Source: an uncultured bacterium | Lineage (GTDB): Bacteria > Cyanobacteriota > Vampirovibrionia > Gastranaerophilales > Gastranaerophilaceae | Reading direction: 5' to 3' | Length of the DNA stretch: 64,000 nt | NCBI GenBank assembly: GCA_902766105.1 | Contig: CACXCI010000032.1 | Location: 1-64,000 of the forward strand | In this document: positions 1 through 64,000 of the stretch, piece by piece | Position numbering within the stretch: the first letter of the stretch is position 1 | Layout: each line of letters starts with the position of its first letter | Translations under genes and position numbers: made by a program | The notes under the pieces: generated by a model | What the model saw: only the letters and a program-made list of their open reading frames with translations | The model's database searches: none | What the model was told of the DNA's origin: nothing

Positions 1-569
1 GAAAAAATTAAAGTATCAAACAAACCTTCTTTTTGCCAGCCAAGGTAAATTTTATTTATTTCAAAATTCCTTTTCCTTGTAGACAAATAATCTTCTAATA
101 TCTCTTTTGGAATTTCATTTGTTTCGGATACCCCGTTTTTATGAAAATTGTATGAATATTCAAAGATTTTTGTGCCGTATTGCGCCCAATATTCTTTTTC
201 TTCTATATTATAATTATTATTAGAAATTCGCATTATACTTGAAAAAGCATAAATTTTACAATTTTTCTCTTTTAATATTTGTTTTAAAATTTCAACCCTG
301 CGTTTAATATCATCAAAAGTTTGCGGACATCTTCTTGATGAAATCAACCCGCCATAAGCAACAGTATCTAATGACAAAACTAAAGCATCAATTTGAGGTA
401 AACTTTTTAACCACTCAAAAAGCTGTTCTATTTTTGCATACTTTGTCAAATCACCCAAATAATTTCTATCCGGAATAAAAAATTCTATACTCTCATCAAT
501 TTGCGAAATCAATTTTGGCAAAGTATAGCAAACAGGTCTGTTATCTATTGGTAAAAATCCGATTTTCAT
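1..569 (-). CDS. DUF4127 family protein, C-terminal part outside window
   Basis: Reverse-strand reading frame open from the ATG at 567-569 to the window edge (about 189 residues seen). The N-terminus reads MKIGFLPIDNRPVCYTLP, and further on come ALVLSLDTVAYGGLISSRR and an SSIMRIS segment; this order (LPLDxRP, then SxDxxxYGGLIxSR) is typical of the DUF4127 family. The biochemical function is not established; the opening strand-turn pattern suggests a cytoplasmic enzyme. No signal peptide is visible. It is transcribed away from the menG-like gene, so the 570-928 gap holds divergent promoters. The family call is fairly sure; the function is unknown. Confidence 0.75.
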   Translation of the reverse strand, partial: MKIGFLPIDNRPVCYTLPKLISQIDESIEFFIPDRNYLGDLTKYAKIEQLFEWLKSLPQIDALVLSLDTVAYGGLISSRRCPQTFDDIKRRVEILKQILKEKNCKIYAFSSIMRISNNNYNIEEKEYWAQYGTKIFEYSYNFHKNGVSETNEIPKEILEDYLSTRKRNFEINKIYLGWQKEGLFDTLIF

Positions 570-613
570 AATATTTTTATATTCTTCTTTTTGTACTTAT
601 TTCCCCTCAAGGG

Positions 614-642
614 TTGAATTTTTGTAAGTTATGATTTATAAT
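614..642 (+). promoter_or_regulatory. sigma-70 promoter for candidate small RNA
   Basis: TTGAAT (614-619), a 17-nt spacer and a perfect TATAAT (637-642). Transcription should begin near 649. A factor-independent terminator lies about 100 nt downstream and no gene begins between them. Confidence 0.6.
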
Positions 643-648
643 AAGAAA

Positions 649-752
649 GCAGGGAGTCGGTCAAACTCCGATAAGTTCAACCGACTATGCAACTACAACA
701 ACAGAGAAACAATTTGTAAAAGGAGTCCTATGAGCGTTAGGACTTCTTTTAT
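649..752 (+). ncRNA. candidate small RNA or leader transcript
   Basis: About 104 nt between a good promoter and a hairpin with a T-run. The 5' half can form AGTCGGT/ACCGACT (655-661 with about 680-686) or, as an alternative, a GGAG/CTCC hairpin. The middle is an unstructured A/C-rich stretch, and the 3' end is the terminator hairpin. The AAAGGAG just before the terminator stem looks like a ribosome binding site, but the ATG it would serve lies in the terminator loop, which fits an attenuator or a non-coding RNA better than a gene. I do not recognise an RNA family. It may stand alone or be the leader of the methyltransferase gene at 929. Confidence 0.4.
724..752 (+). terminator. rho-independent terminator
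   Basis: AGTCCTA (724-730), 7-nt loop, TAGGACT (738-744), then TCTTTTATTGTT. It ends the candidate small RNA, or acts as an attenuator about 180 nt before the methyltransferase start. Confidence 0.6.
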
Positions 753-928
753 TGTTAAATTGTTCAATGCCATCACCCCCTTTCCACCTTTTGCAACTTT
801 ACAGGTTGTTGTGTGTCGGAGGATTTAGTTGTCCTGCTATATTAAATTTTCAACGTTCTTATCATATTTTTATATCATTCTTTGTACATTGTATGCTAAA
901 ATCAAATTTGAGCAAAGGAATTTACAAA

Positions 929-1600
929 ATGACACCGGACAAAAATCCGCAAAAAATTAAAGATATGTTTGATGAAATTTCTCCATATTATGATTCTGTT
1001 AATAATTTTATGTCATTAGGAACTCATTATATTATCAAATTCCTTGCTATCAGGAAATTAAATATAAAACCCCGTTCAAATATTTTAGACTTGTGCTGCG
1101 GAAGCGGGGATTTCGTAAACATAATCAAAAAATATTACCCGAGAGTTAAAGTCATGGGTTTGGATTTCTCCAGAGAAATGATAAAACTTGCAAAATCAAA
1201 AAATCCTGACGGCACATTTATTCCGGGAGATTGCACAGATTTACCCTTCAAGGAAAAAGAATTTGATTATATAACAATGGGATTTGGTTTACGCAATATT
1301 GAAAATCGTTCAAAAGCAATAGATGAAATTTATAGAGTCTTAGAAACAGGCGGAAAATTTCTCCATTTGGATTTTGGATATCATAACAAATTGAATACTT
1401 TATTTAATTTATTTACCTCGATACTTATAAAAATACTAAAGAAAAACAGCCGGCATTATGAATATCTGCTAAAATCAAAAGATGATTTTCCAGAACCGAA
1501 TGAACTGATAAAAGAATTTGAACAACACGGTTTAAAATGTATAAAAATTTACAATTACATGTTTGGTACAATCAGCGCGCAAATACTGATGAAAATATAA
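929..1600 (+). CDS. menG: UbiE/MenG-type SAM methyltransferase
   Basis: Class I SAM-dependent methyltransferase of 223 aa, close to the ubiquinone/menaquinone C-methyltransferase family; the likely reaction is the last methylation of demethylmenaquinone. Motif I LDLCCGSGD is at residues 53-61, GLDFSREM follows, and the UbiE signature FGLRNI is at 119-124. The frame is open upstream to 752, but the ATG at 929 is chosen because AAAGGAA precedes it and because MxPDKxPQKIKDMFDEISPYYD is where the family begins. No other quinone gene is in the window, so menaquinone is the expected but unproven substrate; a related small-molecule methyltransferase is possible. Confidence 0.75.
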   Translation: MTPDKNPQKIKDMFDEISPYYDSVNNFMSLGTHYIIKFLAIRKLNIKPRSNILDLCCGSGDFVNIIKKYYPRVKVMGLDFSREMIKLAKSKNPDGTFIPGDCTDLPFKEKEFDYITMGFGLRNIENRSKAIDEIYRVLETGGKFLHLDFGYHNKLNTLFNLFTSILIKILKKNSRHYEYLLKSKDDFPEPNELIKEFEQHGLKCIKIYNYMFGTISAQILMKI

Positions 1601-1634
1601 AACCGCCCCTACATGACATCCAAATTAGTTAAAC

Positions 1635-1817
1635 GGTAGACTGAATTCTACCCTTGCCTTCTATTGAGGAACGGAGGACAGGAGGACAAGAGGTCAGGCT
1701 ATTAAAGGAATTATTCAAGCCTGCCATCCTGCCATCTTGCCTTCTTCCATTCTTTAAAAAAGTAGATTGGCATTGCCATGCCGACAATAGAAATTAAGCG
1801 GTAGACTGAAATTTACC
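1635..1817. repeat. two REP-like palindromes in a gene-poor gap
   Basis: GGTAGACTGAATTCTACC (1635-1652) and a diverged copy GGTAGACTGAAATTTACC (1800-1817) match the hairpins that flank the RAYT transposase at 38.4-39.1 kb. Between them lie low-complexity purine tracts and a CATTGCCATGCCGACAATAG segment that recurs near 4560. No gene is seen in 1601-1848. Confidence 0.6.
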
Positions 1818-1878
1818 CTGCGGCTACGGCTGTGGGAATTCACCATAGTTGTTAACATCATTTACCCTCCCCCTTGAA

Positions 1879-2085
1879 ATGGAATTATTATTAAGTTATT
1901 ATAAATGTATGAATAGGCAAGACAATCTACGACAATGCGAAAAAATATACAACACATGTGTTGTATTAGACACATACTGCAAGTGTAATACAAAACTTGA
2001 AGAAATTCAGATAATTACACCCATTGTCGAATACATAAGAAAACAAGCAGACAAGTTATATTCTGATTTATCAGGCTGGCAATAA
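1879..2085 (+). CDS. small cysteine-containing hypothetical protein
   Basis: A 68-aa frame from ATG 1879 (a TTG at 1849 would add 10 residues, an ATG at 1909 would remove 10). It is predicted mostly helical, with five cysteines in the first half (KCMNRQ, QCEKIYNTC, YCKCN) and a C-terminal helix VEYIRKQADKLYSDLSG. No start has a convincing ribosome binding site. It runs convergently into ispF with 4 nt between the stops. I recognise no family. It could be a real small regulator-like protein or a chance frame; codon use looks like that of its neighbours. Confidence 0.35.
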   Translation: MELLLSYYKCMNRQDNLRQCEKIYNTCVVLDTYCKCNTKLEEIQIITPIVEYIRKQADKLYSDLSGWQ

Positions 2086-2089
2086 CATA

Positions 2090-2569
2090 TTACTCAGACT
2101 TTTTCAACAAAACAACGGCATTAGCTTCTATTGCGAGTTTTTGCCCTACAGCATCCATTTTTTCTTTAGTTTTAGCCTTAATGGACAAATCATCAGGACT
2201 TATTTCAAGAATTTTAGCCAAGACATCTTTCATTTTCGGAATATATGGCATCATCTTTGGTGCTTGAGCGATAATATTACTATCAATATTCACAATAGAA
2301 TACCCTTTTTCTCTGATGAGCGAAATTACATGTTTTAACAAAACAGTAGAATCAATATCCTTGTACTTTGGATCAGTATCAGGAAAAAGAGTTCCTATAT
2401 CATCAAGCGCCAATGCGCCAAGCATTGCATCAATAAGCGCATGAATTAAGACATCGGCATCAGAATGTCCCAAAAGACCTTTTTCATGCGTTATTTTAAT
2501 CCCGCCGATTACCAAATCTCTGCCTTCAATTAATTTATGAATATCATAGCCAATACCGGTTCTGTACAT
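2090..2569 (-). CDS. ispF: 2-C-methyl-D-erythritol 2,4-cyclodiphosphate synthase
   Basis: Fifth enzyme of the MEP isoprenoid pathway: it cyclises CDP-methylerythritol 2-phosphate to MEcPP with loss of CMP, as a cytoplasmic trimer. The 159-aa length is standard. Metal ligands are visible as D9 and H11 (GYDIHKL) and H43 in GHSDADVLIHA; the DIGTLFPDTDP and AQAPKMMPY segments are also conserved. An upstream ATG adds eight residues, but MYRTGIGYD matches the family start and has GAGG 8 nt upstream. The product feeds the polyprenyl diphosphate synthase encoded at 36.7 kb. Monocistronic here. Confidence 0.95.
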   Translation of the reverse strand: MYRTGIGYDIHKLIEGRDLVIGGIKITHEKGLLGHSDADVLIHALIDAMLGALALDDIGTLFPDTDPKYKDIDSTVLLKHVISLIREKGYSIVNIDSNIIAQAPKMMPYIPKMKDVLAKILEISPDDLSIKAKTKEKMDAVGQKLAIEANAVVLLKKSE

Positions 2570-2631
2570 TTTTATAACCTCATTTATATACATTATACCA
2601 TATTTTTAAACAATATGATAAATTATATAAT

Positions 2632-2997
2632 ATGAATGACTATATAAATACCCAAAACGAAACCGTAGTAAACAGACAAACACAGACTACAGTACCAAAT
2701 GCTGATTACGAAGAATTGCCGGAAGGTATGCCGTTTTATTACTCAATAGATATGAAATGGGCAATACTAATGATAATTTTTGGTATAATTATCGGATTTG
2801 TACAAATTGTAGCAACGGGATTTTTTCTGTTCTTGCCCTTTTTAAGAAAAGAATATCGCTGTATCAGGTGCAAATCGAAATATACAAAGATTTTTAAACC
2901 TGAAAAATGCCCTTTATGCGGGGGAATTTTAGTATCAGAAAACGAATATATTAAAAATCAATATGAGTTTGAAAAAATAAATAATACTACATCTTAA
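2632..2997 (+). CDS. membrane protein with zinc-ribbon tail, hypothetical
   Basis: 121 aa. A polar Thr/Asn-rich N-terminus (1-40) is followed by a long hydrophobic stretch at about 44-72 (WAILMIIFGIIIGFVQIVATG), then a basic segment and a four-cysteine zinc-ribbon pattern, CIRC ... CPLC, at about 82-101. The topology is probably one or two membrane passes with a cytoplasmic metal-binding knuckle. It is transcribed divergently from ispF, with 62 nt between starts, and overlaps the 3' end of the HAD hydrolase by 11 nt. No named family recognised. It could be a small sensor or membrane-complex adaptor; the function is unknown. Confidence 0.6.
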   Translation: MNDYINTQNETVVNRQTQTTVPNADYEELPEGMPFYYSIDMKWAILMIIFGIIIGFVQIVATGFFLFLPFLRKEYRCIRCKSKYTKIFKPEKCPLCGGILVSENEYIKNQYEFEKINNTTS

Positions 2998-3781
2998 ATA
3001 TAAACTTTTCAACAGCTTTAACAAAACCATCGTTATCAATTGTATCTGTAATATAATCTGCACACTGTTTTAACTCATCTGTTGCATTACCCATTGCAAC
3101 ACCAATTCCGCCTGATTCAATTAAATCAATATCATTATTTTGATCACCGATTGTTAAAATCTCATCTTTAGAAAACCCCCATAATTTTCTCAAATATTCA
3201 ACCCCAAGAGATTTTGATGCCATTTGAGAACCTATTTCACAAAAATACGGAGTTGATTTAACTATGTAGAGATTAGGATATTTTATTCTTAATTCATTCA
3301 CCCATCCTGTAACTTTTTGCGCATCGGAATAATCTATTGCAAGAATTTTATTAACATTTTCTATCACTAATTCATCAAACGAGCATACTTTATAATCGAT
3401 ATATTTACCGTCAACATACTTTTTTATAGTTTCATCATCATTATTTACATATAATTTGTCATCTATATATAAATTGATATGTATATTATTTTCAGCCGCC
3501 CATTTGATAATTTCTTTTGCATAATCAGAAGCTAAATTTTGCTGATATAAAGTTTTTCCGTCAAAATCTTTTATTAAACCTCCCTGATAAGATATTATCG
3601 GGGTATCTAAGCCAAGTTCCTGCGCAACATGTATTGCAGATGAGTGCATTCTTCCTGTAACCAGAACTACCTTCACACCTTTTTCCGACAATGTTTTGAT
3701 ACAATTTCTTACAGCAGGCGAAAATTCAGCCATGCTGTTAGCAATCGTTCCATCTATATCAGTTGCAACCATTTTTATCAT
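2987..3781 (-). CDS. Cof-type HAD-IIB sugar-phosphate phosphatase
   Basis: 264-aa HAD superfamily phosphatase of the Cof/YidA type, cytoplasmic and Mg-dependent. Motif I is DIDGT (Asp nucleophile and acid/base Asp) at residues 8-12. Motif II lies in VVLVTGR, and motifs III/IV in LTIGDQNNDIDLIESGGIGVAMGNA. A C2 cap domain fills the middle. Substrates of this family are sugar phosphates or phosphorylated cofactors and cannot be read from sequence. The Nudix hydrolase gene ends 6 nt upstream of this start, so the two form an operon; both have housecleaning-type activities. M4 is an alternative start. Confidence 0.88.
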   Translation of the reverse strand: MIKMVATDIDGTIANSMAEFSPAVRNCIKTLSEKGVKVVLVTGRMHSSAIHVAQELGLDTPIISYQGGLIKDFDGKTLYQQNLASDYAKEIIKWAAENNIHINLYIDDKLYVNNDDETIKKYVDGKYIDYKVCSFDELVIENVNKILAIDYSDAQKVTGWVNELRIKYPNLYIVKSTPYFCEIGSQMASKSLGVEYLRKLWGFSKDEILTIGDQNNDIDLIESGGIGVAMGNATDELKQCADYITDTIDNDGFVKAVEKFIFKM

Positions 3782-3787
3782 AAATTG

Positions 3788-4321
3788 TTAAAACCCCTTA
3801 CAAAAAGCTCTGGTCAAAGCACATATTGTTTTTGAATCATTAATCACACCTGTTTTTATCATTTCAAAAACATCATCAAGCTTGTACTCATAACATTTTA
3901 TAATTTCACCTTCATCAGGATGTTCTCCAACAAATTCCAAATCAGAGGCAAAATATAGGTATAATTTTTCGGTGCAAATTCCAGGGGTAGTATTTATATA
4001 ACCCAAGGATTTCCAAATTTTTGCACGATACCCTGTTTCTTCTTCAAGCTCTCTTTTACAAGCATCATCAGGATTTTCACCCATTTCAAGCTTACCGGCA
4101 GGGAGCTCTATACAAACGGAATTTAGCGGATAACGATATTGTTTTACCAACAAAACCGTATCTTCATTTTTTTGTGCGACAACAACAACTCCGCCATTGT
4201 GAACGACAACCTCTCGAAAAGACTTATGTCCGTCAGGCAATTCTACATCGTCTAATTTCACTGTTATTATTTTACCCTTATATGCAACCTTTGATGCTAA
4301 TGTTTTTTCTTCAAATTCCAT
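3788..4321 (-). CDS. Nudix hydrolase, ADP-ribose pyrophosphatase type
   Basis: 177 aa. A complete Nudix box is at residues 76-97: G76, E82, R90-E91-L92, E94-E95, G97 (GX5EX7REUXEEXGU). The preceding QYRYP and ELPAGK and the following TPGICTEKLYLYFA are typical of the NudF/ADP-ribose pyrophosphatase branch, which splits ADP-ribose to AMP and ribose 5-phosphate. Cytoplasmic. First gene of a two-gene operon with the HAD phosphatase. The ATG at 4321 gives the usual family N-terminus. Other nucleoside diphosphate-linked substrates remain possible. Confidence 0.88.
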   Translation of the reverse strand: MEFEEKTLASKVAYKGKIITVKLDDVELPDGHKSFREVVVHNGGVVVVAQKNEDTVLLVKQYRYPLNSVCIELPAGKLEMGENPDDACKRELEEETGYRAKIWKSLGYINTTPGICTEKLYLYFASDLEFVGEHPDEGEIIKCYEYKLDDVFEMIKTGVINDSKTICALTRAFCKGF

Positions 4322-4418
4322 AAATCGATTATAACATAAATAGATCTATATTATTTATATTTATTAATAACTGTAATTATGAAAAGTTACAATGATTGAC
4401 AATATCATTAACTACAAA

Positions 4419-4515
4419 ATAGCACCCCTCCTAGCCTCCACCCACACAGAAGAACAATATACTACTCCTCCCCTATGGGGGAGGTTGTGTGGGGAACTAT
4501 TGCTCTAAATATTCA
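4419..4515. repeat. palindromic element of the DUF559-linked family
   Basis: Starts ATAGCACCCCTCCTAGCCTCC and ends GGGGGAGGTTGTGTGGGG-AACTAT, so the ends are imperfect inverted repeats. Just past the end lies CTATTGCTCTAAATATTC, identical (in this orientation) to the last codons of the DUF559 gene at 9106, so a trace of that gene's 3' end is attached. Part of the 4322-4719 gap, where no gene is seen. Confidence 0.65.
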
Positions 4516-4588
4516 CTCTCTACCATAAGGAGAAAATTATTATTAGTAACAGGTCAGCATAGCAATGCCGACAATAGAAATTAAGCCT

Positions 4589-4649
4589 TGTAGGGTGCAT
4601 CGTTTGATGCACCAGGATATAATCGGTGCGGTTAAAACCACACCCTACA
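4589..4649. repeat. TGTAGGGTG inverted repeat
   Basis: TGTAGGGTG (4589-4597) and CACCCTACA (4641-4649) bracket an inner hairpin GGTGCATC/GATGCACC. The outer motif recurs as GGTGCAAT/ATTGCACC followed by CTACA at 33891. An interspersed palindromic element, not a terminator (no T-run). Confidence 0.6.
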
Positions 4650-4719
4650 ACTATTTTTTTACGGGACAGTAGTGCTATAGCATTAGAAGGGGGGATTAAT
4701 TATTTTTAGCATTTACCCC

Positions 4720-6141
4720 TTAAAATCTAAAATCTCTTTCTCCGTTTTCAATTTTAGCAAGATTTTCTTCTACAATACATTCAACTTTTTTGTTTGGTAA
4801 AGTTTCAAGCTCACGTTTTATAAGTTCTTCACCAACTTTTTTAGTTTCAGGGGACGCATAATCTTCCAAGTATTCTTTCAAAGTCATTATTGCATTTGGA
4901 TGACAGAAATTGTGAATTTGCTGCTCCTTACATATTGCCATAAATCTGTCGCCAACCCTGCCTTCACGATAACATGCCGTACAAAAACTCGGTACATAAC
5001 CAAGTTCCATTAACCATTTTATTACCTCATCCAAGGTTCTTCTGTCAGACACATCAAATTGAGCGGTATCTTCTTCTGATTCATCCTCAGGATGAGCGTA
5101 ACCTCCGACACTGGTTTTTGAACCACCGCTAATTTGCGAAATTCCAAGTTTTAAAACGCGTTCTCTACATTGTTTTGACTCTCTTGTTGAAATTATCATG
5201 CCTGTATAAGGAACAGATATTCTGATACAAGCAACAATTTTTGCAAAAGTATCATCATCAATACCATTCTCAAAAGTTGAAGGGTCAATATCATCAGCCT
5301 TTTTAATACGTGGAACGGAAATTGTATGAGGTCCTACCCCAAATACAGCTTCCAAGTGTTCAGCATGCATCAAAAGCGCCGCAAATTCATACTTAAATGT
5401 TGACAAACCAAACAAAACACCCAAACCAACATCATCAATACCACCTGTCATGGCTCTGTCCATGGCTTCCGTATGATAAGCATAATTATGCTTAGGTCCT
5501 GTCGGGTGCAAATTTTCGTATCTGACTTTATCATAAGTTTCTTGGAAAAGAATATAAGTACCAATTCCTGCTTCTTTAAGTTTTCTGTAATTTTCAACCG
5601 TTGTTGCAGCAATATTCACATTAGCTCTGCGAATTGCACCATTTTTATGATGAATGGAATAGATTGTTTTTAAGGATTCCAAAACATATTCAATAGGGTT
5701 GTTTACAGGATCTTCACCTGTTTCTATCGCAAGACGTTTATGCCCCATATCCTGAAGCGCAATAACCTCTTGTTTAATTTCTTCTTGTGTCATTTTTTTA
5801 CGTGGAATATGCTTGTTTTTGGCATGGTATGGACAATAAACACAACCGTTTACACAATAATTGGATAAATATAAAGGTGCAAAAAGTACAATCCTGTTTC
5901 CGTAATAATCTTCTTTTATTTTTTGAGCTAGTTCAAAAATTTCCTGATTTTTTTCTTCTATTCCACAAGCCAGTAAAACAGATGCCTCACGATGAGTCAG
6001 TCCCTTTGCTTTTCTTGCTTTTTCCAAAATTTCATCAATGAGTTTTAAATTGTTTTTATTCTTTTCAGCATACTCTAATGTTGCTAATATTTCTGCATTA
6101 TCAATAAATTCTTCGGCTTTTGATGATTTTGGATTATACAT
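4720..6141 (-). CDS. hydG: [FeFe]-hydrogenase maturation radical SAM enzyme HydG
   Basis: 473 aa, the usual HydG length. HydG cleaves tyrosine to p-cresol, CO and cyanide and builds the Fe(CO)2CN synthon of the hydrogenase H-cluster. The radical SAM cysteines are C96-X3-C100-X2-C103 (NYCVNGCVYC). The auxiliary-cluster motif that separates HydG from ThiH is present and exact: C387-X2-C390-X22-C413. Also visible are FGLSTFKYEF and GPHTISVPRI. The terminator at about 6179-6212 isolates it from the genes upstream. No hydE, hydF or hydrogenase gene lies next to it; they must be elsewhere if the system works. Its presence implies anaerobic H2 metabolism. Confidence 0.95.
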   Translation of the reverse strand: MYNPKSSKAEEFIDNAEILATLEYAEKNKNNLKLIDEILEKARKAKGLTHREASVLLACGIEEKNQEIFELAQKIKEDYYGNRIVLFAPLYLSNYCVNGCVYCPYHAKNKHIPRKKMTQEEIKQEVIALQDMGHKRLAIETGEDPVNNPIEYVLESLKTIYSIHHKNGAIRRANVNIAATTVENYRKLKEAGIGTYILFQETYDKVRYENLHPTGPKHNYAYHTEAMDRAMTGGIDDVGLGVLFGLSTFKYEFAALLMHAEHLEAVFGVGPHTISVPRIKKADDIDPSTFENGIDDDTFAKIVACIRISVPYTGMIISTRESKQCRERVLKLGISQISGGSKTSVGGYAHPEDESEEDTAQFDVSDRRTLDEVIKWLMELGYVPSFCTACYREGRVGDRFMAICKEQQIHNFCHPNAIMTLKEYLEDYASPETKKVGEELIKRELETLPNKKVECIVEENLAKIENGERDFRF

Positions 6142-6178
6142 TATATCTTCCCCTCTTTACATTAATGATAACACAAAT

Positions 6179-6212
6179 AATAAAAGCGACTCAGGAGAAA
6201 TCGCTTTTATTT
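6179..6212 (-). terminator. terminator upstream of hydG
   Basis: AAAAGCGA/TCGCTTTT with an 11-nt loop. Read on the minus strand it is followed by ATTATTTG. It closes the transcript of the two glycine-rich paralogues; the flanking A/T runs may let it work in both directions. Confidence 0.65.
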
Positions 6213-6244
6213 TTAGAAATATATAATTACAAATATTTTATTTA

Positions 6245-6928
6245 CTAAGCTGCAAATTTGTCAGCGTGTTTTACCGCACCCTTATTAGAATAATGGTCAG
6301 TAATTGCACCTAAAGTTAAGCCGCCTAATGCACCTGTAACAACAGCAGTAACAATACCAAAAGGTGATTTCGTTTTGGTAATAGCCGAATGTGCAAGTTT
6401 CCATAAAGGTAAAACAACAGCACCTAATAATGCACCATATTTCTTACCAATATTAGTTTTTTGATAAGCTTCGCCTCTGCGTGTTAATTCTGCATCCGGA
6501 TTGTTTTTAAGAATCTCTTTTGTGTCCTTGCCAGCATTATCCTGAGCAAATTTAGCACGGGAATCATTTGTTAATTTATCAATCAACGCCCCACATCCGG
6601 TATAAACAGCTATACCGATAGGTACTGTAAACCACAATTTTTTACCCGCAGATTTTAATGCGGAACTTACCTCTGAAAGAAAGTTTCCTGCTTCATGAGC
6701 TGCTTCTTCACCCATTTCAACGGCAGTACCACTCACAGCTTTTTCTCCTGCTTTTACAAATTTGTCTGCCAGTGCATACAAGCTCAATGTTGAGGCTGCA
6801 CCTATACCGCCTACAACCGCACCTGTTTTTAATCCTGCATGCGTTTCAAACGGTTTGTCCATTTTTTCATCATTTTGTTTAAAAGAAACCTGAGGGGTAT
6901 GTGATAAAGAATTTTGTACTGATAACAT
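6245..6928 (-). CDS. glycine-rich membrane-associated protein, paralogue 1
   Basis: 227 aa with no recognised family. It shares with the next gene a short N-terminal tag (MLSVQ... then VSFKQN), a FETHAGLKTG motif before a Gly/Ala-rich hydrophobic stretch, a CGALIDKL segment, an AELTRRGEAYQKTNIGKKYGALLGAVV block, a second hydrophobic Gly-rich stretch and a final ITDHYSNKGAVKHADKF. The Gly-rich stretches have glycine-zipper spacing and could insert in or associate with membranes. This copy has about 30 extra residues after the first hydrophobic stretch (KAVSGTAVEMGEEAAHEAG region). AGGAG precedes the ATG. Function unknown; tandem duplication with its neighbour is clear. Confidence 0.65.
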   Translation of the reverse strand: MLSVQNSLSHTPQVSFKQNDEKMDKPFETHAGLKTGAVVGGIGAASTLSLYALADKFVKAGEKAVSGTAVEMGEEAAHEAGNFLSEVSSALKSAGKKLWFTVPIGIAVYTGCGALIDKLTNDSRAKFAQDNAGKDTKEILKNNPDAELTRRGEAYQKTNIGKKYGALLGAVVLPLWKLAHSAITKTKSPFGIVTAVVTGALGGLTLGAITDHYSNKGAVKHADKFAA

Positions 6929-6949
6929 TTTCTTCTCCTATATTAATTA

Positions 6950-7543
6950 TTACTTACTAGCCATTATTTTTTGTTTTGCAACCGTTATATCTGCATGCTC
7001 TTTAGCAGCATTATTAGAAAAATAATCGGTAATCTTTCCTAATATAGCACCGCCTATAGCTCCTGTAATCACACCTGCAACCGCAGCAATAATACTAAAT
7101 TTTCTTAAACGAACCATTGCTGTTATTGGTGATACAACAGCACCTAATAATGCACCCATTTTAAGACCTGTATTTGAACTGTAATATACATTTTCATTTC
7201 TTGTTAATTCCGCTCTGTCATTCATTTTCAAAGCTTCATTTTTACCATATTTATCGACATCTGCAGCCAACCCGTTGTGTTTTTTGTTAATAAAGCTATC
7301 AACTAAAGCGCCACAACCGGCAGAACATAACAATGCAATCGGAGCGAACAACAATCCTCCTGTCAATAACGCCAATCCACCTTCAACAGCACCAAATACC
7401 AAACCTGTTTTTAAACCGGCATGAGTCTTGAACGGCTCAGTATAAGTCTTAATTTCATCTTTTGGCTGCTTTTCTTTATTTGCCTTGAAAACAACACCCG
7501 ATGGTCTTACACTACTTACACTATAAGGTTGAACTGATAACAT
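6950..7543 (-). CDS. glycine-rich membrane-associated protein, paralogue 2
   Basis: 197 aa from the second of two adjacent ATGs, chosen because AGGAG sits 5 nt before it. Same layout as the downstream copy: VVFKAN near residue 20, FKTHAGLKTG, a Gly/Ala-rich hydrophobic stretch, CGALVDSF, AELTRNENVYYSSNTGLKMGALLGAVVSP, a second Gly-rich stretch and ITDYFSNNAAKEHAD. The two genes are 21 nt apart and share the terminator after 6245. A TTGTTACAA site lies upstream (7631-7640 in opposite sense), close to but not identical with the palindrome found before the leaderless-protein genes. No function can be assigned. Confidence 0.65.
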   Translation of the reverse strand: MLSVQPYSVSSVRPSGVVFKANKEKQPKDEIKTYTEPFKTHAGLKTGLVFGAVEGGLALLTGGLLFAPIALLCSAGCGALVDSFINKKHNGLAADVDKYGKNEALKMNDRAELTRNENVYYSSNTGLKMGALLGAVVSPITAMVRLRKFSIIAAVAGVITGAIGGAILGKITDYFSNNAAKEHADITVAKQKIMASK

Positions 7544-7647
7544 CATTTCTCCTGATTACACACACGTCTACAACAGATATAAACCCCGTAAACATTCAAA
7601 ATTGCATGATTTTTTATTTTTACAATGAAGTTGTAACAAAAATTTAC

Positions 7648-8925
7648 CTATTTTTTACGACTAACCCAATCGGACAAAATTTTAAGCGGAGAACGGGTAA
7701 GCGCCAATGCCCAAGCGGGAATATCTTTTGTTATCACGCTACCTGCTCCGATATTTGCACCTTCTTCAACAGTAACAGGCGCAACCAAAACCGTATTTGA
7801 ACCGATTTTTACATCATCTTTTAATACTGTTCTTGATTTTTCTTTTGTTATTGCATTGTAGTTTGCCGTAATTGTGCCTGCGCCAATATTTACATGAGAA
7901 CCGAGTTCACTATCTCCAATATAAGACAAATGACCTACATTCGTATTTGATGAGATTTTAGATTTTTTAACCTCTACAAAATTACCGAGTTTGACGTTAT
8001 CACAAACTTCAACCCCGCCTCTTAAATGTGCGCAAGGTCCTATCTTACAATTTTTGCCAATAATATTTTTACCTTCGATATAAGTTGAAGGGTAAATTAT
8101 TGTATCTTGTCCTATTATAGTATCCTCGCTTATCCATGTACTATCAGGATCGACTATGGTAACACCTTCTGCCATATATTTTTCAAGGTTACGTCTGTTC
8201 ATCATTTTTGTTGCAACAGCCAAATTTTGTCTTGAATTTATACCGTATATTTCATCACTGTTTTGCAAAATATAAGCACTCACATTCAGGTTTTGACCTT
8301 TACCCCAAGAGATAATATCAGTTAAATAATATTCCCCTTGAGCGTTATTACTTTTCAATTGACCAAAAGCATCTTTAACTTTTTTCCAATCAAGACAATA
8401 TATTCCGGCATTAACTTCTTTAACAGCTTTTTGCTCGGGTGTCGCATCTTTTTCTTCAACAATACATTTTAAGGAATTATCTTCTTCTCTTATTATTCTG
8501 CCATAATTTGTCGGGTTATCAAAAATTGTACTCATAACCGTTATATCAGAATTATTAGTTTTGTGAAATTCAACAAATGCCTTTAATGTTTCTTCTCTGA
8601 CTAACGGAGTATCCCCACAAAGAATAATTACAAGTCCGTCGTAATTAACAAGCTCAGGACAAACCATAGAAACAGCATGCCCTGTTCCCAATTGAGGAGA
8701 TTGCAATACAGTTTTGGCATTTTGGTAATTACATTTTACAAATTGCTCAACTTCATCTGCATGATGTCCCACAATTATAAATTGTTCTGATACAAAATTT
8801 TTAACATTATCCATCACATATCCAAGTAAAGTTTTGCCCATAATTTGATGCAAAACTTTTGGTGTTGTTTCGGATTTCATTCTGGTACCTTTACCTGCCG
8901 CTAAAATTACCGCTTTTATATCCAT
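7648..8925 (-). CDS. glmU: bifunctional GlcNAc-1-P uridylyltransferase / GlcN-1-P acetyltransferase
   Basis: 425 aa; makes UDP-GlcNAc for peptidoglycan and lipopolysaccharide. The N-terminal uridylyltransferase domain carries LAAGKGTRMKS (8-18), the PKVLH lysine, QLGTGHAV and LCGDTP. The C-terminal left-handed beta-helix has hexapeptide turns with HLRGGV, GNFVEVKKS, HLSYIGD and NIGAGTITANYN, the acetyltransferase active-site blocks. It is slightly shorter than the usual 450-460 aa because the C-terminal tail is short. The ATG at 8925 (AGGAGA upstream) is preferred over one seven codons earlier. The product is the substrate of MurA encoded at 44.6 kb. Confidence 0.95.
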   Translation of the reverse strand: MDIKAVILAAGKGTRMKSETTPKVLHQIMGKTLLGYVMDNVKNFVSEQFIIVGHHADEVEQFVKCNYQNAKTVLQSPQLGTGHAVSMVCPELVNYDGLVIILCGDTPLVREETLKAFVEFHKTNNSDITVMSTIFDNPTNYGRIIREEDNSLKCIVEEKDATPEQKAVKEVNAGIYCLDWKKVKDAFGQLKSNNAQGEYYLTDIISWGKGQNLNVSAYILQNSDEIYGINSRQNLAVATKMMNRRNLEKYMAEGVTIVDPDSTWISEDTIIGQDTIIYPSTYIEGKNIIGKNCKIGPCAHLRGGVEVCDNVKLGNFVEVKKSKISSNTNVGHLSYIGDSELGSHVNIGAGTITANYNAITKEKSRTVLKDDVKIGSNTVLVAPVTVEEGANIGAGSVITKDIPAWALALTRSPLKILSDWVSRKK

Positions 8926-9024
8926 AATTCTCTCCTGTAAATACATCTTATAAGTTTATATTCGCAAAAAAATAAAGGTTATGCAATACAATTTCCCAAA
9001 TTATCATTAGTAAGAGTATATATA

Positions 9025-9105
9025 ATAGCACCCCACCCAGTCTCCCCCTCCACAGAAGAAGAACAATATACTACTCCTCCCCTATGGGGGAGGTTGGGTG
9101 GGGAA
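9025..9105. repeat. palindromic element at 3' end of DUF559 gene
   Basis: ATAGCACCCCACCCAGTCTCCCCC at the left and GGGGGAGGTTGGGTGGGG-AACTAT at the right are near-perfect inverted ends about 80 bp apart. The right end runs directly into the DUF559 stop codon, so element and gene share a boundary. Confidence 0.7.
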
Positions 9106-9447
9106 CTATTGCTCTAAATATTCTACAATCTTATTATATACACTCTCAATATTGTTATCTATTTCATTATTCCAAAATCTTATTACGTTAAATCCTCGTG
9201 ATTCTATATATTTAGTTCTCTGATTATCATATTTTATATTTTCAAATTCATTATGTTGACCACCATCAATTTCAATTACTAAATTTTTAGAACGACACAC
9301 AAAATCTACAATATAATCTCCAATAGGGTACTGTCGTCTAAATCTACAATTATTAATTTGATTATTTCGTAAATAATACCACAGTTTCTTTTCTTGAGGA
9401 GTCATATTATTACGTAGTTTTCGAGCTTTTATGTATTTTTCATCCAT
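9106..9447 (-). CDS. DUF559 (Vsr-like endonuclease fold) protein, copy A
   Basis: 113 aa. RRQYPIGDYIVDFVC (38-51) and VIEIDGGQH (57-65) give the D...ExDGGQH core of the PD-(D/E)XK-type DUF559 domain, related to very-short-patch-repair endonucleases. RFWNNEI closes the domain. About 55 percent identical by eye to copy B at 25752. Both copies lie between short palindromic elements, and the last five codons plus the stop (EYLEQ) recur at 4497 and 9591 next to other copies of the element. No partner methylase adjoins this copy. Either a DNA repair nuclease or, as the repeats suggest, the enzyme of a small mobile unit. Confidence 0.85.
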   Translation of the reverse strand: MDEKYIKARKLRNNMTPQEKKLWYYLRNNQINNCRFRRQYPIGDYIVDFVCRSKNLVIEIDGGQHNEFENIKYDNQRTKYIESRGFNVIRFWNNEIDNNIESVYNKIVEYLEQ

Positions 9448-9467
9448 AATTTATTGATATCATAAAA

Positions 9468-9590
9468 ATAGCACCCCTCCTAGCCTCCCCCTCAGGGGAG
9501 GAACAATGATACACACCTCTACTAGCCTCCCTCCCCACAGAAGAACAACATCATACGACTCCTCCCCTATGGGGGAGGTTGGGTGGGGAA
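9468..9590. repeat. palindromic element pair upstream of DUF559 copy A
   Basis: ATAGCACCCCTCCTAGCCTCCCCC with the hairpin CCTCCCCCTCAGGGGAGG, followed by a second unit (ACTAGCCTCCCTCCCC ... CTCCCCTATGGGGGAGG) ending GGGTGGGG-AACTAT. Same family as 4419-4515 and 9025-9105. The DUF559 gene is therefore bracketed by related elements in the same orientation. Confidence 0.65.
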
Positions 9591-9644
9591 CTATTGCTCT
9601 AAATATTCTACAATCAGATACTGTCGACTAAACCTGCAATATTA
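9591..9644 (-). pseudogene. decayed DUF559 remnant
   Basis: CTATTGCTCTAAATATTCTACAATC here equals the 3' end of DUF559 copy A (9106-9130). It then jumps to AGATACTGTCGACTAAACCTGCAAT, which matches the copy A stretch near 9327-9352 (GGTACTGTCGTCTAAATCTACAAT). About 200 bp of the gene is missing between the two parts. It runs up to the stop of the phosphopantetheinyl transferase gene. Confidence 0.6.
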
Positions 9645-10163
9645 TAATTTTATAATCTCAAAATCAGAAACCATACACTCATCTGACACAACAGTCAACA
9701 TATATTCATTTTCCAAAGAGCAAGAAAAATATGATTTTGGTTCAACCCCAAGTTTTATTTGAGCTTCATATTTTGTCCAAAATCTGTAGAAACTTTCTTT
9801 TGTCGGGTTTTCTAACGATTTGTGATAATGAGTTAAAATTTTGGCAAAATCTCTTTCTGTCATATATTCAACATCAGCGCCAAGATTATTATTTCCAAAA
9901 ACAACAAGCACTATATCTTTAGAATGGGATAAACTGAAATATAAATCTTTATTCTTAAATACAGGTTTTTTATCATTTAAGATTATTTCCGTATCGGATA
10001 AATTATAGTATTTCTCGGCAATATATTTTATCAGATATAACCCGCATAAATGCTCAATATATTTTTCTTCACATTTATATTTTCTGCCGTCTGAAACCTT
10101 TTCCAGCTCATCTCTGGAAATTTCGGATAAAAATTCACTTTTTCTTATATAAAAAACTTTCAT
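9642..10163 (-). CDS. 4'-phosphopantetheinyl transferase, Sfp-like, short
   Basis: 173 aa, smaller than classic Sfp (about 224). It transfers 4'-phosphopantetheine from CoA to a serine of acyl or peptidyl carrier proteins. Conserved parts: KKPVFKNKDLYFSLSHS (SLSHS at 77-81), the metal-binding D97 and E99 in GADVE, and FYRFWTKYEA (W129-E133), the WTxKEA equivalent with Tyr in place of Lys. Last gene of an operon: its ATG is 2 nt after the LdpA stop. No carrier protein or synthase gene is nearby, so the target is probably fatty-acid ACP. The stop lies at the edge of a repeat insertion, so the 3' end may have been trimmed. Confidence 0.8.
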   Translation of the reverse strand: MKVFYIRKSEFLSEISRDELEKVSDGRKYKCEEKYIEHLCGLYLIKYIAEKYYNLSDTEIILNDKKPVFKNKDLYFSLSHSKDIVLVVFGNNNLGADVEYMTERDFAKILTHYHKSLENPTKESFYRFWTKYEAQIKLGVEPKSYFSCSLENEYMLTVVSDECMVSDFEIIKL

Positions 10164-10165
10164 AA

Positions 10166-11110
10166 TTATATTATTACAGAATCAACCAACGGTTTTGCAA
10201 CCTCAAGCGCGTCTTCAATAACTCTTGAATTTGACCAAAAATCACTCCTGTCAATAAATCTTTTTACAATCTTTCTTGCATAAGAACCAACCGCAATCCC
10301 GTCATACAATATCCCGCACATTTTTGCCAACTCGGCTGTTTTTTCATTAGTTCCACCGGATAACATTATGTAAACGGGTAATTTTTCATTTTGCACAATT
10401 TCAGCTGTTGCAACAGCCTGTAATGTCGATTTATAATCATCATCACCACCGCTCATAGGAAAGCCATCAGCCTGAACTATCGTTGTATAAGGTTTTCGTC
10501 CATTTATCATTTGCTTTATTCTATCAACCAAACCTTCATCACTCAATTTTCCACGACTTGTACAAATGCTCAATACACCATCAAAATTGTCATTTATATA
10601 TTGCCATTTAGAATTGATTTCTTCTTCGTCAACCCCCATAGCATGAAACTCAATACAATCAACACCTTTTTCTATAATCGAAGGTAAAACCTCTTTTAAA
10701 TCTTTTTCTTCCGACACGTAAGAAATTGCAGCACGAGAACAAACCTTCCAACATCTTCCGCAACCTATACATTTTGTCTTTTTTACTTTTGCATAATGTA
10801 TGGCACTTTGAGGACATACAGCTTCACATGCCCCGCAATTTACACACCTGTCATAATCAATTATCGCTTTATTTACATGAGGATCATTTTTTATACCTAC
10901 ACTTACGCATAAATAAGCATCTTCAACTCTTGCCAAATTCAAAGCTTCTTTTGCTACAGATATAACTTGCTCGTTTGCTGATAAATCGAAAAATCTGCAA
11001 CCGGCTATTGCATATATATAAACAAGTCGTTTTATGTCCTCAACTTCTTCATTCCCCGCACCACACACCAGTTTAAAACAATGTTTTGTATCCAATAAAT
11101 TTTTTAACAT
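10166..11110 (-). CDS. ldpA: LdpA-like 4Fe-4S protein (light-dependent period family)
   Basis: 314 aa. Two ferredoxin-type 4Fe-4S motifs are complete: C89-X2-C92-X2-C95-X3-C99 and C114-X2-C117-X2-C120-X3-C124. Before them is a barrel-like segment (FKLVCGAGNEEVEDIKRL, AGCRFFDLSANEQVI), and after them a C-terminal domain with FPMSGGDDDYKSTLQAVATA and VYIMLSGGTNEKTAELA, the LdpA C-terminal pattern. In Synechococcus LdpA is an iron-sulfur protein that feeds redox state into the circadian clock. No kai genes are in the window, so here it is more likely a general redox sensor or enzyme. Its ATG overlaps the stop of the preceding gene (TAATG), so translation is coupled. Confidence 0.8.
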   Translation of the reverse strand: MLKNLLDTKHCFKLVCGAGNEEVEDIKRLVYIYAIAGCRFFDLSANEQVISVAKEALNLARVEDAYLCVSVGIKNDPHVNKAIIDYDRCVNCGACEAVCPQSAIHYAKVKKTKCIGCGRCWKVCSRAAISYVSEEKDLKEVLPSIIEKGVDCIEFHAMGVDEEEINSKWQYINDNFDGVLSICTSRGKLSDEGLVDRIKQMINGRKPYTTIVQADGFPMSGGDDDYKSTLQAVATAEIVQNEKLPVYIMLSGGTNEKTAELAKMCGILYDGIAVGSYARKIVKRFIDRSDFWSNSRVIEDALEVAKPLVDSVII

Positions 11111-12306
11111 TATTTCACCATGTAATTATAAATAATTTCAGAAGCCTTAACTATAAAATCTTTTCCGGCAACAGAATTATGAGGACGATTTGCCAAAATT
11201 ACAACTATATATTTTTTACCATCGGGAGCAATTACTATACCCGCATCACCAAGCATTGTCCCGATATCACCGGTTTTATGTAAAAATACAGAACCCTGTC
11301 CCAATCCGGCATGTACTAAGCGATCATTATGAACATGTCCCATATAATTAAAAATCCTTGTTCTTGATTCATCTGATAATAATTTATCATTTGTATCAAT
11401 ATTATAAAGCATTGTAGCCATTTCTTTGGCTGTTGTACGATTTGTACCTGCCAAATCAGGTAGCCACGAATTTACATAAGTATTCTTTAAACCCCAATCT
11501 CTTATAGATTGGTTTACATCAGTCATAGAACCTATTTTTGCCATAAGCATATTTGTTGCAGAATTGTCAGATTCGGTTATCATTCGCCTTGCCAATTCAT
11601 CAACCGTATATTGAGAATTCGCAGCTTTAAACTGCAAACTGCCTGAACCTTCCGTTCTGTAATATTCAGTCAGAGGGATTTTATCATTTAATGATAATTC
11701 TCCTGCTTCAATTGTTCTAAATACATCTATTAACACCGGAATTTTAATAATACTTGCTGTTGCATAATCTTTTGAACCATTTATATCAACATAGTTTCCC
11801 GTATCATAATCCCACACATAAACTGCAGGTTTAACAGTCGGATATAATTCTGCCAAATTCATCAATTCCTGTCTTAATACAGGCATATTAACATTTTCTT
11901 TTAACGGCGTCATTTTCGCATTTTTAACATTTGCAGAATAATTAAAACCTCGTTTACCTAAATACCAAGTATTTGCAAGATAATTGTGTGTTGGAAATGC
12001 CAGCTTATCCATGTCTATTTTTATATTTTTATAAGGTGCAGGCACAAAAACTGCTTTTGTTACATTATTAAATGAAAACGGCAATATAAAAAACAATAAA
12101 AAAGATACAACCGCCAAAGAAATAAAAACCTGTAACGGACTTTTTTTCTTGACATGTTTTTTATGCGGTCTGTTATGTTCTCTTAATTCAGAATAATATC
12201 GACCATGCTCATTTGCATAAGTACTATAACTGTAAACATTTGAATAACTTGAAGCTTTATAATTGCTATAGTATTCGGTATTATAATCTCTGGCTAATTT
12301 CGGCAT
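11110..12306 (-). CDS. membrane-anchored serine hydrolase, class A beta-lactamase fold
   Basis: 398 aa from the ATG at 12306 (GAGGA upstream; a TTG 20 codons earlier lacks one). A Tyr/Ser-rich cytoplasmic N-terminus (1-45) and a basic stretch lead to one membrane segment at about 58-79, then an extracytoplasmic penicillin-binding-type domain with S185-I-I-K188, S246-D-N248 and K344-T-G346. The omega-loop Glu (Glu166 of class A enzymes) is absent: the segment reads WLPDLAGTNRTTAKEM where WEPELN is expected. A penicillin-binding peptidase or esterase role in the envelope is thus more likely than antibiotic hydrolysis. First gene of an operon with ldpA and the phosphopantetheinyl transferase. 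Confidence 0.8.
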   Translation of the reverse strand: MPKLARDYNTEYYSNYKASSYSNVYSYSTYANEHGRYYSELREHNRPHKKHVKKKSPLQVFISLAVVSFLLFFILPFSFNNVTKAVFVPAPYKNIKIDMDKLAFPTHNYLANTWYLGKRGFNYSANVKNAKMTPLKENVNMPVLRQELMNLAELYPTVKPAVYVWDYDTGNYVDINGSKDYATASIIKIPVLIDVFRTIEAGELSLNDKIPLTEYYRTEGSGSLQFKAANSQYTVDELARRMITESDNSATNMLMAKIGSMTDVNQSIRDWGLKNTYVNSWLPDLAGTNRTTAKEMATMLYNIDTNDKLLSDESRTRIFNYMGHVHNDRLVHAGLGQGSVFLHKTGDIGTMLGDAGIVIAPDGKKYIVVILANRPHNSVAGKDFIVKASEIIYNYMVK

Positions 12307-12401
12307 CCAGCCTGATTCCTCCCCAATATTATTTTTAATTATACTATTGTAATAAGCAATTGGCAAATTGTTTACAAAAAATGACTACAGGATAGATGCA
12401 A

Positions 12402-12445
12402 GGATGCATAGCTGTTTACGTTATTGGCTATGCGTCTATGCATCC
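12402..12445. repeat. GGATGCATAG inverted repeat
   Basis: GGATGCATAG (12402-12411) and CTATGCATCC (12436-12445), with no T-run after. A related AGCATCCT/AGGATGCT pair lies at 17119-17150. It sits between the serine hydrolase start and the regulatory region of the next gene. Confidence 0.45.
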
Positions 12446-12460
12446 ATAATATTGTTAAAT

Positions 12461-12548
12461 TTTGTAACAAAAAATACTCATGCTGAAATTGAACAATTTT
12501 CAAAAACTTTACATGAGTAAGAGAGTTATTCAAATAAGGAGACGAGAT
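12461..12548 (+). promoter_or_regulatory. upstream region with TTTGTAACAAA palindrome
   Basis: TTTGTAACAAA (12461-12471), 7 nt, then CATGCTGAAA (from 12479). The following AATTTTCAAAA-CTTTA-(N)-TAAGAGAG block aligns closely with the upstream region of the minus-strand gene at 39172. AAGGAG lies 7 nt before the ATG. One of five such regions in the window. Confidence 0.55.
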
Positions 12549-12881
12549 ATGGCATTTTTAGCATTGGCAGGTCAAAAAAGCATGATGGCTCTGCAAAAAA
12601 ACTTTTTACAATTTCAAGTAATGTCACTTATGAATCAAGTTCAATATGCGGCATCACAAATGACAGCAATTAAAAGAGAATACGCTTCTCAAGAAGGAGC
12701 TGAATACACAGATGATGCAGATTTCATTTATTACGAAAATTTGGAAGAACAACTTGAAACAGAAAAAGAATTACTTGAAAATCAAATTACCGCAATAGAC
12801 AATGAAATCGGCGGCTTAAAGACATTAGTAAACAACAACATAAAATCAAGCTGTACACTTAACTTAGCTTCAGGAAGCTAG
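12549..12881 (+). CDS. leaderless helical protein, putative export substrate
   Basis: 110 aa from ATG 12549 (AAGGAG upstream; the frame is open to 12480 but without a site). The N-terminus MAFLALAGQKSMMALQKNFLQFQVMSL is amphipathic and carries no signal peptide. The rest is helical and acidic and ends in a coiled-coil-like helix, LENQITAIDNEIGGLKTLVNN. The pattern of an N-terminal helix plus a C-terminal helix resembles the 607-aa protein at 23713, whose gene has the same upstream palindrome. No family recognised. A secreted structural or effector protein is a guess from architecture; a cytoplasmic coiled-coil protein is the alternative. Confidence 0.6.
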   Translation: MAFLALAGQKSMMALQKNFLQFQVMSLMNQVQYAASQMTAIKREYASQEGAEYTDDADFIYYENLEEQLETEKELLENQITAIDNEIGGLKTLVNNNIKSSCTLNLASGS

Positions 12882-12889
12882 CTTGGTAA

Positions 12890-13732
12890 TTAAAAATTAA
12901 AACTGTTTTCATAAAGTTCTACTGTGTTTAACATCAATGATGCTATGGTCATTGGACCGACACCACCCGGAACAGGTGATATGTATGATGCAATTTGGGA
13001 GGCACTTTCAAAATCTACGTCTCCACGTGTCTTCCCGCTTTCATCTTTAAAAATACCGACATCTACAATCACGCAACCTGATTTTAACATTTCCCCTTCT
13101 ATAATTTTTTTCCCTACTGCTGAAACAACTATATCAGCAGTTTTTGTTATTTGGGCAAGATTTTTTGTATAGCTATGACAAATAGTAACCGTTGCATTTC
13201 TGTTTAACAACATCTGAGATAATGGTCTGCCCACAATATTTGAACGCCCAACTACTACAACATGTTTTCCTTCAATTTTAATTCCGTACTCATCAAGTAA
13301 TAATAAAACCCCTTTTGGTGTACAGGGATAAACAATTGGTTCTACCCCTGAAAATAATCTCCCAAAGTTATATGGAGTAAAACCATCAACATCTTTTTCC
13401 GGCTTGATTGCATTAATTACTCTTTCTTTCGAAATGTGTTTAGGCAAAGGTAATTGAACTAAAATTGCATTTATACAGTTATCATTATTTAATTCTTCAA
13501 CTTTATTCAACAGCTCTGCTTCAGAAACATTTTCGGGGAAATTTATAACTTGAGAAATTATACCAAGTTGTTCGGCTGTCTTTTTCTTGTTATTGACATA
13601 AATTTTACTTGCAGGATTATCACCAACTAAAATTACCGCTAAAGAAGGTTTTTTGTCATATTTATCAATCCTTCCCTTGAGATTAAGTAATATTTTATCT
13701 CTTAACTTTTTACCATCTAATATTTCTGCCAT
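12890..13732 (-). CDS. folD: methylene-THF dehydrogenase / methenyl-THF cyclohydrolase
   Basis: 280 aa, standard FolD length. It interconverts 5,10-methylene-, methenyl- and 10-formyl-tetrahydrofolate with NAD(P). Seen: SKIYVNNKKKTAEQLGI (catalytic lysine region), ILVQLPLPKHI, PEKDVDGFTPYNFGRL, the NADP-binding VVVGRSNIVGRPLSQML and the C-terminal PVPGGVGPMTIA. Third gene of a tight operon behind a MetE/UroD-like gene and a CooC-like gene (10 nt from the latter), which suggests folate one-carbon units are handed to or from a corrinoid or CODH/ACS-type system. AGAGGA precedes the ATG. Confidence 0.95.
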   Translation of the reverse strand: MAEILDGKKLRDKILLNLKGRIDKYDKKPSLAVILVGDNPASKIYVNNKKKTAEQLGIISQVINFPENVSEAELLNKVEELNNDNCINAILVQLPLPKHISKERVINAIKPEKDVDGFTPYNFGRLFSGVEPIVYPCTPKGVLLLLDEYGIKIEGKHVVVVGRSNIVGRPLSQMLLNRNATVTICHSYTKNLAQITKTADIVVSAVGKKIIEGEMLKSGCVIVDVGIFKDESGKTRGDVDFESASQIASYISPVPGGVGPMTIASLMLNTVELYENSFNF

Positions 13733-13742
13733 TATTTCCTCT

Positions 13743-14498
13743 TTATACCTGCCTGTCTTGTGGTAAATTCAATCTGAAATAGAACTGTCTGATTGCATCT
13801 TGAACAACCTTAGAATCTCTGGCCATTGGATCATTTTTCAAATTTTCATCAAAAGGAATTACACCCAAAACATCTAAATCATATTTTTTTAACAAATCAT
13901 ATACGGGCGATAAATTGTTATTATCAACTTTATTGATAACTACACCTAATTGATTGCCGGCAGCATATTTTGAACTAAATTCTTCTATACGTTTTGCCAA
14001 ATGAGCAGATTCTTCTGACGGTTTTGCAACAATTATTGTAGAATCTATTTCAACATCAACAAGCTGATTTAAATATTTTAAATCAAATTCGCAATCAAAA
14101 ATAACTATGTCATATCTGTTAATAAGCTTGTAAACAGCGTCATTTATGAGTTTTGTAATCGGACATCTGCAATCTTTTGAACCAACAAACCAAGATACTA
14201 TAATATCAACATTATCGTCTATAGAAACCAAAATATCTTCCATAGCCCACTCGATATATTCCTGTTTTGACATATCTTCAGGGATTCCTGTTTTATATTC
14301 ATGCTTTCCGCTTCTGATACCATATATTGTATTTCTTATGTCATAGCCAAAACTATGCCCTAATTCACTTGACAGGTCATTATCAAAAAGCAAAATAGAT
14401 TTTTCCGGAAACTTTTCTTTTAATATATGCATAAATGCTTTTACTATAGTGGTTTTCCCGCTTCCGCTTTTACCTGTTATTGCTAATTTTACTGTCAA
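13743..14498 (-). CDS. CooC/AcsF-type P-loop ATPase
   Basis: 251 aa. Walker A GKSGSGKTT at 9-17; FDNDLSSELGH follows as in MinD/CooC-type ATPases; IVIFDCEFDLKYL is a variant Walker B/switch; VVINKVD is the base-binding motif. CooC and AcsF load nickel into CO dehydrogenase or acetyl-CoA synthase. This protein has CxC (DCRCP) in the middle, which in CooC-type proteins binds metal between subunits. The start is TTG with GGGAGAGA upstream. The stop of the upstream gene is 1 nt away. No CODH/ACS subunit is in the window, so the client is unknown. Confidence 0.75.
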   Translation of the reverse strand: MTVKLAITGKSGSGKTTIVKAFMHILKEKFPEKSILLFDNDLSSELGHSFGYDIRNTIYGIRSGKHEYKTGIPEDMSKQEYIEWAMEDILVSIDDNVDIIVSWFVGSKDCRCPITKLINDAVYKLINRYDIVIFDCEFDLKYLNQLVDVEIDSTIIVAKPSEESAHLAKRIEEFSSKYAAGNQLGVVINKVDNNNLSPVYDLLKKYDLDVLGVIPFDENLKNDPMARDSKVVQDAIRQFYFRLNLPQDRQV

Positions 14499-14499
14499 A

Positions 14500-15564
14500 T
14501 TAATATCTCTCCCTTAATAATGTCGATAGCTCTTTTACCATATCCATCGCTTTTTCGGATAATTCCTCCGACAATGAACCTGCTCCGCAAGATGATGTTA
14601 TTAATGAATTATCTATAACAAGTTTCTCATCAATTCCTTTATTAGTCAAATATTTTACGCAATCACAAAATTTCTTTGACAAATCTTCAACAGATAAATT
14701 TTTTAAAATATCATCTGATAATGTCGGGACAATTCCCCATGCGATTTTACCGCCGCTTTGTAAAAACTTATAAACATCATCAGAATATAAACTTATATGC
14801 TCACCAAACGAAAATCCGTCAAGATTTATTATATCAACACCTGATTTTATAGGAATTGACCAATCACATTTACCGCAACAGTGCATAGCACAAATTCCGC
14901 CATTGTCTTTAATAATACCGCAAATCTCTGAAAGCATTGAAATAACATCACTTTCTGATACAGTTATATACGCAGATGTTCCCAGCTGCGACAAGGTCGG
15001 CTCATCCATAAAAATAATCGGAACAGTAGATGAATTAGCGCTTTTTATCTGTTTAATCTGCCACAAGACTTTTAAGCTCAACAATTTTGTAACAATATCT
15101 CTCAAGGTTTCATCAAAGATTAAGTTTATTCCGTTTGTATCAGTTAATGACGAATTCAAAGTGAACGGACCTACAATCTGACCTTTTGCATATTTGGGTT
15201 TGATATTTTTTACAATTTCAAGTAATTTTGGAAATGTAGAAGAACAATCATCACTTATACCGTATTTTTCAAGCTTTTCTGATGAAATATCCGAAAGAAT
15301 TTCTTCATAATCCGCAAAAAATTCTTCTAATTCAGCATAAAATTCATCACTTTCAGAATTAATAACAATATCGTCGATTTTTTTAACTCCCGGAAAGCCT
15401 TCTAAAAACTGAATAATCATATCTTCTTTTTTGCTGACATTTGATAACTGCGGAAAAAACGGAATTTCATCAAAGTCCTTCTTTACAATATTCATGGCTT
15501 TTTCCACATTACTATGCGGTAATGAGCCTATTGCAATTGGTTTAAGTCTTAAATCTTCGTACAT
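14500..15564 (-). CDS. MetE/UroD-superfamily methyltransferase
   Basis: 354 aa, a single TIM-barrel of the cobalamin-independent methionine synthase / uroporphyrinogen decarboxylase superfamily. The N-terminus has IGSLPHSNVEKAM (xGSxPH); then GPFTLNSSL, FMDEPTLSQLG, and a metal-ligand segment AMHCCGKCDW followed by INLDGFSFGEHI and AWGIVPT; the C-terminal SLITSSCGAGSLS provides the last Cys ligand. The zinc-thiolate pattern supports methyl transfer rather than decarboxylation. It opens the operon with the CooC-like ATPase and FolD, so a role moving methyl groups between folate or corrinoid and a thiol is likely. It is half the size of true MetE. Confidence 0.75.
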   Translation of the reverse strand: MYEDLRLKPIAIGSLPHSNVEKAMNIVKKDFDEIPFFPQLSNVSKKEDMIIQFLEGFPGVKKIDDIVINSESDEFYAELEEFFADYEEILSDISSEKLEKYGISDDCSSTFPKLLEIVKNIKPKYAKGQIVGPFTLNSSLTDTNGINLIFDETLRDIVTKLLSLKVLWQIKQIKSANSSTVPIIFMDEPTLSQLGTSAYITVSESDVISMLSEICGIIKDNGGICAMHCCGKCDWSIPIKSGVDIINLDGFSFGEHISLYSDDVYKFLQSGGKIAWGIVPTLSDDILKNLSVEDLSKKFCDCVKYLTNKGIDEKLVIDNSLITSSCGAGSLSEELSEKAMDMVKELSTLLRERY

Positions 15565-15582
15565 ATCTCTCCGATAAAATAA

Positions 15583-15608
15583 GTCGTCATTCTAATTGTA
15601 ATGACGAC
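15583..15608 (-). terminator. terminator after rplI
   Basis: GTCGTCAT/ATGACGAC with a 10-nt loop. Read on the minus strand it is followed by TTATTTTAT. It lies 24 nt after the rplI stop and 19 nt before the MetE-like start. Confidence 0.6.
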
Positions 15609-15632
15609 CTACTTGCATATTTATAATCTATA

Positions 15633-16133
15633 CTATTCAGCAGCTTCTTCTGTTACTTCTTCTTCAATAGATTCTTTTACAACTTCAGAAGCCGTAACTG
15701 ATATAGCCAATTCACATTTAACTTTTGATGTTAATTTGATTAACATTGTGTAGTTACCAATTTTATTGATTGGAGCATTCAAAGAAACTGATTTTTTGTC
15801 AACTTCAATACCTGATTTTGCCAATAATTCTTCGGTCAATTTCTTAGTAGTAATTGTACCGAACAATTTGCCTGATTCACCTGCTTTAGCAGATAATTCC
15901 AACTTGCCGAATTTTTCGATTTGTTCAGCTTTTGCTAAAGCTTCTTGGTGTAATTTTTCTTGTTTAGCCTGAATTCTTGCAATATTTTTTTCTCTGTTAG
16001 CCAAAGCTCCAGGTGTTGCAATTTCAGCAGACCCGTTAGCTAATAAAAAGTTTCTGGCATAACCGTCTTTAACGTTTACTACATCACCGACTTCACCTAA
16101 GTTTTGAACTTCTTTCTTCAATATAACTTGCAT
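15633..16133 (-). CDS. rplI: 50S ribosomal protein bL9
   Basis: 166 aa. The N-terminal domain MQVILKKEVQNLGEVGDVVNV-KDGYARNFLLA is the textbook bL9 signature. A connecting helix rich in Lys/Glu/Ala spans about 45-80, and the C-terminal domain contains GKLFGTITTKKL. A 15-residue acidic tail (ESIEEEVTEEAAE) extends beyond the usual 148-150 aa. AAGGAG lies before the ATG. Transcribed alone, with its own terminator, rather than with rpsF-rpsR-dnaB as in many bacteria. Confidence 0.97.
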   Translation of the reverse strand: MQVILKKEVQNLGEVGDVVNVKDGYARNFLLANGSAEIATPGALANREKNIARIQAKQEKLHQEALAKAEQIEKFGKLELSAKAGESGKLFGTITTKKLTEELLAKSGIEVDKKSVSLNAPINKIGNYTMLIKLTSKVKCELAISVTASEVVKESIEEEVTEEAAE

Positions 16134-16233
16134 TTTATATTTCTCCTTTTCTATTTATATTCGTGCATGTAGCTTCACACTACAACAAACATATTAAAAA
16201 GCCAATAGTTTTATAAATTTTGTTAAAATCATT

Positions 16234-17040
16234 TTAGCCTAACAGTATAAGACTCAACCAAATAAACAAAATGCCTGAAATAATTCCGACAATAGACAAG
16301 TGCCAATTTCCGTACTCTTTTGCCAACGGCAACAAGGTATCAAAGGAAATATACGTCATTATTCCCGCAACCGCAGCCATCAAAACACCAACCAGTACAT
16401 TTGGGACAAACAATCCGAATATCAGCATTCCAACCAACGCACCTATTGGTTCTGTTATACCGGATAATGCTGCGTATAACATTGCATAACGCTTTTTACC
16501 GGTTGCATGATATATAGGCAGAGCAACAGCAATCCCTTCAGGAATATTATGAATAGCAATCGCAAATGCAACAGATAATCCTAGGGTTATATTTTGAGTT
16601 GTAGTTAAAAATGTCGCCATCCCCTCAGGAAAATTATGAACACATATTGCTATAGCCGTCAAAAAGCCTGCTCTTTGCAATTTGTAATGGTTATGAGAAT
16701 ATGCTTTTGGATCATCCGGATTTAATAATTCATCCGTATCAACGTGATCCGGTAAAAAATAATCTATCAATACAGAAACCAAAATTCCTGCAACAAAACC
16801 AGCAAATACCAACCACTGATATGAATTGGCAAAATTATTTTTTAACAATGCTTCAGAATTTGGAATAATATCTACAAATGAAATGAATATCATTACACCG
16901 GCAGAAAAACCCAAACCCAATGACAATGTTTTTAAATTATCCTTTTTTGTAACAAAAGCAATAATTCCGCCAATAGCGGTGGTCAAGCACGCTAACATTG
17001 TCAGAGAAAAAGCAATTCCGAAATTATTTTGAATATTCAT
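16234..17040 (-). CDS. ZIP-family metal transporter (ZupT-like)
   Basis: 268 aa with eight predicted membrane helices. The ZIP signature helices are seen as ICVHNFPEGMATF (helix IV) and IAIHNIPEGIAVALP (helix V); helix II has VDIIPNSEAL. A His/Asp loop (DHVDTDELLNPDDPKAYSHNHYK) between helices III and IV is the usual cytoplasmic metal-binding loop. It imports zinc or other divalent metals. The ATG at 17040 follows AAAGGA; a TTG seven codons earlier is possible. Monocistronic. Confidence 0.88.
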   Translation of the reverse strand: MNIQNNFGIAFSLTMLACLTTAIGGIIAFVTKKDNLKTLSLGLGFSAGVMIFISFVDIIPNSEALLKNNFANSYQWLVFAGFVAGILVSVLIDYFLPDHVDTDELLNPDDPKAYSHNHYKLQRAGFLTAIAICVHNFPEGMATFLTTTQNITLGLSVAFAIAIHNIPEGIAVALPIYHATGKKRYAMLYAALSGITEPIGALVGMLIFGLFVPNVLVGVLMAAVAGIMTYISFDTLLPLAKEYGNWHLSIVGIISGILFIWLSLILLG

Positions 17041-17342
17041 ACAGTGTAAATCCTTTTGCAAATCAATAATAACACAAAAACAAATATATAAAACCTTATT
17101 TTATCAACAGCATGCAAAAGCATCCTAAGCGGATGCCTTTTAAGGATGCTAATACTGATATTGTTAAGTTTTGTTAACAAATACACTAAAGACACACAAT
17201 GGCTGAAACCATGATTTTGACATGATTTCAGCCACATTTACAATTAGGCAGAATATACATTAAAAAATATTTTGGACATGAACATAAACTAGAGTAAAAT
17301 TAAATTATGCTCATATTACGAGCTATTTTCTTGTAGAGGTGA
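17041..17342. repeat. intergenic gap with AGCATCCT inverted repeat
   Basis: AGCATCCT (17119-17126) and AGGATGCT (17143-17150) flank GCGGATGCC. A TTTGTTAACAAA palindrome is at about 17171-17182, similar to but one base longer than the regulatory TTTGTWACAAA. GATTTTGACATGATTTCAGCC and the reverse GGCTGAAACCATG nearby form another short inverted repeat. The promoter of yggS must lie near the right end. No gene seen. Confidence 0.4.
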
Positions 17343-17345
17343 ATG

Positions 17346-18008
17346 ATGTACGAAACAATTAGGGGCAATCTTTTACATATACAAGAAGAAATCGCACCTT
17401 GTAAACCCAAAATAATTGCAGTAACAAAGTATTTCGATAAAGAAGCCATAGAAGCTGCGTATGAAGCAGGTATTCGGGACTTTGGAGAATCAAGAGTTAT
17501 TGAGGCAACGGAAAAGATTAATTCTTTACCCGATGCAATAAAAACCAATTCAACCTTTCACTTTATCGGTCATTTGCAGACAAATAAAGTTAAACAGGCC
17601 ATTAAGGTTTTTGAATACATCCACTCGGTTGATTCTGTAAAATTAGCTCAATGTATCTCGCAACACGCAGAAGAAATCGGAAAAGTTCAAAAAGTGCTTA
17701 TTCAGATAAATAATGCCAATGAAGAACAAAAATTCGGATTTTCAAAAGCTGATTTATTTAAAAACTTTGAATTAATAAAAAACTTTCAGAATATAGATAT
17801 CGTAGGGGTTATGAATATGGCTCCGTTAGGTATTGAAGAGAGAGAAATATCAAGATTATTTAAAGAAATTGTCAAAATAAAAGAAGACTTAGAGAAAGAA
17901 TTTGACTGCAATTTGAAAGAAATTTCAATGGGAATGAGCCAAGATTACAAAATTGCAGCTCAAACAGGGGCGACAATGCTTAGGATAGGTAGAAAATTAT
18001 TTAAGTAA
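17346..18008 (+). CDS. PLP homeostasis protein YggS/PROSC family
   Basis: 220 aa, a single-domain PLP-binding TIM-barrel protein with no known catalytic activity; it buffers pyridoxal phosphate. Lys of IIAVTKYF binds PLP; GESRV, TFHFIGHLQTNK, QINNANEEQKFGF and MGMSQDYKIAAQTGATMLRIGRKLF are all family blocks. Two ATGs are adjacent (17343, 17346); the second has AGAGG 6 nt upstream. Followed after 18 nt by sepF, the arrangement usual in Cyanobacteria and Gram-positives. Confidence 0.93.
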   Translation: MYETIRGNLLHIQEEIAPCKPKIIAVTKYFDKEAIEAAYEAGIRDFGESRVIEATEKINSLPDAIKTNSTFHFIGHLQTNKVKQAIKVFEYIHSVDSVKLAQCISQHAEEIGKVQKVLIQINNANEEQKFGFSKADLFKNFELIKNFQNIDIVGVMNMAPLGIEEREISRLFKEIVKIKEDLEKEFDCNLKEISMGMSQDYKIAAQTGATMLRIGRKLFK

Positions 18009-18026
18009 TAAACGGAGGAAAAAAAG

Positions 18027-18542
18027 GTGGCAGCAATAATTGACGGGTTCAAAAAATTTGCAAATTACGTAGTTGAAGGTATCGGTGGAGAAAGTCCATT
18101 TTCCGAACTGGCAGACGAAGATCAATATGAAGATGATTATGGCTATGAAGAAGATGGCAGCGCAATCAGAGAAATTGCACCTTCTTATGCACCAATTACA
18201 GAAAAACACGTAGAACCAAAAGTAGTAAGCCACCCAAGCATAAATAGAGGCGGTAATGAAATTATAACAATTGAACCACGCTCTTTTGATGATGCTGCTG
18301 CAATTGTTCAACATCTTAAAGACAGAAAAATCGTTATGTTAAACTTGCACCTTTTGGATAAAGAACAATCTCAAAGAACAATCGATTTTGTTTGCGGTGC
18401 ATCTCACGCATTAAACGGAAATCCTAAGAAGGTTGGCGATGTGTTCGTATTTGCTCCAAGCAACGTAACATTATCACAAGAAATTCAACAACCTCAACAA
18501 AGCAAATTTGACGATACTATGTGGAGAACATCTCTGCAATAG
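18027..18542 (+). CDS. sepF: cell division protein SepF
   Basis: 171 aa with a GTG start behind GGAGG. SepF binds the FtsZ tail and the membrane and shapes the division septum. An N-terminal amphipathic helix (IIDGFKKFANYVVEGIG) can insert in the membrane, an acidic linker follows (25-65), and the C-terminal SepF domain has ITIEPRSFDDAAAIVQHL, RKIVMLNLHLLDKEQSQRTIDFVCGASHALNG and VFVFAPSNV. Operon with yggS; a terminator follows at 18581. Together with ftsQ and the mur genes further on it gives a typical cyanobacterial-style divisome. Confidence 0.95.
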   Translation: MAAIIDGFKKFANYVVEGIGGESPFSELADEDQYEDDYGYEEDGSAIREIAPSYAPITEKHVEPKVVSHPSINRGGNEIITIEPRSFDDAAAIVQHLKDRKIVMLNLHLLDKEQSQRTIDFVCGASHALNGNPKKVGDVFVFAPSNVTLSQEIQQPQQSKFDDTMWRTSLQ

Positions 18543-18580
18543 ATAATCTTGGTATGAGAAGAGAGATAGTTTAGATAAAT

Positions 18581-18607
18581 AAGCGGGTTATACCCGCTTT
18601 TTCTTTT
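18581..18607 (+). terminator. terminator of yggS-sepF
   Basis: AAGCGGGT/ACCCGCTT with a 3-nt loop followed by TTTCTTTT. Confidence 0.85.
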
Positions 18608-18695
18608 AAGTGTACTTTTAACATTTATTAACAAATATACTATATTTAATCATTTTGTTATTTAATGAAATTAGTTACTAATCGGAGATAACATA

Positions 18696-18941
18696 ATGAA
18701 TTTAAAAATTACCCCTAACAAAGCTAAAACATATCATATTACAATTAATCATAATACCAAGACAAACAGAAAAAAAACCTTATTATTTAATGAGGTAATG
18801 GATGTAGTCAAAGCTCATCAAGTTACTGCCAACCTAAATACCGGAACAGGCATAATAGAATTATCTTCAGCAACAAAAGAAATTCTTTATGAACTTAAAA
18901 ATTTAGGCATTAAATACAGCAAAAATAGTGGTGTTATTTAA
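18696..18941 (+). CDS. small hypothetical protein
   Basis: 81 aa, basic N-terminus, beta-rich then helical (NEVMDVVKAHQVTANLNTGTGIIELSSATKEILYELKNLGIKYSK). CGGAG lies 8 nt before the ATG. The alternating strand-helix pattern suggests a small alpha/beta fold, but I recognise no family. Its end overlaps the 3' end of ffh by 8 nt in convergent orientation. A TTATTAACAAATATAC stretch about 60 bp upstream only partly resembles the TTTGTWACAAA sites. Confidence 0.5.
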   Translation: MNLKITPNKAKTYHITINHNTKTNRKKTLLFNEVMDVVKAHQVTANLNTGTGIIELSSATKEILYELKNLGIKYSKNSGVI

Positions 18942-20334
18942 ACTTTACTTTTGGTTTAACACCCTTCATCATGTTCATAGCCTTAACCATGGCTTTTTTG
19001 TCGTTTAGTTTATTTTTACCAAAGCCGCCAAACATTTTTTGTAATTTGCCCATACCTCCCATCATTTGGCGCATTTGTTCAAACTGTTTAACATACAAAT
19101 TAACAGTGTGCAAATCCATACCGCAACCCTGAGCTATACGTTTTTTACGGCTTGTGTTCATAAGTTCGGGATATTCACGCTCTTCAGGTGTCATACTTTG
19201 TATAAAAACTTCAATCTTTTTAAACTCTGTATCTGTAGCATGAGAAATTTTTTCTCTGTCAGATTGTTTAATATTTATCCCCGGAATCATGCCTAATATT
19301 TGATCCATTGAACCAAACATCTTCATTTGTTTTTGCATATTTAAAAAGTCATTATAAGAAAATTCGGCTTTTTGCATTTTTTCCTGCATTTTTAAAGCTT
19401 CTTTTTCATCAAAAACTTCCTGAGCCCTTTCAACGAGAGAAACAATATCTCCCATTCCTAAAATTCTTGTTGCCATACGTTCAGGATAGAAATCTTCCAA
19501 AGCATTCAGTTTTTCACCCGTACCGGTCAATTTAATAGGTTTTCCCGTACAATGAACAACAGATAATGCCGCACCGCCCCTGCTATCACCGTCTAATTTA
19601 GTTAAAACAAGACCTGTCAAACCTATTTGAGCATCAAAATTTTCGGCTACATTTACAGCTTCCTGACCGGTCATAGCATCAATTACAAGGAGTTTTTCTT
19701 GAGGTTGATAAACTCGATCAATAATCAAAAGCTCTGCCATCATTTCAGTATCAATTTGTAAACGACCTGCCGTATCTAATATCAATACATTAAACCCGTT
19801 TTCTTTTGCATAACTTATAGCCTGTCCTACTATATTTTGAACATCAACAGAACCATCAACCGAGAAAACTTCACAGCCAATTTCTTTACCCAATGTTTTT
19901 AACTGAGAAATAGCAGCAGGTCTATAAACATCACATGCAACAAGCAAAGGATTTTTACCTTCTTTTTTAAGTTTAACCGCAAGTTTTGCAGATGATGTAG
20001 TTTTACCTGAGCCTTGCAAACCAAGCATCATAATCAAGCTCGGATGTCCGGATAAATCAAGAGGTTTTAACTCTTTACCCAGCAATTCTACAAGCTCGTC
20101 ATTGACAATTTTAACTAATTGCTGAGAAGGATTAACTCCCTGCAAAACATTTTCACCTTCAGCTTTATCCTTAATTGAAGAAATAAAAGACTTAACAACA
20201 CGCAAATTTACATCAGCTTCCAATAATGCACGCCTTATTTCTCTTAGTGCATCTTGCATGTTATCCTGAGTCAATTCCTGAGAATGAGTTTTTGCAATTA
20301 TATTTTGAAGTTTTTCCGCTAAATTATCGAACAT
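18934..20334 (-). CDS. ffh: signal recognition particle protein Ffh
   Basis: 466 aa. The SRP54 GTPase binds signal sequences of nascent membrane proteins with 4.5S RNA and docks on FtsY. The N domain (1-90) is followed by the G domain with G1 GLQGSGKTT (105-113), DTAGRLQID and TKLDGDSRGGAALS, then the Met-rich M domain from about 300 (MQKQMKMFGSMDQILGMIPG, MRQMMGGMGKLQKMFGGFGK). Monocistronic here. Full length and intact. Confidence 0.97.
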   Translation of the reverse strand: MFDNLAEKLQNIIAKTHSQELTQDNMQDALREIRRALLEADVNLRVVKSFISSIKDKAEGENVLQGVNPSQQLVKIVNDELVELLGKELKPLDLSGHPSLIMMLGLQGSGKTTSSAKLAVKLKKEGKNPLLVACDVYRPAAISQLKTLGKEIGCEVFSVDGSVDVQNIVGQAISYAKENGFNVLILDTAGRLQIDTEMMAELLIIDRVYQPQEKLLVIDAMTGQEAVNVAENFDAQIGLTGLVLTKLDGDSRGGAALSVVHCTGKPIKLTGTGEKLNALEDFYPERMATRILGMGDIVSLVERAQEVFDEKEALKMQEKMQKAEFSYNDFLNMQKQMKMFGSMDQILGMIPGINIKQSDREKISHATDTEFKKIEVFIQSMTPEEREYPELMNTSRKKRIAQGCGMDLHTVNLYVKQFEQMRQMMGGMGKLQKMFGGFGKNKLNDKKAMVKAMNMMKGVKPKVKFK

Positions 20335-20433
20335 TTTTATATCCCTTAAAATACTGTATAATTAAATATTAGCATAAACACTTTAATTTTACCCGACAAT
20401 ATGATAAAATAATAAATATACGAGGAGTTTATT

Positions 20434-20913
20434 ATGAAAAAGATATTAACATTTATGATTATATCAGCTTTTATTACTATTCCTGCAATAGCACAGGTTA
20501 ATATGCCGGGTGAGCCTACATACGGAACACCAACAAAAACGACAACATCATCTTCGTCATATTACAAAAAGACATCTGCAGGCAATACTCAAAATAATTA
20601 TCCAAAAGCTAATATTGCGCAAACAACAAGCAGTACCTCTGGCGGAAGCTCAAAAGCAGCATTAGATTCTATGGCAATGGCAGCATTAAAAGCAGCAGAA
20701 AGACACGATGAACAAAAAATGAACGAAATTATACAGAAAATGGTGAAAGCCGGAGCTGAAGGATTTAGCACCCCACAAATAATTTCAAAACAAACCCCGC
20801 ACTGTCCGCCAATAAGAATTGAAGTAAACGGTAAAAAAATGAGCGGCAGTAAATGTGCAATGTTTGGCTATCTGTACAAAGGCAAACAATATGATATTGG
20901 CTATTGCAAATAA
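20434..20913 (+). CDS. secreted hypothetical protein
   Basis: 159 aa. A signal peptide is clear: MKKILTFMIISAFITIPAIA with cleavage likely after AIA. A Ser/Thr/Gly-rich linker (25-80) is followed by a short helix-rich part, then a C-terminal module CPPIRIEVNGKKMSGSKCAMFGYLYKGKQYDIGYCK with three Cys. GAGGAG precedes the ATG. Periplasmic or surface location expected; no family recognised. Divergent from ffh. Confidence 0.6.
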   Translation: MKKILTFMIISAFITIPAIAQVNMPGEPTYGTPTKTTTSSSSYYKKTSAGNTQNNYPKANIAQTTSSTSGGSSKAALDSMAMAALKAAERHDEQKMNEIIQKMVKAGAEGFSTPQIISKQTPHCPPIRIEVNGKKMSGSKCAMFGYLYKGKQYDIGYCK

Positions 20914-21010
20914 ATATTAACATTTCTTTATAATAAACACATACACTGGCAAATAAAAATCTTTACCAATTTTTAGAAAAAAGTCAAACAGAAAAATTGG
21001 AGAATTTTAT

Positions 21011-21325
21011 ATGAAAACAAAAGCATTAAGTCCGGAAAATTTCAAAAATCTTGCAGCATACGCAAGAGCAAAAGGCTATGGTATCGGAAGTTTCAGACTT
21101 AAAGACGGTTCTTCCGTAAAAGTCTTAGCAGACACAAACAGCCATACAACTGAAATATATCAAGTTAAGCATGGTAAAATAATAGACCAAAAAAAATTTT
21201 CAGGTTTAGATGCAATTCCATACGCAGCAATGCATGTTTCAAGTTATGAAAAAGCTGCAGAAAGCGTTGAAGAATTGAACAAAGCCTGGGCTCAAAGTAT
21301 GTATAAAGAATGTGAGTTATTTTAA
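21011..21325 (+). CDS. small hypothetical protein
   Basis: 104 aa, cytoplasmic by sequence. It opens with MKTKALSPENFKNLAAYARAKGYGIGSFRLKDGS, continues with strand segments (VKVLADT, TTEIYQVKHGKIIDQKKFSG) and ends in a helix (YEKAAESVEELNKAWAQSMYKEC). TTGGAG lies upstream of the ATG. A strong terminator follows and is shared with fba on the other strand. Function unknown. Confidence 0.6.
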   Translation: MKTKALSPENFKNLAAYARAKGYGIGSFRLKDGSSVKVLADTNSHTTEIYQVKHGKIIDQKKFSGLDAIPYAAMHVSSYEKAAESVEELNKAWAQSMYKECELF

Positions 21326-21340
21326 AAAATTTTATATTGT

Positions 21341-21377
21341 AAAAGACCATTAAACAATTCGTTTAATGGTCTTTTTT
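21341..21377. terminator. bidirectional terminator
   Basis: AAAAGACCATTAAAC, AATTC loop, GTTTAATGGTCTTTTTT. A-run on the left and T-run on the right serve the gene ending at 21325 (+) and fba ending at 21402 (-). Confidence 0.85.
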
Positions 21378-21401
21378 ATTTGTAAATTTTGTTATTTACT
21401 A

Positions 21402-22361
21402 TTAGTCTTTAGCGTGTCCTGCTGTTCCTAAAACATCACGCATTTTGTGCATAACCATTTCTTTAACAGCTGTTCTGCCGGGACCCATATATTCTCTTGG
21501 GTCAAATTTTTCAGGATGTTCGATAAAGAACTCTCTGATTGTAGATGTCATCGCAAGTCTTAAATCTGTATCAATATTAATTTTTGCAACACCGTGTTTT
21601 GAAGCATAATTAAGCATTTCTTCAGGAACACCTTGAGCATCAGGCAAGTTACCGCCAAATTTATTACATTTTTCAACAAATTCTTTCGGAACTGAAGAAG
21701 AACCATGTAATACGATTGGGTAATCACCAAATCCTGCTTCTTTCAAAGCATCTTTAATTTCTTTAAGTCTTTCAAAGTCTAACTTAGCTTCACCTTTGAA
21801 TTTATAAGCACCGTGAGATGTTCCGATAGCAATAGCTAAAGAATCACAACCTGTTTGTTTTACAAATTCAACAGCTTCTTTAACATTAGTATATTTAGCA
21901 TCTTTAGAATCAACATTAACGTCATCTTCAACACCAGCCAATTTACCAAGTTCAGCTTCAACTGAAACTCCTCTTTGGTGAGCATATTCAACAACTTGTT
22001 TTGTTACTCTAACGTTTTCTTCAAATGGGAATCTTGAACCGTCAATCATAACAGATGAGAAACCGCCATCAATACAAGCTTTACAAATTTCAAAATCAGC
22101 ACCGTGGTCTAAGTGTAATGCGATAGGTACTGTAGTTGTAGCCAATGCTGCTTCAACCAATTTGATTAAGTATGTTTGGTTAGCATATTTTCTTGCACCT
22201 GCTGAAACTTGAAGAATGATAGGTGATTGAGTTTCTTCAGCAGCCTCTGCAATACCTTGTAAAATTTCCATGTTGTTAACATTGTAAGCACCAATAGCAT
22301 AACCGCCGGCAAGTGCTTTTTTGAACATTTCGTTTGTTCCGACTAATTTTCTTTCAGCCAT
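21402..22361 (-). CDS. fba: class II fructose-bisphosphate aldolase
   Basis: 319 aa zinc-dependent aldolase of glycolysis/gluconeogenesis (fructose 1,6-bisphosphate to DHAP and G3P). Seen: YAIGAYNVNNME, HLDHGADFE with the zinc and catalytic residues, SVMIDGSRFPFEENV, VEAELG, AIAIGTSHGAYKF (zinc His), IVLHGSSSVP (zinc His) and INIDTDLR. The insertion after the HGSSS loop (FGGNLPDAQGVPEE) is typical of the long class IIA/IIB bacterial enzymes. AAGGAG before ATG. Tagatose bisphosphate as substrate cannot be excluded. The ROK kinase gene upstream probably supplies hexose phosphate. Confidence 0.92.
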   Translation of the reverse strand: MAERKLVGTNEMFKKALAGGYAIGAYNVNNMEILQGIAEAAEETQSPIILQVSAGARKYANQTYLIKLVEAALATTTVPIALHLDHGADFEICKACIDGGFSSVMIDGSRFPFEENVRVTKQVVEYAHQRGVSVEAELGKLAGVEDDVNVDSKDAKYTNVKEAVEFVKQTGCDSLAIAIGTSHGAYKFKGEAKLDFERLKEIKDALKEAGFGDYPIVLHGSSSVPKEFVEKCNKFGGNLPDAQGVPEEMLNYASKHGVAKINIDTDLRLAMTSTIREFFIEHPEKFDPREYMGPGRTAVKEMVMHKMRDVLGTAGHAKD

Positions 22362-22435
22362 TTTGACTTTCTCCTTCTTTTATCTTGTCAGGATAGCAAT
22401 CCCGACCTACTTTCTTTTAATATCTACTCTAATCC

Positions 22436-22489
22436 GTCATTCTGAGATTCAAATATTAGGAGATTCTTCGCCTAAAGGCTCAGAATGAC
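22436..22489. repeat. GTCATTCTGAG palindromic element
   Basis: GTCATTCTGAG (22436-22446) and CTCAGAATGAC (22479-22489) are perfect 11-bp inverted ends. The inner sequence carries GATTCTTCGCC. The tail repeats GAATCGAAGAATCTC. A second motif, GGATAGCAATCCCGACCTAC, lies just left at 22391. Further copies of the family are at 27155, 43762, 44062 and 60933. Confidence 0.75.
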
Positions 22490-22582
22490 AAGAATCGAAG
22501 AATCTCAAAAATTATCATGTTCAATTTAGTACAAACATAATACTTGTGCAAGGGCAACATTAAAAGCTATGCCTCTATGCCT

Positions 22583-23530
22583 CTATGATGCAAGCATACT
22601 TGCACCGATTACACCGGCACTATTGCCAAGCTGTGCAGGAACAATTTGAACAGAATTACGCTGAACAACCATAGCTCTTGATGCAACCGTTCTTCTTATC
22701 GGTTCTAACAACAAATCACCGCATTCGGCAACTCCGCCGCCTACAATAACTTTTTCGGGGTTTAAAAGATTGATTACACTAACCAAGCCCATACCAATAT
22801 ATTCACCCATAATTTCAAAAATTCTTTTTGCGACAGGATCACCTGCTTCCGCAGCTTTTGCAACAATATACGGCGTTATTTCACCATCACCTGCAAGTTC
22901 TCTGAATTTTGCGGATTTTCCGCCTTTTAAATATTCATAAGCCATGGCAACAATAGAAGGACCTGATGCGAAAGCTTCTAAACATCCGGTATCTCCGCAA
23001 CCACAAATTGGTCCGCCATGAGTTTGAAGTTTGATATGTCCTATTTCCCCTGCAGCATTAGCCGCACCTCTGACAAGTTGTCCGTTTATAACCAAGCCTG
23101 AACCTATACCTGTGCCAACAGTTATACAAACAAAATTTTCACAGCCTTTTCCTGCCCCGAATTTTAATTCACCCAAAGCTGCACAACGAACATCATTATC
23201 AATTCTTGTCGGAATATGAAATTCATCTTCTATCATCTTTGCAATAGGTACATTAACCCACCCCGGAATATTTGGAGCTAATTTTACAACACCTGTTTTA
23301 TAATCAACTTGACCTGGAAAATCAAAACCAATACCTTGAATATCTTTTTCTGTAGTATTAGTTTCTCTCATCAAATCTTTTATTGATTGTTTTATATTGT
23401 TTACAGTATATTCATAACCCATATTTGCATAAGTTGGAACACTGTTTGAATAAATTATCTTACCATTTTCATCAACCAAAGCTATTTTTACATTAGTTCC
23501 GCCAACATCAATACCAATTCTTTTTGCCAT
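22583..23530 (-). CDS. ROK family sugar kinase (glucokinase type)
   Basis: 315 aa from ATG 23530 (AAGGAG 8 nt upstream); the frame is open further but without support. The ATP-binding IGIDVGGTNVKIALVD starts the protein; the ROK signature continues with ICGCGDTGCLEAFASG, the three-Cys zinc site with an upstream His, and VIVGGGVAECGDLLLEP. The length and ExGH (GEIGHIKL) motif fit bacterial ROK glucokinase; fructokinase or N-acetylmannosamine kinase are alternatives. Feeds glycolysis, next to the aldolase gene. Confidence 0.88.
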   Translation of the reverse strand: MAKRIGIDVGGTNVKIALVDENGKIIYSNSVPTYANMGYEYTVNNIKQSIKDLMRETNTTEKDIQGIGFDFPGQVDYKTGVVKLAPNIPGWVNVPIAKMIEDEFHIPTRIDNDVRCAALGELKFGAGKGCENFVCITVGTGIGSGLVINGQLVRGAANAAGEIGHIKLQTHGGPICGCGDTGCLEAFASGPSIVAMAYEYLKGGKSAKFRELAGDGEITPYIVAKAAEAGDPVAKRIFEIMGEYIGMGLVSVINLLNPEKVIVGGGVAECGDLLLEPIRRTVASRAMVVQRNSVQIVPAQLGNSAGVIGASMLAS

Positions 23531-23600
23531 TAACTCTTTCTCCTTCTTAAAAATATACTTATATTCTAACTTAAACATACCTATTTGAAAATTGTAAACA

Positions 23601-23654
23601 TTTGTAACAAAAAAGATATTCATGTTTAAAGTTTTATACCCCAAAAGCCGTAAT
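23601..23654 (+). promoter_or_regulatory. TTTGTAACAAA palindrome with sigma-28-like promoter
   Basis: TTTGTAACAAA (23601-23611), CATG at 23621, then TAAAGTTT (23627-23634), a 12-nt spacer and GCCGTAAT (23647-23654). The boxes are close to the FliA consensus TAAAGTTT-N11-GCCGATAA. The gene starts 59 nt further on, behind GAAAGGA. Confidence 0.6.
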
Positions 23655-23712
23655 ACTACATGAAAACACGTAAAGTTACGAAAAGTGCAACAAATCAAAC
23701 GAAAGGAAAACA

Positions 23713-25536
23713 ATGGGTTTAGCAGCATCACAAGCCAGATTATTAACCATAACGGCAAGAAAAGCTGACTGTGAGTTTTTGTCAATGAGCTTATCTCACC
23801 AAAAACTTGCCCTTGCTCGTGATATGGAACATATCTCTAGCGAATATCAAAATGCACTTAACCAGACTAAACTTGTTTATGATTATTACGGTTCGGGAGA
23901 TAAATCAACCAATCTGACTTATGGATTGTTAATGGAACCGTCAATTTATAATGACTATTATCCAAAATTAGTAACTGATCCTAAAAACAGGGTTATACTA
24001 AACAGTGCCTATGCAAAAGCTGCAAAAGATGCAGGTATTCCTGCGGAAGGCTTGTTGGGAACTCCATCATCTGATGTTCGTAACAGATTTATAGAAGCAT
24101 TAGCAGGAGCAGGCATTATTACCCCGACAAAAGCAGCATCTATTGAAGCTGTAACTTACGGAAATGATATTGGCTTAGGTGCAACTATTTCAGCAACTGT
24201 CGGAACAACAGAGGTAACCTATGATGAATTTATAAAATTATTAAGCGCACAAACCTTTATTAATCAAATGGGTAGCGCAGCCGGTATGGATAAAATATTT
24301 TCTGGAAAAGATGTTGGGCAAAACGTCAGTGGGCTTGACGGCTTGGGCAATCCGGCTAGGTATGGAGTATCAACTGATAATCCAATAGAAACACCCGCTA
24401 ACGCATCAGGACATACTGAAGCTTTATCAAAACTAAGCGGACTAACCTTAACAGAATTATTAAACAGTGATACTCAATACTATATATCAGCGCAATCAGC
24501 AAAAGGTGAATTAACACCTGTTTCCGGCTTAAGGAATTTTCAGGAAAGCTTGATTGGTTCAGAAGGTCAAGGCTCATTTCTTAATTGGATGACCGACGCA
24601 TTTTCAGCAATACTTGGAGGTACTGCAGCAAATGATACGGCTATTCAATATGCTTATAATGCTATATATGACTTGTTAAATCCTGATGATAAACTTGAAC
24701 AATGGATTAACGATAATAAAGGCTCCATGACGGAAGACAAAAGCGACCGTTGTGAATGGTTTGATGAACAATGGTGCAACGGAACAACCGAATCAATTCT
24801 TGGACAAATGGCAACATGTCATCCGGATGGTAAAACAAATGATAGCGACTATCACCAGAATTTAGCATCAGATTCAAAAGATTATATAAGTTTTTTGTAT
24901 ACACAAGAACTTGATGGCCCCGGAACTCACGCAGATAGAAACGACCGAAGCCAAGTTGCAATAAACTTAAATAACCTTGCAAAAGTTTTCTTAACTGCTT
25001 ATGTTCAATATATGGAAGGTGTCGGAACATCAGAATATTTCTGGAAAGTCGGTAAATTATCCGAATCAAACTTATACGACCCGACAAAAGATGATTTCAA
25101 ATTCACAATAACAACTGATACTGATATTGATGCCGGCGACAGCCAATTATATGCAAGTTTTTATGATGCATTATTTAACAGAATATGTATCAACGGCTGG
25201 GTTGAAAATGACAGAATAGAAGACGAACAATATATGTCAGAATTAATGAAAAACGGCATGGCTTTCATTTCATCATTGAGTGATGATGGTTTCTATTACC
25301 AAGGACAATATTCAACAGACAGAGCTATTCTTGAAGTTACAGATGACGAAGCTATTGCAAGAGCTCAGGCTAAATACAATACCGAGAAATCAAAAATTGA
25401 ATCTAAAGAAGATACTATCGATATGAAAATGAAAAACTTAGATACAGAAATTTCAGCCCTCACAACCGAATATGATACAACAAAACAAGTTATAACAAAA
25501 GCAATAGAAAAATCCTTCAAGCGATACGAAGCTTAA
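23713..25536 (+). CDS. 607-aa leaderless protein with flagellin-like end helices
   Basis: 607 aa. No signal peptide. The first 60 residues (MGLAASQARLLTITARKADC..., then SLSHQKLALARDMEHISSEYQNALNQ) form a long amphipathic helix; the last 65 (AIARAQAKYNTEKSKIES ... LDTEISALTTEYDTTKQV) form another. The 450-residue middle is acidic and Ser/Thr/Asp-rich with few cysteines. Conserved terminal helices around a variable centre are typical of flagellar axial and type III-secreted filament or translocator proteins, but I recognise no such family domain. The gene stands alone between a sigma-28-like promoter and a terminator. Function unknown; export is inferred. Confidence 0.7.
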   Translation: MGLAASQARLLTITARKADCEFLSMSLSHQKLALARDMEHISSEYQNALNQTKLVYDYYGSGDKSTNLTYGLLMEPSIYNDYYPKLVTDPKNRVILNSAYAKAAKDAGIPAEGLLGTPSSDVRNRFIEALAGAGIITPTKAASIEAVTYGNDIGLGATISATVGTTEVTYDEFIKLLSAQTFINQMGSAAGMDKIFSGKDVGQNVSGLDGLGNPARYGVSTDNPIETPANASGHTEALSKLSGLTLTELLNSDTQYYISAQSAKGELTPVSGLRNFQESLIGSEGQGSFLNWMTDAFSAILGGTAANDTAIQYAYNAIYDLLNPDDKLEQWINDNKGSMTEDKSDRCEWFDEQWCNGTTESILGQMATCHPDGKTNDSDYHQNLASDSKDYISFLYTQELDGPGTHADRNDRSQVAINLNNLAKVFLTAYVQYMEGVGTSEYFWKVGKLSESNLYDPTKDDFKFTITTDTDIDAGDSQLYASFYDALFNRICINGWVENDRIEDEQYMSELMKNGMAFISSLSDDGFYYQGQYSTDRAILEVTDDEAIARAQAKYNTEKSKIESKEDTIDMKMKNLDTEISALTTEYDTTKQVITKAIEKSFKRYEA

Positions 25537-25550
25537 AAATAACATTTTTT

Positions 25551-25576
25551 AAAAGACCGAAAATTTCGGTCTTTTT
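25551..25576 (+). terminator. terminator of the 607-aa protein gene
   Basis: AAAAGACCGAAA/TTTCGGTCTTTTTT, near-perfect hairpin with T-run, 15 nt after the stop. Confidence 0.85.
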
Positions 25577-25580
25577 TCAT

Positions 25581-25724
25581 ACCTCAACCCAGCCTTCTCC
25601 TACTCTTTAGGAGAAGGGGTACAACATTTCCCCCTCCTAATTTTCAGTATTTCTATTGCCTCTCCTAAATCTCGGCATTTCTTTGTTCCCTCTCCTAATT
25701 CTAGGAGAGGGTTAGGGTGAGGTT
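25581..25724. repeat. CCTCACCC-type element, left copy beside DUF559 copy B
   Basis: Left end ACCTCAACCCAGCCTTCTCC and right end GGAGAGGGTTAGGGTGAGGT are imperfect inverted repeats. Inside are CCTACTCTTTAGGAG and CTCCTAATTCTAGGAG hairpins. A copy in the same orientation lies on the other side of the DUF559 gene (26101-26216), so the gene is flanked by direct repeats. Confidence 0.75.
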
Positions 25725-25751
25725 AAAATTACATTATGATAAAATAAGAAT

Positions 25752-26096
25752 ATGAAAGAAAAATATATCAAAGCAAGAGAGTTAAGACACAACACAACAC
25801 CGCAAGAACAAAAACTATGGAATTTGCTGAAAAACCGTCAATTTAAAGGTATTAAATTTGTAAGGCAATACCCTATCGGGAGCTATATTGTCGATTTTGC
25901 ATGCAGAAAAGAAAAAGTAATAATTGAAATAGACGGTGGTCAACACAAGATTGATAGCAACATTATTTATGACAATAAAAGAACTGAATACCTTAATTCA
26001 AGAGGTTATAAAGTCTATAGATTTTGGAATAATGAAATTGATGCAAACATTGAAGGAGTTTATGAAAAATTGCTTAGTATATTTAATTTATTATAA
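25752..26096 (+). CDS. DUF559 (Vsr-like endonuclease fold) protein, copy B
   Basis: 114 aa. Same blocks as copy A: MKEKYIKARELRHNTTPQEQKLW, FVRQYPIGSYIVDFAC and VIIEIDGGQH, then RGYKVYRFWNNEID. The catalytic-type residues (D of VDF, E and D of EIDGGQH) are intact. Only 27 bp separate the left repeat from the ATG, and 4 bp separate the stop from the right repeat, so gene plus repeats look like one unit of about 640 bp. There is a DNA methylase gene on the far side of the right repeat. Nuclease of a mobile unit or a repair enzyme. Confidence 0.85.
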   Translation: MKEKYIKARELRHNTTPQEQKLWNLLKNRQFKGIKFVRQYPIGSYIVDFACRKEKVIIEIDGGQHKIDSNIIYDNKRTEYLNSRGYKVYRFWNNEIDANIEGVYEKLLSIFNLL

Positions 26097-26100
26097 TCAT

Positions 26101-26216
26101 ACCTCAACCCAACCTTCTCCTACTCTTTAGGAGAAGGAGTTTAACATTTCCCTCTCGTAATTCTCGGCATTTCTTTGTTCCCTCTCCTAATTCTAGGAGA
26201 GGGTTAGGGTGAGGTT
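26101..26216. repeat. CCTCACCC-type element, right copy beside DUF559 copy B
   Basis: ACCTCAACCCAACCTTCTCC ... GGAGAGGGTTAGGGTGAGGT, nearly identical to the left copy and in the same orientation but about 28 bp shorter in the middle. It begins 4 bp after the DUF559 stop. Confidence 0.75.
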
Positions 26217-26231
26217 AAAATATTACCCCAT

Positions 26232-27113
26232 CTACACTTTTTGGAATACGAAAATATATTCGTGCGTGAATATACTAAAACCGCCTGCTAACGCTCTATA
26301 GCGCCACAGATTAGCGGTTCTGCCTTTCCCTCTTTCATTACCCTGAATATCTTTAACTATGGTAGATTTTAAAATAAATCCAAGTTTTCTCATTCTATTC
26401 ATACACTCAAAGCCAAGAGGCTGAACCTGAGAATTTTTATAACTGTCCCCGATAATTAAGCATGCAAAACGACCTTTTTCCAACAAATCGTAGCCGTTTT
26501 TGGCAACCTTTTCAAACATATCATAAAATTCTTCTGTTGATGAACAATTTGATAAATCTTCTTTTTTATCAGAAAACTTGATAATATCATCATACGGTGG
26601 ATGAAGCATTAAAAATTGTGCTTTTTTCTCACCCATAATGTCAAGTCTTGCTTTAACTTTTTCAACAGCAAGCTCTGATGTAGAATCTGCACAAATAATA
26701 TTTACATCAGTAACCAATTGTTTGGGTGTAAATTTTTCAGAAACACTTTCTGCAAGCTCATCTTTTAATTCAACACCAATACAACGTCTATTCATATTGA
26801 TTGCTTCAATACCTGATGTTCCTGAACCGAAAAACAAATCAAGAACTATATCGCCTTTTTTGGTATAGCGTTCATACATTTGCTGAGCAATTTGCGGAAT
26901 ATAATTCCCGTGATATTCATTTGAATGACCGTGCTGCTTCAAACGAGAAGGAAATTGCCACAATGTACCCGTTAAAATATGAGCATAATCCTTCCATTTT
27001 TTTAAATTTATATCGCTGTATTTGGTAGTCTTAACGTCAGGCTTTTTTACAATCTGTAAATCTGCCTTTTTCTCCGGTTTTACTTTTAAATTTGATAATG
27101 CTTTTCTAACCAA
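26232..27113 (-). CDS. orphan N4/N6-type DNA methyltransferase
   Basis: 293 aa. SAM-binding motif I is VLDLFFGSGTSGIEAINMNRRCIGVEL at about 92; catalytic motif IV is LHPPYDDI at about 170, where most relatives have (D/S/N)PPY. The conserved QFPSRLKQHGHSNEYHGNYIPQIA precedes motif I and GDSYKNSQVQPLGFE follows motif IV. The motif order places I before IV. It would methylate adenine N6 or cytosine N4 at an unknown site. No restriction gene adjoins it except the repeat-borne DUF559 gene. A solitary regulatory or housekeeping methylase is likeliest. The basic N-terminus (1-35) could help DNA binding. Confidence 0.7.
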   Translation of the reverse strand: MVRKALSNLKVKPEKKADLQIVKKPDVKTTKYSDINLKKWKDYAHILTGTLWQFPSRLKQHGHSNEYHGNYIPQIAQQMYERYTKKGDIVLDLFFGSGTSGIEAINMNRRCIGVELKDELAESVSEKFTPKQLVTDVNIICADSTSELAVEKVKARLDIMGEKKAQFLMLHPPYDDIIKFSDKKEDLSNCSSTEEFYDMFEKVAKNGYDLLEKGRFACLIIGDSYKNSQVQPLGFECMNRMRKLGFILKSTIVKDIQGNERGKGRTANLWRYRALAGGFSIFTHEYIFVFQKV

Positions 27114-27154
27114 AACAGCCTCCCAAGTATTATGTTATGAGATTCTTCGGGTTT

Positions 27155-27207
27155 GTCATTCTGAGCCTTTTGGCGAAGAATCTCTTATTTTGCCGCCTCA
27201 GAATGAC
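27155..27207. repeat. GTCATTCTGAG palindromic element
   Basis: GTCATTCTGAG (27155-27165) and CTCAGAATGAC (27197-27207); inner GCGAAGAATCTC. A half copy, GAGATTCTTCGG, lies just left. Sits in the divergent gap between the methylase and mutL starts. Confidence 0.75.
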
Positions 27208-27306
27208 AACTTTTACACATCTTATGTTATAAAAATGTTAAGAAATTGTAATCAAACAATCAGAGGATTTTGTGATAGTATAGTAATAGTTTTGTGGGAT
27301 ATGAAC

Positions 27307-29115
27307 ATGGCAAGAATTAAACAATTATCAAAAAATTTAATCAACCAAATAGCCGCAGGAGAGGTAATTGAACGTCCGGCATCAGTTGTCAAAGAACTTG
27401 TAGAAAATTCAATTGATGCGGGGGCAACTAAGGTTAGTATAGAAATCAATAACGAATGTCGTGATATTCGTGTTGCTGATAACGGTTCAGGAATACACCC
27501 CGATGATATTATGCTTGCTTTTTCCAAACACGCAACAAGCAAACTCCAAGAAGATGAAGATTTATTTGATATTCATACACTCGGTTTTAGAGGTGAAGCC
27601 CTTGCAAGTATTATATCTATCTCAAAACTTACATGTACTACAAGAACAAAAGAATTTGACACAGGTACAAAAGTTAAATGCGAAAACTCAGAAGTTACAA
27701 AAGTTGAAACAGGTTGTGCAATCGGTACAATTATGGAAATTAAAGATTTGTTCTACAATGTTCCTGTCAGATTGAAATTCCTAAAAAACCAAAACACCGA
27801 ATTTTCATATATTCAAGAAATCGTTCAATCAATTGCACTATCTCATCCTGATGTTTCAATCGAACTGAAGAAATTTGGAAAAACAGTCCTTCAAACCACA
27901 GGTCAGGGAAATCAAACCCAGACAATAAAAGAAATATTCTCCGGTGAGGTTACAAATAACTTGAAAGATGTTTTAAAAACAGACGAATTGTCAGGCTTGA
28001 AAATAAGCGGATTTGTCAGCACACCGGATTATACACGCTCAAGTAAAAAGAATTATCATATCTATATAAATTCCCGTAGCGTAAAATGCCCGATTTTTCA
28101 AAAAGCAATAGACATGGTTTACAAGCATCTGACAGCAAATAACAAATATCCGTTTGTTGTTTTGAACTTGGAAATTCCGCCGCACGATGTTGATGTAAAT
28201 GTTCACCCGACAAAAAAAGAAGTTCGTTATAAAAACCCCAACCAGATTTTTAATTTTATTTATACAGCAATTCAGGCAGGATTATCAAATTATACCGAAC
28301 AGAATATCACACCAATCGGCACAACGCCTGCAACATCGCAAGATAACGTTCCTGACAAGGAAAGAGAAAATTCTAGTACAACAGGAGTTATACAGTTTCC
28401 AAAACCACAGAACGGGTACTATGTTGATAAAGAAAAAGATACCATGTACATTTCAAATACCGAAATGGCAAAACTTGAAACTCAAGCATCAAAATTTTTC
28501 AATAACCCAATACAGCAGACACAGATTTTTTCGCCACAAACACAATCTCCTGTAGAAAATTCAGAAAATATAATAGGGCAATATCACGATACATATATCT
28601 TGATTGACAGGGAAGAAGGTCTTGAAATCGTAGACCAGCACATCGCACAAGAGCGCTATATTTATGAAAAATTGAAAGCTGAAAAAAATATTGTTTCCCA
28701 AATGTTGTTCATCTCAGATGTAATTCAAATATCTGCGACAGAAGCTGAATTAATCAAAGAAAACCTTGCCAAATTTGAACATTTTGGGTATGGAATAGAG
28801 TTTCTAAATGATACCGAAATAATTTTCAGAAAGATTCCTCAACTATTGTCTAAAGTTAACCCAAAAGAAATTCTTGCAGACATATTGGAAAATCTTGACG
28901 GGGACAACGTAGATAATTTAGAAGAAAAAATTCTTATAACAACATCTTGCAAAGCATCGGTTAAAGCTAATACCAAACTATCAATTTGGCAAATGCAGGA
29001 GATTATCAAAAACTGGCGCACCACAAAAATGCCATATACATGCCCGCACGGACGCCCGATTTCTCATATAATACCTCATAAGGAACTTGCAGGATTTTTC
29101 CAAAGGGGTAAATAA
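27307..29115 (+). CDS. mutL: DNA mismatch repair protein MutL
   Basis: 602 aa from ATG 27307 (GGGA 7 nt upstream; ATG 27301 is possible, and the longer open frame reads through a repeat). N-terminal GHKL ATPase: IAAGEVIERPASVVKELVENSIDAGA, DNGSGI, GFRGEALASI and HPTKKEVRY. A flexible Gln/Asn/Thr-rich linker spans about 330-420. The C-terminal dimerisation domain carries the metal-dependent endonuclease motif in variant form (DQHIAQERYIYE for DQHAX2EX4E) and CPHGRP, so this MutL should nick DNA, as in bacteria without MutH. No mutS nearby. Confidence 0.95.
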   Translation: MARIKQLSKNLINQIAAGEVIERPASVVKELVENSIDAGATKVSIEINNECRDIRVADNGSGIHPDDIMLAFSKHATSKLQEDEDLFDIHTLGFRGEALASIISISKLTCTTRTKEFDTGTKVKCENSEVTKVETGCAIGTIMEIKDLFYNVPVRLKFLKNQNTEFSYIQEIVQSIALSHPDVSIELKKFGKTVLQTTGQGNQTQTIKEIFSGEVTNNLKDVLKTDELSGLKISGFVSTPDYTRSSKKNYHIYINSRSVKCPIFQKAIDMVYKHLTANNKYPFVVLNLEIPPHDVDVNVHPTKKEVRYKNPNQIFNFIYTAIQAGLSNYTEQNITPIGTTPATSQDNVPDKERENSSTTGVIQFPKPQNGYYVDKEKDTMYISNTEMAKLETQASKFFNNPIQQTQIFSPQTQSPVENSENIIGQYHDTYILIDREEGLEIVDQHIAQERYIYEKLKAEKNIVSQMLFISDVIQISATEAELIKENLAKFEHFGYGIEFLNDTEIIFRKIPQLLSKVNPKEILADILENLDGDNVDNLEEKILITTSCKASVKANTKLSIWQMQEIIKNWRTTKMPYTCPHGRPISHIIPHKELAGFFQRGK

Positions 29116-29135
29116 TTGTCTGGTGGCTCTGCAGG

Positions 29136-29753
29136 CTATTCTCTTACTTTATTTTCATTACCCTCTTTTAGTCGTTTAATGTTTTCCCTATGCAGCCAAA
29201 TAACATATATTGCAGCAATAACTGCATAAATAATATAAGCAATCGGAGCATTTAAAAACCACATTAAAAGCGGAGCCAATGCTAATGCCACAATTGAACC
29301 TAATGAAACATATTTAGAAACCCAGGTAACAACAGCCCAAACAGCTGCAATTGTCAGCCCTGCTTGCCAATTAAGCGCCAATAAAGTACCAATGCCGGAT
29401 GCTACAGATTTTCCTCCTGTGAAATTTAAAAATACGGATTTACTGTGTCCCAAAATTACAAAAATTGCAGATAAAACCGGTAACAAGCCTATTTCCCACA
29501 AAGCATCTGTATATTGTGCCGTTAAAATGACAGGTAAAGCGCCTTTCAATGCATCCAAAAGCATCACAATAAAAAACCATTTTTTACCCATAACACGCTT
29601 TACATTAGTTGCACCTGTCGAACCTGAACCAATCGTTCTTATATCTTCACCTTTAAACAATTTTACAATAATGTACCCTGTCGGTATAGAACCGATAAGA
29701 TATGATGAAGCAACAACTAATGCTATTTGTCTTAATATTTCAACGTAATCCAT
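29136..29753 (-). CDS. plsY: acyl-phosphate:glycerol-3-phosphate acyltransferase PlsY
   Basis: 205 aa integral membrane enzyme with about five helices. It makes lysophosphatidic acid from acyl phosphate. Motifs: SYLIGSIPTGYI with the first active-site Ser/Gly block, IRTIGSGSTGATNVKR (phosphate loop), GHSKSVFLNFTGGKSVASGIGTLL (catalytic His and GGK). A charged C-terminal tail, KRLKEGNENKVRE, faces the cytoplasm. AGGAGAA before the ATG. Convergent with mutL. Confidence 0.95.
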   Translation of the reverse strand: MDYVEILRQIALVVASSYLIGSIPTGYIIVKLFKGEDIRTIGSGSTGATNVKRVMGKKWFFIVMLLDALKGALPVILTAQYTDALWEIGLLPVLSAIFVILGHSKSVFLNFTGGKSVASGIGTLLALNWQAGLTIAAVWAVVTWVSKYVSLGSIVALALAPLLMWFLNAPIAYIIYAVIAAIYVIWLHRENIKRLKEGNENKVRE

Positions 29754-29822
29754 ATTCTTCTCCTGATATTTAACGTAGAGATTATATCATAATTGTGCCT
29801 TTAGGGGCAAGTTTTGTGATAT

Positions 29823-30737
29823 TTATTCTCCTAAAATCAATTTGAAACACATATTTTCAATAACATTTTGCAATGTCATAGGATTTGTCAAAGATAGCTG
29901 TCTTATTGCGTCTTCTACAAACCTGATATCCTTTAGCAATTTATAGTACAGTGCTTTGTTTTGAAAATTTGATTTCATATTTGCCAAAATATAATTCTGA
30001 ACTTGCCTTAGAACCTCAATTGAATCATTTTCCGAAATTACATTTAAAATATTATTTTCAAATTCTAAAACATCATTACGACTAATCTGCCAATAATTTG
30101 AAATTACACTTTCCACCATGGAATAATCTTCATCAATTTTATTTATACCCTGAACAAAAAACGATTGAGAGCGAGAAACAACAGTCGAAACAATATCGGT
30201 TTTATCATGTGTCAAAAATACAAATGTAGTGTTTTTTGGCGGCTCTTCAAAAGTTTTTAATAAGGCATTTGACGTTGCTTCCGGAAAATTCAATTGGTTT
30301 AATGGCAACAAATTCCCTTCATCATCTCTATCGCAAAAAATATAAACTCTGTGATAATCACTTGATACTGCAAGCTCTGATATTATTGCTTTTGCCTGCT
30401 CAATAGATATATTTTTCTTACCCTTTGTCGCAAATTCATCGTCATCTGAAGAGTTTGAAGAACTTTCCTTAAAATCTAATCTTGTATAAATTTTAACGGC
30501 AGGATGCGTTTGTTCTTTTATCCATTTGCAATTCAGACAATCACAATCTAAAGCTTTGTCTTTCGTACAATTCAACAGCCTGGCAACCTCAAGAGCTAAC
30601 GCACATTGAGATGAAATATCAGATCCCCAAAATAACAAACAATGACTGATATTTTTATTTTCATCCTCTACTCCGTTTTTGAAATATTCCAACAAGTTAG
30701 AATTTGTTTTGAGAAGTTCACTATTGTAATATTGCAT
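29823..30737 (-). CDS. holB: DNA polymerase III delta' subunit-like clamp-loader protein
   Basis: 304 aa from ATG 30737 (GAGAGG 6 nt upstream). Clamp-loader AAA+ fold: a degenerate P-loop (FWGSDISSQCALAL, no GK[ST]), a zinc cluster of four Cys (NCTKDKALDCDCLNCKW), ISIEQAKAIISELAVSSDYHRVYIF, then NALLKTFEEPPKNTTFVFLTHD and VSRSQ in place of SRC. The missing Walker lysine fits a non-hydrolysing delta' role. The gene overlaps holA by 17 nt, so both clamp-loader subunits are made from one transcript. Confidence 0.85.
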   Translation of the reverse strand: MQYYNSELLKTNSNLLEYFKNGVEDENKNISHCLLFWGSDISSQCALALEVARLLNCTKDKALDCDCLNCKWIKEQTHPAVKIYTRLDFKESSSNSSDDDEFATKGKKNISIEQAKAIISELAVSSDYHRVYIFCDRDDEGNLLPLNQLNFPEATSNALLKTFEEPPKNTTFVFLTHDKTDIVSTVVSRSQSFFVQGINKIDEDYSMVESVISNYWQISRNDVLEFENNILNVISENDSIEVLRQVQNYILANMKSNFQNKALYYKLLKDIRFVEDAIRQLSLTNPMTLQNVIENMCFKLILGE

Positions 30738-31692
30738 ATTCAACCTCTCTTTCAATTCCCATAGCAGATTGCCCTGTCTTGAATTTATACTCTGAATCAG
30801 TCAGATTTTTCTTTAATTTGACAAGATATTTTAAAGGAACATTTTTTAATTTTTGAATTTCTAATTTTACACGATAAGGATGCATATTTATCATTTTTGC
30901 AATTTCATCTTGTGAATATTTTGAACTGTATGCCTTAATTCTTATACTGTTATGAATTAAAGTATGTAAAACAGACAGAATTTCTAACGGATGTTTTTTA
31001 ACCAAAAGCTTCTGATATTCCTCAAGTGCCTTCTGCTGATTACCTTTTATCAGATAATCTGCAAAAATAAACAAATCCTCATTGGTAACACATATTTCGG
31101 CTACCATATCTTTAGTAACAGGATTTTTTCCGGCATAAATCTTTAACTTTTCTAATTCGGAATCTAACAATCTCAAATTTGGACCTACTTGAATTAAAAT
31201 AGTTGAAGCTACCTCGTCAGATATTTTTAACTCTTTTGTTTTTGCCTGAGTTTTTATCCAGCTTTCCAATTCCGCAGTTTTATACGAAGGGATTTGAGGA
31301 AACTCTTTTGTGTTGTATTTTGATAAAAGTTTAAATAACTTTTTACGTTTATCAATCTTTTTTTGAGTGTCTTGCGGAATTTGAGCAACAAAAATTATAT
31401 CCGTATTTTCTCCACAACTGTCTAAAGCTTCTGCAATTTGCTCTAATTGTTTGTCATCAAATGATTTATCTTCGGCTTTTTTACTTGTTAAATAATTCAA
31501 ACAATTAATTATAACAAGCATATTCCCAAACATCATAGGCTGGGATTTTATCGCAACCATCAAATCGGGAAACTTTGGGTTGTCAAAAGTCTTACAACTC
31601 ATTTCAAGGAAATTTGTATCAAGCTTCTCTTTGAATTTTTTTATTTCATTAGAAATATTAAATTCTTCATCCCCATAAAAAAAGTAAATCAT
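30721..31692 (-). CDS. holA: DNA polymerase III delta subunit
   Basis: 323 aa. Opens the sliding clamp. N-terminal MIYFFYGDEEFNISNEIKKFKEKL is the HolA/YqeN start; VVINCLNYL, IIFVAQIPQDTQKKIDKRKKLFKLL and the FPQIPSYKTAELESWIKTQAKT block follow, then LLDSELEKLKIYAG. The C-terminal collar domain has HPYRVKLEIQKLKNVPLKYL. First gene of the holA-holB pair. Confidence 0.9.
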   Translation of the reverse strand: MIYFFYGDEEFNISNEIKKFKEKLDTNFLEMSCKTFDNPKFPDLMVAIKSQPMMFGNMLVIINCLNYLTSKKAEDKSFDDKQLEQIAEALDSCGENTDIIFVAQIPQDTQKKIDKRKKLFKLLSKYNTKEFPQIPSYKTAELESWIKTQAKTKELKISDEVASTILIQVGPNLRLLDSELEKLKIYAGKNPVTKDMVAEICVTNEDLFIFADYLIKGNQQKALEEYQKLLVKKHPLEILSVLHTLIHNSIRIKAYSSKYSQDEIAKMINMHPYRVKLEIQKLKNVPLKYLVKLKKNLTDSEYKFKTGQSAMGIEREVEYAILQ

Positions 31693-31729
31693 ATTGATAT
31701 TTTAGCTAAAAATATGTGCAAAGTAAATA

Positions 31730-32347
31730 TTATTCAACGAATATAATTTTATCCATAGCTCTTTGTGTATCATATTCTGAAATTTTGAACAGTAACTTTA
31801 CAAACCAATCCGAAATTCTGCCTAATACGTTTTGAGAAAATTTTTTAGAAATATTCTTCTCACCTTCCGGCGGATAATACATCATCATTGCACCAAAATC
31901 TTTATATGTGGCATTTTTACCTTTTTTTATAAATTTGTCTAATTTATGATCGTAATAATCATTATTCGTTGTCATTCCACATTTTCTATAGAAAATATGC
32001 GGAACCCTATTCGGATTATAAGAAGGTGAAGCGCTCAAATGTATCCTTCCCTCACAAGAACATTTCTTACTCAAATTTTTTACAAAATTTATTAAAGCCG
32101 TGCCTGCACCATGATTTTGATTATATGATAATAATTCTGCAATATACATCGAACGAATATAGCGATTATTATGCAAAATATCCTCAGGAAATACTGATAC
32201 ATCAGCGCAGAGCTTCCCTGTCTTGGTTGATAATGCGCTATAAATACGCATACCTGGCTCTTCTTTGCCATGATTACGTATTATCAAGTATTTGGGTAAT
32301 TTTCTTTGTTTTATTGGAGGATATTTTAAATGTGAGTAATTAAACAT
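31730..32347 (-). CDS. GNAT-like acetyltransferase, hypothetical
   Basis: 205 aa. The middle has a GNAT-like acetyl-CoA site, MYIAELLSYNQNHGAGTALINF (Q/N-x-x-G-x-G/A), preceded by strands (KLCADVSVFPEDI) and followed by HLSASPSYNPNRVPHIFYRKCGM. This is the beta5-alpha4 part of the fold. The C-terminal 60 residues are helical and without a match I know. The substrate is unknown. Upstream of the holA-holB operon in the same direction, with 37 nt between genes. Confidence 0.6.
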   Translation of the reverse strand: MFNYSHLKYPPIKQRKLPKYLIIRNHGKEEPGMRIYSALSTKTGKLCADVSVFPEDILHNNRYIRSMYIAELLSYNQNHGAGTALINFVKNLSKKCSCEGRIHLSASPSYNPNRVPHIFYRKCGMTTNNDYYDHKLDKFIKKGKNATYKDFGAMMMYYPPEGEKNISKKFSQNVLGRISDWFVKLLFKISEYDTQRAMDKIIFVE

Positions 32348-32485
32348 GCTTAAATTTCCACTGATTATAACACCACTGATAAAAATTTTTTGCTATTGTT
32401 AAAAAAAAATAATAATCAATCAATATAATTATTTTAGTAATATAATTATAAAAGAGTTAAAATAAAAACAGTTAGGGATAAGAAA

Positions 32486-33886
32486 TTGAAAAAGAAATAT
32501 CATTTTATAGCAATTGGCGGAGTTGGAATGAGCGGTTTGGCAAAATATTTATTGCAAAACAATTATGAAGTTTCAGGCTCCGATATTAATGACAGCAAAT
32601 ATGTAAAAAGTGTTCGTGATTTGGGCGCAAAAGTTTATATAGGACACAATGAAGATAATCTGCCTGATGATTGCGTAGTTGTCGCAAGCACCGCAATCAG
32701 GGAATTTAACCCTGAAATTCAAAAAGCAAAAAGGTTAGGTCTGCCAATATGGCACCGTTCCGATTTGTTAGCCGAAATTTCAAGAGGGGAAGAATACTTT
32801 ATGGGATTTTCCGGAACTCACGGAAAAACGACCACCTCAGGGTTATGTTCCTATGTTTTGGAAAAAGCAGGACTAAAACCGTCTTATGTTGTTGGTGGAA
32901 TTATTCCTGATATTCACACCAATGCTAATTGCGCTCACGCAAAATATTTTATAGCCGAACTTGATGAAAGTGACGGAACAATTGTTAAATATTCACCAAA
33001 TTTAGTTGTTGTAAATAATTTAGAGCCTGACCATCTGGATTTTTACAAAAACGGCTTAGAGTCCATTTTGGAAACTTTTGAAACATTTATTTCAAATATG
33101 AGAGAAAACGGCATAATCTTAGCTAATACAGATAACGAAGGGGTTAAAAGACTTGTTAAATATTTCTCGGTTCATGAATTGGCTCATAATGCGAAATTTA
33201 TGACATATTCTATCGGCGGAAGCACTAATTATTGCGCAAAAAACATTATTTACGACAAAGATTATACAACATTTGATATATTCTATAACGGAGAATTGCA
33301 AACAAATCTTAAAATCTGGCTTAAAGGGGTACATAATGTATATAATTCACTTGCCGTCTGGGCAAGTTTACATATAGCCGGAGTTGACATGAGTCTTGTA
33401 AATCCTCACTTTGCAACTTTTACCGGTATGGGCAGAAGATTTGAAAAAGTCGGAGAATATAACAAAATAGAAATCTATGACGATTACGCTCACCACCCGA
33501 CAGAAATCAAAGCAACCCTATCTTGCTCTAAATCATTTAAAGGTAAACGTATAATTGCAGTATTTCAACCTCACAGATATTCAAGATTGCAAAATCTTTG
33601 GAATGAATTTATGGAAGCATTTGACGGTGTTGATGAACTCATTGTAACAGATGTATATGCAGCATCAGAAGATGAAATTGTCGGAGTAAATTCAAAAGCA
33701 TTCACTGATGAATTTAGGGAAAAATCAGATATACCTTGCCGTCATATTTCAGGCAGTATGACAGATGTTGCAAAAGAATTATACAAAGAATTGAAACCAA
33801 ACGATATTGTAATTGGTTTAGGTGCAGGTACAATTACAAAACTGGGCTCTGAGTTGCTAAATCTATACAATGAAATAAATGTATAA
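32486..33886 (+). CDS. murC: UDP-N-acetylmuramate--L-alanine ligase
   Basis: 466 aa, TTG start with AGGGA upstream. Adds L-Ala to UDP-MurNAc in the cytoplasm. Rossmann domain GVGMSGLAKYLL (12-23), ATP loop GTHGKTTTS (110-118), ELDESDGTIVKY and NLEPDHLDFY with the Mg-binding His/Glu, FTGMGRRFEKVGEYN, YDDYAHHPTEIKATL and FQPHRYSRL. First gene of murC-murB-ddl-ftsQ-polyprenyl synthase-lepB. The start codon fits a moderate expression level. Confidence 0.97.
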   Translation: MKKKYHFIAIGGVGMSGLAKYLLQNNYEVSGSDINDSKYVKSVRDLGAKVYIGHNEDNLPDDCVVVASTAIREFNPEIQKAKRLGLPIWHRSDLLAEISRGEEYFMGFSGTHGKTTTSGLCSYVLEKAGLKPSYVVGGIIPDIHTNANCAHAKYFIAELDESDGTIVKYSPNLVVVNNLEPDHLDFYKNGLESILETFETFISNMRENGIILANTDNEGVKRLVKYFSVHELAHNAKFMTYSIGGSTNYCAKNIIYDKDYTTFDIFYNGELQTNLKIWLKGVHNVYNSLAVWASLHIAGVDMSLVNPHFATFTGMGRRFEKVGEYNKIEIYDDYAHHPTEIKATLSCSKSFKGKRIIAVFQPHRYSRLQNLWNEFMEAFDGVDELIVTDVYAASEDEIVGVNSKAFTDEFREKSDIPCRHISGSMTDVAKELYKELKPNDIVIGLGAGTITKLGSELLNLYNEINV

Positions 33887-33890
33887 TTAC

Positions 33891-33908
33891 GGTGCAATAA
33901 ATTGCACC
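33891..33908. repeat. GGTGCAAT palindrome between murC and murB
   Basis: GGTGCAAT-AA-ATTGCACC followed by CTACA, the same outer sequence as the inverted repeat at 4589-4649. It lies 5 nt after the murC stop in an otherwise tight operon, so it is an inserted element or an mRNA-processing hairpin. Confidence 0.55.
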
Positions 33909-33939
33909 CTACATTTTAGTGTAATATAATATTCATACG

Positions 33940-34857
33940 ATGAGCGAGCATTTGGAAAAAGATTTTGAAATAAAAAAACTTACAACTTTTAAAATCGGGG
34001 GGAAAATAAAAGAAGTTTATTTTCCTCAAAATATTGATGAACTTTATGAGGTTCTTCACCTAAAAGCTCAAAATGAATTGAAGGTTTTTGGCAATCTTTC
34101 CAATACTCTCGTATCATCTGACGGTTATAACGGATCAATTATTCTGACAACAAAAATGGATAATATCGAACTTTCCGGAACAAGAGTTGTTGCTGATGCC
34201 GGTGTGAAAGGTCCAAAATTATCACAATTTGTTGCAGGAAAAGGATTGTCGGGTTTAGAGTTTATGATAGGTTTTCCCGGAAGTGTTGGCGGCGAGGTTT
34301 GTATGAACGCCTCAGCAAACGGGCAAGCCATAAGCGACACTTTGGTTTGTGCAACCTGCTATTCCCCCCAAAAAGGTATTATAAAACTGACAAAAGATGA
34401 ACTTGAATTTGACTACAGAACCTCTCGCTGCCAAAAAGAAGATTTAATTGTTTTGCAGGCTGAATTTGAATTATCTCCAAAACCAATTGACAAAATAAAA
34501 TCTCAGATGGAAGATAATCTGGCTTTTAGAAAAGCTCACCAGCCAAATCTAACTCTCCCAAATTGCGGAAGTATATTTAAAAACCCACAAGGCGACAGCG
34601 CAGGCAGACTTTTAGACAGTATCGGTGCAAAACAAATGAGCTTTGGCGGGGTTAAAGTATGGGAAAATCACGCAAACTTTATTGTCAATAATAATAACGG
34701 AACATCTTTTGATGTTTTAAGTTTGATGTACAAAATGTACACAGCGGTAAAAAAAGAGTATAATATAGAATTAGAACCCGAGATAAGATTTTTGGGCGGA
34801 AATAACGAAAAGGAAAACGAAATATGTCAAATATTATATCAAAAGACGCAAAAATAG
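33940..34857 (+). CDS. murB: UDP-N-acetylenolpyruvoylglucosamine reductase
   Basis: 305 aa, FAD flavoenzyme that reduces the enolpyruvyl group to make UDP-MurNAc. Type II (no C-terminal extra loop). Seen: TTFKIGGK, FGNLSNTLVSSDGYNGSIIL, EFMIGFPGSVGGEVCMNASANG, the YRTSRC block, LPNCGSIFKNP with the catalytic Ser, AGRLLDSIGAKQMSFGGVKV, HANFIVNN and LEPEIRFLG. Overlaps ddl by 34 nt. The start ATG has no clear ribosome binding site. Confidence 0.96.
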   Translation: MSEHLEKDFEIKKLTTFKIGGKIKEVYFPQNIDELYEVLHLKAQNELKVFGNLSNTLVSSDGYNGSIILTTKMDNIELSGTRVVADAGVKGPKLSQFVAGKGLSGLEFMIGFPGSVGGEVCMNASANGQAISDTLVCATCYSPQKGIIKLTKDELEFDYRTSRCQKEDLIVLQAEFELSPKPIDKIKSQMEDNLAFRKAHQPNLTLPNCGSIFKNPQGDSAGRLLDSIGAKQMSFGGVKVWENHANFIVNNNNGTSFDVLSLMYKMYTAVKKEYNIELEPEIRFLGGNNEKENEICQILYQKTQK

Positions 34858-35768
34858 CAGTATTATGCGGTGGGATGTCATCAGAAGCAGAAGTGTCAAG
34901 ACGTTCAGGTAAAGGTTGTTTCAACGCTTTGCAACGTTTGGGCTACAAAAATTCAGAGCTTGTTGAGGTTGATCAAAATATTGGAAGCAAATTAAAAGAA
35001 GGCAATTTTGATTACGCATACAACGCTCTACACGGCAAATACGGAGAAGATGGCTGTATTCAAGGCTTATTGGAAATTCTTAAAATTCCATACACAGGAT
35101 GCGGAGTTATGGCATCTGCTATTTGTATGAACAAGGAATACACCAAAAAAGTTTTGTCAACATGCAAAGATATACCGCTTGCAAAATCAGTATTTGTACA
35201 AAAAGGTGATGATGTGATGGAAATGACAAAAGAGTTAAAATTTCCCGTTATCACAAAACCCGTTTCAGAAGGTTCAAGCTTTGGAATGACAAAGGTTAAT
35301 TCAAGAGAAGAGCTGAAAAAAGCTTATGAAGAAGCCATAAAATACAACGACGATGTTTTAATTGAAGAATTTATTAACGGTGTATTTGTAACAGTCGGTG
35401 TATTAGAACGTGACGGTGAAAATTTCGCAACAGAAATTCTTGAAATCAGACCTAAAAATGAGTGGTACGATTTTGAAGCAAAATATACCCCCGGAATGTC
35501 AGATTTCATTCTTCCGGCAAATCTTAGCAAAGAATTAACCGAAAAAACAAAAGAAATTGCCGTAAAATCTCACGAAATTACAGGCTGCAGAGGAGTTTCA
35601 AGAGTAGATTTTATGATATCTGATGACGGTATTCCTTATGTTATTGAAATTAACACATCCCCGGGGATGACAGACACAAGTGATTTACCGGCACAATCAA
35701 AAGTCATGGGAATCAGTTATGATGATTTGGTACAAATTATATTAAACGGAGCAGGTTTGAATAAATAA
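34824..35768 (+). CDS. ddl: D-alanine--D-alanine ligase
   Basis: 314 aa ATP-grasp enzyme that makes the D-Ala-D-Ala dipeptide for the peptidoglycan stem. AVLCGGMSSEAEVSRRSG, NALHGKYGEDGCIQGLLEI, PYTGCGVMASAICMNK, TKPVSEGSSFGM, EEFINGVFVTVGVL, RVDFMISDDGIPYVIEINTSPGMTDTS are all conserved. AAAGGAAA lies before ATG inside the murB 3' end. The stop overlaps the ftsQ start (TAATG), so translation is coupled. Confidence 0.96.
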   Translation: MSNIISKDAKIAVLCGGMSSEAEVSRRSGKGCFNALQRLGYKNSELVEVDQNIGSKLKEGNFDYAYNALHGKYGEDGCIQGLLEILKIPYTGCGVMASAICMNKEYTKKVLSTCKDIPLAKSVFVQKGDDVMEMTKELKFPVITKPVSEGSSFGMTKVNSREELKKAYEEAIKYNDDVLIEEFINGVFVTVGVLERDGENFATEILEIRPKNEWYDFEAKYTPGMSDFILPANLSKELTEKTKEIAVKSHEITGCRGVSRVDFMISDDGIPYVIEINTSPGMTDTSDLPAQSKVMGISYDDLVQIILNGAGLNK

Positions 35769-36667
35769 TGCAAGAAGCTGATTTTCATAATTTGTATAAT
35801 AATAATCAAGAATATGGGCGTGAAGATTTCGGTCATATAAAAAATTCCGTTCACAGAAAACAAAAAGAAAGAAAACTGAGAAAAAAACGAAAAAAAGCTA
35901 ATCGTTTAAAATCTTTTCTTAGATTTTTATTATTAGGCTTGCTGCTATTTCTTATTTATGAATTTTTCAGACTTCCAGGATGGTATTTGCCAAAAGAAGC
36001 ATTTAAAAACCCTACAATTAACAAAGTTGAAATAGTGAATAATAAAATTATTCCAACACATATTATTAATCAGGAATTAAAAGATATTAAAATAAATCAT
36101 ATTCCAATATTTTTAATGAGTGTAAAACCCGTTAAAAAAGCTCTCTTTAAAAATCCTGTTATGAAAAATATTTTTGTAAGGCGATACGGATTTCCTGCCA
36201 GAATTCAAATTATTGTAAAAGAAAGAACCCCAATTGCAATAATCAAAACAAATTTAAACAGTAAACCATCAGCTTTTTTTACCACTGACGGAATTTTGAT
36301 AAATTATAAACCTTATATGATTTTAGAAGATGATATTTCAATCCTTAAAATCATAACTAATCAAAACAGTCTAAAAAAAGAATTTAATGTTAAAAAAATT
36401 CGTGAAATTGAAAAAATTGTAAAAGCTGTTGAAACTTATTCTGATGAAAAAGTTGAATATATTGATATGCGTAACCCAAATGATGTTTATGTAAAAATCA
36501 AAACAACAAGCATTCGTCTGGGAACATTAGACAGCACAGTATTTGAAAGAATCAAAAGAATTTATACAATACTGCCGCAAGTTTCAGAAGTTAATTCCAG
36601 AGTTAAATATATTGATTTAAGCTGGGATAAAGTAAACTATTTAAAACTTGATAAGAATAAAAAGTAG
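35768..36667 (+). CDS. ftsQ: cell division protein FtsQ/DivIB
   Basis: 299 aa bitopic protein. The cytoplasmic N-terminus (1-47) is very basic near the membrane (KQKERKLRKKRKKANR); the membrane helix is at about 50-68; a POTRA domain follows (INKVEIVNNKIIPTHIINQEL ... FVRRYGFPARIQIIVKERTPIAII), then the FtsQ beta domain with FFTTDGILINYKP and VKYIDLSWDKVNYLKL. Bridges the FtsBL complex and the septal synthase. Position after ddl is the classic dcw order. Confidence 0.88.
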   Translation: MQEADFHNLYNNNQEYGREDFGHIKNSVHRKQKERKLRKKRKKANRLKSFLRFLLLGLLLFLIYEFFRLPGWYLPKEAFKNPTINKVEIVNNKIIPTHIINQELKDIKINHIPIFLMSVKPVKKALFKNPVMKNIFVRRYGFPARIQIIVKERTPIAIIKTNLNSKPSAFFTTDGILINYKPYMILEDDISILKIITNQNSLKKEFNVKKIREIEKIVKAVETYSDEKVEYIDMRNPNDVYVKIKTTSIRLGTLDSTVFERIKRIYTILPQVSEVNSRVKYIDLSWDKVNYLKLDKNKK

Positions 36668-36707
36668 TACAATAGAAATTTTTAACTATTCATATAACAA
36701 TAAAATT

Positions 36708-37592
36708 ATGACATTTTCAGAAGAATATAACAAAATAAAACAAATAGCCCAACAAGAACTTTCAATTATTGAAGATAAATTGGTCGAAAATATTGATATC
36801 AGAAAAGAGTTAATGCTGCCGTTAAAACAACTTTTAACAGCACCTTCAAAACGTGTCAGACCACTTATTGCAATTTTATATACAAAGGCAAACAAAGAAG
36901 ATTTATCAAACGAACAGCTGGAAATATTGTCAGTAATTGAACTTATCCATAATGCTTCCTTAATTCATGACGATATTATTGATGAATGTAAAATAAGAAG
37001 AGGACAAAAAAATCTTTCTGCTCAATTTGATAATAAAATCGGAGTGATTTCCGGAGATTACCTGCTGGCTTTATCAATGGAAAAATTAACCCGATTTGGT
37101 AACCTTGAAATTATAAATAAAATCTCAAAAACAATAAAGAAAATGTGCATCGGAGAAATCAACCAAAATTTTGACAGATTTAAAATCGGGACAATTGACG
37201 AGTACATTGAAAAAACAAAAAATAAAACTGCTTATTTGTTTGAAACAGCGTTAATATGCTGTCTATCACTTAGTCAAAATCAACACGATATCAATAAAAT
37301 AAGCAATTTTGGGATAAATACCGGAATAGCTTTTCAGATAAGGGATGATATTCTTAATTTCACTCAAAACAGTTCAGAAAAAAAGCCGTCTAAAAATGAT
37401 ATAAAAGATGGTATCTACAATGCTCCTGTCATATTAGGAAACAAAGAAGACAATTATACCTCAGGTATTGAAAAAACAAAGATTTTGTTAAATAATTATA
37501 TAAAAAATGCTAAATCTGATATTAAAGATCTACCTGAAAATGAATATAAAAAAGCATTAGAGAATTTTTTGGAGCTTTTAAAAAATGTTTGA
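36708..37592 (+). CDS. all-trans polyprenyl diphosphate synthase
   Basis: 294 aa from ATG 36708. Chain-elongating prenyltransferase. KRVRPLIAIL (substrate Arg), first Asp-rich motif HDDIIDECKIRRGQ, then GDYLLALS and a variant second Asp-rich motif RDDILN (Asn for the last Asp). The length and motif I fit medium- to long-chain enzymes that make quinone side chains. Inserted between ftsQ and lepB; overlaps lepB by 8 nt. It could pair with the MenG-like methyltransferase in menaquinone synthesis. The longer frame from 36648 overlaps ftsQ and is less likely. Confidence 0.85.
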   Translation: MTFSEEYNKIKQIAQQELSIIEDKLVENIDIRKELMLPLKQLLTAPSKRVRPLIAILYTKANKEDLSNEQLEILSVIELIHNASLIHDDIIDECKIRRGQKNLSAQFDNKIGVISGDYLLALSMEKLTRFGNLEIINKISKTIKKMCIGEINQNFDRFKIGTIDEYIEKTKNKTAYLFETALICCLSLSQNQHDINKISNFGINTGIAFQIRDDILNFTQNSSEKKPSKNDIKDGIYNAPVILGNKEDNYTSGIEKTKILLNNYIKNAKSDIKDLPENEYKKALENFLELLKNV

Positions 37593-38355
37593 AAACATAA
37601 AATCAAATATAAGAGAGAAACGTGATGCGATTTGGTTAAATTTCAAATCCAGATTACCGGAAAATATACAAAATCAAATAGATAAATATGCTGATAAATA
37701 CAGAGCATACAAAGAAACAGCTTTATGCGAAATTATTGAAACTATTGTTTTTGTACTAGTTATGGTAATTATAATAAGATTTTTTATCGGGGAAATTCGT
37801 TGGATACCGTCAGGTTCAATGAAACCAACTCTTATTGAAGGCGACAGAATTATCGTTGAAAGATATTCAAGATTTTTCACAGGACCGGACAGAGGGGACA
37901 TTATGGTATTTTACCCGCCATCAACTCGGTTATCAAAAAGTCCTATTCCTTTGTTTTCACGTCTGACAGGGATTTTATGTAAAGATGTTGCCTATATAAA
38001 AAGAGTAGTAGGACTCCCCGGAGATACAATTGAAATCAAACCGCAAAATGACGGTTCTGCATTTGTTTATATAAACGGAGAAAAATACCAAGAAGATTAT
38101 ATAAAAAGCATTTATGAATACCCTGCTTGCCCTGATAAAGGTGCTAATCCGACAGTTTTGGCAAATGAACAATTGATGAAATGCGGGCCGTTTAAACTTG
38201 GTAAAGATAAATATTTTATGATGGGCGACAATCGTGGCAGCTCATTTGACAGTCGTTATTGGGGAGAACTCAATAAAGACAGATTTGTCGGTCGAGCAGT
38301 TGCCGTTTGGTGGCCTGTTAAAAGAGCAAAAATTCTGCACAAATTAAAGAAATAA
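37585..38355 (+). CDS. lepB: signal peptidase I
   Basis: 256 aa. Cytoplasmic N-terminus, one membrane helix at about 50-70 (IIETIVFVLVMVIIIRFFIG), then the periplasmic catalytic domain: WIPSGSMKPTL with the Ser nucleophile, DRIIVERYSRF, GDIMVFYPP, YIKRVVGLPGDTIE with the Lys general base, and MGDNRGSSFDSRYWG. Cleaves Sec/Tat signal peptides. Last gene of the mur-fts operon. The loop between boxes B and D (STRLSKSPIPLFSRLTGILC) is longer than usual. Confidence 0.95.
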   Translation: MFENIKSNIREKRDAIWLNFKSRLPENIQNQIDKYADKYRAYKETALCEIIETIVFVLVMVIIIRFFIGEIRWIPSGSMKPTLIEGDRIIVERYSRFFTGPDRGDIMVFYPPSTRLSKSPIPLFSRLTGILCKDVAYIKRVVGLPGDTIEIKPQNDGSAFVYINGEKYQEDYIKSIYEYPACPDKGANPTVLANEQLMKCGPFKLGKDKYFMMGDNRGSSFDSRYWGELNKDRFVGRAVAVWWPVKRAKILHKLKK

Positions 38356-38405
38356 AGGGTTAAGTATATTTATGAAAAAAATTATTGTTGCTCAGCCAAT
38401 AGTAG

Positions 38406-38423
38406 GGTAGACTTTAGTCTACC
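38406..38423. repeat. REP hairpin left of RAYT
   Basis: GGTAGACT-TT-AGTCTACC, a perfect 8-bp stem, 20 nt before the RAYT start codon. Confidence 0.75.
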
Positions 38424-38442
38424 AAAACAATATAATTAGTAT

Positions 38443-38964
38443 ATGTCAAATTTTAAGAGATATTATCAAGACAACAATATTGTTTTTATTACTATTGTCA
38501 CGTACAATCGACAACCAATATTAGTTGATAATATTGATTTATTGCGTAATTCATTGAAATCAGTTAAATATAATTATAAAATTATTGCAGGAATTGTCAT
38601 GCCTGATCATATACACATTTTGATACAAACTGACAAAACTAATAATTATTCAAAAATAATTGCATCATTTAAAGCGAATTTTTCTAAACACCTGCCACTA
38701 AATAAAAACCAAACAAACTCTCAACTTGTAAGACGTGAAAAAGGTATTTGGCAAAGAAAATACTATGACCATATTATAAGAGATGAAAATGATTTTAATA
38801 AACATCTTGATTATATACATTATAACCCAATGAAGCATTTGAATATATACCCAAAAGATTGGGAATTTTCTTCTTTCATTAAATTTGTAAAACAAGGATT
38901 TTATCAGGAAAACTGGTGCAATTTTGATGACAAAAACAATATTTTAAATATGGATTTGGAATAA
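38443..38964 (+). CDS. REP-associated tyrosine transposase (RAYT, Y1/IS200-like)
   Basis: 173 aa single-domain HUH nuclease. ITIVTYNRQPIL starts the fold, the metal-binding HUH motif is PDHIHIL (H56, H58), and GIWQRKYYDHIIRDENDF followed by YIHYNPMKH is the RAYT signature with the catalytic Tyr on the second helix. RAYTs cut and join single-stranded REP hairpins and are thought to spread them. Here the gene is bracketed by REP hairpins with an 8-bp stem: one at 38406 and three in a 55-bp tandem array at 38978-39105. More copies lie at 1.6-1.8 kb. Intact. Confidence 0.93.
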   Translation: MSNFKRYYQDNNIVFITIVTYNRQPILVDNIDLLRNSLKSVKYNYKIIAGIVMPDHIHILIQTDKTNNYSKIIASFKANFSKHLPLNKNQTNSQLVRREKGIWQRKYYDHIIRDENDFNKHLDYIHYNPMKHLNIYPKDWEFSSFIKFVKQGFYQENWCNFDDKNNILNMDLE

Positions 38965-38977
38965 GTATTATTGTTGT

Positions 38978-39105
38978 GGTAGACTGAAGTCTACCCTACT
39001 GCTTTTTGATTTTGATGCCATTGATAACAGATGGTAGACTGAGGTCTACCCTACTACTTTTTGATTTTGATATCATTGATAACAGATGGTAGACTGAGGT
39101 CTACC
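38978..39105. repeat. REP array, 55-bp tandem units
   Basis: Three hairpins GGTAGACT-GA-(A/G)GTCTACC at 38978, 39033 and 39088, exactly 55 bp apart. The first two are followed by the same CCTACT(G/A)CTTTTTGATTTTGAT(GC/AT)CATTGATAACAGAT spacer. Lies right of the RAYT gene. Confidence 0.8.
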
Positions 39106-39171
39106 CTACTGCTAAAGTATCCTACTACTCAAGTACCATACTGTTTCGGAATATATCTGTTCATTTAGGAT

Positions 39172-39561
39172 TTACCCCAGCATGTGATAATATTTCATAT
39201 AATCAGCCATTATGGCAGAACTTGTACCATTAACAACGTTGGCTTTTATAATTTGATCTTTATCACTTGATGTTTGATTATCGACTTTAGAGGTTTCATC
39301 AAATTTCGGACTCATTTCTTGTTGTTTTTGAACCTCTTGAGCTGCCTCTATAAATTGTTCTATTTGCTTCATGACCTCGGAGTGCAGCTTTACATCACCG
39401 TCAAATGAACCTGTCGATTGTATTCCGGCAGTATCAAAATCCTCTAAAATCTGTTCCCATTGGCTGTAATTTGTTATTGATGTACCCTGAGCCTGAGCTG
39501 CTGCCTGCGCACGTCTTAACTCATCAACGGATTTGATATCTTCGACATTATCCATAGCCAT
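39172..39561 (-). CDS. leaderless hypothetical protein, putative regulon member
   Basis: 129 aa, acidic, no signal peptide, no cysteine. Helix-rich start (VDELRRAQAAAQAQG), a middle QWEQILEDFDTAGIQSTG, a coiled-coil helix (LHSEVMKQIEQFIEAAQEVQKQQEM), a Ser/Asp-rich linker and a final IMADYMKYYHML. No family recognised. AAGGAG before the ATG. Its upstream DNA carries TTTGTTACAAA plus CATGTTGAAA and aligns with that of the gene at 12549, so the two are probably co-regulated. Confidence 0.6.
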   Translation of the reverse strand: MAMDNVEDIKSVDELRRAQAAAQAQGTSITNYSQWEQILEDFDTAGIQSTGSFDGDVKLHSEVMKQIEQFIEAAQEVQKQQEMSPKFDETSKVDNQTSSDKDQIIKANVVNGTSSAIMADYMKYYHMLG

Positions 39562-39646
39562 AGCAAATCTCCTTATTATATCTCTCTTAAATTTATAAAG
39601 TTTTGAAAATTATTGTATTTTCAACATGAAATGTTTTTGTAACAAA
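39562..39646 (-). promoter_or_regulatory. upstream region with TTTGTTACAAA palindrome
   Basis: On the minus strand: TTTGTTACAAA (39646-39636), 7 nt, CATGTTGAAA (from 39628), then AATTTTCAAAACTTTATAAATTTAAGAGAG and the AAGGAG site. Spacing and sequence match the region at 12461-12548. It fits entirely between the thiL stop and this gene. Confidence 0.55.
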
Positions 39647-39648
39647 TA

Positions 39649-40737
39649 TTAATAATTAGAATTAAAGTGATTAAATAATTTTGCTTCAACATCTAATTTT
39701 GAATAATGTTTTGTAAAATTTTTAAATACCAAATCAACCCCTAATCCTGATTTTACATGTCCGATTTCTACCCCACCGATATCGTATTTTTGGGGTACAA
39801 CAGCAACAATTCCGTAATCTTCGCCCCCGAAAAGTATCAAATTTTGCCAGTTTTCAAACTTTTCAATTTCTTTGTCATAAGGAATCTTATCAAAATCAAT
39901 TTCCAACAGCACTCCGCTTTGATTTGCAATAGTTGATAGGGCATCCATCAAACCATCTGAGGTATCCATCATTGCATAATCTTCTTTCACAATTTTTCCG
40001 ACACTTGCCCCAAATTCAACCTGAGCTTTTGGCTCAAGATGTGCTTTTATAAAAACCTCTTTTCCCTCGCCCACAACATCCATTTGGTGGGAGAGGGTAG
40101 AATTTGTTAATGAGCTTTGCGAATTTACAAATTCGGGTGAGGCGTTCATATTAAAAAGTTTCTCTTTTCCCTCGCCCACAGCATCTATTCGGTGGGAGAG
40201 GGTAGAATTTGTTAATGAGCTTTGCGAATTTAAAAATTCGGGTGAGGGTAACAATAATTTCAATCCCGCAGCAGACGATCCGTGTATCCCTGCCACAACT
40301 ACCTTGTAACCCTCTTTAGCATTTGACCGAGATGAGATGTTTCTCCCTTCAGTTTTACCTATTGCACAAACCGAAATATAAACTTTATCAGAACCAGTAA
40401 TATCTCCGCCAACAATCTGAATACCATCACCACAAGCTTCTTTTGCACCATTATAAAACTCGCTGACAAAATTATCGTCAACATTCTTAGGCAAAGAGAG
40501 TGATACGGTAAGATATTTACATTCACCTCCGCTTGCCGCAATATCAGAAACATTTACCATAACTGACTTGTAACCAAGTTGACGTGGAGTAATAGTTTCA
40601 AGAGAAAAATGAATATCCTCAACTAAACTGTCTTGAGTTACAACAATTCCCAAATCTTTTAGATACGCACAATCATCTCCGATATATGATGAATTAAGGA
40701 TATTTTTTATTGATGATATAAGGTCTTTTTCCTTCAT
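39649..40737 (-). CDS. thiL: thiamine-monophosphate kinase with repeat-derived insertion
   Basis: 362 aa, about 40-60 longer than usual. Makes thiamine diphosphate from the monophosphate. IGDDCAYL, DSLVEDIHFSLETITPRQLGYKSVMVNVSDIAASGG, GGDITGSDKVYISVCAIG, DTSDGLMDALSTIA and FGGEDYGIVAVVP are intact. Residues 164-227 contain two copies of SPEF(L/V)NSQSSLTNSTLSH, encoded by a tandem palindromic element (40064-40248), between the GSSAAGLKLL and HLEPKAQVEFG blocks. The insertion keeps frame and sits in a surface loop region, so the enzyme may still work. Starts 2 nt after the GGDEF gene's stop. Confidence 0.92.
   Translation of the reverse strand: MKEKDLISSIKNILNSSYIGDDCAYLKDLGIVVTQDSLVEDIHFSLETITPRQLGYKSVMVNVSDIAASGGECKYLTVSLSLPKNVDDNFVSEFYNGAKEACGDGIQIVGGDITGSDKVYISVCAIGKTEGRNISSRSNAKEGYKVVVAGIHGSSAAGLKLLLPSPEFLNSQSSLTNSTLSHRIDAVGEGKEKLFNMNASPEFVNSQSSLTNSTLSHQMDVVGEGKEVFIKAHLEPKAQVEFGASVGKIVKEDYAMMDTSDGLMDALSTIANQSGVLLEIDFDKIPYDKEIEKFENWQNLILFGGEDYGIVAVVPQKYDIGGVEIGHVKSGLGVDLVFKNFTKHYSKLDVEAKLFNHFNSNY
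40064..40248. repeat. tandem CCCTCGCCC...GGGTGAGG element inside thiL
   Basis: Two copies of about 80 bp (40064-40143 and 40169-40248), each starting CCCTCGCCCAC, containing GGTGGGAGAGGGTAGAATTT and TTAATGAGCTTTGCGAATTT, and ending ATTCGGGTGAGG. The ends are imperfect inverted repeats of the same CCTCACCC type as the elements around DUF559 copy B. Length per unit keeps the thiL frame open. Confidence 0.8.
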
Positions 40738-40739
40738 AG

Positions 40740-42647
40740 CTAAACTATATCATGCTCAATAAGGGAAATAAATTCTTTGACCAAAGTTTCATTCCATTTT
40801 TTACCGGCATCAGCCTTGATTATTTCTAAGGCATCCTGTGAAGAAAGTTTTGAACGATAAGGCCTTGGCTCAATTAAAGCAAAATATTCATCTAAAATCA
40901 GAATTATCTGAGAGGTCAGAGGAATATCATCTTTTTGCAAATTATGCGGATAACCTGAACCATCCCAATTTTCGTGGTGCTTTTCTATTATTGGTAAAAC
41001 ATCTTGTATATATGAAATCGGTTTTAATATATCCTGAGCAGCAATAAGCGGATGATTTTTAATTTGAGCTCTTTCTTCATCCGTCAAAGGAGTCGCCTTT
41101 TGCAGCAAATCATCAGGCAGCATCAAATTACCGATATCATAAAGCAAGATAGCTATTTTCAAATTATCAACCTCATTTTTTGGGATATCAAATCTTTTAG
41201 CAAGACTGATTGCCATAAGTACTTTATTTTTAATAGAACCCGCAGTATGCATAGGATTATACAGTTTTGTCAACATATCCGCAACCGCATATAAAGATTC
41301 TTTTGTAACCTCATCTTTATTTGCAGGAGCATTCAATTTCGTACAAAGCTCTTTTGAAAGATGTTTTGCTTTTGGAATACGATTTTTTGATAAAATATCA
41401 AGGAAAGTATTAACGGCAATTTCCTGCCAAGAGGTTTCAGAAATAGGTTGAGCAAGAGTAACCTTATTTCTTCCGTTACGCTTTGATGTGTACATAGCCT
41501 GATCTGTAAGTTCAAGCAGCTCTTCGACATTATCAGTATGTTCAAAATATGTTGCAACACCTAAACTGCCGGTTATATGACCTACTGTATCAATCTCAGC
41601 CTTTTCAATTGTTTTTCTTATTCTTTCGGCTGCAATCATTGCACCTTCAGAATTAATACCCGGCAATAATACATTAAATTCTTCTCCGCCAATACGTGCC
41701 GGAACATCAACAGAACGGGCATTAGTTTTTAATATATCTGCCACCGTCTTAATTGCGATATCACCATAAGCATGACCATAAGAATCGTTAATTTTTTTCA
41801 AAAAGTCCAAATCTATTCCAATAACAGAAAACGGCTGTTTTTGACGTTTTGCACGCTGAACTTCTTTTTCCAGAGCTTCTTCAAAATACCTTCTGTTATA
41901 TAAACCGGTCAAAGCATCAGTAACGGCCTGCTCTTTTACTGCCTGGAACAAATCTGCAATAGTTATTGCCATTTCAATTTGTTTTGCAAAAAGTGCCAGA
42001 AAATCCATCTCAGCACTTGCCAGTTCTTCTCTTGAAGAAAACACGCAAAACCAACCAAATTCTTTATTATGCGCAATTAACGGTACCACAATTATAGATT
42101 TAACAGGTTGATTAGTTAAAATTTCATCAATTTTTTCGTTTGGTAATTCCGGTAATATAGCCTTTAAAGACAGGTGCAAAGCCCTCGATTGCAGAATTGT
42201 TCTTTGTCTGAGGGTATCAGCATATATACTTTCCAAATCATAATTTAAACGTCTTGTTTGAATTCCCGGAGCGCCTATTATATTATTTAATCTTTCAATT
42301 AAAATATCATTTGATTGTGCAACAATATGCAAAAAATCACCATCTACATCCTTACACTTTCTAATAATCGCACAGTGCATATACCCTAATTCACCTTGGG
42401 TACTGTTTACAATAGCCTCCAAGACATTTTCCAAAGGAGTAGAAGAATTCATCATATCCCAGATGTGCTGAAGAGTAAACATTCGTTTGTTTGCATCATT
42501 TAACTCTTCCGTACGTTCTGCAATTTCTCGCTCTAATTCAAGATTTCTTTCATAAATTTCAAGGTAATCACGCTTTTCATGATATATATTATTTTCAACC
42601 TCTGAAACTTTTTTCCTTAATTCTTTAAATTTATCAAATAAACCCAT
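40740..42647 (-). CDS. GAF-GGDEF-HD-GYP-like cyclic-di-GMP protein
   Basis: 635 aa, soluble. N-terminal coiled coil (1-60), GAF-like sensor (about 65-235), GGDEF domain with active-site GGEEF at 320-324 and an inhibitory I-site RSVD at 311-314, then an HD-GYP-like domain (about 410-620). GGEEF and I-site predict an active, product-inhibited diguanylate cyclase. In the HD-GYP part the HD pair is lost (LLYDIG at 501-506 where LLHDIGK is expected) although HHENWDGSGYP (557-567) remains, so phosphodiesterase activity is doubtful and a binding role possible. Upstream partner of thiL in a 2-nt-spaced pair. Confidence 0.9.
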   Translation of the reverse strand: MGLFDKFKELRKKVSEVENNIYHEKRDYLEIYERNLELEREIAERTEELNDANKRMFTLQHIWDMMNSSTPLENVLEAIVNSTQGELGYMHCAIIRKCKDVDGDFLHIVAQSNDILIERLNNIIGAPGIQTRRLNYDLESIYADTLRQRTILQSRALHLSLKAILPELPNEKIDEILTNQPVKSIIVVPLIAHNKEFGWFCVFSSREELASAEMDFLALFAKQIEMAITIADLFQAVKEQAVTDALTGLYNRRYFEEALEKEVQRAKRQKQPFSVIGIDLDFLKKINDSYGHAYGDIAIKTVADILKTNARSVDVPARIGGEEFNVLLPGINSEGAMIAAERIRKTIEKAEIDTVGHITGSLGVATYFEHTDNVEELLELTDQAMYTSKRNGRNKVTLAQPISETSWQEIAVNTFLDILSKNRIPKAKHLSKELCTKLNAPANKDEVTKESLYAVADMLTKLYNPMHTAGSIKNKVLMAISLAKRFDIPKNEVDNLKIAILLYDIGNLMLPDDLLQKATPLTDEERAQIKNHPLIAAQDILKPISYIQDVLPIIEKHHENWDGSGYPHNLQKDDIPLTSQIILILDEYFALIEPRPYRSKLSSQDALEIIKADAGKKWNETLVKEFISLIEHDIV

Positions 42648-42694
42648 TGATTTCCTTTATAATAAACAACGTAACAACCTATTATATCACTAAT

Positions 42695-43744
42695 TTAGCT
42701 AAATATCAAGCCGTTTACCACATCAACAACATCCTTTGGATTAGGAAATTTTGTACAGGCATTTATATTTTTATGAAGCCTGCATTTCCTTTTGAAACAA
42801 GGCTGACAAGGTAAACCTTCGCCACCAATTGATATATACTTTGATTTATCGCCATAAGGTCCTAAAACCTCTTTTGGGGTACAGGTAAAAATAGCAATAA
42901 CAGCAGGGTTTCCTGTTGCCCAAGCAAGATGTGCGCTTCCGCTATCAGGTGCTAAAACGACATTTGCACGGGAAAAAACTTCCATAAGCTCCATTATATC
43001 GGTTTTTCCGGCAAGGCTAATGTGTTTCCCGCCACTTATATAATCAATCAATTCAGAATCATTCGGACCGCCGGTGAAAACTATATTACAGTTTGCACTA
43101 ATATTATCAACAACTATTTTCCAATTATCCTTATCCCAGTGCTTGTTTTTCCACGTAGTTGCAGGAGCAATTACCACAAGAGGTTTTTTATTATCTATAT
43201 CTGCCAATAATTCATCAACATGCTTAATTTGTTCTTCGCTGCGTTTTGGAAGGGTTACTCTTATTTGCTCAGGGTTTATGCCAAGATGATTTGCATATCT
43301 TAAATAATTTAAAACAATTGGAGAATTCGGTGCATAAGATATATCATCAATCCATTCATTTCCGCCTAATATTGCAAATTCTCTTGCTTCTTTTGAAATA
43401 ATTCTGCGTTTTGCACCACAAAATAACATCCAGTATAAACTTTTAAGCATCATTTGAGAATCAATTGCTATATCAAATTTTTCTGCTCTAATTTGCTTTA
43501 AAATTTCTAAATATTCTCTAAAACTTTCTAAAGATGGCCCACGTTTTTTCCATTTTACAACAGGTGCTAATATAGCTTTATCAACACAAGGATTGTTTTC
43601 AACAACCTGAATCCCTTTTTCGGAAACCAACCAAGTAACCTCATATCCTGCATCTTTTAGAGCATTTGCAAGAGGGATGTTAAAGATTACATCTCCTAAA
43701 GATGATAATTTTATCAATAAAACTTTTTTCTTTTTTTCTTCCAT
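42695..43744 (-). CDS. glycosyltransferase family 9 (heptosyltransferase-like)
   Basis: 349 aa GT-B enzyme. VLLIKLSSLGDVIFNIPLANAL is the GT9 start (sugar acceptor site), then VSEKGIQVVENNPCVDKAIL, VVIAPATTWKNKHWD and NVVLAPDSGSAHLAWATGNPAVIAIFTCT (nucleotide-sugar pyrophosphate site). Near the C-terminus CQPCFKRKC is a Cys cluster common in this family. Expected role: adding heptose or a related sugar to lipopolysaccharide core, in line with a diderm envelope. ATG 43744 with AGGAAA upstream is preferred over the preceding TTG. Confidence 0.88.
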   Translation of the reverse strand: MEEKKKKVLLIKLSSLGDVIFNIPLANALKDAGYEVTWLVSEKGIQVVENNPCVDKAILAPVVKWKKRGPSLESFREYLEILKQIRAEKFDIAIDSQMMLKSLYWMLFCGAKRRIISKEAREFAILGGNEWIDDISYAPNSPIVLNYLRYANHLGINPEQIRVTLPKRSEEQIKHVDELLADIDNKKPLVVIAPATTWKNKHWDKDNWKIVVDNISANCNIVFTGGPNDSELIDYISGGKHISLAGKTDIMELMEVFSRANVVLAPDSGSAHLAWATGNPAVIAIFTCTPKEVLGPYGDKSKYISIGGEGLPCQPCFKRKCRLHKNINACTKFPNPKDVVDVVNGLIFS

Positions 43745-43761
43745 CAAATTTCCTAAATTCT

Positions 43762-43810
43762 GTCATTCTGAGGCGAAAATACCTAGATTCTTCGCTATGC
43801 TCAGAATGAC
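43762..43810. repeat. GTCATTCTGAG palindromic element
   Basis: GTCATTCTGAG (43762-43772) and CTCAGAATGAC (43800-43810) around GATTCTTCGCTATG. Followed by GCCGAAGAATCC. Intergenic, 250 bp from the copy inside rsmD. Confidence 0.75.
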
Positions 43811-43869
43811 TATAAAGCCGAAGAATCCACTACGACATAAATCATTATAAATTAAAATTCAAATTTCGT

Positions 43870-44448
43870 CTATACTTTAATAAATGTTATGTATTTATCC
43901 CCGTATTTTTTTTGTTTTAAAACATCATACTCTGTTAAATCTAATTCTACCACGTGCTCCAGAATAATAATCCCTTTACACACTTTTGAAGCAACATCTA
44001 AACTCTGCTCATAAATACCTGAAAAATACGGCGGGTCAATATACACAATGTTAAACCTTCTGTCATTCTGAGATGTTAAATATTGAGATTCTTCGCTCCG
44101 CTCAGAATGACGAAAAGACAAAAGAAACTCATTGCTTTTCAAACTATCACCAAAAATAAGCCTTATATCATTATCTTTTTCATATTTTTTAATATTAGAT
44201 TTAATAATATTATAAACCTTACGGTTTTTTTCAATCATAACAACTTTAGAAAACCCTCTTGATAAGGCTTCTAACCCCATAATACCTGAGCCTGAAAACA
44301 TATCTAAAAAACTTGCACCCTCAAAATCAATCATAGCCTGCAAAGTATTAAACACACTCATCCTGACTTTTGATAAAGTCGGACGAGTAATATTTTCATC
44401 AGGAGCCGTAATTTTTTGACCTTTGTACTTACCTGCCGTGATATTCAT
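43870..44448 (-). CDS. rsmD: 16S rRNA (guanine966-N2)-methyltransferase with repeat-derived insertion
   Basis: 192 aa. ITAGKYKGQKITAP, RPTLSKVRMSVFNTL, FLDMFSGSGIMGLEALSRG (SAM site) and the catalytic IDPPY (137-141) are all present. Between LKSNEFLLSF and RRFNIVYIDPPY, residues 112-130 read RHSERSEESQYLTSQND, which is the translation of a GTCATTCTGAG palindromic element (44062-44111). The insertion is in frame, directly before the strand that carries the active site. The enzyme modifies the small ribosomal subunit. Divergent from murA. Confidence 0.93.
   Translation of the reverse strand: MNITAGKYKGQKITAPDENITRPTLSKVRMSVFNTLQAMIDFEGASFLDMFSGSGIMGLEALSRGFSKVVMIEKNRKVYNIIKSNIKKYEKDNDIRLIFGDSLKSNEFLLSFRHSERSEESQYLTSQNDRRFNIVYIDPPYFSGIYEQSLDVASKVCKGIIILEHVVELDLTEYDVLKQKKYGDKYITFIKV
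44062..44111. repeat. GTCATTCTGAG palindromic element inside rsmD
   Basis: Perfect 11-bp inverted ends (44062-44072 and 44101-44111) and inner GAGATTCTTCGCTCCG, the same element as the intergenic copies, here inside a coding sequence without breaking the frame. Confidence 0.85.
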
Positions 44449-44576
44449 AGATGAATTTTACCATAAAAAAGTATATACTATCTTTACATATTGTAATTTA
44501 TTTACATCATAGCGCATGGATTGTATTATTATATATAGAGAAGATACTACAATCCCAGACTTTTTCGGAGGCAAAA

Positions 44577-45896
44577 TTGTCAGAAAAATTTTATATAAAG
44601 GGCGGAACCCCATTAAAAGGTGAAGTTTCCATAGGTGGAGCGAAAAATTCAGTACTAAAACTTATGGCAGCAGCCATCCTTGCCAAAGGTGAATCAAAAA
44701 TTTACAACGTACCTGATTTAACTGATGTTGAAATTATGCTTAACGTTATTGCTCAATTAGGCGCAAAAACAAGTTATAATAAGGAAGAAAAATCCTTAAC
44801 CATTGATGCAACTGATATCACAAATATTACTGCAAGTTATGAACTTGTAAGTAAAATGAGAGCATCATTTATTGTATTAGGCGCATTGGTTTCTCGTTGC
44901 CATGAAGCAAAAGTTGCACTCCCCGGCGGATGTGCTATTGGTGAACGCCGAGTAGATTTTCATATAAGAGGTTTAGAATCTTTAGGCGCAAAAATTAAGA
45001 TTGAAAATGGCTACGTTCATGCCAAAGCTAGTAAACTTGTCGGTTCTGATATTTATTTAGATATTCCATCCGTTGGTGCAACTGAAAATATCATGCTTGC
45101 ATCAGTATTGGCTGAAGGTTCAACTCATATTCAAAACGCAGCTCAAGAACCTGAAATTGTTGATTTAGCAAACTTTTTGAACACTATGGGTGCCGATATT
45201 TCAGGTGCAGGAACATCAGAAATTATTATAAACGGTGTTAAACAAACCGATCTTCACCCGATTGAATATACAACAATTCCTGACAGAATTGAAGCAGGCA
45301 CATTTATGACGGCAATTATTGCAACAAAAGGTAAAGGTATTATAAAAAATATTTATCCGGCACATTTGACATTCTTTACTGACAAATTGTTGAAAATGGG
45401 CGCAAATATAAAACTTTTAGATCCAACCTCAATGGAAGTTTCATGTAAAAATCGTTTGAACTCAATAAATTTTGTAACCCAGCCATATCCGGGATTTCCA
45501 ACCGACCTGCAATCAATGGCAATGACACTTTTAACAACGGCTAACGGTGTTGGTATTATTACAGAAAGCTTGTATGAAAACAGATTTATGCAAGTTCCCG
45601 ACCTTAACAGGATGGGAGCTGATATTCACCAAGACAGAAACCACGCTATCATAAAAGGTGTTAAAAAACTATCAGGTGCAACTTTAACAGCAAGTGATCT
45701 GAGAGCGGGAGCATCATTAGTTGTTGCAGCTTTGATGGCTGAAGGGAATTCCGTTGTAGAAAAGCTACATCATATAGATAGAGGATACGAAAATTTCGAA
45801 AATAAGATAAGATTGTTAGGAGGGAAAATAGAACGTAAAGACGAAGATTCCCAAACAAACCTAACGGAGGGTATACATAATGAGTCCTACTTATAA
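44577..45896 (+). CDS. murA: UDP-N-acetylglucosamine 1-carboxyvinyltransferase
   Basis: 439 aa with TTG start behind GGAGG (the frame is open to 44451, without support). First committed step of peptidoglycan synthesis, target of fosfomycin. GGTPLKGEVSIGGAKNSVLKLMAA (catalytic Lys), MRASFIVLGAL, LPGGCAIGERRVDFHI with the fosfomycin-reactive Cys at 119, PDRIEAGTFM and the C-terminal DLRAGASLVVAALMAEG. Cys rather than Asp means fosfomycin sensitivity is possible. A 20-residue tail (ERKDEDSQTNLTEGIHNESYL) overlaps the next gene by 17 nt. Confidence 0.95.
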   Translation: MSEKFYIKGGTPLKGEVSIGGAKNSVLKLMAAAILAKGESKIYNVPDLTDVEIMLNVIAQLGAKTSYNKEEKSLTIDATDITNITASYELVSKMRASFIVLGALVSRCHEAKVALPGGCAIGERRVDFHIRGLESLGAKIKIENGYVHAKASKLVGSDIYLDIPSVGATENIMLASVLAEGSTHIQNAAQEPEIVDLANFLNTMGADISGAGTSEIIINGVKQTDLHPIEYTTIPDRIEAGTFMTAIIATKGKGIIKNIYPAHLTFFTDKLLKMGANIKLLDPTSMEVSCKNRLNSINFVTQPYPGFPTDLQSMAMTLLTTANGVGIITESLYENRFMQVPDLNRMGADIHQDRNHAIIKGVKKLSGATLTASDLRAGASLVVAALMAEGNSVVEKLHHIDRGYENFENKIRLLGGKIERKDEDSQTNLTEGIHNESYL

Positions 45897-46221
45897 ACGT
45901 TGGTATGATCATGACCCGTTATTATTGGAAGTAATTGAGCTTTTAAGAAATTACCAAACTGAACTTAGAGCTCAAGCTGAGATTTTTTTGCAAAAAATAG
46001 AAGAAAAAGTTTCCAAAGAAACAATTGATAAGTTTTATGCAATGGTAAAACCCGTTAATGCAAACAATCGCTGGTATGACAAAGATCCTGTAATATCCAG
46101 AACTGTAGAAATTTTACGTATTGTACCACCTGAAGCTCAAAGAATTTGTGCCCAAAATTTTATAAAAACACTTAAAGAAATGGGCATTGAATATGAAAGT
46201 CCTAACGTTCAAGGGGGGTAA
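45880..46221 (+). CDS. two-repeat small protein coupled to murA
   Basis: 113 aa made of two copies of one motif: RWYDHDPLLLEVIELLR ... QAEIFLQKIEE (residues 6-46) and RWYDKDPVISRTVEILR ... CAQNFIKTLKE (63-105). Each is a WYDxDP cap followed by two helices. Soluble, no cysteine pattern. GGAGG lies within the murA end and its ATG overlaps murA by 17 nt, so synthesis is coupled to MurA. No family that I recognise. It may bind or regulate MurA, or simply share the operon. Confidence 0.75.
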   Translation: MSPTYKRWYDHDPLLLEVIELLRNYQTELRAQAEIFLQKIEEKVSKETIDKFYAMVKPVNANNRWYDKDPVISRTVEILRIVPPEAQRICAQNFIKTLKEMGIEYESPNVQGG

Positions 46222-46297
46222 ATATACATTACCAACCATAAAAATTTCCTAAGATTTGTTTTAAGGGGAAATAACAAAATGCTTTTAAAGGAGTCTT

Positions 46298-46954
46298 ATG
46301 GGCGAAAATACAGATATGTCTTTTAATATTCCGGATAATTTGTTGGATGAAATTCAACAGAATATTGAAAACTTAATTCGTGATTTTAATGTTCCGGAAG
46401 AAAATAAAAAAGAGGTTATAAAACAAATAAATTATATATATACAAGAACAAAGTACCTGTCTATAACTGATGATTTAACCGGCTTGTCAAACAGACGATA
46501 TTTTGATAATTGTTTTGAAAAAGAATTTTTAAGAGCCCAAAGATACAAAAATAAGTTAACTCTTGTAATTTTTGATATTGACCATTTTAAAGATGTGAAT
46601 GATACCCACGGTCATCAATGCGGAGATTACATTTTAAAACAGGTTGCCAAAGCAGCACTGCAAACCTTTAGAAAAACAGATACGGTTTTTCGTTTCGGGG
46701 GAGAAGAATTTGCCGTAATTCTGACTGAAACCAATATAAATCAAGCAATTATCCCATTGGAACGTTTCCGAAAAACCATAGAAACCCTTGCAACAGAATA
46801 TCAAAATAATATTATTGATATTACCGTAAGCATAGGTGCATGTGAATATGTCGACAGTATCAAGAATAAAGATGAGCTTTTGAGAAAAGCGGATGAAGCA
46901 TTATATGAAGCAAAAAACTCCGGCAGAAACAAAACAATTTTTTATAAAGAATAA
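46298..46954 (+). CDS. diguanylate cyclase (GGDEF), minimal
   Basis: 218 aa. A 50-residue helical N-terminus (LLDEIQQNIENLIRDFNVPEENKKEV) without a known sensor precedes a full GGDEF domain: TDDLTGLSNRRYFD, LVIFDIDHFKDVNDTHGHQCGDYIL, active-site GGEEF and the I-site RKTD five residues before it. It should make cyclic di-GMP from GTP and be inhibited by product. AAAGGAG before ATG. Second GGDEF protein in the window; no effector with a PilZ domain was noticed. Confidence 0.93.
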   Translation: MGENTDMSFNIPDNLLDEIQQNIENLIRDFNVPEENKKEVIKQINYIYTRTKYLSITDDLTGLSNRRYFDNCFEKEFLRAQRYKNKLTLVIFDIDHFKDVNDTHGHQCGDYILKQVAKAALQTFRKTDTVFRFGGEEFAVILTETNINQAIIPLERFRKTIETLATEYQNNIIDITVSIGACEYVDSIKNKDELLRKADEALYEAKNSGRNKTIFYKE

Positions 46955-47008
46955 AAAATCATACAAACGCTTTATTATTATTTTTAATTAGTTTGATATA
47001 ATTGTCTT

Positions 47009-48226
47009 ATGTTTGATATATCATCACCATCAGTATATATACCGGTCATGTTTATGACTATTGTTTTGGTTTATGTTTCTTTTTTATACAAAGATTCAAA
47101 ACGCCATACCCATGATAATACAAAAGATTTGCCCTATTATACAGAAATATCAATGTCTATGGGATATATAGAAAGAAACATTTTGCCGGATGGCAGATTT
47201 CAATACAGGAAACATATAGATTCAGATATCAATATTGAAAACAATACCTATAATTCTTTGCGTCATGCCGGAGTTTTGTATTCAATGTATATGTACGAAA
47301 AATACGGACTTGTAGACAAATACAAAGATTCAAGGATTTTAGCATCAAAATATTTTATAAAACGATATATCAAAAAACTGGGAAAAGACGGCAAATATAT
47401 GATAATTTCCATGCCGGAAGAAGAACAAATTAGATTTCCGATAGCAAAATCCGGTGCGACAGGAATAGCCTTATGTGCTTTATCAAATTTGTATAAAGAT
47501 GGTGAAATTGATTTAAAAATTTTGCAGGGTTTGGGAGAATTTATATTATATATGCAAAATGAAGATGGTAATATTTACGCATATTATGATATAGAAAAAA
47601 GGAGAATAAACAAAGAAGCAGAAGCTGTATTTTACCCCGGAGAAGCCGCCGCTGGTCTTATGTATTTGTACGAAATTGATCCGCAAGAAAAATGGCTTGT
47701 GTCAGCAAAAAATATTATTTTATACCTTGCAAAAATCGGTAAAAAAATGGAATTTGCTATACCGTTTGATAACTGGTCTGTTTTGGCTATAGAAAAAATG
47801 TTCAAAAATAGTTTGGTATCAGACGAAGAAAAAAGTATAATGAAAGCCTATGCAGAACAAATGGCAATCCCAACCTTGAGCGATCAGATTACAAATAGGA
47901 ATAACAGTTACTACGGAGCTTTTAGAGATAATGTAAGACCGTGTAGTTTAGGGGCTATTATGGAAGGTTTGGCATCAATTTATTTCTGTATAGATAACAA
48001 AAACCTGAAAAAAGTTATCTTTAAATCCCTGTCTATTGGAAATATGTTTTTAAGTAAAGTTCAGGTAAAAACCGGCGAACAGGCCGGTGGTCTGCCAAAT
48101 TCCGCAAACTGGGTAAAACAAGGCGTTACTCCAAATGCCAGTATAATAAGAATAGATAACGTGCAACATGTTGCAACCGGTTGGCTTAAATTCCAAAATA
48201 TTCTGAAAATTACAGGGAATTATTAA
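47009..48226 (+). CDS. membrane-anchored alpha/alpha-toroid protein, hypothetical
   Basis: 405 aa. A short membrane anchor (YIPVMFMTIVLVYVSFLY, 10-27) is followed by an all-helical domain with repeating helix pairs and Gly/aromatic loops: ILPDGRFQYRKHID, NSLRHAGVLYSMYMY, SGATGIALCALSNLY, VFYPGEAAAGLMYLYE, NWSVLAIEKMF and ITNRNNSYYGAFRDN. This pattern is that of (alpha/alpha)6 barrels of glycoside hydrolase, lyase or cyclase type. Acidic and aromatic residues in the loops suggest a carbohydrate ligand, probably outside the inner membrane. I cannot name the family; function unknown. Confidence 0.6.
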   Translation: MFDISSPSVYIPVMFMTIVLVYVSFLYKDSKRHTHDNTKDLPYYTEISMSMGYIERNILPDGRFQYRKHIDSDINIENNTYNSLRHAGVLYSMYMYEKYGLVDKYKDSRILASKYFIKRYIKKLGKDGKYMIISMPEEEQIRFPIAKSGATGIALCALSNLYKDGEIDLKILQGLGEFILYMQNEDGNIYAYYDIEKRRINKEAEAVFYPGEAAAGLMYLYEIDPQEKWLVSAKNIILYLAKIGKKMEFAIPFDNWSVLAIEKMFKNSLVSDEEKSIMKAYAEQMAIPTLSDQITNRNNSYYGAFRDNVRPCSLGAIMEGLASIYFCIDNKNLKKVIFKSLSIGNMFLSKVQVKTGEQAGGLPNSANWVKQGVTPNASIIRIDNVQHVATGWLKFQNILKITGNY

Positions 48227-48257
48227 TAAATAACAATTTTTATAATTACCTCTATTA

Positions 48258-49739
48258 TTAGATTTCGCCAAGACTTTCAATTTTATACAAACAGCCAATT
48301 TCTTCCTGCGCCAAAACTGTTATGTCATTAATATAAAGCGACAATAGGGTGAAAAAGATTTGACGGTATTCCATTGGAACAATGAGTATTGGCATATAAA
48401 TATTCAATTTTTTTGATTTTTTTATAATTTTATTGGCAATTTTTTCTGCCAATTCACCATCTATTGTTATTATACTGTCCTCACCTTCATCACATCCTAA
48501 TACAAGTTCGGAATATGTTTTATCTGACAGTTCAAAAGCTGCAATAGTTTCATCATCTTCGTTGACATAGTTTTTACAAATTTGTCTTGACAATGACAAT
48601 CTTATTTTATTTAAAATATCTGCTTTGCTGCTGTCATCTGCGTAATCGTTAATTTTTTCAAAGATGTATGTAATGTTTTTAATTGAAACTTTTTCTTTTA
48701 TTAAACTTGTCAAAAGATATTTAATATCGGCATAAGTCAACAAATCCGGAATAATATTTTCTATCAAAAATTCGTTTTCTTTTTCAACAACTTCTAAATA
48801 CTTATCAACATCTTCATAATCCATTAAATCTTCAACATATTTGATTGCAACAAATTCTAGTGCTTTTGCAATATATTCAGATGAGGTGATTCCTTTTTGC
48901 CAAAAATCTTTTGCTTTGTCTTTTTCTATCCAAATAGTTTTTCTGCCATTTATTAAATCAACAGAATTGGTTGAATTTTTAATTTTCTTTTCCAAATGCA
49001 ACTCATCAGCGTAAAACATCAAACAATCAGGGCAAACTCCTGCTCTGAATACTTCAACACCTCTAATTCTAATGCTAAATTCGCAAGGGTTAAGGTTTTC
49101 ATCATCTTTAAATACAACTTTTGGAATTACATAACCGTTTTCTTCTGTCAATTTTAAACGTGATTTAACGGTTTGAGCAATCAATTCTTCATCTGATTTT
49201 CCTCTATCTGAATCAATAAATCCTAAAAGCTCTTCACTTAAATAAATTGTAAGTTTCTCCTCGTGAAGTTTTGAATACATCAAATCAGGTGAGGTCGCTT
49301 TGTTTAGTTGTGCTTTTAAATCCTCAAGTTCTTTTAGACCTGCAGAAATCTTATCATTCAATTTTTTACGAGAGCCTGATGCAGGATCTTCTGTTTCAAT
49401 CTCGGTTTTAATTTTATTTATTCTTTCTTTTTGTCTGCGAATTTTTTGCTGAATTTCAAGGCATTGTTCGTATTCTGTCAGTTTAGGAGAAAGCATTTTT
49501 TCCATTTGACTTTTAAAATCAGAGATATTAATTATGTCGCTTTCAGAATTGAAATCGGATTTTGCTTCTCGCATAAAGATACAGTTTAATTCCATACCGG
49601 TTTCTTCATCGCCGACTTCGTGCATGCTGTATAATTCCCAACCGTTCATTGACATTTCATTTAACAGATTTTGTAAATCCTGAGCTTCGTTTGCCGAACA
49701 GCTTTTTATTACATATTCCATTCTGTTTTTTTTGAACAT
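48258..49739 (-). CDS. soluble FlhA C-terminal (export-gate) domain protein
   Basis: 493 aa from ATG 49739 (AAAGGAG upstream). Residues 1-60 resemble a DUF4177-type module (MEYVIKSCSANEAQDLQNLLNEM, NGWELYSMHEV); 85-150 form a charged coiled coil; from about 161 to the end it follows the cytoplasmic domain of FlhA/SctV: GYVIPKVVFKDDENLNPCEFSIRIRGVEV, TSSEYIAKALEFVAIKYVEDL, the PDLLTYADIKYLLTSLIKEKVSIKNITYIFEKINDYA block, LSRQICKNYV and the final TVLAQEEIGCLYKIESLGEI. In FlhA this part docks export chaperones and substrates. The eight membrane helices of FlhA are absent and no other flagellar gene is near. See findings. Confidence 0.8.
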   Translation of the reverse strand: MFKKNRMEYVIKSCSANEAQDLQNLLNEMSMNGWELYSMHEVGDEETGMELNCIFMREAKSDFNSESDIINISDFKSQMEKMLSPKLTEYEQCLEIQQKIRRQKERINKIKTEIETEDPASGSRKKLNDKISAGLKELEDLKAQLNKATSPDLMYSKLHEEKLTIYLSEELLGFIDSDRGKSDEELIAQTVKSRLKLTEENGYVIPKVVFKDDENLNPCEFSIRIRGVEVFRAGVCPDCLMFYADELHLEKKIKNSTNSVDLINGRKTIWIEKDKAKDFWQKGITSSEYIAKALEFVAIKYVEDLMDYEDVDKYLEVVEKENEFLIENIIPDLLTYADIKYLLTSLIKEKVSIKNITYIFEKINDYADDSSKADILNKIRLSLSRQICKNYVNEDDETIAAFELSDKTYSELVLGCDEGEDSIITIDGELAEKIANKIIKKSKKLNIYMPILIVPMEYRQIFFTLLSLYINDITVLAQEEIGCLYKIESLGEI

Positions 49740-49749
49740 AATTTCTCCT

Positions 49750-49880
49750 TTGAAGTGCGTTGAGTGTGTTAAGTTTGGTAAGTGCGATAAGTTCATTAAA
49801 CCCTTCGGGAATATATGCTTAGATAATAATCGTTTTGTACTTATCTTACTTATTCACCTATCCTACTTATCCTTCTTAAT
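49750..49880. repeat. AAGTGCGATAAG / CTTACTTATC inverted tracts, right of FlhA-like gene
   Basis: Short direct repeats (AAGTGCGTTGAGTGTGTTAAGTTTGGTAAGTGCGATAAGTT) on one side face ACTTATCTTACTTATTCACC-TATCCTACTTATCC on the other: a long degenerate inverted repeat built from an about 10-bp unit. A similar pair is at 50670-50812, so the nucleoside phosphorylase gene is bracketed by two copies. Confidence 0.6.
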
Positions 49881-49883
49881 TGC

Positions 49884-50651
49884 TCATTCTACCTCACTTT
49901 TCAATATTTTTATTGCTTCTACTGCAGTTTTTATTGCACTATCAGTATCATGAACTACGGGATTTTCCAACCCCTGTTTTTCTCTTTCCTGATTTGCAAC
50001 CGTCAAAAATACAGATCCGACTTTGACTTTTAAATAACTTGCTACAACAAACAACGCGGCAGATTCCATTTCAGATGCCAAACAGCCAAGACGTTTCCAT
50101 GCCTCCCATTTATTTAATAATTCGTAGCTTACAGGTTTTATTTCAGGTTCGTGTTGACCGTAAAAAGAATCCTTACATTGTACAACACCGGTATGACTTG
50201 TATAACCTAAATTTTTTGATGCCTTGATTAGAGCATTTGTAATATCAAGATTGGCAACAGCAGGAAATTCAACAGGAGCATATTCCTTGCTTGTACCTTC
50301 TGCTCTGATTGCGCCTGTTGCAATAACTAAATCCCCGCCTTTAATATCAGTTTGCATACCCCCGCAAGTGCCAACTCTGATAAAATGAGTTGCCCCGATT
50401 TTTACCAATTCTTCCATCGCAATAGCGGCTGATGCTCCCCCTATTCCTGTTGAGGTTACACTAACCTTTTCTCCGTCAAGATAACCTGTATATGTAACGA
50501 ATTCTCTGTTGTCTGCAATAAGTTTAGGTTCATCAAAATATTGTGCAATTTTTACACAACGCTTCGGATCTCCCGGTAATATAACATATTTACCGACATC
50601 CCCCTCTTTTAATCCTATGTGATATTGCCTTCCGTCGCCTGTATATTTCAT
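49884..50651 (-). CDS. nucleoside phosphorylase (uridine phosphorylase-like)
   Basis: 255 aa. Reversible phosphorolysis of nucleosides in salvage. LPGDPKRC (phosphate loop), [36 protein letters not shown] (PNP/Udp signature) and [14 protein letters not shown] with the ribose-binding MES are conserved. The PGDPxR and EMExA motifs and the length fit uridine phosphorylase; a purine-specific member is possible. GAGG lies before the ATG. Lies between two copies of a repeat tract. Confidence 0.88.
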
Positions 50652-50669
50652 TGATGCCTCACACTATAT

Positions 50670-50812
50670 AAGAATAGGTTAAGTTAGATAAGTTTGATAA
50701 GTGCGTTAAGTTCGTTTAAGTTTATTTTTTATTATTATAATAGTTCAAATTCCATATACGATAATAAATTGTAAAGAACTTATCCTACTTATCCAACTTA
50801 TTCTACATTAAA
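50670..50812. repeat. second AAGTTxGATAAG / CTTATCCTACTTATCC tract
   Basis: AGGTTAAGTTAGATAAGTTTGATAAGTGCGTTAAG (about 50675-50710) and AACTTATCCTACTTATCCAACTTATTC (about 50778-50804) face each other across an A/T-rich centre. Same build as 49750-49880. Confidence 0.6.
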
Positions 50813-50813
50813 A

Positions 50814-51254
50814 TTATTTTAATTTTTGTATAACCAAATCGGTAATATCAACACCACCGACAAAAATAACCTGATCGGAAACAATAGCATCAAGTTTTTG
50901 AGCAACCATTATAGCTCTTGCTGCTGCCTGAACCTGATTCATAATTTGTTCTTCTTTACTTGTTTGTAATTTATACAAAGCTTCTCTTTTTGTATTAAAT
51001 TCGTTAGTTGTCTGAGATTCAAAATTTTGTTTTTGAACAGGTGTTGTTAAATTTTTAAATTGTCTTTCTTTATCAACCATAAATTGTTGTAATTCCAGAT
51101 TTTTTGCATCAATTTCTTTAATAGCTTGTTGTGCCGCAGGATAATTATCCAAAACTTTTTGATAATCTATATAACCAATCTCGGCAAAAGCTTGATTTGC
51201 AGTCATTGTTAAGCCTGCAACCATTAATAATGCTATCATTTTCAAGTTTTTCAT
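50814..51254 (-). CDS. OmpH/Skp family periplasmic chaperone
   Basis: 146 aa. Signal peptide MKNLKMIALLMVAGLTMTANQAFA, then IGYIDYQKVLDNYPAAQQAIKEI, a long helical arm (LELQQFMVDKERQFKNL ... TKREALYKLQTSKEEQIMNQVQAAARAI) and the final strand ALDAIVSDQVIFVGGVDIT-DLVIQKL, the usual OmpH order. It holds unfolded outer-membrane proteins for delivery to BamA, whose gene lies just upstream. AGGAGG before the ATG. Confidence 0.92.
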   Translation of the reverse strand: MKNLKMIALLMVAGLTMTANQAFAEIGYIDYQKVLDNYPAAQQAIKEIDAKNLELQQFMVDKERQFKNLTTPVQKQNFESQTTNEFNTKREALYKLQTSKEEQIMNQVQAAARAIMVAQKLDAIVSDQVIFVGGVDITDLVIQKLK

Positions 51255-51320
51255 AAGACCTCCTATATATATTTTACTTGGTAACTTTTAATAAACGATT
51301 AAGTATTATGTATGTTCAAA

Positions 51321-53288
51321 TTAGTACATCAAGTCGCCGACACCGAATGTAAAGTAACCGTGTCTTGAGCCGTTAGACCCCGGATTTGTAAGCGGAATAC
51401 CATAATCAATTGATAATGGTCCCATTCCCGGAACAAATACTTTCAAACCGACACCGGCAGCTACACCATACATTTTTCTGTCATACAATGTATTTGATAT
51501 TGTTCCGCCAAATACCTTACCTGCATCAGCCCAAATGGTGAATCTTATATTGTTCAAGAACGCAATTCTTGTTCTATCCATAAATGGGATAGGGGTTGCA
51601 AACTCGGCAGAACCCATCACAAAACCTTTACCGGTACCAACGCCGCTCATTTTATAACCTCTGATGGTATACGGACCACCTAAACGATATGCCATAACCT
51701 CAGGTATATCTCCATGGATTGCACCACCAGCTTTTGCAGTAAATGATAATGATGATTTCTTACCTATCGGAATGTATTGTTTAATCATACCGGTCAACTT
51801 ACCGTTTGTTTTATTAAACCCGTTCAGACCAATATTTTCATCAAATCTTAAAGTTGCCATTGTACCGTGTCTGGTAACAGTTGCAGAATCTCTTGTATCA
51901 TACATCAATGCAGGGCTTAAAGACAGGAACAATCCGCCTTCCAATTGTTTTGCACGTTCTGATATAGGAACGTTATATTTTCTGTACATATTGGAGATAC
52001 CTTTAAAATCTCCTTCTTTTACATCAATATTTTCAACACCAAGGCTAAAGGATGCGGTGGCGTGTTTGTTTGATTTGATACGGTGCGCTACGGTCATTTC
52101 GCCGCCAAATCTTCTTTCAATCGCAAGAGGTATTTGATAAGAACCAAAATCTCTGAAGAATAGTCTTGTATTTAATGAGGTTTCTGCGTTAAAGAAATAA
52201 GGTTTGAAATAACTTAATTCTGCCTGCATATTCATGTAATTTTTTACAGATGAGTCATTTAAGATAACACCGGTACCAACCAAACCTGTTAAAGAAATTC
52301 TTTCAGCTCTACCTCTAAAGTTATTTTCGGTAATACCCATAGAACCAAACAAACCGGTAACAGTATCAAGACCACCACCGACTGATATGCTTGCTGTTCT
52401 CTGTTCTTTAACTTTTATTGTGATGTCATAAGCATCAGGGATGTCTTCACTTGGTTCAATTTCTCTTGTTACGTCTTTAAATGCTTGTGTAGCGTATAAT
52501 CTTACCAAATCTTCTTTTACTAGATTTTCGTTATAAATCATCCCCGGTTCTGTCAAGATATTACGGGCAACGATATAGTCTTTGGTTTTTTCGTTACCTT
52601 CAATCATAATCTTGTCGATAATACCTTCTTTAATACTAATATTGATAGTACCGTCAGGATCATCTGTTACAGAATCAATTCTTGCCAAAATATAGCCTTT
52701 AGAATTGTATAATTCTTGAATTTGAGCAATAGCCTGATTTAATTTTGCGATATTTTGAGGTTTACCTTTCATATCGTTTAAGGTTGCAAGAATATCCTCG
52801 ACGGAGATTACCGAATTTCCTTCAATAGTAAAGTCTTTTACGGGGATATTTTCTTCAACAACAATTTTGACTGTAACAGAGCCGTCATCGTTTCTGGATG
52901 GAATAGCTTTCATTTTTTCGGTAAAATAACCGGTTTCATATATTGTTCTCAAATCAGCTTGTAAGATTTCTTTGGAGTATGTTCCGCCTTCCTTCATCTG
53001 TATTTTTTCAAGGAGTTCTTCTTGGGAAACGGAATTAAGACCATAAAATTCTATTCCTTTTATGGTTCTGTGATCTGTATCATTTGTGGCTTGTAAGTCT
53101 TGATTAATTCTGGATGGGGTTAAATTTGCAGGATATTTATTTCCCGAATCACTATTTTTCGGTTTTGCTGCATCTTCAGCTATACCCAAACCGCCCCAAA
53201 TATCATCAATAGCATAACTTCCGGTTTGTGCTAAGGCGACTAAGATTATCGCTATCCCTAATTGTTTGAATAATTTATGAAATTTCAA
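51321..53288 (-). CDS. bamA: outer membrane assembly protein BamA/Omp85
   Basis: 655 aa, TTG start with AAGGAAG upstream. Signal peptide at 1-26 (...ALAQTGSYA). Three POTRA domains follow (IKGIEFYGLNSVSQEELLEKI; KDFTIEGNSVISVEDILATL; IDKIMIEGNEKTKDYIVARNI), the number typical of cyanobacterial Omp85, then a beta-barrel from about 300 with YRLGGPYTIRGYKMSGVG (lid-lock RGY motif) and a C-terminal strand ending in aromatic residues (YFTFGVGDLMY). It folds and inserts outer-membrane barrels. Same direction as ompH, 66 nt apart, likely one transcript. Confidence 0.95.
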   Translation of the reverse strand: MKFHKLFKQLGIAIILVALAQTGSYAIDDIWGGLGIAEDAAKPKNSDSGNKYPANLTPSRINQDLQATNDTDHRTIKGIEFYGLNSVSQEELLEKIQMKEGGTYSKEILQADLRTIYETGYFTEKMKAIPSRNDDGSVTVKIVVEENIPVKDFTIEGNSVISVEDILATLNDMKGKPQNIAKLNQAIAQIQELYNSKGYILARIDSVTDDPDGTINISIKEGIIDKIMIEGNEKTKDYIVARNILTEPGMIYNENLVKEDLVRLYATQAFKDVTREIEPSEDIPDAYDITIKVKEQRTASISVGGGLDTVTGLFGSMGITENNFRGRAERISLTGLVGTGVILNDSSVKNYMNMQAELSYFKPYFFNAETSLNTRLFFRDFGSYQIPLAIERRFGGEMTVAHRIKSNKHATASFSLGVENIDVKEGDFKGISNMYRKYNVPISERAKQLEGGLFLSLSPALMYDTRDSATVTRHGTMATLRFDENIGLNGFNKTNGKLTGMIKQYIPIGKKSSLSFTAKAGGAIHGDIPEVMAYRLGGPYTIRGYKMSGVGTGKGFVMGSAEFATPIPFMDRTRIAFLNNIRFTIWADAGKVFGGTISNTLYDRKMYGVAAGVGLKVFVPGMGPLSIDYGIPLTNPGSNGSRHGYFTFGVGDLMY

Positions 53289-53372
53289 GAATAATCTTCC
53301 TTACAAACTCTCTCACTATTCTCCTATCAAAATTTTAGCATAAACTATTTAAAAAGCAAAAATTCTTTACAA

Positions 53373-54185
53373 CTATTTACCAATTGAAATTTTATATACC
53401 AAATTTTTATTAATTCCGTATAATTCCGATAAGATTACAGAAATATCTTTTGCGCTAAAACCTTTATTTTGTAATATTTTTATCTTGTCTTTAATATCTT
53501 GAAAGTCAGAATCTTTTTTATCCCGAAATATTAAACAAACAAATTCACCTTTTGAAACATTTGTTTTTAAATAATCAATAATTTCAGAAATTTCTCCGAT
53601 TTTTATTTCTTCAAAGATTTTTGTCAGTTCTCTTCCAAATGCAACTTTTGAATTTGGGCGAACATGTTTAATATATTCTAAGGTCTGAATAATTCTATTT
53701 GGAGATTCGTAGAAAACAACATCTTTATACTTATACTCTTGTGCAATTTCTTCAATTTTTGCCTGTGTTTTGGGTAAAAATCCCACAAATGAAAACTCCT
53801 CATCTTCTCTTGAAATTTGCGAGAGGAATGTTATAACCGCATTTGCCCCTGGCAGTGATGTTATTGAAAAACTGTTGTTTCTTAACTCTTTAACAATGAC
53901 AGAACCAGGATCGCAGATTAATGGAGTTCCTGCATCAGATACAAGCGCCATTTTTTGTCCTGTTCTTAGAAAATCAAGAATTTCATTTATGCGTTCTTTT
54001 TCATTGTATTTATGATAAGACACGCATTTTGTTCTTATATCATAATGGTTAAGGATTTTTTGAGTTACTCGGCTGTCCTCACAGGCTATCAAATCAACGG
54101 ATTTTAATATTTCAATTGCTCTTAATGAAATATCTCCAAGGTTTCCAATAGGTGTTGGAACTATGTAAAAATCATATTCTTTCAT
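53373..54185 (-). CDS. rsmI: 16S rRNA (cytidine1402-2'-O)-methyltransferase
   Basis: 270 aa. [39 protein letters not shown], the [16 protein letters not shown] loop, [13 protein letters not shown] and FVGFLPKT, then the catalytic-region YESPNRI and [12 protein letters not shown]. Methylates C1402 in the ribosomal P site. The C-terminal 40 residues are a helix pair as in longer RsmI proteins. Divergent from lepA, another translation factor gene. Confidence 0.95.
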
Positions 54186-54261
54186 ATTTATATTTTATCA
54201 TGAAAGTTTGTTATTCTTATTTCAATTTTATAATTTGCATGTTTATTATATAATGACAACT

Positions 54262-56064
54262 ATGAGTACCAGAGATAACGTAAGAAATTTTTGTATTATT
54301 GCCCATATAGACCATGGAAAATCAACTCTTGCCGACAGATTGCTGGAAAAAACAGGAACTGTTGCACAACGTGATATGCAAGAGCAATTATTAGATTCTA
54401 TGGATATAGAGCGTGAACGTGGTATTACAATCAAATTAAATGCTGCGAGAATGAATTATAAAGCTCATGATGGCAAAGATTATGAACTTAATTTGATTGA
54501 TACCCCCGGACACGTGGATTTTTCTTATGAAGTTTCCCGTTCTTTGGCTGCTTGCGAAGGGGCTTTGCTTATTGTCGATGCAACACAGGGAGTCGAAGCT
54601 CAGACTTTGGCGAACGTATATCTTGCAATAGAACAGGATTTGGAAATTATTCCTGTCATTAATAAAATTGACCTGCCATCTGCCGATGTAGAAAGAGTCA
54701 GAGCAGAAATTGAAGAAATTTTAGGTATTGATGCTTCTATGGCAATTCCTGTCAGTGCCAAAACAGGAGAAGGCATTGATGAGGTTTTGGAAGCGGTTGT
54801 AAATTATATCCCCGCACCTGATGATAATTCGGATAAACCTTTAAGGGCGCTCGTTTTTGATAGCGTTTATGATCAGTATTTAGGAACAGTTTGTTATTTT
54901 AAAGTTGTAGACGGTTCAATTTCCGTCGGGGATAAAATCCGATTTATGGCATCAAAAAAAGAATATGAGGTTGTCGAGCTTGGCTATCAGACACCGGCCA
55001 GAGTTCCGGTAAAGAAACTGACCTGTGGTGATGTAGGGTATTTTGCCGGTTCTATTAAAGAATTAACAAGATTTGTCGGAGATACAATTACTAATGTTGA
55101 AAATCCGGCAAATGAAGCTTTACCGGGGTATAAAGAAGCATTACCGATGGTATTTTCAGGCATGTATCCCGTTGATAATGAGGATTATGAAGATTTAAAA
55201 GAAGCCTTGGAAAAACTAAAATTAAATGACAGCAGTATAACTTTTGAACCGGAAACATCATCAGCTTTGGGTTTTGGTTTTCGTTGCGGATTTTTGGGAA
55301 TGCTTCACATGGAGATTGCTCAGGAAAGATTGGAAAGAGAATATGACCTTTCCCTTGTTACAACGGCACCTTCTGTTGTGTATAGAGTTCACAAGACAAA
55401 TGGAGAGGTTGTTGAAATTGATAACCCTGCAAATCTTCCGCCGGCGCAATACAGAGATTATATTGAAGAACCTTATGTAAAAGTACAAATAATTACACCA
55501 AATGATTATGTCGGGACTTTGATGGATTTGGCACAAACAAAACGAGGAATATTCTTGAATATGACTTATCTTGATAAGGTTCGTGTAGATTTATCTTATG
55601 AAATTCCGTTGAGTGAGGTAATCACAGACTTTTATGACCAGTTAAAATCAAGAACAAAGGGGTATGCAAGTTTAGATTATGAGTTTAGTGAATATAAGCG
55701 TTCAAAACTTGTAAAACTGGATATTATGCTGGCAGGAGAGGTTGTTGATGCCTTGTCTGTAATTTGTCATGAGGATAACGCCTTTTATATAGGTCAAAAA
55801 TTAACTGTAAAATTAAAAGAAATAATACCACGTCAGTTGTTTGAAGTACCCGTACAGGCAGCTGTAGGTGGCAGAATTATAGCAAGAACAACAATTAAAG
55901 CTATGCGCAAAAACGTGCTTGCAAAATGTTATGGCGGTGATATTTCACGTAAACGAAAACTTCTTGAAAAGCAGAAAAAAGGTAAAAAACGTATGAAATC
56001 TGTCGGAAGCGTTGAAGTTCCGCAAGAAGCATTTATGGCAGTATTGAGTCTTGATGAGGATTAG
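54262..56064 (+). CDS. lepA: elongation factor 4 (LepA)
   Basis: 600 aa from ATG 54262; ATG 54253 three codons earlier is equally possible, since neither has a ribosome binding site. Translational GTPase that acts on stalled or stressed ribosomes. G1 AHIDHGKST, switch [15 protein letters not shown]3 [16 protein letters not shown]4 NKIDLP, G5 SAKTG, then EF-G-like domains and the LepA-specific C-terminal domain ([29 protein letters not shown]...[10 protein letters not shown]). Overlaps the LuxR-type gene on the other strand by 32 nt. Confidence 0.96.
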
Positions 56065-56275
56065 GAAATAAACCAAGTGCTTCTGCTATAAATGCTGCTT
56101 CAAGTCGGTTTTTGGCTTTTGTTTTTTCCAGTATGGATGAAACATGTGCTTTTACTGTTGAGTGTGTAATTATTAGAAGTTTTGCAATTTGTTTATTGGT
56201 GTATCCTTGTACTATATATTTTAGTACTTCCAGTTCTCTTTCAGTCAGCGTGTTTATTTCAACTTGAGTGTTCAT
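56033..56275 (-). CDS. stand-alone LuxR/GerE-type HTH regulator (PedR-like)
   Basis: 80 aa from ATG 56275 (a TTG five codons earlier is possible). It is only the GerE DNA-binding domain: [55 protein letters not shown], with no receiver or ligand domain. Small LuxR-type regulators of this kind exist in Cyanobacteria (PedR of Synechocystis). It is divergent from the two leaderless-protein genes at 56602 and 57215 with a 326-bp gap. GerE domains bind short palindromes, so the TTTGTWACAAA sites are candidate targets; that link is a guess. Confidence 0.85.
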
Positions 56276-56601
56276 TTTGTTCTTATCCAAATCTTCTGTT
56301 TTATATACTTATTAATATATTTGCAAATAGCCTGACTTACTATTAGCCGTATGGCTAATTTATAAATATTTAATTAGAAAGTTTTAAATTTTTTTGGATT
56401 TAACCAATGTCAATTTGCCCGAAACTCTAAGTAATATTTGAAATTCTGCAAATGTTAAGAGTTTGTAACAAATTAAAACATGAACGCAATTCTTGAAGAA
56501 AGAAATACTTTATATATATACAGATGGAAAATCTTAAAAGGATGATTTATTGATACAGTAAAAATACACATGAGAGTATGTGAGAAAAAGGAGATTCGAC
56601 T
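56276..56601 (+). promoter_or_regulatory. divergent gap with TTTGTAACAAA palindrome
   Basis: TTTGTAACAAA (56462-56472), 6 nt, CATG (56479), then CTTGAAGAAAG and a TATATATA stretch that could be a -35/-10 pair. The 5' leader contains ACACATGAGAGTATGTGAG-AAAA just before AAGGAG. The rest of the gap (56291-56450) has TAGCCGTATGGCTA (about 56343-56356), a small palindrome, and no gene. Confidence 0.5.
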
Positions 56602-57057
56602 ATGGTAAGCGTAAACGGAACACAAGGAGCAGGTCCTATATGGCCGGGTAACAATGGCGGTAAACAGGTTCATGCAAATAATACCGGAGAGGTAATATCA
56701 ACAGGTTTTATACCATTACAGAACAATAATAGTATTGGCAGAGCAGATTTGGATAATTTAAGTCCTTATGCTTCAATGGGAGTAAATTTAACACCCGTAA
56801 AAACAAATGATATTTCTGCAATAACACAAAAAGAAGCAGAGGAGATGTTCCCTAATTTTACAGGGTACTATACACTATCAAATCCTCAAGAAGCTAATTA
56901 TGATTTAGCTGATATGAATTTTAAATTACAAACAAGAACTGATGCCGGTGCAAACAGGTATGTAGAAGAGCATACAAACAGAGCAATGGCAGAAAGACAT
57001 CTTTCAGAAGGTGGTTATGCTCAATTCTTAGAACAACTAGATGTAGCCTTTGGCTAA
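56602..57057 (+). CDS. leaderless hypothetical protein, putative regulon member
   Basis: 151 aa, no signal peptide. The N-terminal 45 residues are Gly/Asn-rich and disordered (MVSVNGTQGAGPIWPGNNGG). The C-terminal half is folded-looking: AITQKEAEEMFPNFTGYYTL, NYDLADMNFKLQTRTDAGANRYVEEHTNRAMAERHL and a short end helix. A disordered N-terminus before a compact domain is a common trait of type III secretion substrates, but also of many other proteins. AAAGGAG before ATG, its own terminator at 57091. No family recognised. Confidence 0.65.
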   Translation: MVSVNGTQGAGPIWPGNNGGKQVHANNTGEVISTGFIPLQNNNSIGRADLDNLSPYASMGVNLTPVKTNDISAITQKEAEEMFPNFTGYYTLSNPQEANYDLADMNFKLQTRTDAGANRYVEEHTNRAMAERHLSEGGYAQFLEQLDVAFG

Positions 57058-57090
57058 TAATATAAAATCAAATTTTACTCACATACATAT

Positions 57091-57115
57091 AAGCCGACTT
57101 AATAAGTCGGCTTTT
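57091..57115 (+). terminator. terminator of the 151-aa protein gene
   Basis: AAGCCGACTT-AAT-AAGTCGGCTTTT. Immediately followed by the TTTGTTACAAA site of the next gene. Confidence 0.85.
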
Positions 57116-57117
57116 CA

Positions 57118-57181
57118 TTTGTTACAAACTCTTAACATATCATGACAAAATTCTAAAGATTATTAAACTACATGCCGATAA
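57118..57181 (+). promoter_or_regulatory. TTTGTTACAAA palindrome with sigma-28-like promoter
   Basis: TTTGTTACAAA (57118-57128), CATG at 57141, TAAAGATT (57154-57161), a 12-nt spacer and a perfect GCCGATAA (57174-57181). Box order and spacing equal those before the 607-aa protein gene. The leader then has the 12-bp palindrome ACTCATGTGAGT (57183-57194) before AAGGAG. Confidence 0.65.
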
Positions 57182-57214
57182 CACTCATGTGAGTAAAAGA
57201 TAAGGAGAACCGAA

Positions 57215-57619
57215 ATGGCAATCGAGTTTAATAAATTTAACAGATATGACTTGTTTATCGGTAAAAATCTTCCTAAAGAATCAAAGGAAGCAAGGGAAGC
57301 AGAAGAAGTAAAAGAAACCGTGAATTATGAAAAATTCAAAGGTTTGGAAGATGAAACAGAATTGTTAACTGCCAACACTCAAGGTATGCTTGGTGTTAAA
57401 CTGGGCAAATTTACGGCTGAAGATAAAGATTTGGCAGATAAAACAAATGAGATTTTGGCAAGTTTGGGATATAGCTACAAAGTAACAGCAACTCAGGTTG
57501 CAAGTGTAACAAACGGTTTAAAATCAGTAGTATTACCGGGGATGAAACTTGCGGAAGACGGTGCAGTTGCGGCTCACATCCAAGACCCTAACGGTCCGTT
57601 TGCAGATCTTTTTGCATAA
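57215..57619 (+). CDS. leaderless hypothetical protein, putative regulon member
   Basis: 134 aa, no signal peptide. N-terminal IEFNKFNRYDLFIGKN followed by a very charged helix (KESKEAREAEEVKETVNYEKFKG), then a compact helical part (TAEDKDLADKTNEILASLGYSYKVTATQVASVTNGLKSV) and a C-terminal FADLFA. Few cysteines. AAGGAG lies 7 nt before the ATG. Separate promoter and terminator from the gene before it, though both share upstream and downstream elements. Function unknown. Confidence 0.65.
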   Translation: MAIEFNKFNRYDLFIGKNLPKESKEAREAEEVKETVNYEKFKGLEDETELLTANTQGMLGVKLGKFTAEDKDLADKTNEILASLGYSYKVTATQVASVTNGLKSVVLPGMKLAEDGAVAAHIQDPNGPFADLFA

Positions 57620-57666
57620 TTATAGACTTATAAATATACATATTTACTCACACACACAAACTTTTT

Positions 57667-57695
57667 AAGCCGATTATTATATAAATCGGCTTTTT
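57667..57695 (+). terminator. terminator of the 134-aa protein gene
   Basis: AAGCCGATT, short A/T loop, AATCGGCTTTTT. Preceded by TTTACTCACACACACA, which matches the 3' leader sequence of the gene before. Confidence 0.85.
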
Positions 57696-57786
57696 GATTT
57701 ATTGAAATTCAAATTCCTAATTATTTTATTACATTAAATAAATGAATTGATTTCACCAAAAATCATGTTAATGTTACAATCTGATT

Positions 57787-59670
57787 ATGGCAGGTACGTG
57801 GGAAGAATTAGTAAGTAAGATTAAAGACAGGTTGGATATTGTTGATGTTATATCCGAGCAGGTCGTTTTAAAAAAACGTGGTCAAAGTTATTGGGGATTG
57901 TGTCCTTTTCACAAAGATAAAAATCCCTCATTTTGCGTAACCCCTCATTTGGGAATTTACAAGTGTTTTAGCTGCGGAGAAGCCGGTGATGCTCTGAAAT
58001 TTATTATGAAAACCCGCAATATTGAATTTAAAGATTTGATAATTGAGCTTGCCGATCGTTTTGGGTTTGAGGTTCCAAAATCTCATTCCAAATCTTCAGG
58101 GACAAAAGAATTAAAGGAGCAAATGCTTGCAGCGACCATGGTTGCTGCCGAATTTTATAATGATTTACTTTTAAGAAATAAAGATGCAAATGCTGAAATT
58201 GCAACGAAATATCTTACCAAAAGAGGTATTGGAACAGATATTATTAAAAAGTTTCACATAGGGGTTGCCCCAAAATCGTATTCAACTTTGTATGATGAAC
58301 TCAGAAAAGATTTTTCCAATGATGTTTTGGAAAAAGCAGGTCTGATTTTAAAAAGCGAAAAAAGTGGTTATATTGACCGTTTCAGAAACAGGGTTATAAT
58401 TCCTATTCAAAATGAAAACGGTGAATTTGTTGCATTTGGGGCAAGGGCTTTGGAAAAAGACCAAAATCCGAAATACTTAAATTCATCGGATTCATTGATA
58501 TATAACAAGAGTAAATTGTTGTATGGCTTATATACAGCAAAAGATGCAATAAGAAAAGAAGATTCCGTAATATTAATGGAGGGATATTTTGATGTAATAT
58601 CATCTCAAGCTCATGGTATCGAAAATTGTGTTGCATCTTGCGGAACATCATTAACATCAGACCATGTTAAACTTTTGTCCCGCTATACGAAATCTAGAAA
58701 AATTTATTTATCATTTGACACTGACAGTGCGGGCCAAAAAGCAACAACCCGCGGGGCAGAAATTATTAGAGATGTTTTTGCCGGTTTGGGGGATATAAAA
58801 CAGTTTGATGAAAGTTATGTATCATCCGATAAAGATAAATATGCCTGTGAAATTAGAGTAATTGCACCGCCTGAGGGTAAAGATCCCGATGAGTTTGTAC
58901 GTTCTGTCGGTGCGGATGCTTATAAGATGTATATGGAAAATGCACCATTATTTATAGATTTTAGACTTGAACAAATCTTAAAACAGAAAGATAATTACAA
59001 AACCCCGCAGGAAAAAGCTCAATATATTAAAAGTATAATACCTGTCTTATCAGAAATTAAAAACAGAATAATAAGATCGGAATATATAGATATGGTTGCT
59101 CAAACCCTTAGTATAGACGCAAATGCAATAAAAACAGAACTAAAAATATTTGAGCGTGCAAACCTACCGCAAGTAGATAGAATTGTTAAGAATGTAACAA
59201 AAAACAAATCTATATTAGAAAAAGCGCAAAAAAATTTATTGAGCGTTTTTCTAGTACCTGACAGTCCTCTATCATTTAGTCAAATAAGTGAAATGATGGC
59301 TGACGTTACATTCGAAGACGAAATATTAATAAATGTAAAATCTACAATTGACAAATTCGCGTGTACCGTAAATAATGTGAAGGAATTAATAGAACATTTA
59401 TATACTGAATATATTGATAACCCTGATGCTCAGACTGTTTTATCGGAGTTGACGGCGTTATCGGATGTATATAGAGGACTAGATGAAAAAGATTTTGGAA
59501 ATGTAATCAACGAAACCATTAACAAAATTAATCGTTGCAAACATGCCAAAGAAACCGAACACATTAAAAATATGTATAAAGGGATTAGCGATGATGATCC
59601 CGAAGCCCTAAAAATTCAAATACAACTAAGAGATAAAATAAAGAAATTAAGACAATCGGAGAAAATTTAG
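57787..59670 (+). CDS. dnaG: DNA primase DnaG
   Basis: 627 aa. Synthesises RNA primers at the fork. CHC2 zinc finger CPFHKDKNPSF ... YKCFSCG (about 38-63), primase core with FRNRVIIPIQNENGEFVAFGARAL, and the TOPRIM domain with ILMEGYFDVI, SCGTSLT and SFDTDSAGQKA metal residues. A helical C-terminal domain of about 170 residues should bind DnaB. The stop abuts the rpoD ATG (TAGATG), the old macromolecular-synthesis operon order dnaG-rpoD. Confidence 0.96.
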   Translation: MAGTWEELVSKIKDRLDIVDVISEQVVLKKRGQSYWGLCPFHKDKNPSFCVTPHLGIYKCFSCGEAGDALKFIMKTRNIEFKDLIIELADRFGFEVPKSHSKSSGTKELKEQMLAATMVAAEFYNDLLLRNKDANAEIATKYLTKRGIGTDIIKKFHIGVAPKSYSTLYDELRKDFSNDVLEKAGLILKSEKSGYIDRFRNRVIIPIQNENGEFVAFGARALEKDQNPKYLNSSDSLIYNKSKLLYGLYTAKDAIRKEDSVILMEGYFDVISSQAHGIENCVASCGTSLTSDHVKLLSRYTKSRKIYLSFDTDSAGQKATTRGAEIIRDVFAGLGDIKQFDESYVSSDKDKYACEIRVIAPPEGKDPDEFVRSVGADAYKMYMENAPLFIDFRLEQILKQKDNYKTPQEKAQYIKSIIPVLSEIKNRIIRSEYIDMVAQTLSIDANAIKTELKIFERANLPQVDRIVKNVTKNKSILEKAQKNLLSVFLVPDSPLSFSQISEMMADVTFEDEILINVKSTIDKFACTVNNVKELIEHLYTEYIDNPDAQTVLSELTALSDVYRGLDEKDFGNVINETINKINRCKHAKETEHIKNMYKGISDDDPEALKIQIQLRDKIKKLRQSEKI

Positions 59671-60771
59671 ATGACTAAAAAAAGACAACCAAGCTCCTCA
59701 GTAGTCAGCGTAATGGAAGATGAAACACTTGATTTACAAGATATAAGCGAGGATTCACTTTTAGACTCTGGACGTGATGGCATTAACTACATGAATGTTG
59801 ATATTTCAACAGACAATATTGAAGATATCGTTACCTCAAAATTGGATGACAAAGTTTCATCTGATGATATTTATATGATGCACTCTTCAGATGATGAGGT
59901 TGATCCTAACGATATCGGAGTACCTAAAAATATTGCAATAGACGATCCTGTAAGATTGTATTTGCGTGAAATCGGCAGAATTAAATTGTTATCTGCAAAT
60001 GAAGAAATTGAATTAGCAAGAAAAATCTTAGAAGGCGGAACTCCTGGTGCTATTGCCAAAAGAAAATTAGTTCAGGCAAACTTACGTTTGGTTGTAAGTA
60101 TCGCTAAGAAATATGTTGGTCGTGGAATGTTGTTCTTAGACTTGATTCAAGAAGGTAATTTAGGCCTAATTCGTGCAGCAGAAAAATTTGATCATGAAAG
60201 AGGTTTTAAATTTTCAACTTATGCAACATGGTGGATTAGACAGGCAATTACCCGTGCAATAGCAGATCAAGCAAGAACAATTCGTATCCCTGTTCACATG
60301 GTTGAAACAATAAACAAATTGAAAAAAGTTACAAGAAAGCTTGCTCAAGACTTGTCAAGAAAACCAACTGAGGATGAATTGGCAGCAGAAATGAATGTTT
60401 CTATTCCAAAACTTCGTGAAATTATTAAAATTGCACAAGAACCATTGTCATTAGAAACACCAATCGGCAAAGAGGAAGATTCTCGCTTGGGCGATTTTAT
60501 TGAAGATAAGGAAGCTGATGCACCGGTTAAAATGGTTGCTTCAGAATTGTTAAAAGAAGATTTGGCTGAAGTTCTATGCACACTATCTCCAAGAGAACGT
60601 GATGTACTTCGTTTACGTTTCGGTATGGATGATGGTCGTCAAAGAACTTTGGAAGAAGTCGGACAATTGTTCGGAGTTACTCGTGAACGTATCAGACAAA
60701 TTGAAGCAAAAGCTTTAAGAAAATTACGTCACCCGAATCGTAAAAAACGCTTAGAAGAATATGTTGAATAA
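59671..60771 (+). CDS. rpoD: primary sigma factor RpoD (SigA)
   Basis: 366 aa. Acidic N-terminal 85 residues replace a full region 1.1. Region 1.2 [28 protein letters not shown]; region 2 [61 protein letters not shown] recognises the -10 box; region 3; region 4.2 [31 protein letters not shown] reads the -35 box. Directly behind dnaG; terminator at 60775. Promoters found here with TTGAAT/TATAAT boxes would be its targets. Confidence 0.97.
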
Positions 60772-60774
60772 TTG

Positions 60775-60807
60775 AAAAAAGAACCTCATAATTGAGGTTC
60801 TTTTTTT
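60775..60807 (+). terminator. terminator of dnaG-rpoD
   Basis: GAACCTCA-TAAT-TGAGGTTC with A-run before and TTTTTTT after. Confidence 0.9.
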
Positions 60808-60835
60808 ATCGATGCTATAATTTCTTATTAGAATT

Positions 60836-61121
60836 TCTCCCCTGAGGGGGAGATAAAGAGGGGTGCTACCTCTATTTTTATGAAATAAATTGTTCCCCAC
60901 CTAGCCTCCCCCATCGGGGAGGAACAAATTTTGTCATTCTGAGGCTTTAGCCGAAGAATCTCAAAAACTCTCAAGTTAATGAGATCTTTCGCTTCGCTCA
61001 AGATGACTGGTAAAACTTATTATGTTGAGCAATAACTGATGCGTCGTTTTGATGTGCTGTCAAAAACTTGATAATATAAATCGTTCCCCAGCTAACCTCC
61101 CCCATCGGGGAGGAACAAAAA
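60836..61121. repeat. cluster of palindromic elements after rpoD
   Basis: Holds three CTCCCCC-type hairpins (60836-60868 with CTCCCCCTGAGGGGGAG; 60891-60927 and 61082-61121 with CCTCCCCCATCGGGGAGG) of the DUF559-linked family. It also holds one diverged GTCATTCTGAG element (60933-60943 with CTCAAGATGAC at 60997-61007). No gene is seen in 60808-61150; a 63-aa frame at 61049 runs through a repeat and is not credible. Confidence 0.7.
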
Positions 61122-61150
61122 GTAGGGTGAAATTTATTACACCGCATAAA

Positions 61151-62215
61151 TTATTGCTGGCATGCATAATCAAATACTTTTTCATCAAGCGAATTTTTTC
61201 TTGGAGCAGACAGTTTTATATCGGAATACGCTATTCTTGAATAAGGATTATAGGTAAATGTATAACCAAGTTGTTTGTTTGAACAATCAATTTTATAGGT
61301 TTTATATTCTGTACTGTCGTTATTTTTGATAAGTTTCAGATAAACAAAATTATCTCTGTGCATAAACAAATTTTTGTTCATTATTCTGTAATTATCGGCA
61401 AATAATTGATAGTTTGTTTCAACATAATCATGAATTGATTGAGGTTTCTGCTTATAATAATTATTATCCCTCCAAACTTTCATATCAAAAGTAAATTGAA
61501 TATCAATTTGTTCCCCATTATATTCTTTTGGCAGAGGGTCAAACTTTTCAATTGTTTGAATTGCTCTTAGGCAGCTATTGTCATATTGCTCATCTCCTGA
61601 GGATGTTACAATCTCAGGCGGATAAGCCAAAGAACCGTCTTTTTTTATACCAATCAGCGTAACAACATTTCTGGATACTTCTTTTTGTACACGATTAACT
61701 GTCCAATTATTTTTAATTGTTTTTTGCAAATTTTGCATATATTTTGAAAAATCTATTTCATCTATATTAGACTTCTTCCAAAAATTTACCAACATTGTGT
61801 ATGAATTATTTTTATAGATATCAGGTAAAGGTTCAACTTTGGTGATTGTTTTGATGTAATTGTTTACGGAATTATTTAGATTTTCATCTTTTGAATGGTA
61901 TATTATTTTTGTATTGGTAATGGTGCCGTCTTTTTGGATTGTCAGTAGAACAATTGCACGCTCATTTGTATTTGCAAAAATTTTTTCTTTATCCCAATTT
62001 TTGCGAAGATTCTCGGCAACCGATTTGCTATATTTATTCATAGTATCATTGTTTGTATTTAGGTAATTAGTTGCCGGTTGATTAAATGTAAAATCAGATA
62101 CTTTATAAGTATTTGTACCTTCAATTTTTGGCAAAGTAATATCTTGAGCAAATACCGCACAGGCAAAAGTAAGCAAACCGAAAATTATTAAACTATTCCT
62201 AACTCCGAGATTCAT
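61151..62215 (-). CDS. periplasmic protein with two TonB-C-like domains
   Basis: 354 aa with signal peptide (MNLGVRNSLIIFGLLTFACAVFAQ). Two copies of the TonB/TolA C-terminal fold are seen: ENLRKNWDKEKIF ... AIVLLTIQKDGTITNTKIIYHSKDENLNNSV and KTIKNNWTVNRVQ ... VVTLIGIKKDGSLAYPPEIVTSSGDEQYDNSCLRAI. Each ends in EPLPDIYK or DPLPKEYN. A C-terminal part (KTYKIDCSNKQLGYTF, YSRIAYSDI) looks like a small surface-adhesion/Slr4-type domain. It may link inner- and outer-membrane complexes. No TonB box partner nearby. Confidence 0.7.
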   Translation of the reverse strand: MNLGVRNSLIIFGLLTFACAVFAQDITLPKIEGTNTYKVSDFTFNQPATNYLNTNNDTMNKYSKSVAENLRKNWDKEKIFANTNERAIVLLTIQKDGTITNTKIIYHSKDENLNNSVNNYIKTITKVEPLPDIYKNNSYTMLVNFWKKSNIDEIDFSKYMQNLQKTIKNNWTVNRVQKEVSRNVVTLIGIKKDGSLAYPPEIVTSSGDEQYDNSCLRAIQTIEKFDPLPKEYNGEQIDIQFTFDMKVWRDNNYYKQKPQSIHDYVETNYQLFADNYRIMNKNLFMHRDNFVYLKLIKNNDSTEYKTYKIDCSNKQLGYTFTYNPYSRIAYSDIKLSAPRKNSLDEKVFDYACQQ

Positions 62216-62243
62216 TGTTTAAAATTACTCCTAAATCTGATTT

Positions 62244-62307
62244 GTCGGCATGGCAATGCCGACCTGCTTTCTAATCATTTTATCGGGATAGCAATTCTGA
62301 CCTGCTA
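62244..62307. repeat. GTCGGCATGGCAATGCCGAC element
   Basis: GTCGGCAT-GGCA-ATGCCGAC (62244-62263) followed by CTGCTTTC. A diverged half (GGGATAGCAATTCTGACCTGC) lies at about 62284-62304. Related text at 22391 (GGATAGCAATCCCGACCTAC) and 1771. Another interspersed family. Confidence 0.6.
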
Positions 62308-62332
62308 TAAATTTTAGTGTATATTTACTCCC

Positions 62333-62521
62333 CTACCCCAAAATATCTTCTAAAATTTCCGCATTACGTGATGCGTTTTTCAATTGTTCTTTTGAAACTC
62401 TGCGCATATAATTTTTAAGTGCTTCTCTTATTAATTCGCTTCTTGAGCGGCTCTCCTTATCTGCAAGACCATCAACCTTGTTTAAAAATTCATCAGGCAT
62501 GGTAACCAAAATTTTAGCCAT
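62333..62521 (-). CDS. ribbon-helix-helix (CopG/MetJ-type) regulator
   Basis: 62 aa. KILVTMPDEFLNKVDGLADKESRSRSELIREALKNYMRR is the RHH fold: strand for major-groove contact, two helices for dimerisation. A short tail (NASRNAEILEDILG) could bind a partner. AGGGTTAG before the ATG. RHH proteins are often antitoxins, but no toxin gene adjoins: the upstream region holds a divergent gap and the downstream gene is the TonB-C protein. A transcription factor is the more likely role. Confidence 0.85.
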   Translation of the reverse strand: MAKILVTMPDEFLNKVDGLADKESRSRSELIREALKNYMRRVSKEQLKNASRNAEILEDILG

Positions 62522-62660
62522 ATAACTAACCCTTTCTTGTTTGAAATTATATCATAGCATGTTTATTTTTTCAAGTAAAATTACCAACTTTACTACCTCC
62601 TAAAGGATATTGAAAATCAATATTAAAATAATAAAATTATTTTGAAAGGAGAGAAAACTT

Positions 62661-63245
62661 ATGGAAGAAAACAGAACTGAAACTAATACAGAGGAAAAAA
62701 CAACTGTTATCAAAGAAACAGGAACAAGAAATTGTGATTGTAATGAGTTTGCTATATGGAAACCCATCGTATGCGGACTTTTAATTTTTTTAGGAGCATT
62801 TTGTGCATTTTATACTGTGGCGGATTGGCATTTTAAACGTATGATGCCAATGTCTATTATGCCTCCGAACTCCGGAATTGTCGATAAAATGATTCAAAAA
62901 GATATGCAAAAAATGGACAAAATGTTAAAACACAATGAAGACATGTATTTTCCTCGCAACTCAAAAGCGAATATTGTTCACCTAGAGCAAAATGAGGATA
63001 ATTATAAAGTAATTATTGATTTAAGAGCGTTTGATAATAACGATAAAAATGTTCAAGTCAAAACTAATGGTAACATTTTAACCATAAGTGCACGCACAAT
63101 AAAAAAATCAAAAAACAATGAACAAGTGTCTGAATTTCAGCAAAACTATATGTTTGGGGATAATGTTCAGCTTGCAAATCTTAAAAAAGAGATAGAGGGT
63201 CATTATTATGTAATAGAAATCCCTATTTCGGAAAATGATAAATAA
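62661..63245 (+). CDS. membrane-anchored Hsp20/alpha-crystallin-like protein
   Basis: 194 aa. Cytoplasmic Thr/Glu-rich start (1-33) with a CDC, one membrane helix at about 36-55 (PIVCGLLIFLGAFCAFYTVADW), a Met-rich linker (MMPMSIMPP, KMIQKDMQKMDKML), then an alpha-crystallin-type beta-sandwich: VHLEQNEDNYKVIIDLRAFDNNDKNVQVKTNGNILTISARTIKK and YVIEIPI (the IxI tail). A chaperone tethered to the membrane facing the periplasm is likely. AAGGAG before ATG, terminator at 63259. Confidence 0.75.
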   Translation: MEENRTETNTEEKTTVIKETGTRNCDCNEFAIWKPIVCGLLIFLGAFCAFYTVADWHFKRMMPMSIMPPNSGIVDKMIQKDMQKMDKMLKHNEDMYFPRNSKANIVHLEQNEDNYKVIIDLRAFDNNDKNVQVKTNGNILTISARTIKKSKNNEQVSEFQQNYMFGDNVQLANLKKEIEGHYYVIEIPISENDK

Positions 63246-63258
63246 TAAACAGCACTAC

Positions 63259-63290
63259 AAAGACCGGTCACATTGACCGGTTTTTATATT
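63259..63290 (+). terminator. terminator of the Hsp20-like gene
   Basis: AAGACCGGTCA-CAT-TGACCGGTTTTT. Confidence 0.85.
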
Positions 63291-63321
63291 TCTTTAGTTT
63301 TAAACCATTAGTGAAACCAGT

Positions 63322-63480
63322 TTAGACTAAACCCAGAACCTTTTTATACCATGAAAAAGATTCCAATTCTGTGCCGTTAAATGTAGTTTTAGCACATTGG
63401 CTTTTCAGGTACGATTCAAATTCATCTGTGAATTTTGATTTCACTTTTTTGATTTCCTTTTCTGAAATTGCTGTTGCCAT
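63322..63480 (-). CDS. 52-aa hypothetical protein
   Basis: A 52-aa gene. ATG at 63478-63480 has AAAGGAG 8 nt upstream, stop at 63322. Reads MATAISEKEIKKVKSKFTDE, then FESYLKSQCAKTTFNGTELESF and ends SWYKKVLGLV. Helical, basic, one cysteine. An extended -10 promoter (TGTTATAAT on the minus strand) overlaps a 21-bp palindrome at 63530, so it seems tightly regulated. No family recognised. The good ribosome binding site and promoter support a real gene. Confidence 0.6.
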   Translation of the reverse strand: MATAISEKEIKKVKSKFTDEFESYLKSQCAKTTFNGTELESFSWYKKVLGLV

Positions 63481-63529
63481 AGCACCTACTCCTTTTACAC
63501 ATAATCTCTATATGAGAACCTGTTACATT

Positions 63530-63550
63530 ATAACATGAAAGTCATGTTAT
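63530..63550. promoter_or_regulatory. operator-like palindrome ATAACATGA-AAG-TCATGTTAT
   Basis: Perfect 9-bp arms around a 3-bp centre. On the minus strand it overlaps an extended -10 box (TGTTATAAT) for the 52-aa gene, a position that suits a repressor. A further CATGAC lies 20 bp away. Region 63551-63701 upstream of the AcsE-like gene holds otherwise only A/T-rich DNA. Confidence 0.6.
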
Positions 63551-63701
63551 TTCTACTATAAAAACATGACAATTAAAATTTTTGCGTGTACAAAAGGGTT
63601 TGGTGTGTAAATTTTTGTTAAGACAAGTTGTTTTTATAAAATTATACATAATAAAACAAAATTTTGTGTAAATTTTGAGATATTTATGCTAAAATTTTTA
63701 T

Positions 63702-64000
63702 ATGATAACAATTGGAGAAAACATACATATAATTTCAAAAAGCGTCAGAGAAGCTTTAGAAAAAAAAGATGAAAATTTCATCAAAAATTTGATAAAATTT
63801 CAGCAAAATTTAGATTGCATTGACTTGAATGTCGGACCTGCAAAAGGAAAACTTGACAAGGTATTTGAGTGGTTAATTCCGCTTGCGGGGGATAAAAATA
63901 TCTCGCTAGATTCAACAAATTCACAGGCAATAATTGAAGGGTTTAATATGATAAAAAACTCTGAAAATTGCTTTATAAACAGTACCTCAAAGGATGAAAA
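63702..64000 (+). CDS. AcsE-like methyltetrahydrofolate methyltransferase, 5' part
   Basis: First 99 residues, cut by the window end. MITIGENIHIISKSVREALE, LDCIDLNVGPAKGKLDKVFEWL, ISLDSTNSQAIIEGF and FINSTS follow the pterin-binding TIM-barrel start of AcsE (methyl-THF:corrinoid iron-sulfur protein methyltransferase) and MetH, with the DLNxGP and SxDSxN folate-binding blocks. It would move a methyl group from methyl-THF to a corrinoid protein. The start is ATG 63702 without a clear ribosome binding site. Linked in theme to the MetE-like/CooC/FolD operon at 12.9-15.6 kb, though 48 kb away. Confidence 0.8.
   Translation, partial: MITIGENIHIISKSVREALEKKDENFIKNLIKFQQNLDCIDLNVGPAKGKLDKVFEWLIPLAGDKNISLDSTNSQAIIEGFNMIKNSENCFINSTSKDE

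Follow-up and report, generated by a model that had tools for sequence, protein, structure and literature searches.

A DUF559 gene and its palindromic end repeats form a small mobile unit in a Gastranaerophilaceae bacterium and its relatives

Does a small DUF559 gene lying between inverted palindromic sequences in a Gastranaerophilaceae genome belong to a mobile unit and, if so, what moves it? The gene, copy A, occupies 9106–9447 on the minus strand of the 64,000-nucleotide stretch of DNA analysed here (the window) and encodes a 113-residue protein assigned to the nucleases of Vsr/EDxHD fold by Pfam (PF04480, 139.7 bits, E 4e-41), AlphaFold2 and Foldseek. The local order is hairpin, tail, gene, inverted tail, hairpin. 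On the 3′ side of the gene (9074–9105, plus strand) the hairpin CCTCCCCTATGGGGGAGG is followed by a G-rich tail, TTGGGTGGGGAA, which directly adjoins the stop codon; on the 5′ side (9470–9504) the tail CACCCCTCCTAGCC and the hairpin CTCCCCCTCAGGGGAGG repeat this arrangement in inverted orientation. DNA folding gave −8.2 kcal/mol (z −2.3) for the 3′-side hairpin and −8.0 kcal/mol for its 5′-side counterpart. The CCTCCCCTATGGGGGAGG palindrome is perfect at 4467, 9076 and 9561 and present as a variant at 9484, with 11 matches on both strands against 0.02 expected from shuffled sequences. The last codons and stop of copy A, CTATTGCTCTAAATATTC, occur exactly at 4497, 9106 and 9591 (0.18 expected from shuffles), which bears out the initial annotation's claim of further copies of the gene's 3′ end at 4497 and 9591. 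A chance origin of the repeats was ruled out by these shuffles together with control spans elsewhere in the same loci.

The limits of the unit were set by comparison with the nearest relatives of copy A, four loci (L244, L247, L274 and L277) whose proteins are 76–82% identical to it and which share no flanks with it. DNA homology with L277, L244 and L274, as delimited by Blast, begins at −56/−60 and ends at +372, counted from the start codon; for L247 the extent is slightly different, −33 to +379. Alignment of the ends across copies thus places the stops at the palindromes, and this sharp loss of homology at unrelated sites is our main evidence that hairpins and gene travel as one piece. The minimal mobile unit so defined, unit A, covers 9075–9507 (∼433 bp). 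The mobile unit originally proposed for 9025–9644 is therefore upheld, with limits that are tighter, at about 9075–9507, when drawn from non-syntenic homology. The 3′ end of unit A is at the same time part of a REPIN-like doublet at 9029–9105, of which 9029–9072 is the outer arm, beyond the unit; a 102-nt query from this region matches 9029–9130, 9524–9615 and 4423–4514. One of the four relatives, L274, has 43 nt of the left end repeat duplicated in tandem upstream of its DUF559 gene, an arrangement resembling BIME arrays.

The other two matches of the 102-nt query correspond to derivatives of the unit. At 4423–4514, a gene-less copy consists of the doublet and the last 18 nt of the copy A gene. 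A second doublet (9517–9590) lies beside a decayed sibling gene on the minus strand (9591–9645), in which the last 25 nt of copy A are fused to an internal segment that lies far from them in the intact gene: window positions 9603–9659 match nucleotides 208–263 of the copy A gene region at 75% identity over 57 bp (E 9e-9). The early reading of this segment as an internally deleted, non-autonomous sibling is in this way supported, and further gene-less copies and scars were found, among them a REPIN of A-like type at 60837–60922 with the layout hairpin-tail, ∼40 nt, tail-hairpin. The bracketing is a property of every stand-alone DUF559 gene in the source genome: there are three, two of them within the window, and all three lie between inverted hairpin-plus-tail repeats of REPIN-like layout, although the repeat sequences of copies B and C differ from those of copy A. 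Copy B (25752–26096, plus strand; 114 residues; PF04480, 135.7 bits) is preceded by a left doublet at 25582–25725, with the form CCTCAACCCAGCC-hairpin ... hairpin-GGTTAGGGTGAGG and a hairpin z of −3.5, and followed by a right doublet at 26102–26216. Its repeat type has 80 matches genome-wide, many places being counted on both strands. Copy C is on another contig (C71).

We then asked where such units reside and whether sites lacking them exist. The genus copies, 73 in number, fall into 51 contexts, contexts being defined by synteny on both sides; the genomes, apparently metagenome assemblies, may lack some genes. The gap between the PPTase gene and glmU that accommodates copy A measures 695 bp here as against 26–58 bp, free of repeats, in 15 relatives, and at the site of copy C the genes dprA and topA adjoin each other in most relatives. 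A third empty site comes from two genomes, G015 and G002, whose flanks are 97–98% identical. Where G015 has hairpin-tail-gene-tail-hairpin, G002 has a single palindrome, whose left half corresponds to one of the two and whose right half corresponds to its partner. This difference represents a gain or a loss at the palindromes and, from the two sequences, can be read as an insertion or as a deletion. Adjoining the DUF559 unit in G015 is a 600-bp stretch (L203, contig C39, 690–1290) with an ORF of ∼170 residues that is missing from G002. At the filled and empty sites inspected we recognized no convincing duplication of the target, one of the signs that the initial annotation had named for checking, and no clear consensus among targets. 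A search for movement between strains at the ycjD (DUF559) locus of E. coli gave no clean case. The locus is variable, 3364 of 5426 genomes holding most of an 851-bp query, but the four ycjD-lacking sapF–fabI loci that we fetched (among L373–L378) all carry an efflux transporter operon beside sapF. We therefore did not accept ycjD as a clear-cut empty site at strain level, the efflux operon in its place indicating replacement.

Copy A itself is intergenic. In its relatives within the genus, however, the whole unit is also found within host genes with the reading frame open throughout. In an M14-type peptidase gene the unit is present in 11 genomes with both halves of the host readable, compared with ∼31 uninterrupted genes, and the M14-resident copies, 13 in total, all sit at one position; in PrmA the unit is present in 4 cases against 39 uninterrupted. 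Several of these in-frame units contain no ATG, GTG or TTG codon in the stretch that leads from the left repeat to the nuclease core, so that the nuclease can be made there solely as part of a fusion with the host protein. In the nuclease tree the PrmA-resident copies nest with the M14-resident copies (support 99/87), which implies a jump from one gene to another. Outside the lineage, in-frame copies were found in LeuRS, a RecB-like helicase, a SpoIID/LytB-domain protein, a helicase and an epimerase. The LeuRS with DUF559 inside it still scores 613 bits against TIGR00396, above the cut-off, and the assembly that contains it has two overlapping partial leuS genes. An epimerase-type ORF from Bacteroidales (L133, 1693–3519) seemingly contains several separate in-frame translated repeats as well as the DUF559 domain.

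At the position of the unit, six uninterrupted M14 genes (L314, L315, L317, L320, L321 and L323) have either a lone in-frame palindrome or a doublet without the gene, and in L317, L321 and L323 a single palindrome lies exactly at the unit position. Such alleles, like that of G002, are what would be expected if DUF559 were a true homing endonuclease that targets the repeat and converts repeats to the gene-bearing state, the repeats themselves spreading by other means; the single position shared by the thirteen M14 residents and the closest characterized fold, that of the homing endonuclease I-Bth0305I, fit this explanation as well. Yet the copy A site is free of repeats in 15 relatives, and the M14 residents look ancestral in the tree, so that the single palindromes there may be scars of loss. 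Nor is there a sign of the usual housing. Homing endonucleases of the EDxHD type are often found in a group I intron or an intein, whereas Rfam gave no match in six unit-bearing loci and the two host fusions examined with Pfam (M14 and PrmA) contain only the host domain, DUF559 and its relative MTES_1575, with no intein domain. We rejected intron or intein housing, which has neither Rfam nor Pfam support, and consider homing of this kind unlikely.

To determine how far the arrangement extends beyond the genus, we scanned genome contigs for homology with copy A as query, taking taxa from record titles. Loci were recovered from Gastranaerophilales, Bacteroidota groups, Alpha-, Beta- and Gammaproteobacteria, Ignavibacteria, Planctomycetota, Doudnabacteria and Bacillota, and a plasmid collection added loci from Deinococcus, Azospirillum, Neisseria, Picosynechococcus and E. 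coli. Bracketing was scored as the inverted repeat across the DUF559 span, with flanks defined from the domain, relative to spans of the same length elsewhere in the same loci. By this measure 55 of 68 genus loci and 62 of 78 loci of the contig-scan set, two sets that may overlap in some genomes, exceeded the 99th percentile of the controls (p about 1e-42). Bracketing repeats were undetected around some small DUF559 genes (for example L114, L134 and L138), suggesting that part of the family may serve another purpose.

The encoded protein has the features of a probable nuclease. The AlphaFold2 model of copy A (pLDDT 90.2) retrieved with Foldseek first 3hrl, a solved DUF559 protein, then I-Bth0305I (3r3p, E 4e-5) and, more weakly, Vsr (1vsr); a sequence profile of copy A likewise finds 3hrl and 3r3p (E 1e-5 for the latter). 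Residues D48, E59, D61, H65 and D74 show no variation among 36 diverse sequences, those residing in frame included, the active-site motif is intact in 70 of the 73 genus copies, and dN/dS lies mostly between 0.05 and 0.35 (1.4 was obtained for a single pair that differs by very few changes). The intact motif and low dN/dS indicate that the protein is under selection, probably as a nuclease. No transposase domain was detected in copy A, Pfam returning DUF559 and MTES_1575 only. In a cyanobacterial study, a DUF559 gene is grouped with the EDxHD homing endonucleases (PMC9403480), and a report on VsrA, a DUF559 protein of Caulobacter studied as Vsr-like, ties it to a cytosine methyltransferase and DNA damage (PMC12907096). 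Within the titles and abstracts of the literature covered, which is open access with few subscription journals, we found no published link of DUF559 to bracketing repeats or mobility.

The Caulobacter work, together with the presence of E. coli ycjD at one locus in the genomes listed, would be compatible with DUF559 being a domesticated, Vsr-like host gene for repair or defence, the hairpins around it serving as terminators or marking hot spots that collect repeats. Terminators are unexpected inside reading frames, however, and the in-frame insertions are hairpin-bracketed too; moreover, the unit ends are homologous at unrelated sites, and the repeats are missing from the surroundings of other genes in these loci. 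Domestication is for these reasons very improbable as an explanation of the unit.

A more searching question is whether the nuclease or another enzyme moves the repeats. RAYT genes (PF01797) are present in 21 of 46 genus genomes, and the source genome is one of them: a RAYT-like Y1 transposase gene (45 bits) lies at 38488–38823 on the plus strand of the window, and repeats of GTAG type, GTAGGTCGGCG...CGCCGAC, occur in the same genome, so that two hairpin-repeat systems coexist there. In genome G005, a RAYT gene with GTAG repeats (L206, contig C30) fills the dprA–topA site that unit C occupies in the source genome. DUF559 could accordingly be a passenger, cargo caught between two repeats in the style of a composite element and mobilized by RAYT. 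After correction, repeat number still shows a partial correlation with RAYT, and the four genus genomes that have RAYT and no stand-alone DUF559 gene contain 3, 6, 20 and 21 repeats.

Several observations nevertheless argue against a passenger role. Cargo should vary, whereas a single gene family is bracketed across phyla. The RAYT repeats here have the GTAG tag and a different sequence. Repeat type follows nuclease lineage: among non-syntenic pairs only, nuclease and repeat divergence are correlated (Spearman 0.35, a value reached by none of 1000 permutations), the median flank score being 28.5 for pairs above 70% identity and 10.5 for pairs at 40–50%. Repeat counts point in the same direction, with a median of 10 in genomes with a DUF559 gene and 3 in genomes without (p 0.0024); the 17 genomes that have DUF559 and lack RAYT also have a median of 10, compared with 1 where neither gene is present (p 0.0016). 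A reversed-pattern control of these counts was uninformative, since reversal yields a pattern close to that of the repeat. Elements and DUF559 genes hence do not vary independently, the outcome that would have told against the initial annotation; they co-diversify, and the repeats are more numerous where the gene is present. We regard the passenger explanation as improbable, although the partial correlation and the two RAYT-only genomes with ∼20 repeats mean that RAYT may have a helper role.

Taken together, many sites, palindromic ends, empty sites, remnants and lineage-linked repeats confirm the feature as a bounded mobile unit. As to mechanism, we think it likely that this ∼433-bp unit, with a DUF559 nuclease as its sole gene and hairpin-plus-tail ends, is moved by its own nuclease, which would also mobilize the gene-less repeats. 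In such a scheme the nuclease would recognize the end repeats of its unit, extruded as hairpins from single strands or as cruciforms, and would nick or cut at the repeats or at repeat-like sites, the break then being filled by repair or replication that copies the unit or a gene-less doublet. Recombination between both palindromes would lead to loss of the unit and leave one palindrome behind. DUF559 would thus stand to these repeats as the RAYT transposase stands to GTAG repeats, but with an active site of the homing-endonuclease type.

Most likely the unit works like REPIN–RAYT or homing elements while being neither. It shares with the REPIN–RAYT system, or REPtron, a single gene between inverted hairpin repeats, scattered doublets and singlets that lack the gene, and the want of a recognizable target duplication here, but its gene encodes a nuclease of PD-(D/E)XK/EDxHD fold in place of an IS200/IS605-type Y1 HUH transposase, the ends of unit A have a G-rich tail where the RAYT-associated repeats of the genus have GTAG, and it is found in frame within host genes. 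With I-Bth0305I (3r3p) and other EDxHD homing endonucleases it has in common the fold, the invariant acidic and histidine residues and the behaviour of a selfish gene; it differs in being free of intron and intein, hairpin-bracketed and present at many sites, and the 113 residues of copy A include no added DNA-binding region. Vsr, NGO0050 (3hrl), YcjD and Caulobacter VsrA belong to the same family or fold as copy A but are described as putative repair nucleases or as proteins of unknown function. The Rickettsia palindromic elements (RPE), which one report gives as ∼150 bp encoding a short peptide (PMC10969869), likewise lie in frame within protein genes, as relatives of copy A do, whereas the DUF559 unit encodes a complete nuclease domain. 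Unlike a classical insertion sequence, the unit has no transposase domain and no clear target-site duplication at the sites inspected, and unlike an intein it has no protein-splicing domain around the nuclease in the M14 and PrmA fusions.

DUF559, an unstudied family, thus probably drives a widespread small mobile element. More tentatively, and with slightly less than even confidence, we propose that DUF559 defines a separate class of element spanning phyla, consisting of autonomous hairpin-ended units of ∼430 bp that are moved by a homing-endonuclease-like nuclease and have no transposase, intron or intein. Many of the G-rich-tailed palindromes dispersed in bacteria would then descend from it as non-autonomous forms, and in-frame units would yield the nuclease solely as part of a fusion. 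Since DUF559 is widespread, of unknown function and structurally solved, the idea is directly testable. Palindromic repeats of the CCCTCTCC...GGAGAGGGTTAGGGTGAGG type are scattered over many bacterial genomes, and the DUF559 gene is their travelling companion. A 430-bp unit with one 113-residue nuclease would undercut typical insertion sequences in size, and its in-frame residence in metabolic genes would be a way for selfish DNA to supply proteins with additional domains.

What the first reader, a model, noticed from the sequence alone, without database searches (positions are those of the whole stretch)
48258..49739. A soluble, stand-alone FlhA export-gate domain
Residues about 161-493 follow the cytoplasmic domain of FlhA/SctV block by block (GYVIPKVVFKDDENLNPCEF, SIRIRGVEV, the YLLTSLIKEKVSIKNITYIFE helix pair, LSRQICKNY and a terminal VLAQEEIGCLYKIESLGEI), but the eight membrane helices are replaced by a DUF4177-like module and a coiled coil. 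In known flagella and injectisomes this domain is fused to the membrane channel and docks substrate-chaperone pairs. A free version could be a separate docking platform, a regulator that titrates substrates, or a part of a reduced export system.
Basis: partly seen in the sequence, partly recalled or inferred. Interest (0 to 1): 0.85.

Follow-up and report, generated by a model that had tools for sequence, protein, structure and literature searches.

The report
Soluble copy of a secretion gate domain
A gut bacterium related to cyanobacteria carries a free-floating copy of the cytoplasmic half of the FlhA protein-export gate; almost every member of its order has it, next to a second, complete export machine that non-swimming members keep although they have no flagellum.

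Summary
The gene at 48258-49739 (minus, 493 aa) matches only the cytoplasmic half of FlhA (Pfam FHIPEP, E 1e-47, profile 309-652 of 657), has no membrane helix, and its AlphaFold model matches FlhA-C/SctV-C structures (best Foldseek E 3e-22). It starts with a DUF4177-like fold and a helical hairpin. It has a Shine-Dalgarno site, low dN/dS, and is found in 172 of 173 sampled genomes of the order (Gastranaerophilales) and in none of 213 sampled outside it. It does not replace FlhA: the genome also has one full-length FlhA plus FlhB, FliPQR, FliO, FliN-like, FliE, FliF, FliH, FliI, a weak FliJ and rod proteins, but no flagellin. Flagellated relatives carry two such sets. The soluble protein descends from the FlhA of the second, non-flagellar set. 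Its ring subdomain D3 is conserved; the flagellar chaperone cleft keeps Asp456 but is otherwise re-made with basic residues. Best reading: a cytosolic accessory ring or docking part of an order-wide, flagellum-derived, non-flagellar export machine. Its ligand and assembly are untested. Other soluble FlhA-C proteins, including DNA-binding-domain fusions, occur elsewhere in the phylum.

The parts
48258..49739 (-). gene for the soluble FlhA-C paralogue (SA), 493 aa, stop included
49745..49750 (-). Shine-Dalgarno AAGGAG ahead of the ATG at 49739
   Evidence: sequence read; ATG at this position conserved in relatives
49566..49721 (-). N-terminal beta-alpha-beta-beta module, residues 7-58, DUF4177/Sp36-like (weak)
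   Evidence: AlphaFold model; Pfam/NCBIfam hits below cut-off
49293..49475 (-). helical hairpin (coiled-coil-like), residues 89-149, in place of the membrane domain
   Evidence: AlphaFold model
48261..49325 (-). FlhA cytoplasmic domain (FHIPEP C-terminal half), residues 139-493
48588..48824 (-). subdomain D3 (residues about 306-384), best conserved part, contains LIKEKVSIKNITYIFEKINDYA
   Evidence: alignment to E. coli FlhA
48957..48959 (-). Asp261, counterpart of FlhA Asp456 of the chaperone cleft; invariant in 20 of 20 relatives

Best explanation
The gene encodes a cytosolic paralogue of the FlhA export-gate domain that belongs to a second, flagellum-derived but non-flagellar type III export system found throughout Gastranaerophilales ('system 2'). 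SHOWN: FlhA-C fold without membrane part; conservation as one clade in the order; descent from the FlhA-2 lineage rather than flagellar FlhA; presence in genomes with no flagellin and exactly one export set, which is system 2. INFERRED: the protein keeps the D3/D1 faces by which FlhA-C subunits form a ring, so it probably forms its own ring or joins or stacks on the FlhA-2 ring in the cytosol; its N-terminal module and hairpin, in place of the channel, act as an adaptor; its altered cleft (Asp456 kept, hydrophobic neighbours replaced by Lys/Arg) binds a ligand other than FliS/FliT-type chaperones, so it hands a particular substrate class or the ATPase complex to the membrane gate.
For: Sequence and fold. 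Copy number: own genome has one each of full FlhA, FlhB, FliP and FliI, with FliQ, FliR, FliO, a FliN-like protein, FliE, FliF, FliH and rod proteins, and no flagellin; in 10 test genomes the six flagellated ones have two full FlhB, FliP and FliI and two FlhA types, the four non-flagellated have one of each. Distribution: SA in 172 of 173 sampled order genomes, 0 of 213 sampled others. Phylogeny: SA one clade 100/100; SA + FlhA-2 lineage against all flagellar FlhA (E. coli included) 100/99, with and without the long-branched soluble proteins; SA with flagellar FlhA-1 rejected at p-AU 0.036. Identity 28-29% to FlhA-2 against about 25% to FlhA-1. Subdomain identity: D3 0.60 within SA and 0.36 to FlhA-2; D2 0.16 and D4 0.18 to FlhA-2. 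Cleft: Asp456 20/20; F459 to T/S/N; L461 to K/R; T490 to R/K, judged against the FliS/FliT-bound structures (PMC5932034). Linkage: SA lies 9-26 kb from a system-2 gene on the same contig in G001, G033, G090, G096, G137 and G013, and directly upstream of fliJ-fliK-flgD-flgE in G013.
Against: In the window and its close relatives SA is not in an export operon but downstream of BamA-like, Skp and uridine phosphorylase genes. Several genomes keep FlhA-2 without SA (G134 at 98% completeness; G223, G229, G305, G342, G367), so it may be dispensable, and three keep SA without a FlhA-2 hit. In G013 its direct neighbours are the flagellar hook genes, not system 2. Both SA and FlhA-2 sit on long branches, so their grouping may be partly attraction. 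Ring formation, partners and ligand are untested.
Confidence: 0.58

Rival explanations
1. A cytosolic regulator: the FlhA-C domain senses free chaperones or substrates and reports export status to gene expression or assembly, without being part of the export machine.
For: Other soluble FlhA-C proteins in the phylum are fused to a DNA-binding HTH_17 domain, one next to fliR-flhB. SA is encoded apart from the structural genes in most genomes.
Against: SA itself has no DNA-binding or enzymatic domain in Pfam/NCBIfam. Its ring subdomain D3 is the best conserved part, which a monomeric sensor would not need.
Confidence: 0.22
2. A separate soluble docking ring or chaperone sink for the true flagellum.
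For: In G013/G007 the gene stands directly before flagellar fliJ-fliK-flgD-flgE (G013 read).
Against: It persists in many genera with no flagellin and no flagellar FlhA, and is nearer to FlhA-2 than to FlhA-1. The hydrophobic chaperone cleft is not kept.
Confidence: 0.08
3. A domain recruited to a function unrelated to type III export, kept by chance near such genes.
For: Constant neighbours in the near relatives are outer-membrane biogenesis and metabolism genes (BamA-like, Skp, uridine phosphorylase, GH77).
Against: Present almost only where an FlhA-2 system is present; same-contig proximity to system-2 genes in six of nine genomes looked at; strong D3 conservation.
Confidence: 0.1

Closest known systems
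FlhA cytoplasmic domain (FlhA-C), flagellar export gate, Pfam PF00771 / TIGR01398
   Same: All four subdomains D1-D4 by sequence and model; D3 motif (L-IKEKVSIKNITYIFE) and cleft Asp456 kept.
   Different: No membrane domain; linker replaced by a helical hairpin and an alpha/beta module; hydrophobic chaperone dimple replaced by basic and polar residues; a full FlhA exists beside it.
SctV cytoplasmic domain of injectisomes (TIGR01399)
   Same: Fold (Foldseek to YscV, CdsV, InvA, SsaV; TM by target 0.68-0.80) and lack of the flagellar hydrophobic cleft.
   Different: Scores lower than FlhA (83.9 against 157.5 bits); no membrane domain.
FlhX, the free cytoplasmic FlhB domain known in some bacteria (from memory; not found in the paper library)
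   Same: Same principle: a second, soluble copy of an export-gate cytoplasmic domain beside the full membrane protein.
   Different: Different protein (FlhB, not FlhA), much smaller.
'Subset of flagellar genes' in non-motile Gastranaerophilales (Soo et al. 2014, PMC4040986)
   Same: Probably the same set of genes as system 2 here, in genomes without a complete flagellum.
   Different: The paper reads them as what remains after flagellum loss; here the FlhA-2 copy is a separate lineage, coexisting with the flagellar copy in flagellated relatives.

Membership tests
FHIPEP / FlhA-SctV family (PF00771) | cytoplasmic C-terminal domain D1-D4 | tested here: met
   Pfam E 1.1e-47; Foldseek to FlhA-C
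FHIPEP / FlhA-SctV family (PF00771) | N-terminal domain of about eight membrane helices with the FHIPEP loop | tested here: not met
   profile match begins at 309 of 657; no hydrophobic segment
FlhA equivalog (TIGR01398) | whole-protein score at least 772 bits | tested here: not met
   157.5 bits
FlhA (function: export gate ring) | nonameric ring under the membrane channel | not testable with these tools
   D3 conserved; no complex modelling available
FlhA (function: chaperone docking) | hydrophobic D1/D2 cleft with Asp456, Phe459, Leu461, Thr490 | tested here: not met
   only Asp456 kept (20/20); the other three replaced by T/S/N, K/R, R/K
bacterial flagellum (for system 2) | flagellin | tested here: not met
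   no Flagellin_N match in own genome, G001, G033, G134
type III export apparatus (for system 2) | FlhA, FlhB, FliP, FliQ, FliR and the FliI-type ATPase | tested here: met
virulence injectisome (for system 2) | needle, translocators, secretin | not tested
   not searched for
DUF4177 (PF13783) | score over Pfam cut-off 25 bits | tested here: not met
   15.4 bits; best relative E 0.002

The most novel reading that the evidence does not exclude
A split export gate: a non-flagellar, flagellum-derived secretion machine conserved across a gut bacterial order uses two FlhA-type rings, one anchored to the channel and one soluble and detachable, which brings its own set of substrates. Soluble FlhA-C proteins would then be a recurrent, unrecognised layer of type III export, in some lineages wired directly to transcription by fusion to a DNA-binding domain.
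Probability: 0.3. Interest if true: 0.86.

Novelty: new variant of a known kind. Interest (0 to 1): 0.72.

Why it matters
FlhA is normally thought of as one protein whose channel and docking ring are inseparable. An ancient soluble copy kept by nearly a whole order offers a natural separation of the two functions. It also points to a complete non-flagellar export machine in a common, mostly uncultured group of gut bacteria that has been read as a flagellar remnant, which makes the question 'what does it export?' directly testable.

Tried and rejected
The 'only FlhA, truncated' reading was rejected by the genome search. Pseudogene or MAG artefact was rejected by conservation and dN/dS. Gene neighbours as a clue to function led nowhere: Skp/OmpH, uridine phosphorylase and, in relatives, GH77 4-alpha-glucanotransferase. 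The protein between FliF and FliH was taken as FliG-like from its position and a weak MgtE_N/FliG_C hit; AlphaFold plus Foldseek did not confirm this (best E 0.1, not FliG), so it stays unassigned. Nine paper searches turned up no description of a free FlhA-C protein in the open library; subscription papers were not searchable. The root of the FHIPEP tree and hetero-ring modelling could not be done here.

Full report
WHAT IS THERE. The gene at 48258-49739, minus strand, encodes 493 residues. The longer ORF start at 49796 is not conserved; the ATG at 49739 has AAGGAG in front of it and is the start in the relatives. Against near relatives dN is 0.07-0.16 with dS near saturation, so the protein is under purifying selection.

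WHAT IT RESEMBLES. FHIPEP (PF00771) matches residues 139-481 at E 1.1e-47, but only profile positions 309-652 of 657. TIGR01398 FlhA scores 157.5 bits and SctV 83.9, both far under cut-off because the membrane half is missing. The AlphaFold model from 20 relatives has pLDDT 80.6; every one of the 50 listed Foldseek matches is an FlhA-C or SctV-C chain. There is no membrane segment. Residues 7-58 form a beta-alpha-beta-beta module and 89-149 a helical hairpin. The DUF4177 assignment of the module is suggestive only.

IT IS NOT THE ONLY FlhA. The same genome (window = contig C32) has a full-length FlhA, 717.7 bits, at C43:55670-57646, in a run fliE - fliF - unassigned - fliH - flhA (the fliH label rests on the Pfam FliH hit of the G013 homologue, and weak NCBIfam hits). 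Elsewhere lie FliN-like, FliO, FliP, FliQ, FliR (C45), FlhB (C61), FliI-type ATPase (C98), rod proteins (C68) and a weak FliJ-like protein followed by a hook/rod-like protein (C43). There is no flagellin. I call this set system 2 and its FlhA FlhA-2.

SYSTEM 2 IS ORDER-WIDE. All 383 sampled genomes of the order have FHIPEP matches; best scores fall into two types, about 875 and about 717 bits. In ten genomes examined gene by gene, the six with flagellins have two full-length FlhB, FliP and FliI and two FlhA types, and the four without flagellin have one of each. The FlhA-1 type is the flagellar one: it groups with E. coli FlhA. FlhA-2 also occurs in other families of the class, some with no flagellar FlhA. 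Soo et al. [quoted passage not shown] I infer that this subset is system 2, which is not a decayed flagellum since both systems coexist in flagellated members.

THE SOLUBLE PROTEIN (SA). It is present, with its N-terminal module, in 172 of 173 sampled order genomes and in none of 213 others of the phylum. Named relatives are Candidatus Gastranaerophilales / Melainabacteria MAGs. Some genomes lack it while keeping FlhA-2. SA is one clade (100/100) on the FlhA-2 side of the tree (100/99) with and without the long-branched soluble proteins of other families; uniting it with flagellar FlhA-1 is rejected at p-AU 0.036. Long branches on both SA and the FlhA-2 stem are a caveat, but simple identity points the same way (28-29% against about 25%).

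FUNCTIONAL SURFACES. Aligned to E. coli FlhA, D3 is the best conserved subdomain (0.60 within SA, 0.36 to FlhA-2), D4 the least within SA (0.32), and D2 and D4 the least like FlhA-2 (0.16, 0.18). D3 as a ring-forming part is from general knowledge of FlhA/SctV rings; PMC8213127 documents the nonameric ring and the linker's role. Of the chaperone cleft described in PMC5932034, Asp456 is Asp in 20 of 20, but Phe459, Leu461 and Thr490 have become T/S/N, K/R and R/K. The cleft is therefore kept but chemically different.

GENOMIC CONTEXT. In the window and nearly all close relatives the order is BamA-like - Skp - uridine phosphorylase - SA (BamA by eye only), unrelated to export. In G013 SA stands directly before fliJ-fliK-flgD-flgE and 13 kb from the system-2 cluster. 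In G001, G033, G090, G096 and G137 it is 9-26 kb from a system-2 gene on the same contig, and in G006, G075 and the window's own genome it is not. This is a hint, not a formal test, and the genomes are related.

MECHANISM. Most likely SA is a cytosolic accessory ring or docking part of system 2 (0.58). Fold, origin and co-distribution are shown; ring formation, partner and ligand are inferred. A regulator reading export status is the main rival (0.22), given some support by HTH_17-FlhA-C fusions in another family, one beside fliR-flhB.

WIDER. In other families of the phylum (f11, f13, f20, f21) there are many more soluble FHIPEP-C proteins, up to a dozen FHIPEP matches in one genome, and proteins consisting of the last subdomain only. 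In the tree they fall with another FlhA type of those families, so free FlhA-C proteins arose more than once or are older than this order.

Noticed in passing
L297:5318-6556 (-) and L296:4765-6015 (+), genomes G385 and G394, family f13: Soluble FlhA-C proteins fused to an N-terminal HTH_17 DNA-binding domain (E 1e-11 and 4e-13); in G385 it lies about 1.3 kb from fliR and flhB. An export-gate domain on a DNA-binding protein.
   Followed up: partly
G399 and G411 (family f21), loci L298-L303, L308; L306 (G393): Up to 10-12 FHIPEP matches per genome, most of them C-terminal fragments in 330-900 aa proteins, one with two copies in one frame.
   Followed up: partly
L309, L310, L311, L312, L313 (G585, G389, G413, G394, G385): Small proteins of 83-136 aa that match only the last subdomain (D4) of FlhA.
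   Followed up: no
L314 (G096:C10:27000-38000): A FlhB C-terminal fragment in a 339 aa protein near two short FHIPEP-C fragments, one with an N-terminal hydrophobic segment.
   Followed up: no
G000:C43 (L034:435-1421, minus) and its homologues: Conserved all-helical 310-340 aa protein between fliF and fliH of system 2; takes the place of FliG but no sequence or fold match confirms it.
   Followed up: yes
G000:C43:32700-34853 and 65510-66562: Two proteins beginning MGMAASQAR near the FlhA-2 cluster with no family match; possible secreted parts or substrates.
   Followed up: no
L004 (G012:C11): Flagellar FlhA and FlhA-2 genes stand tail to tail, about 8 bp apart.
   Followed up: no
window 47009-48226 (+): 405 aa protein convergent with the finding, no family match; not conserved beside SA in relatives.
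   Followed up: no
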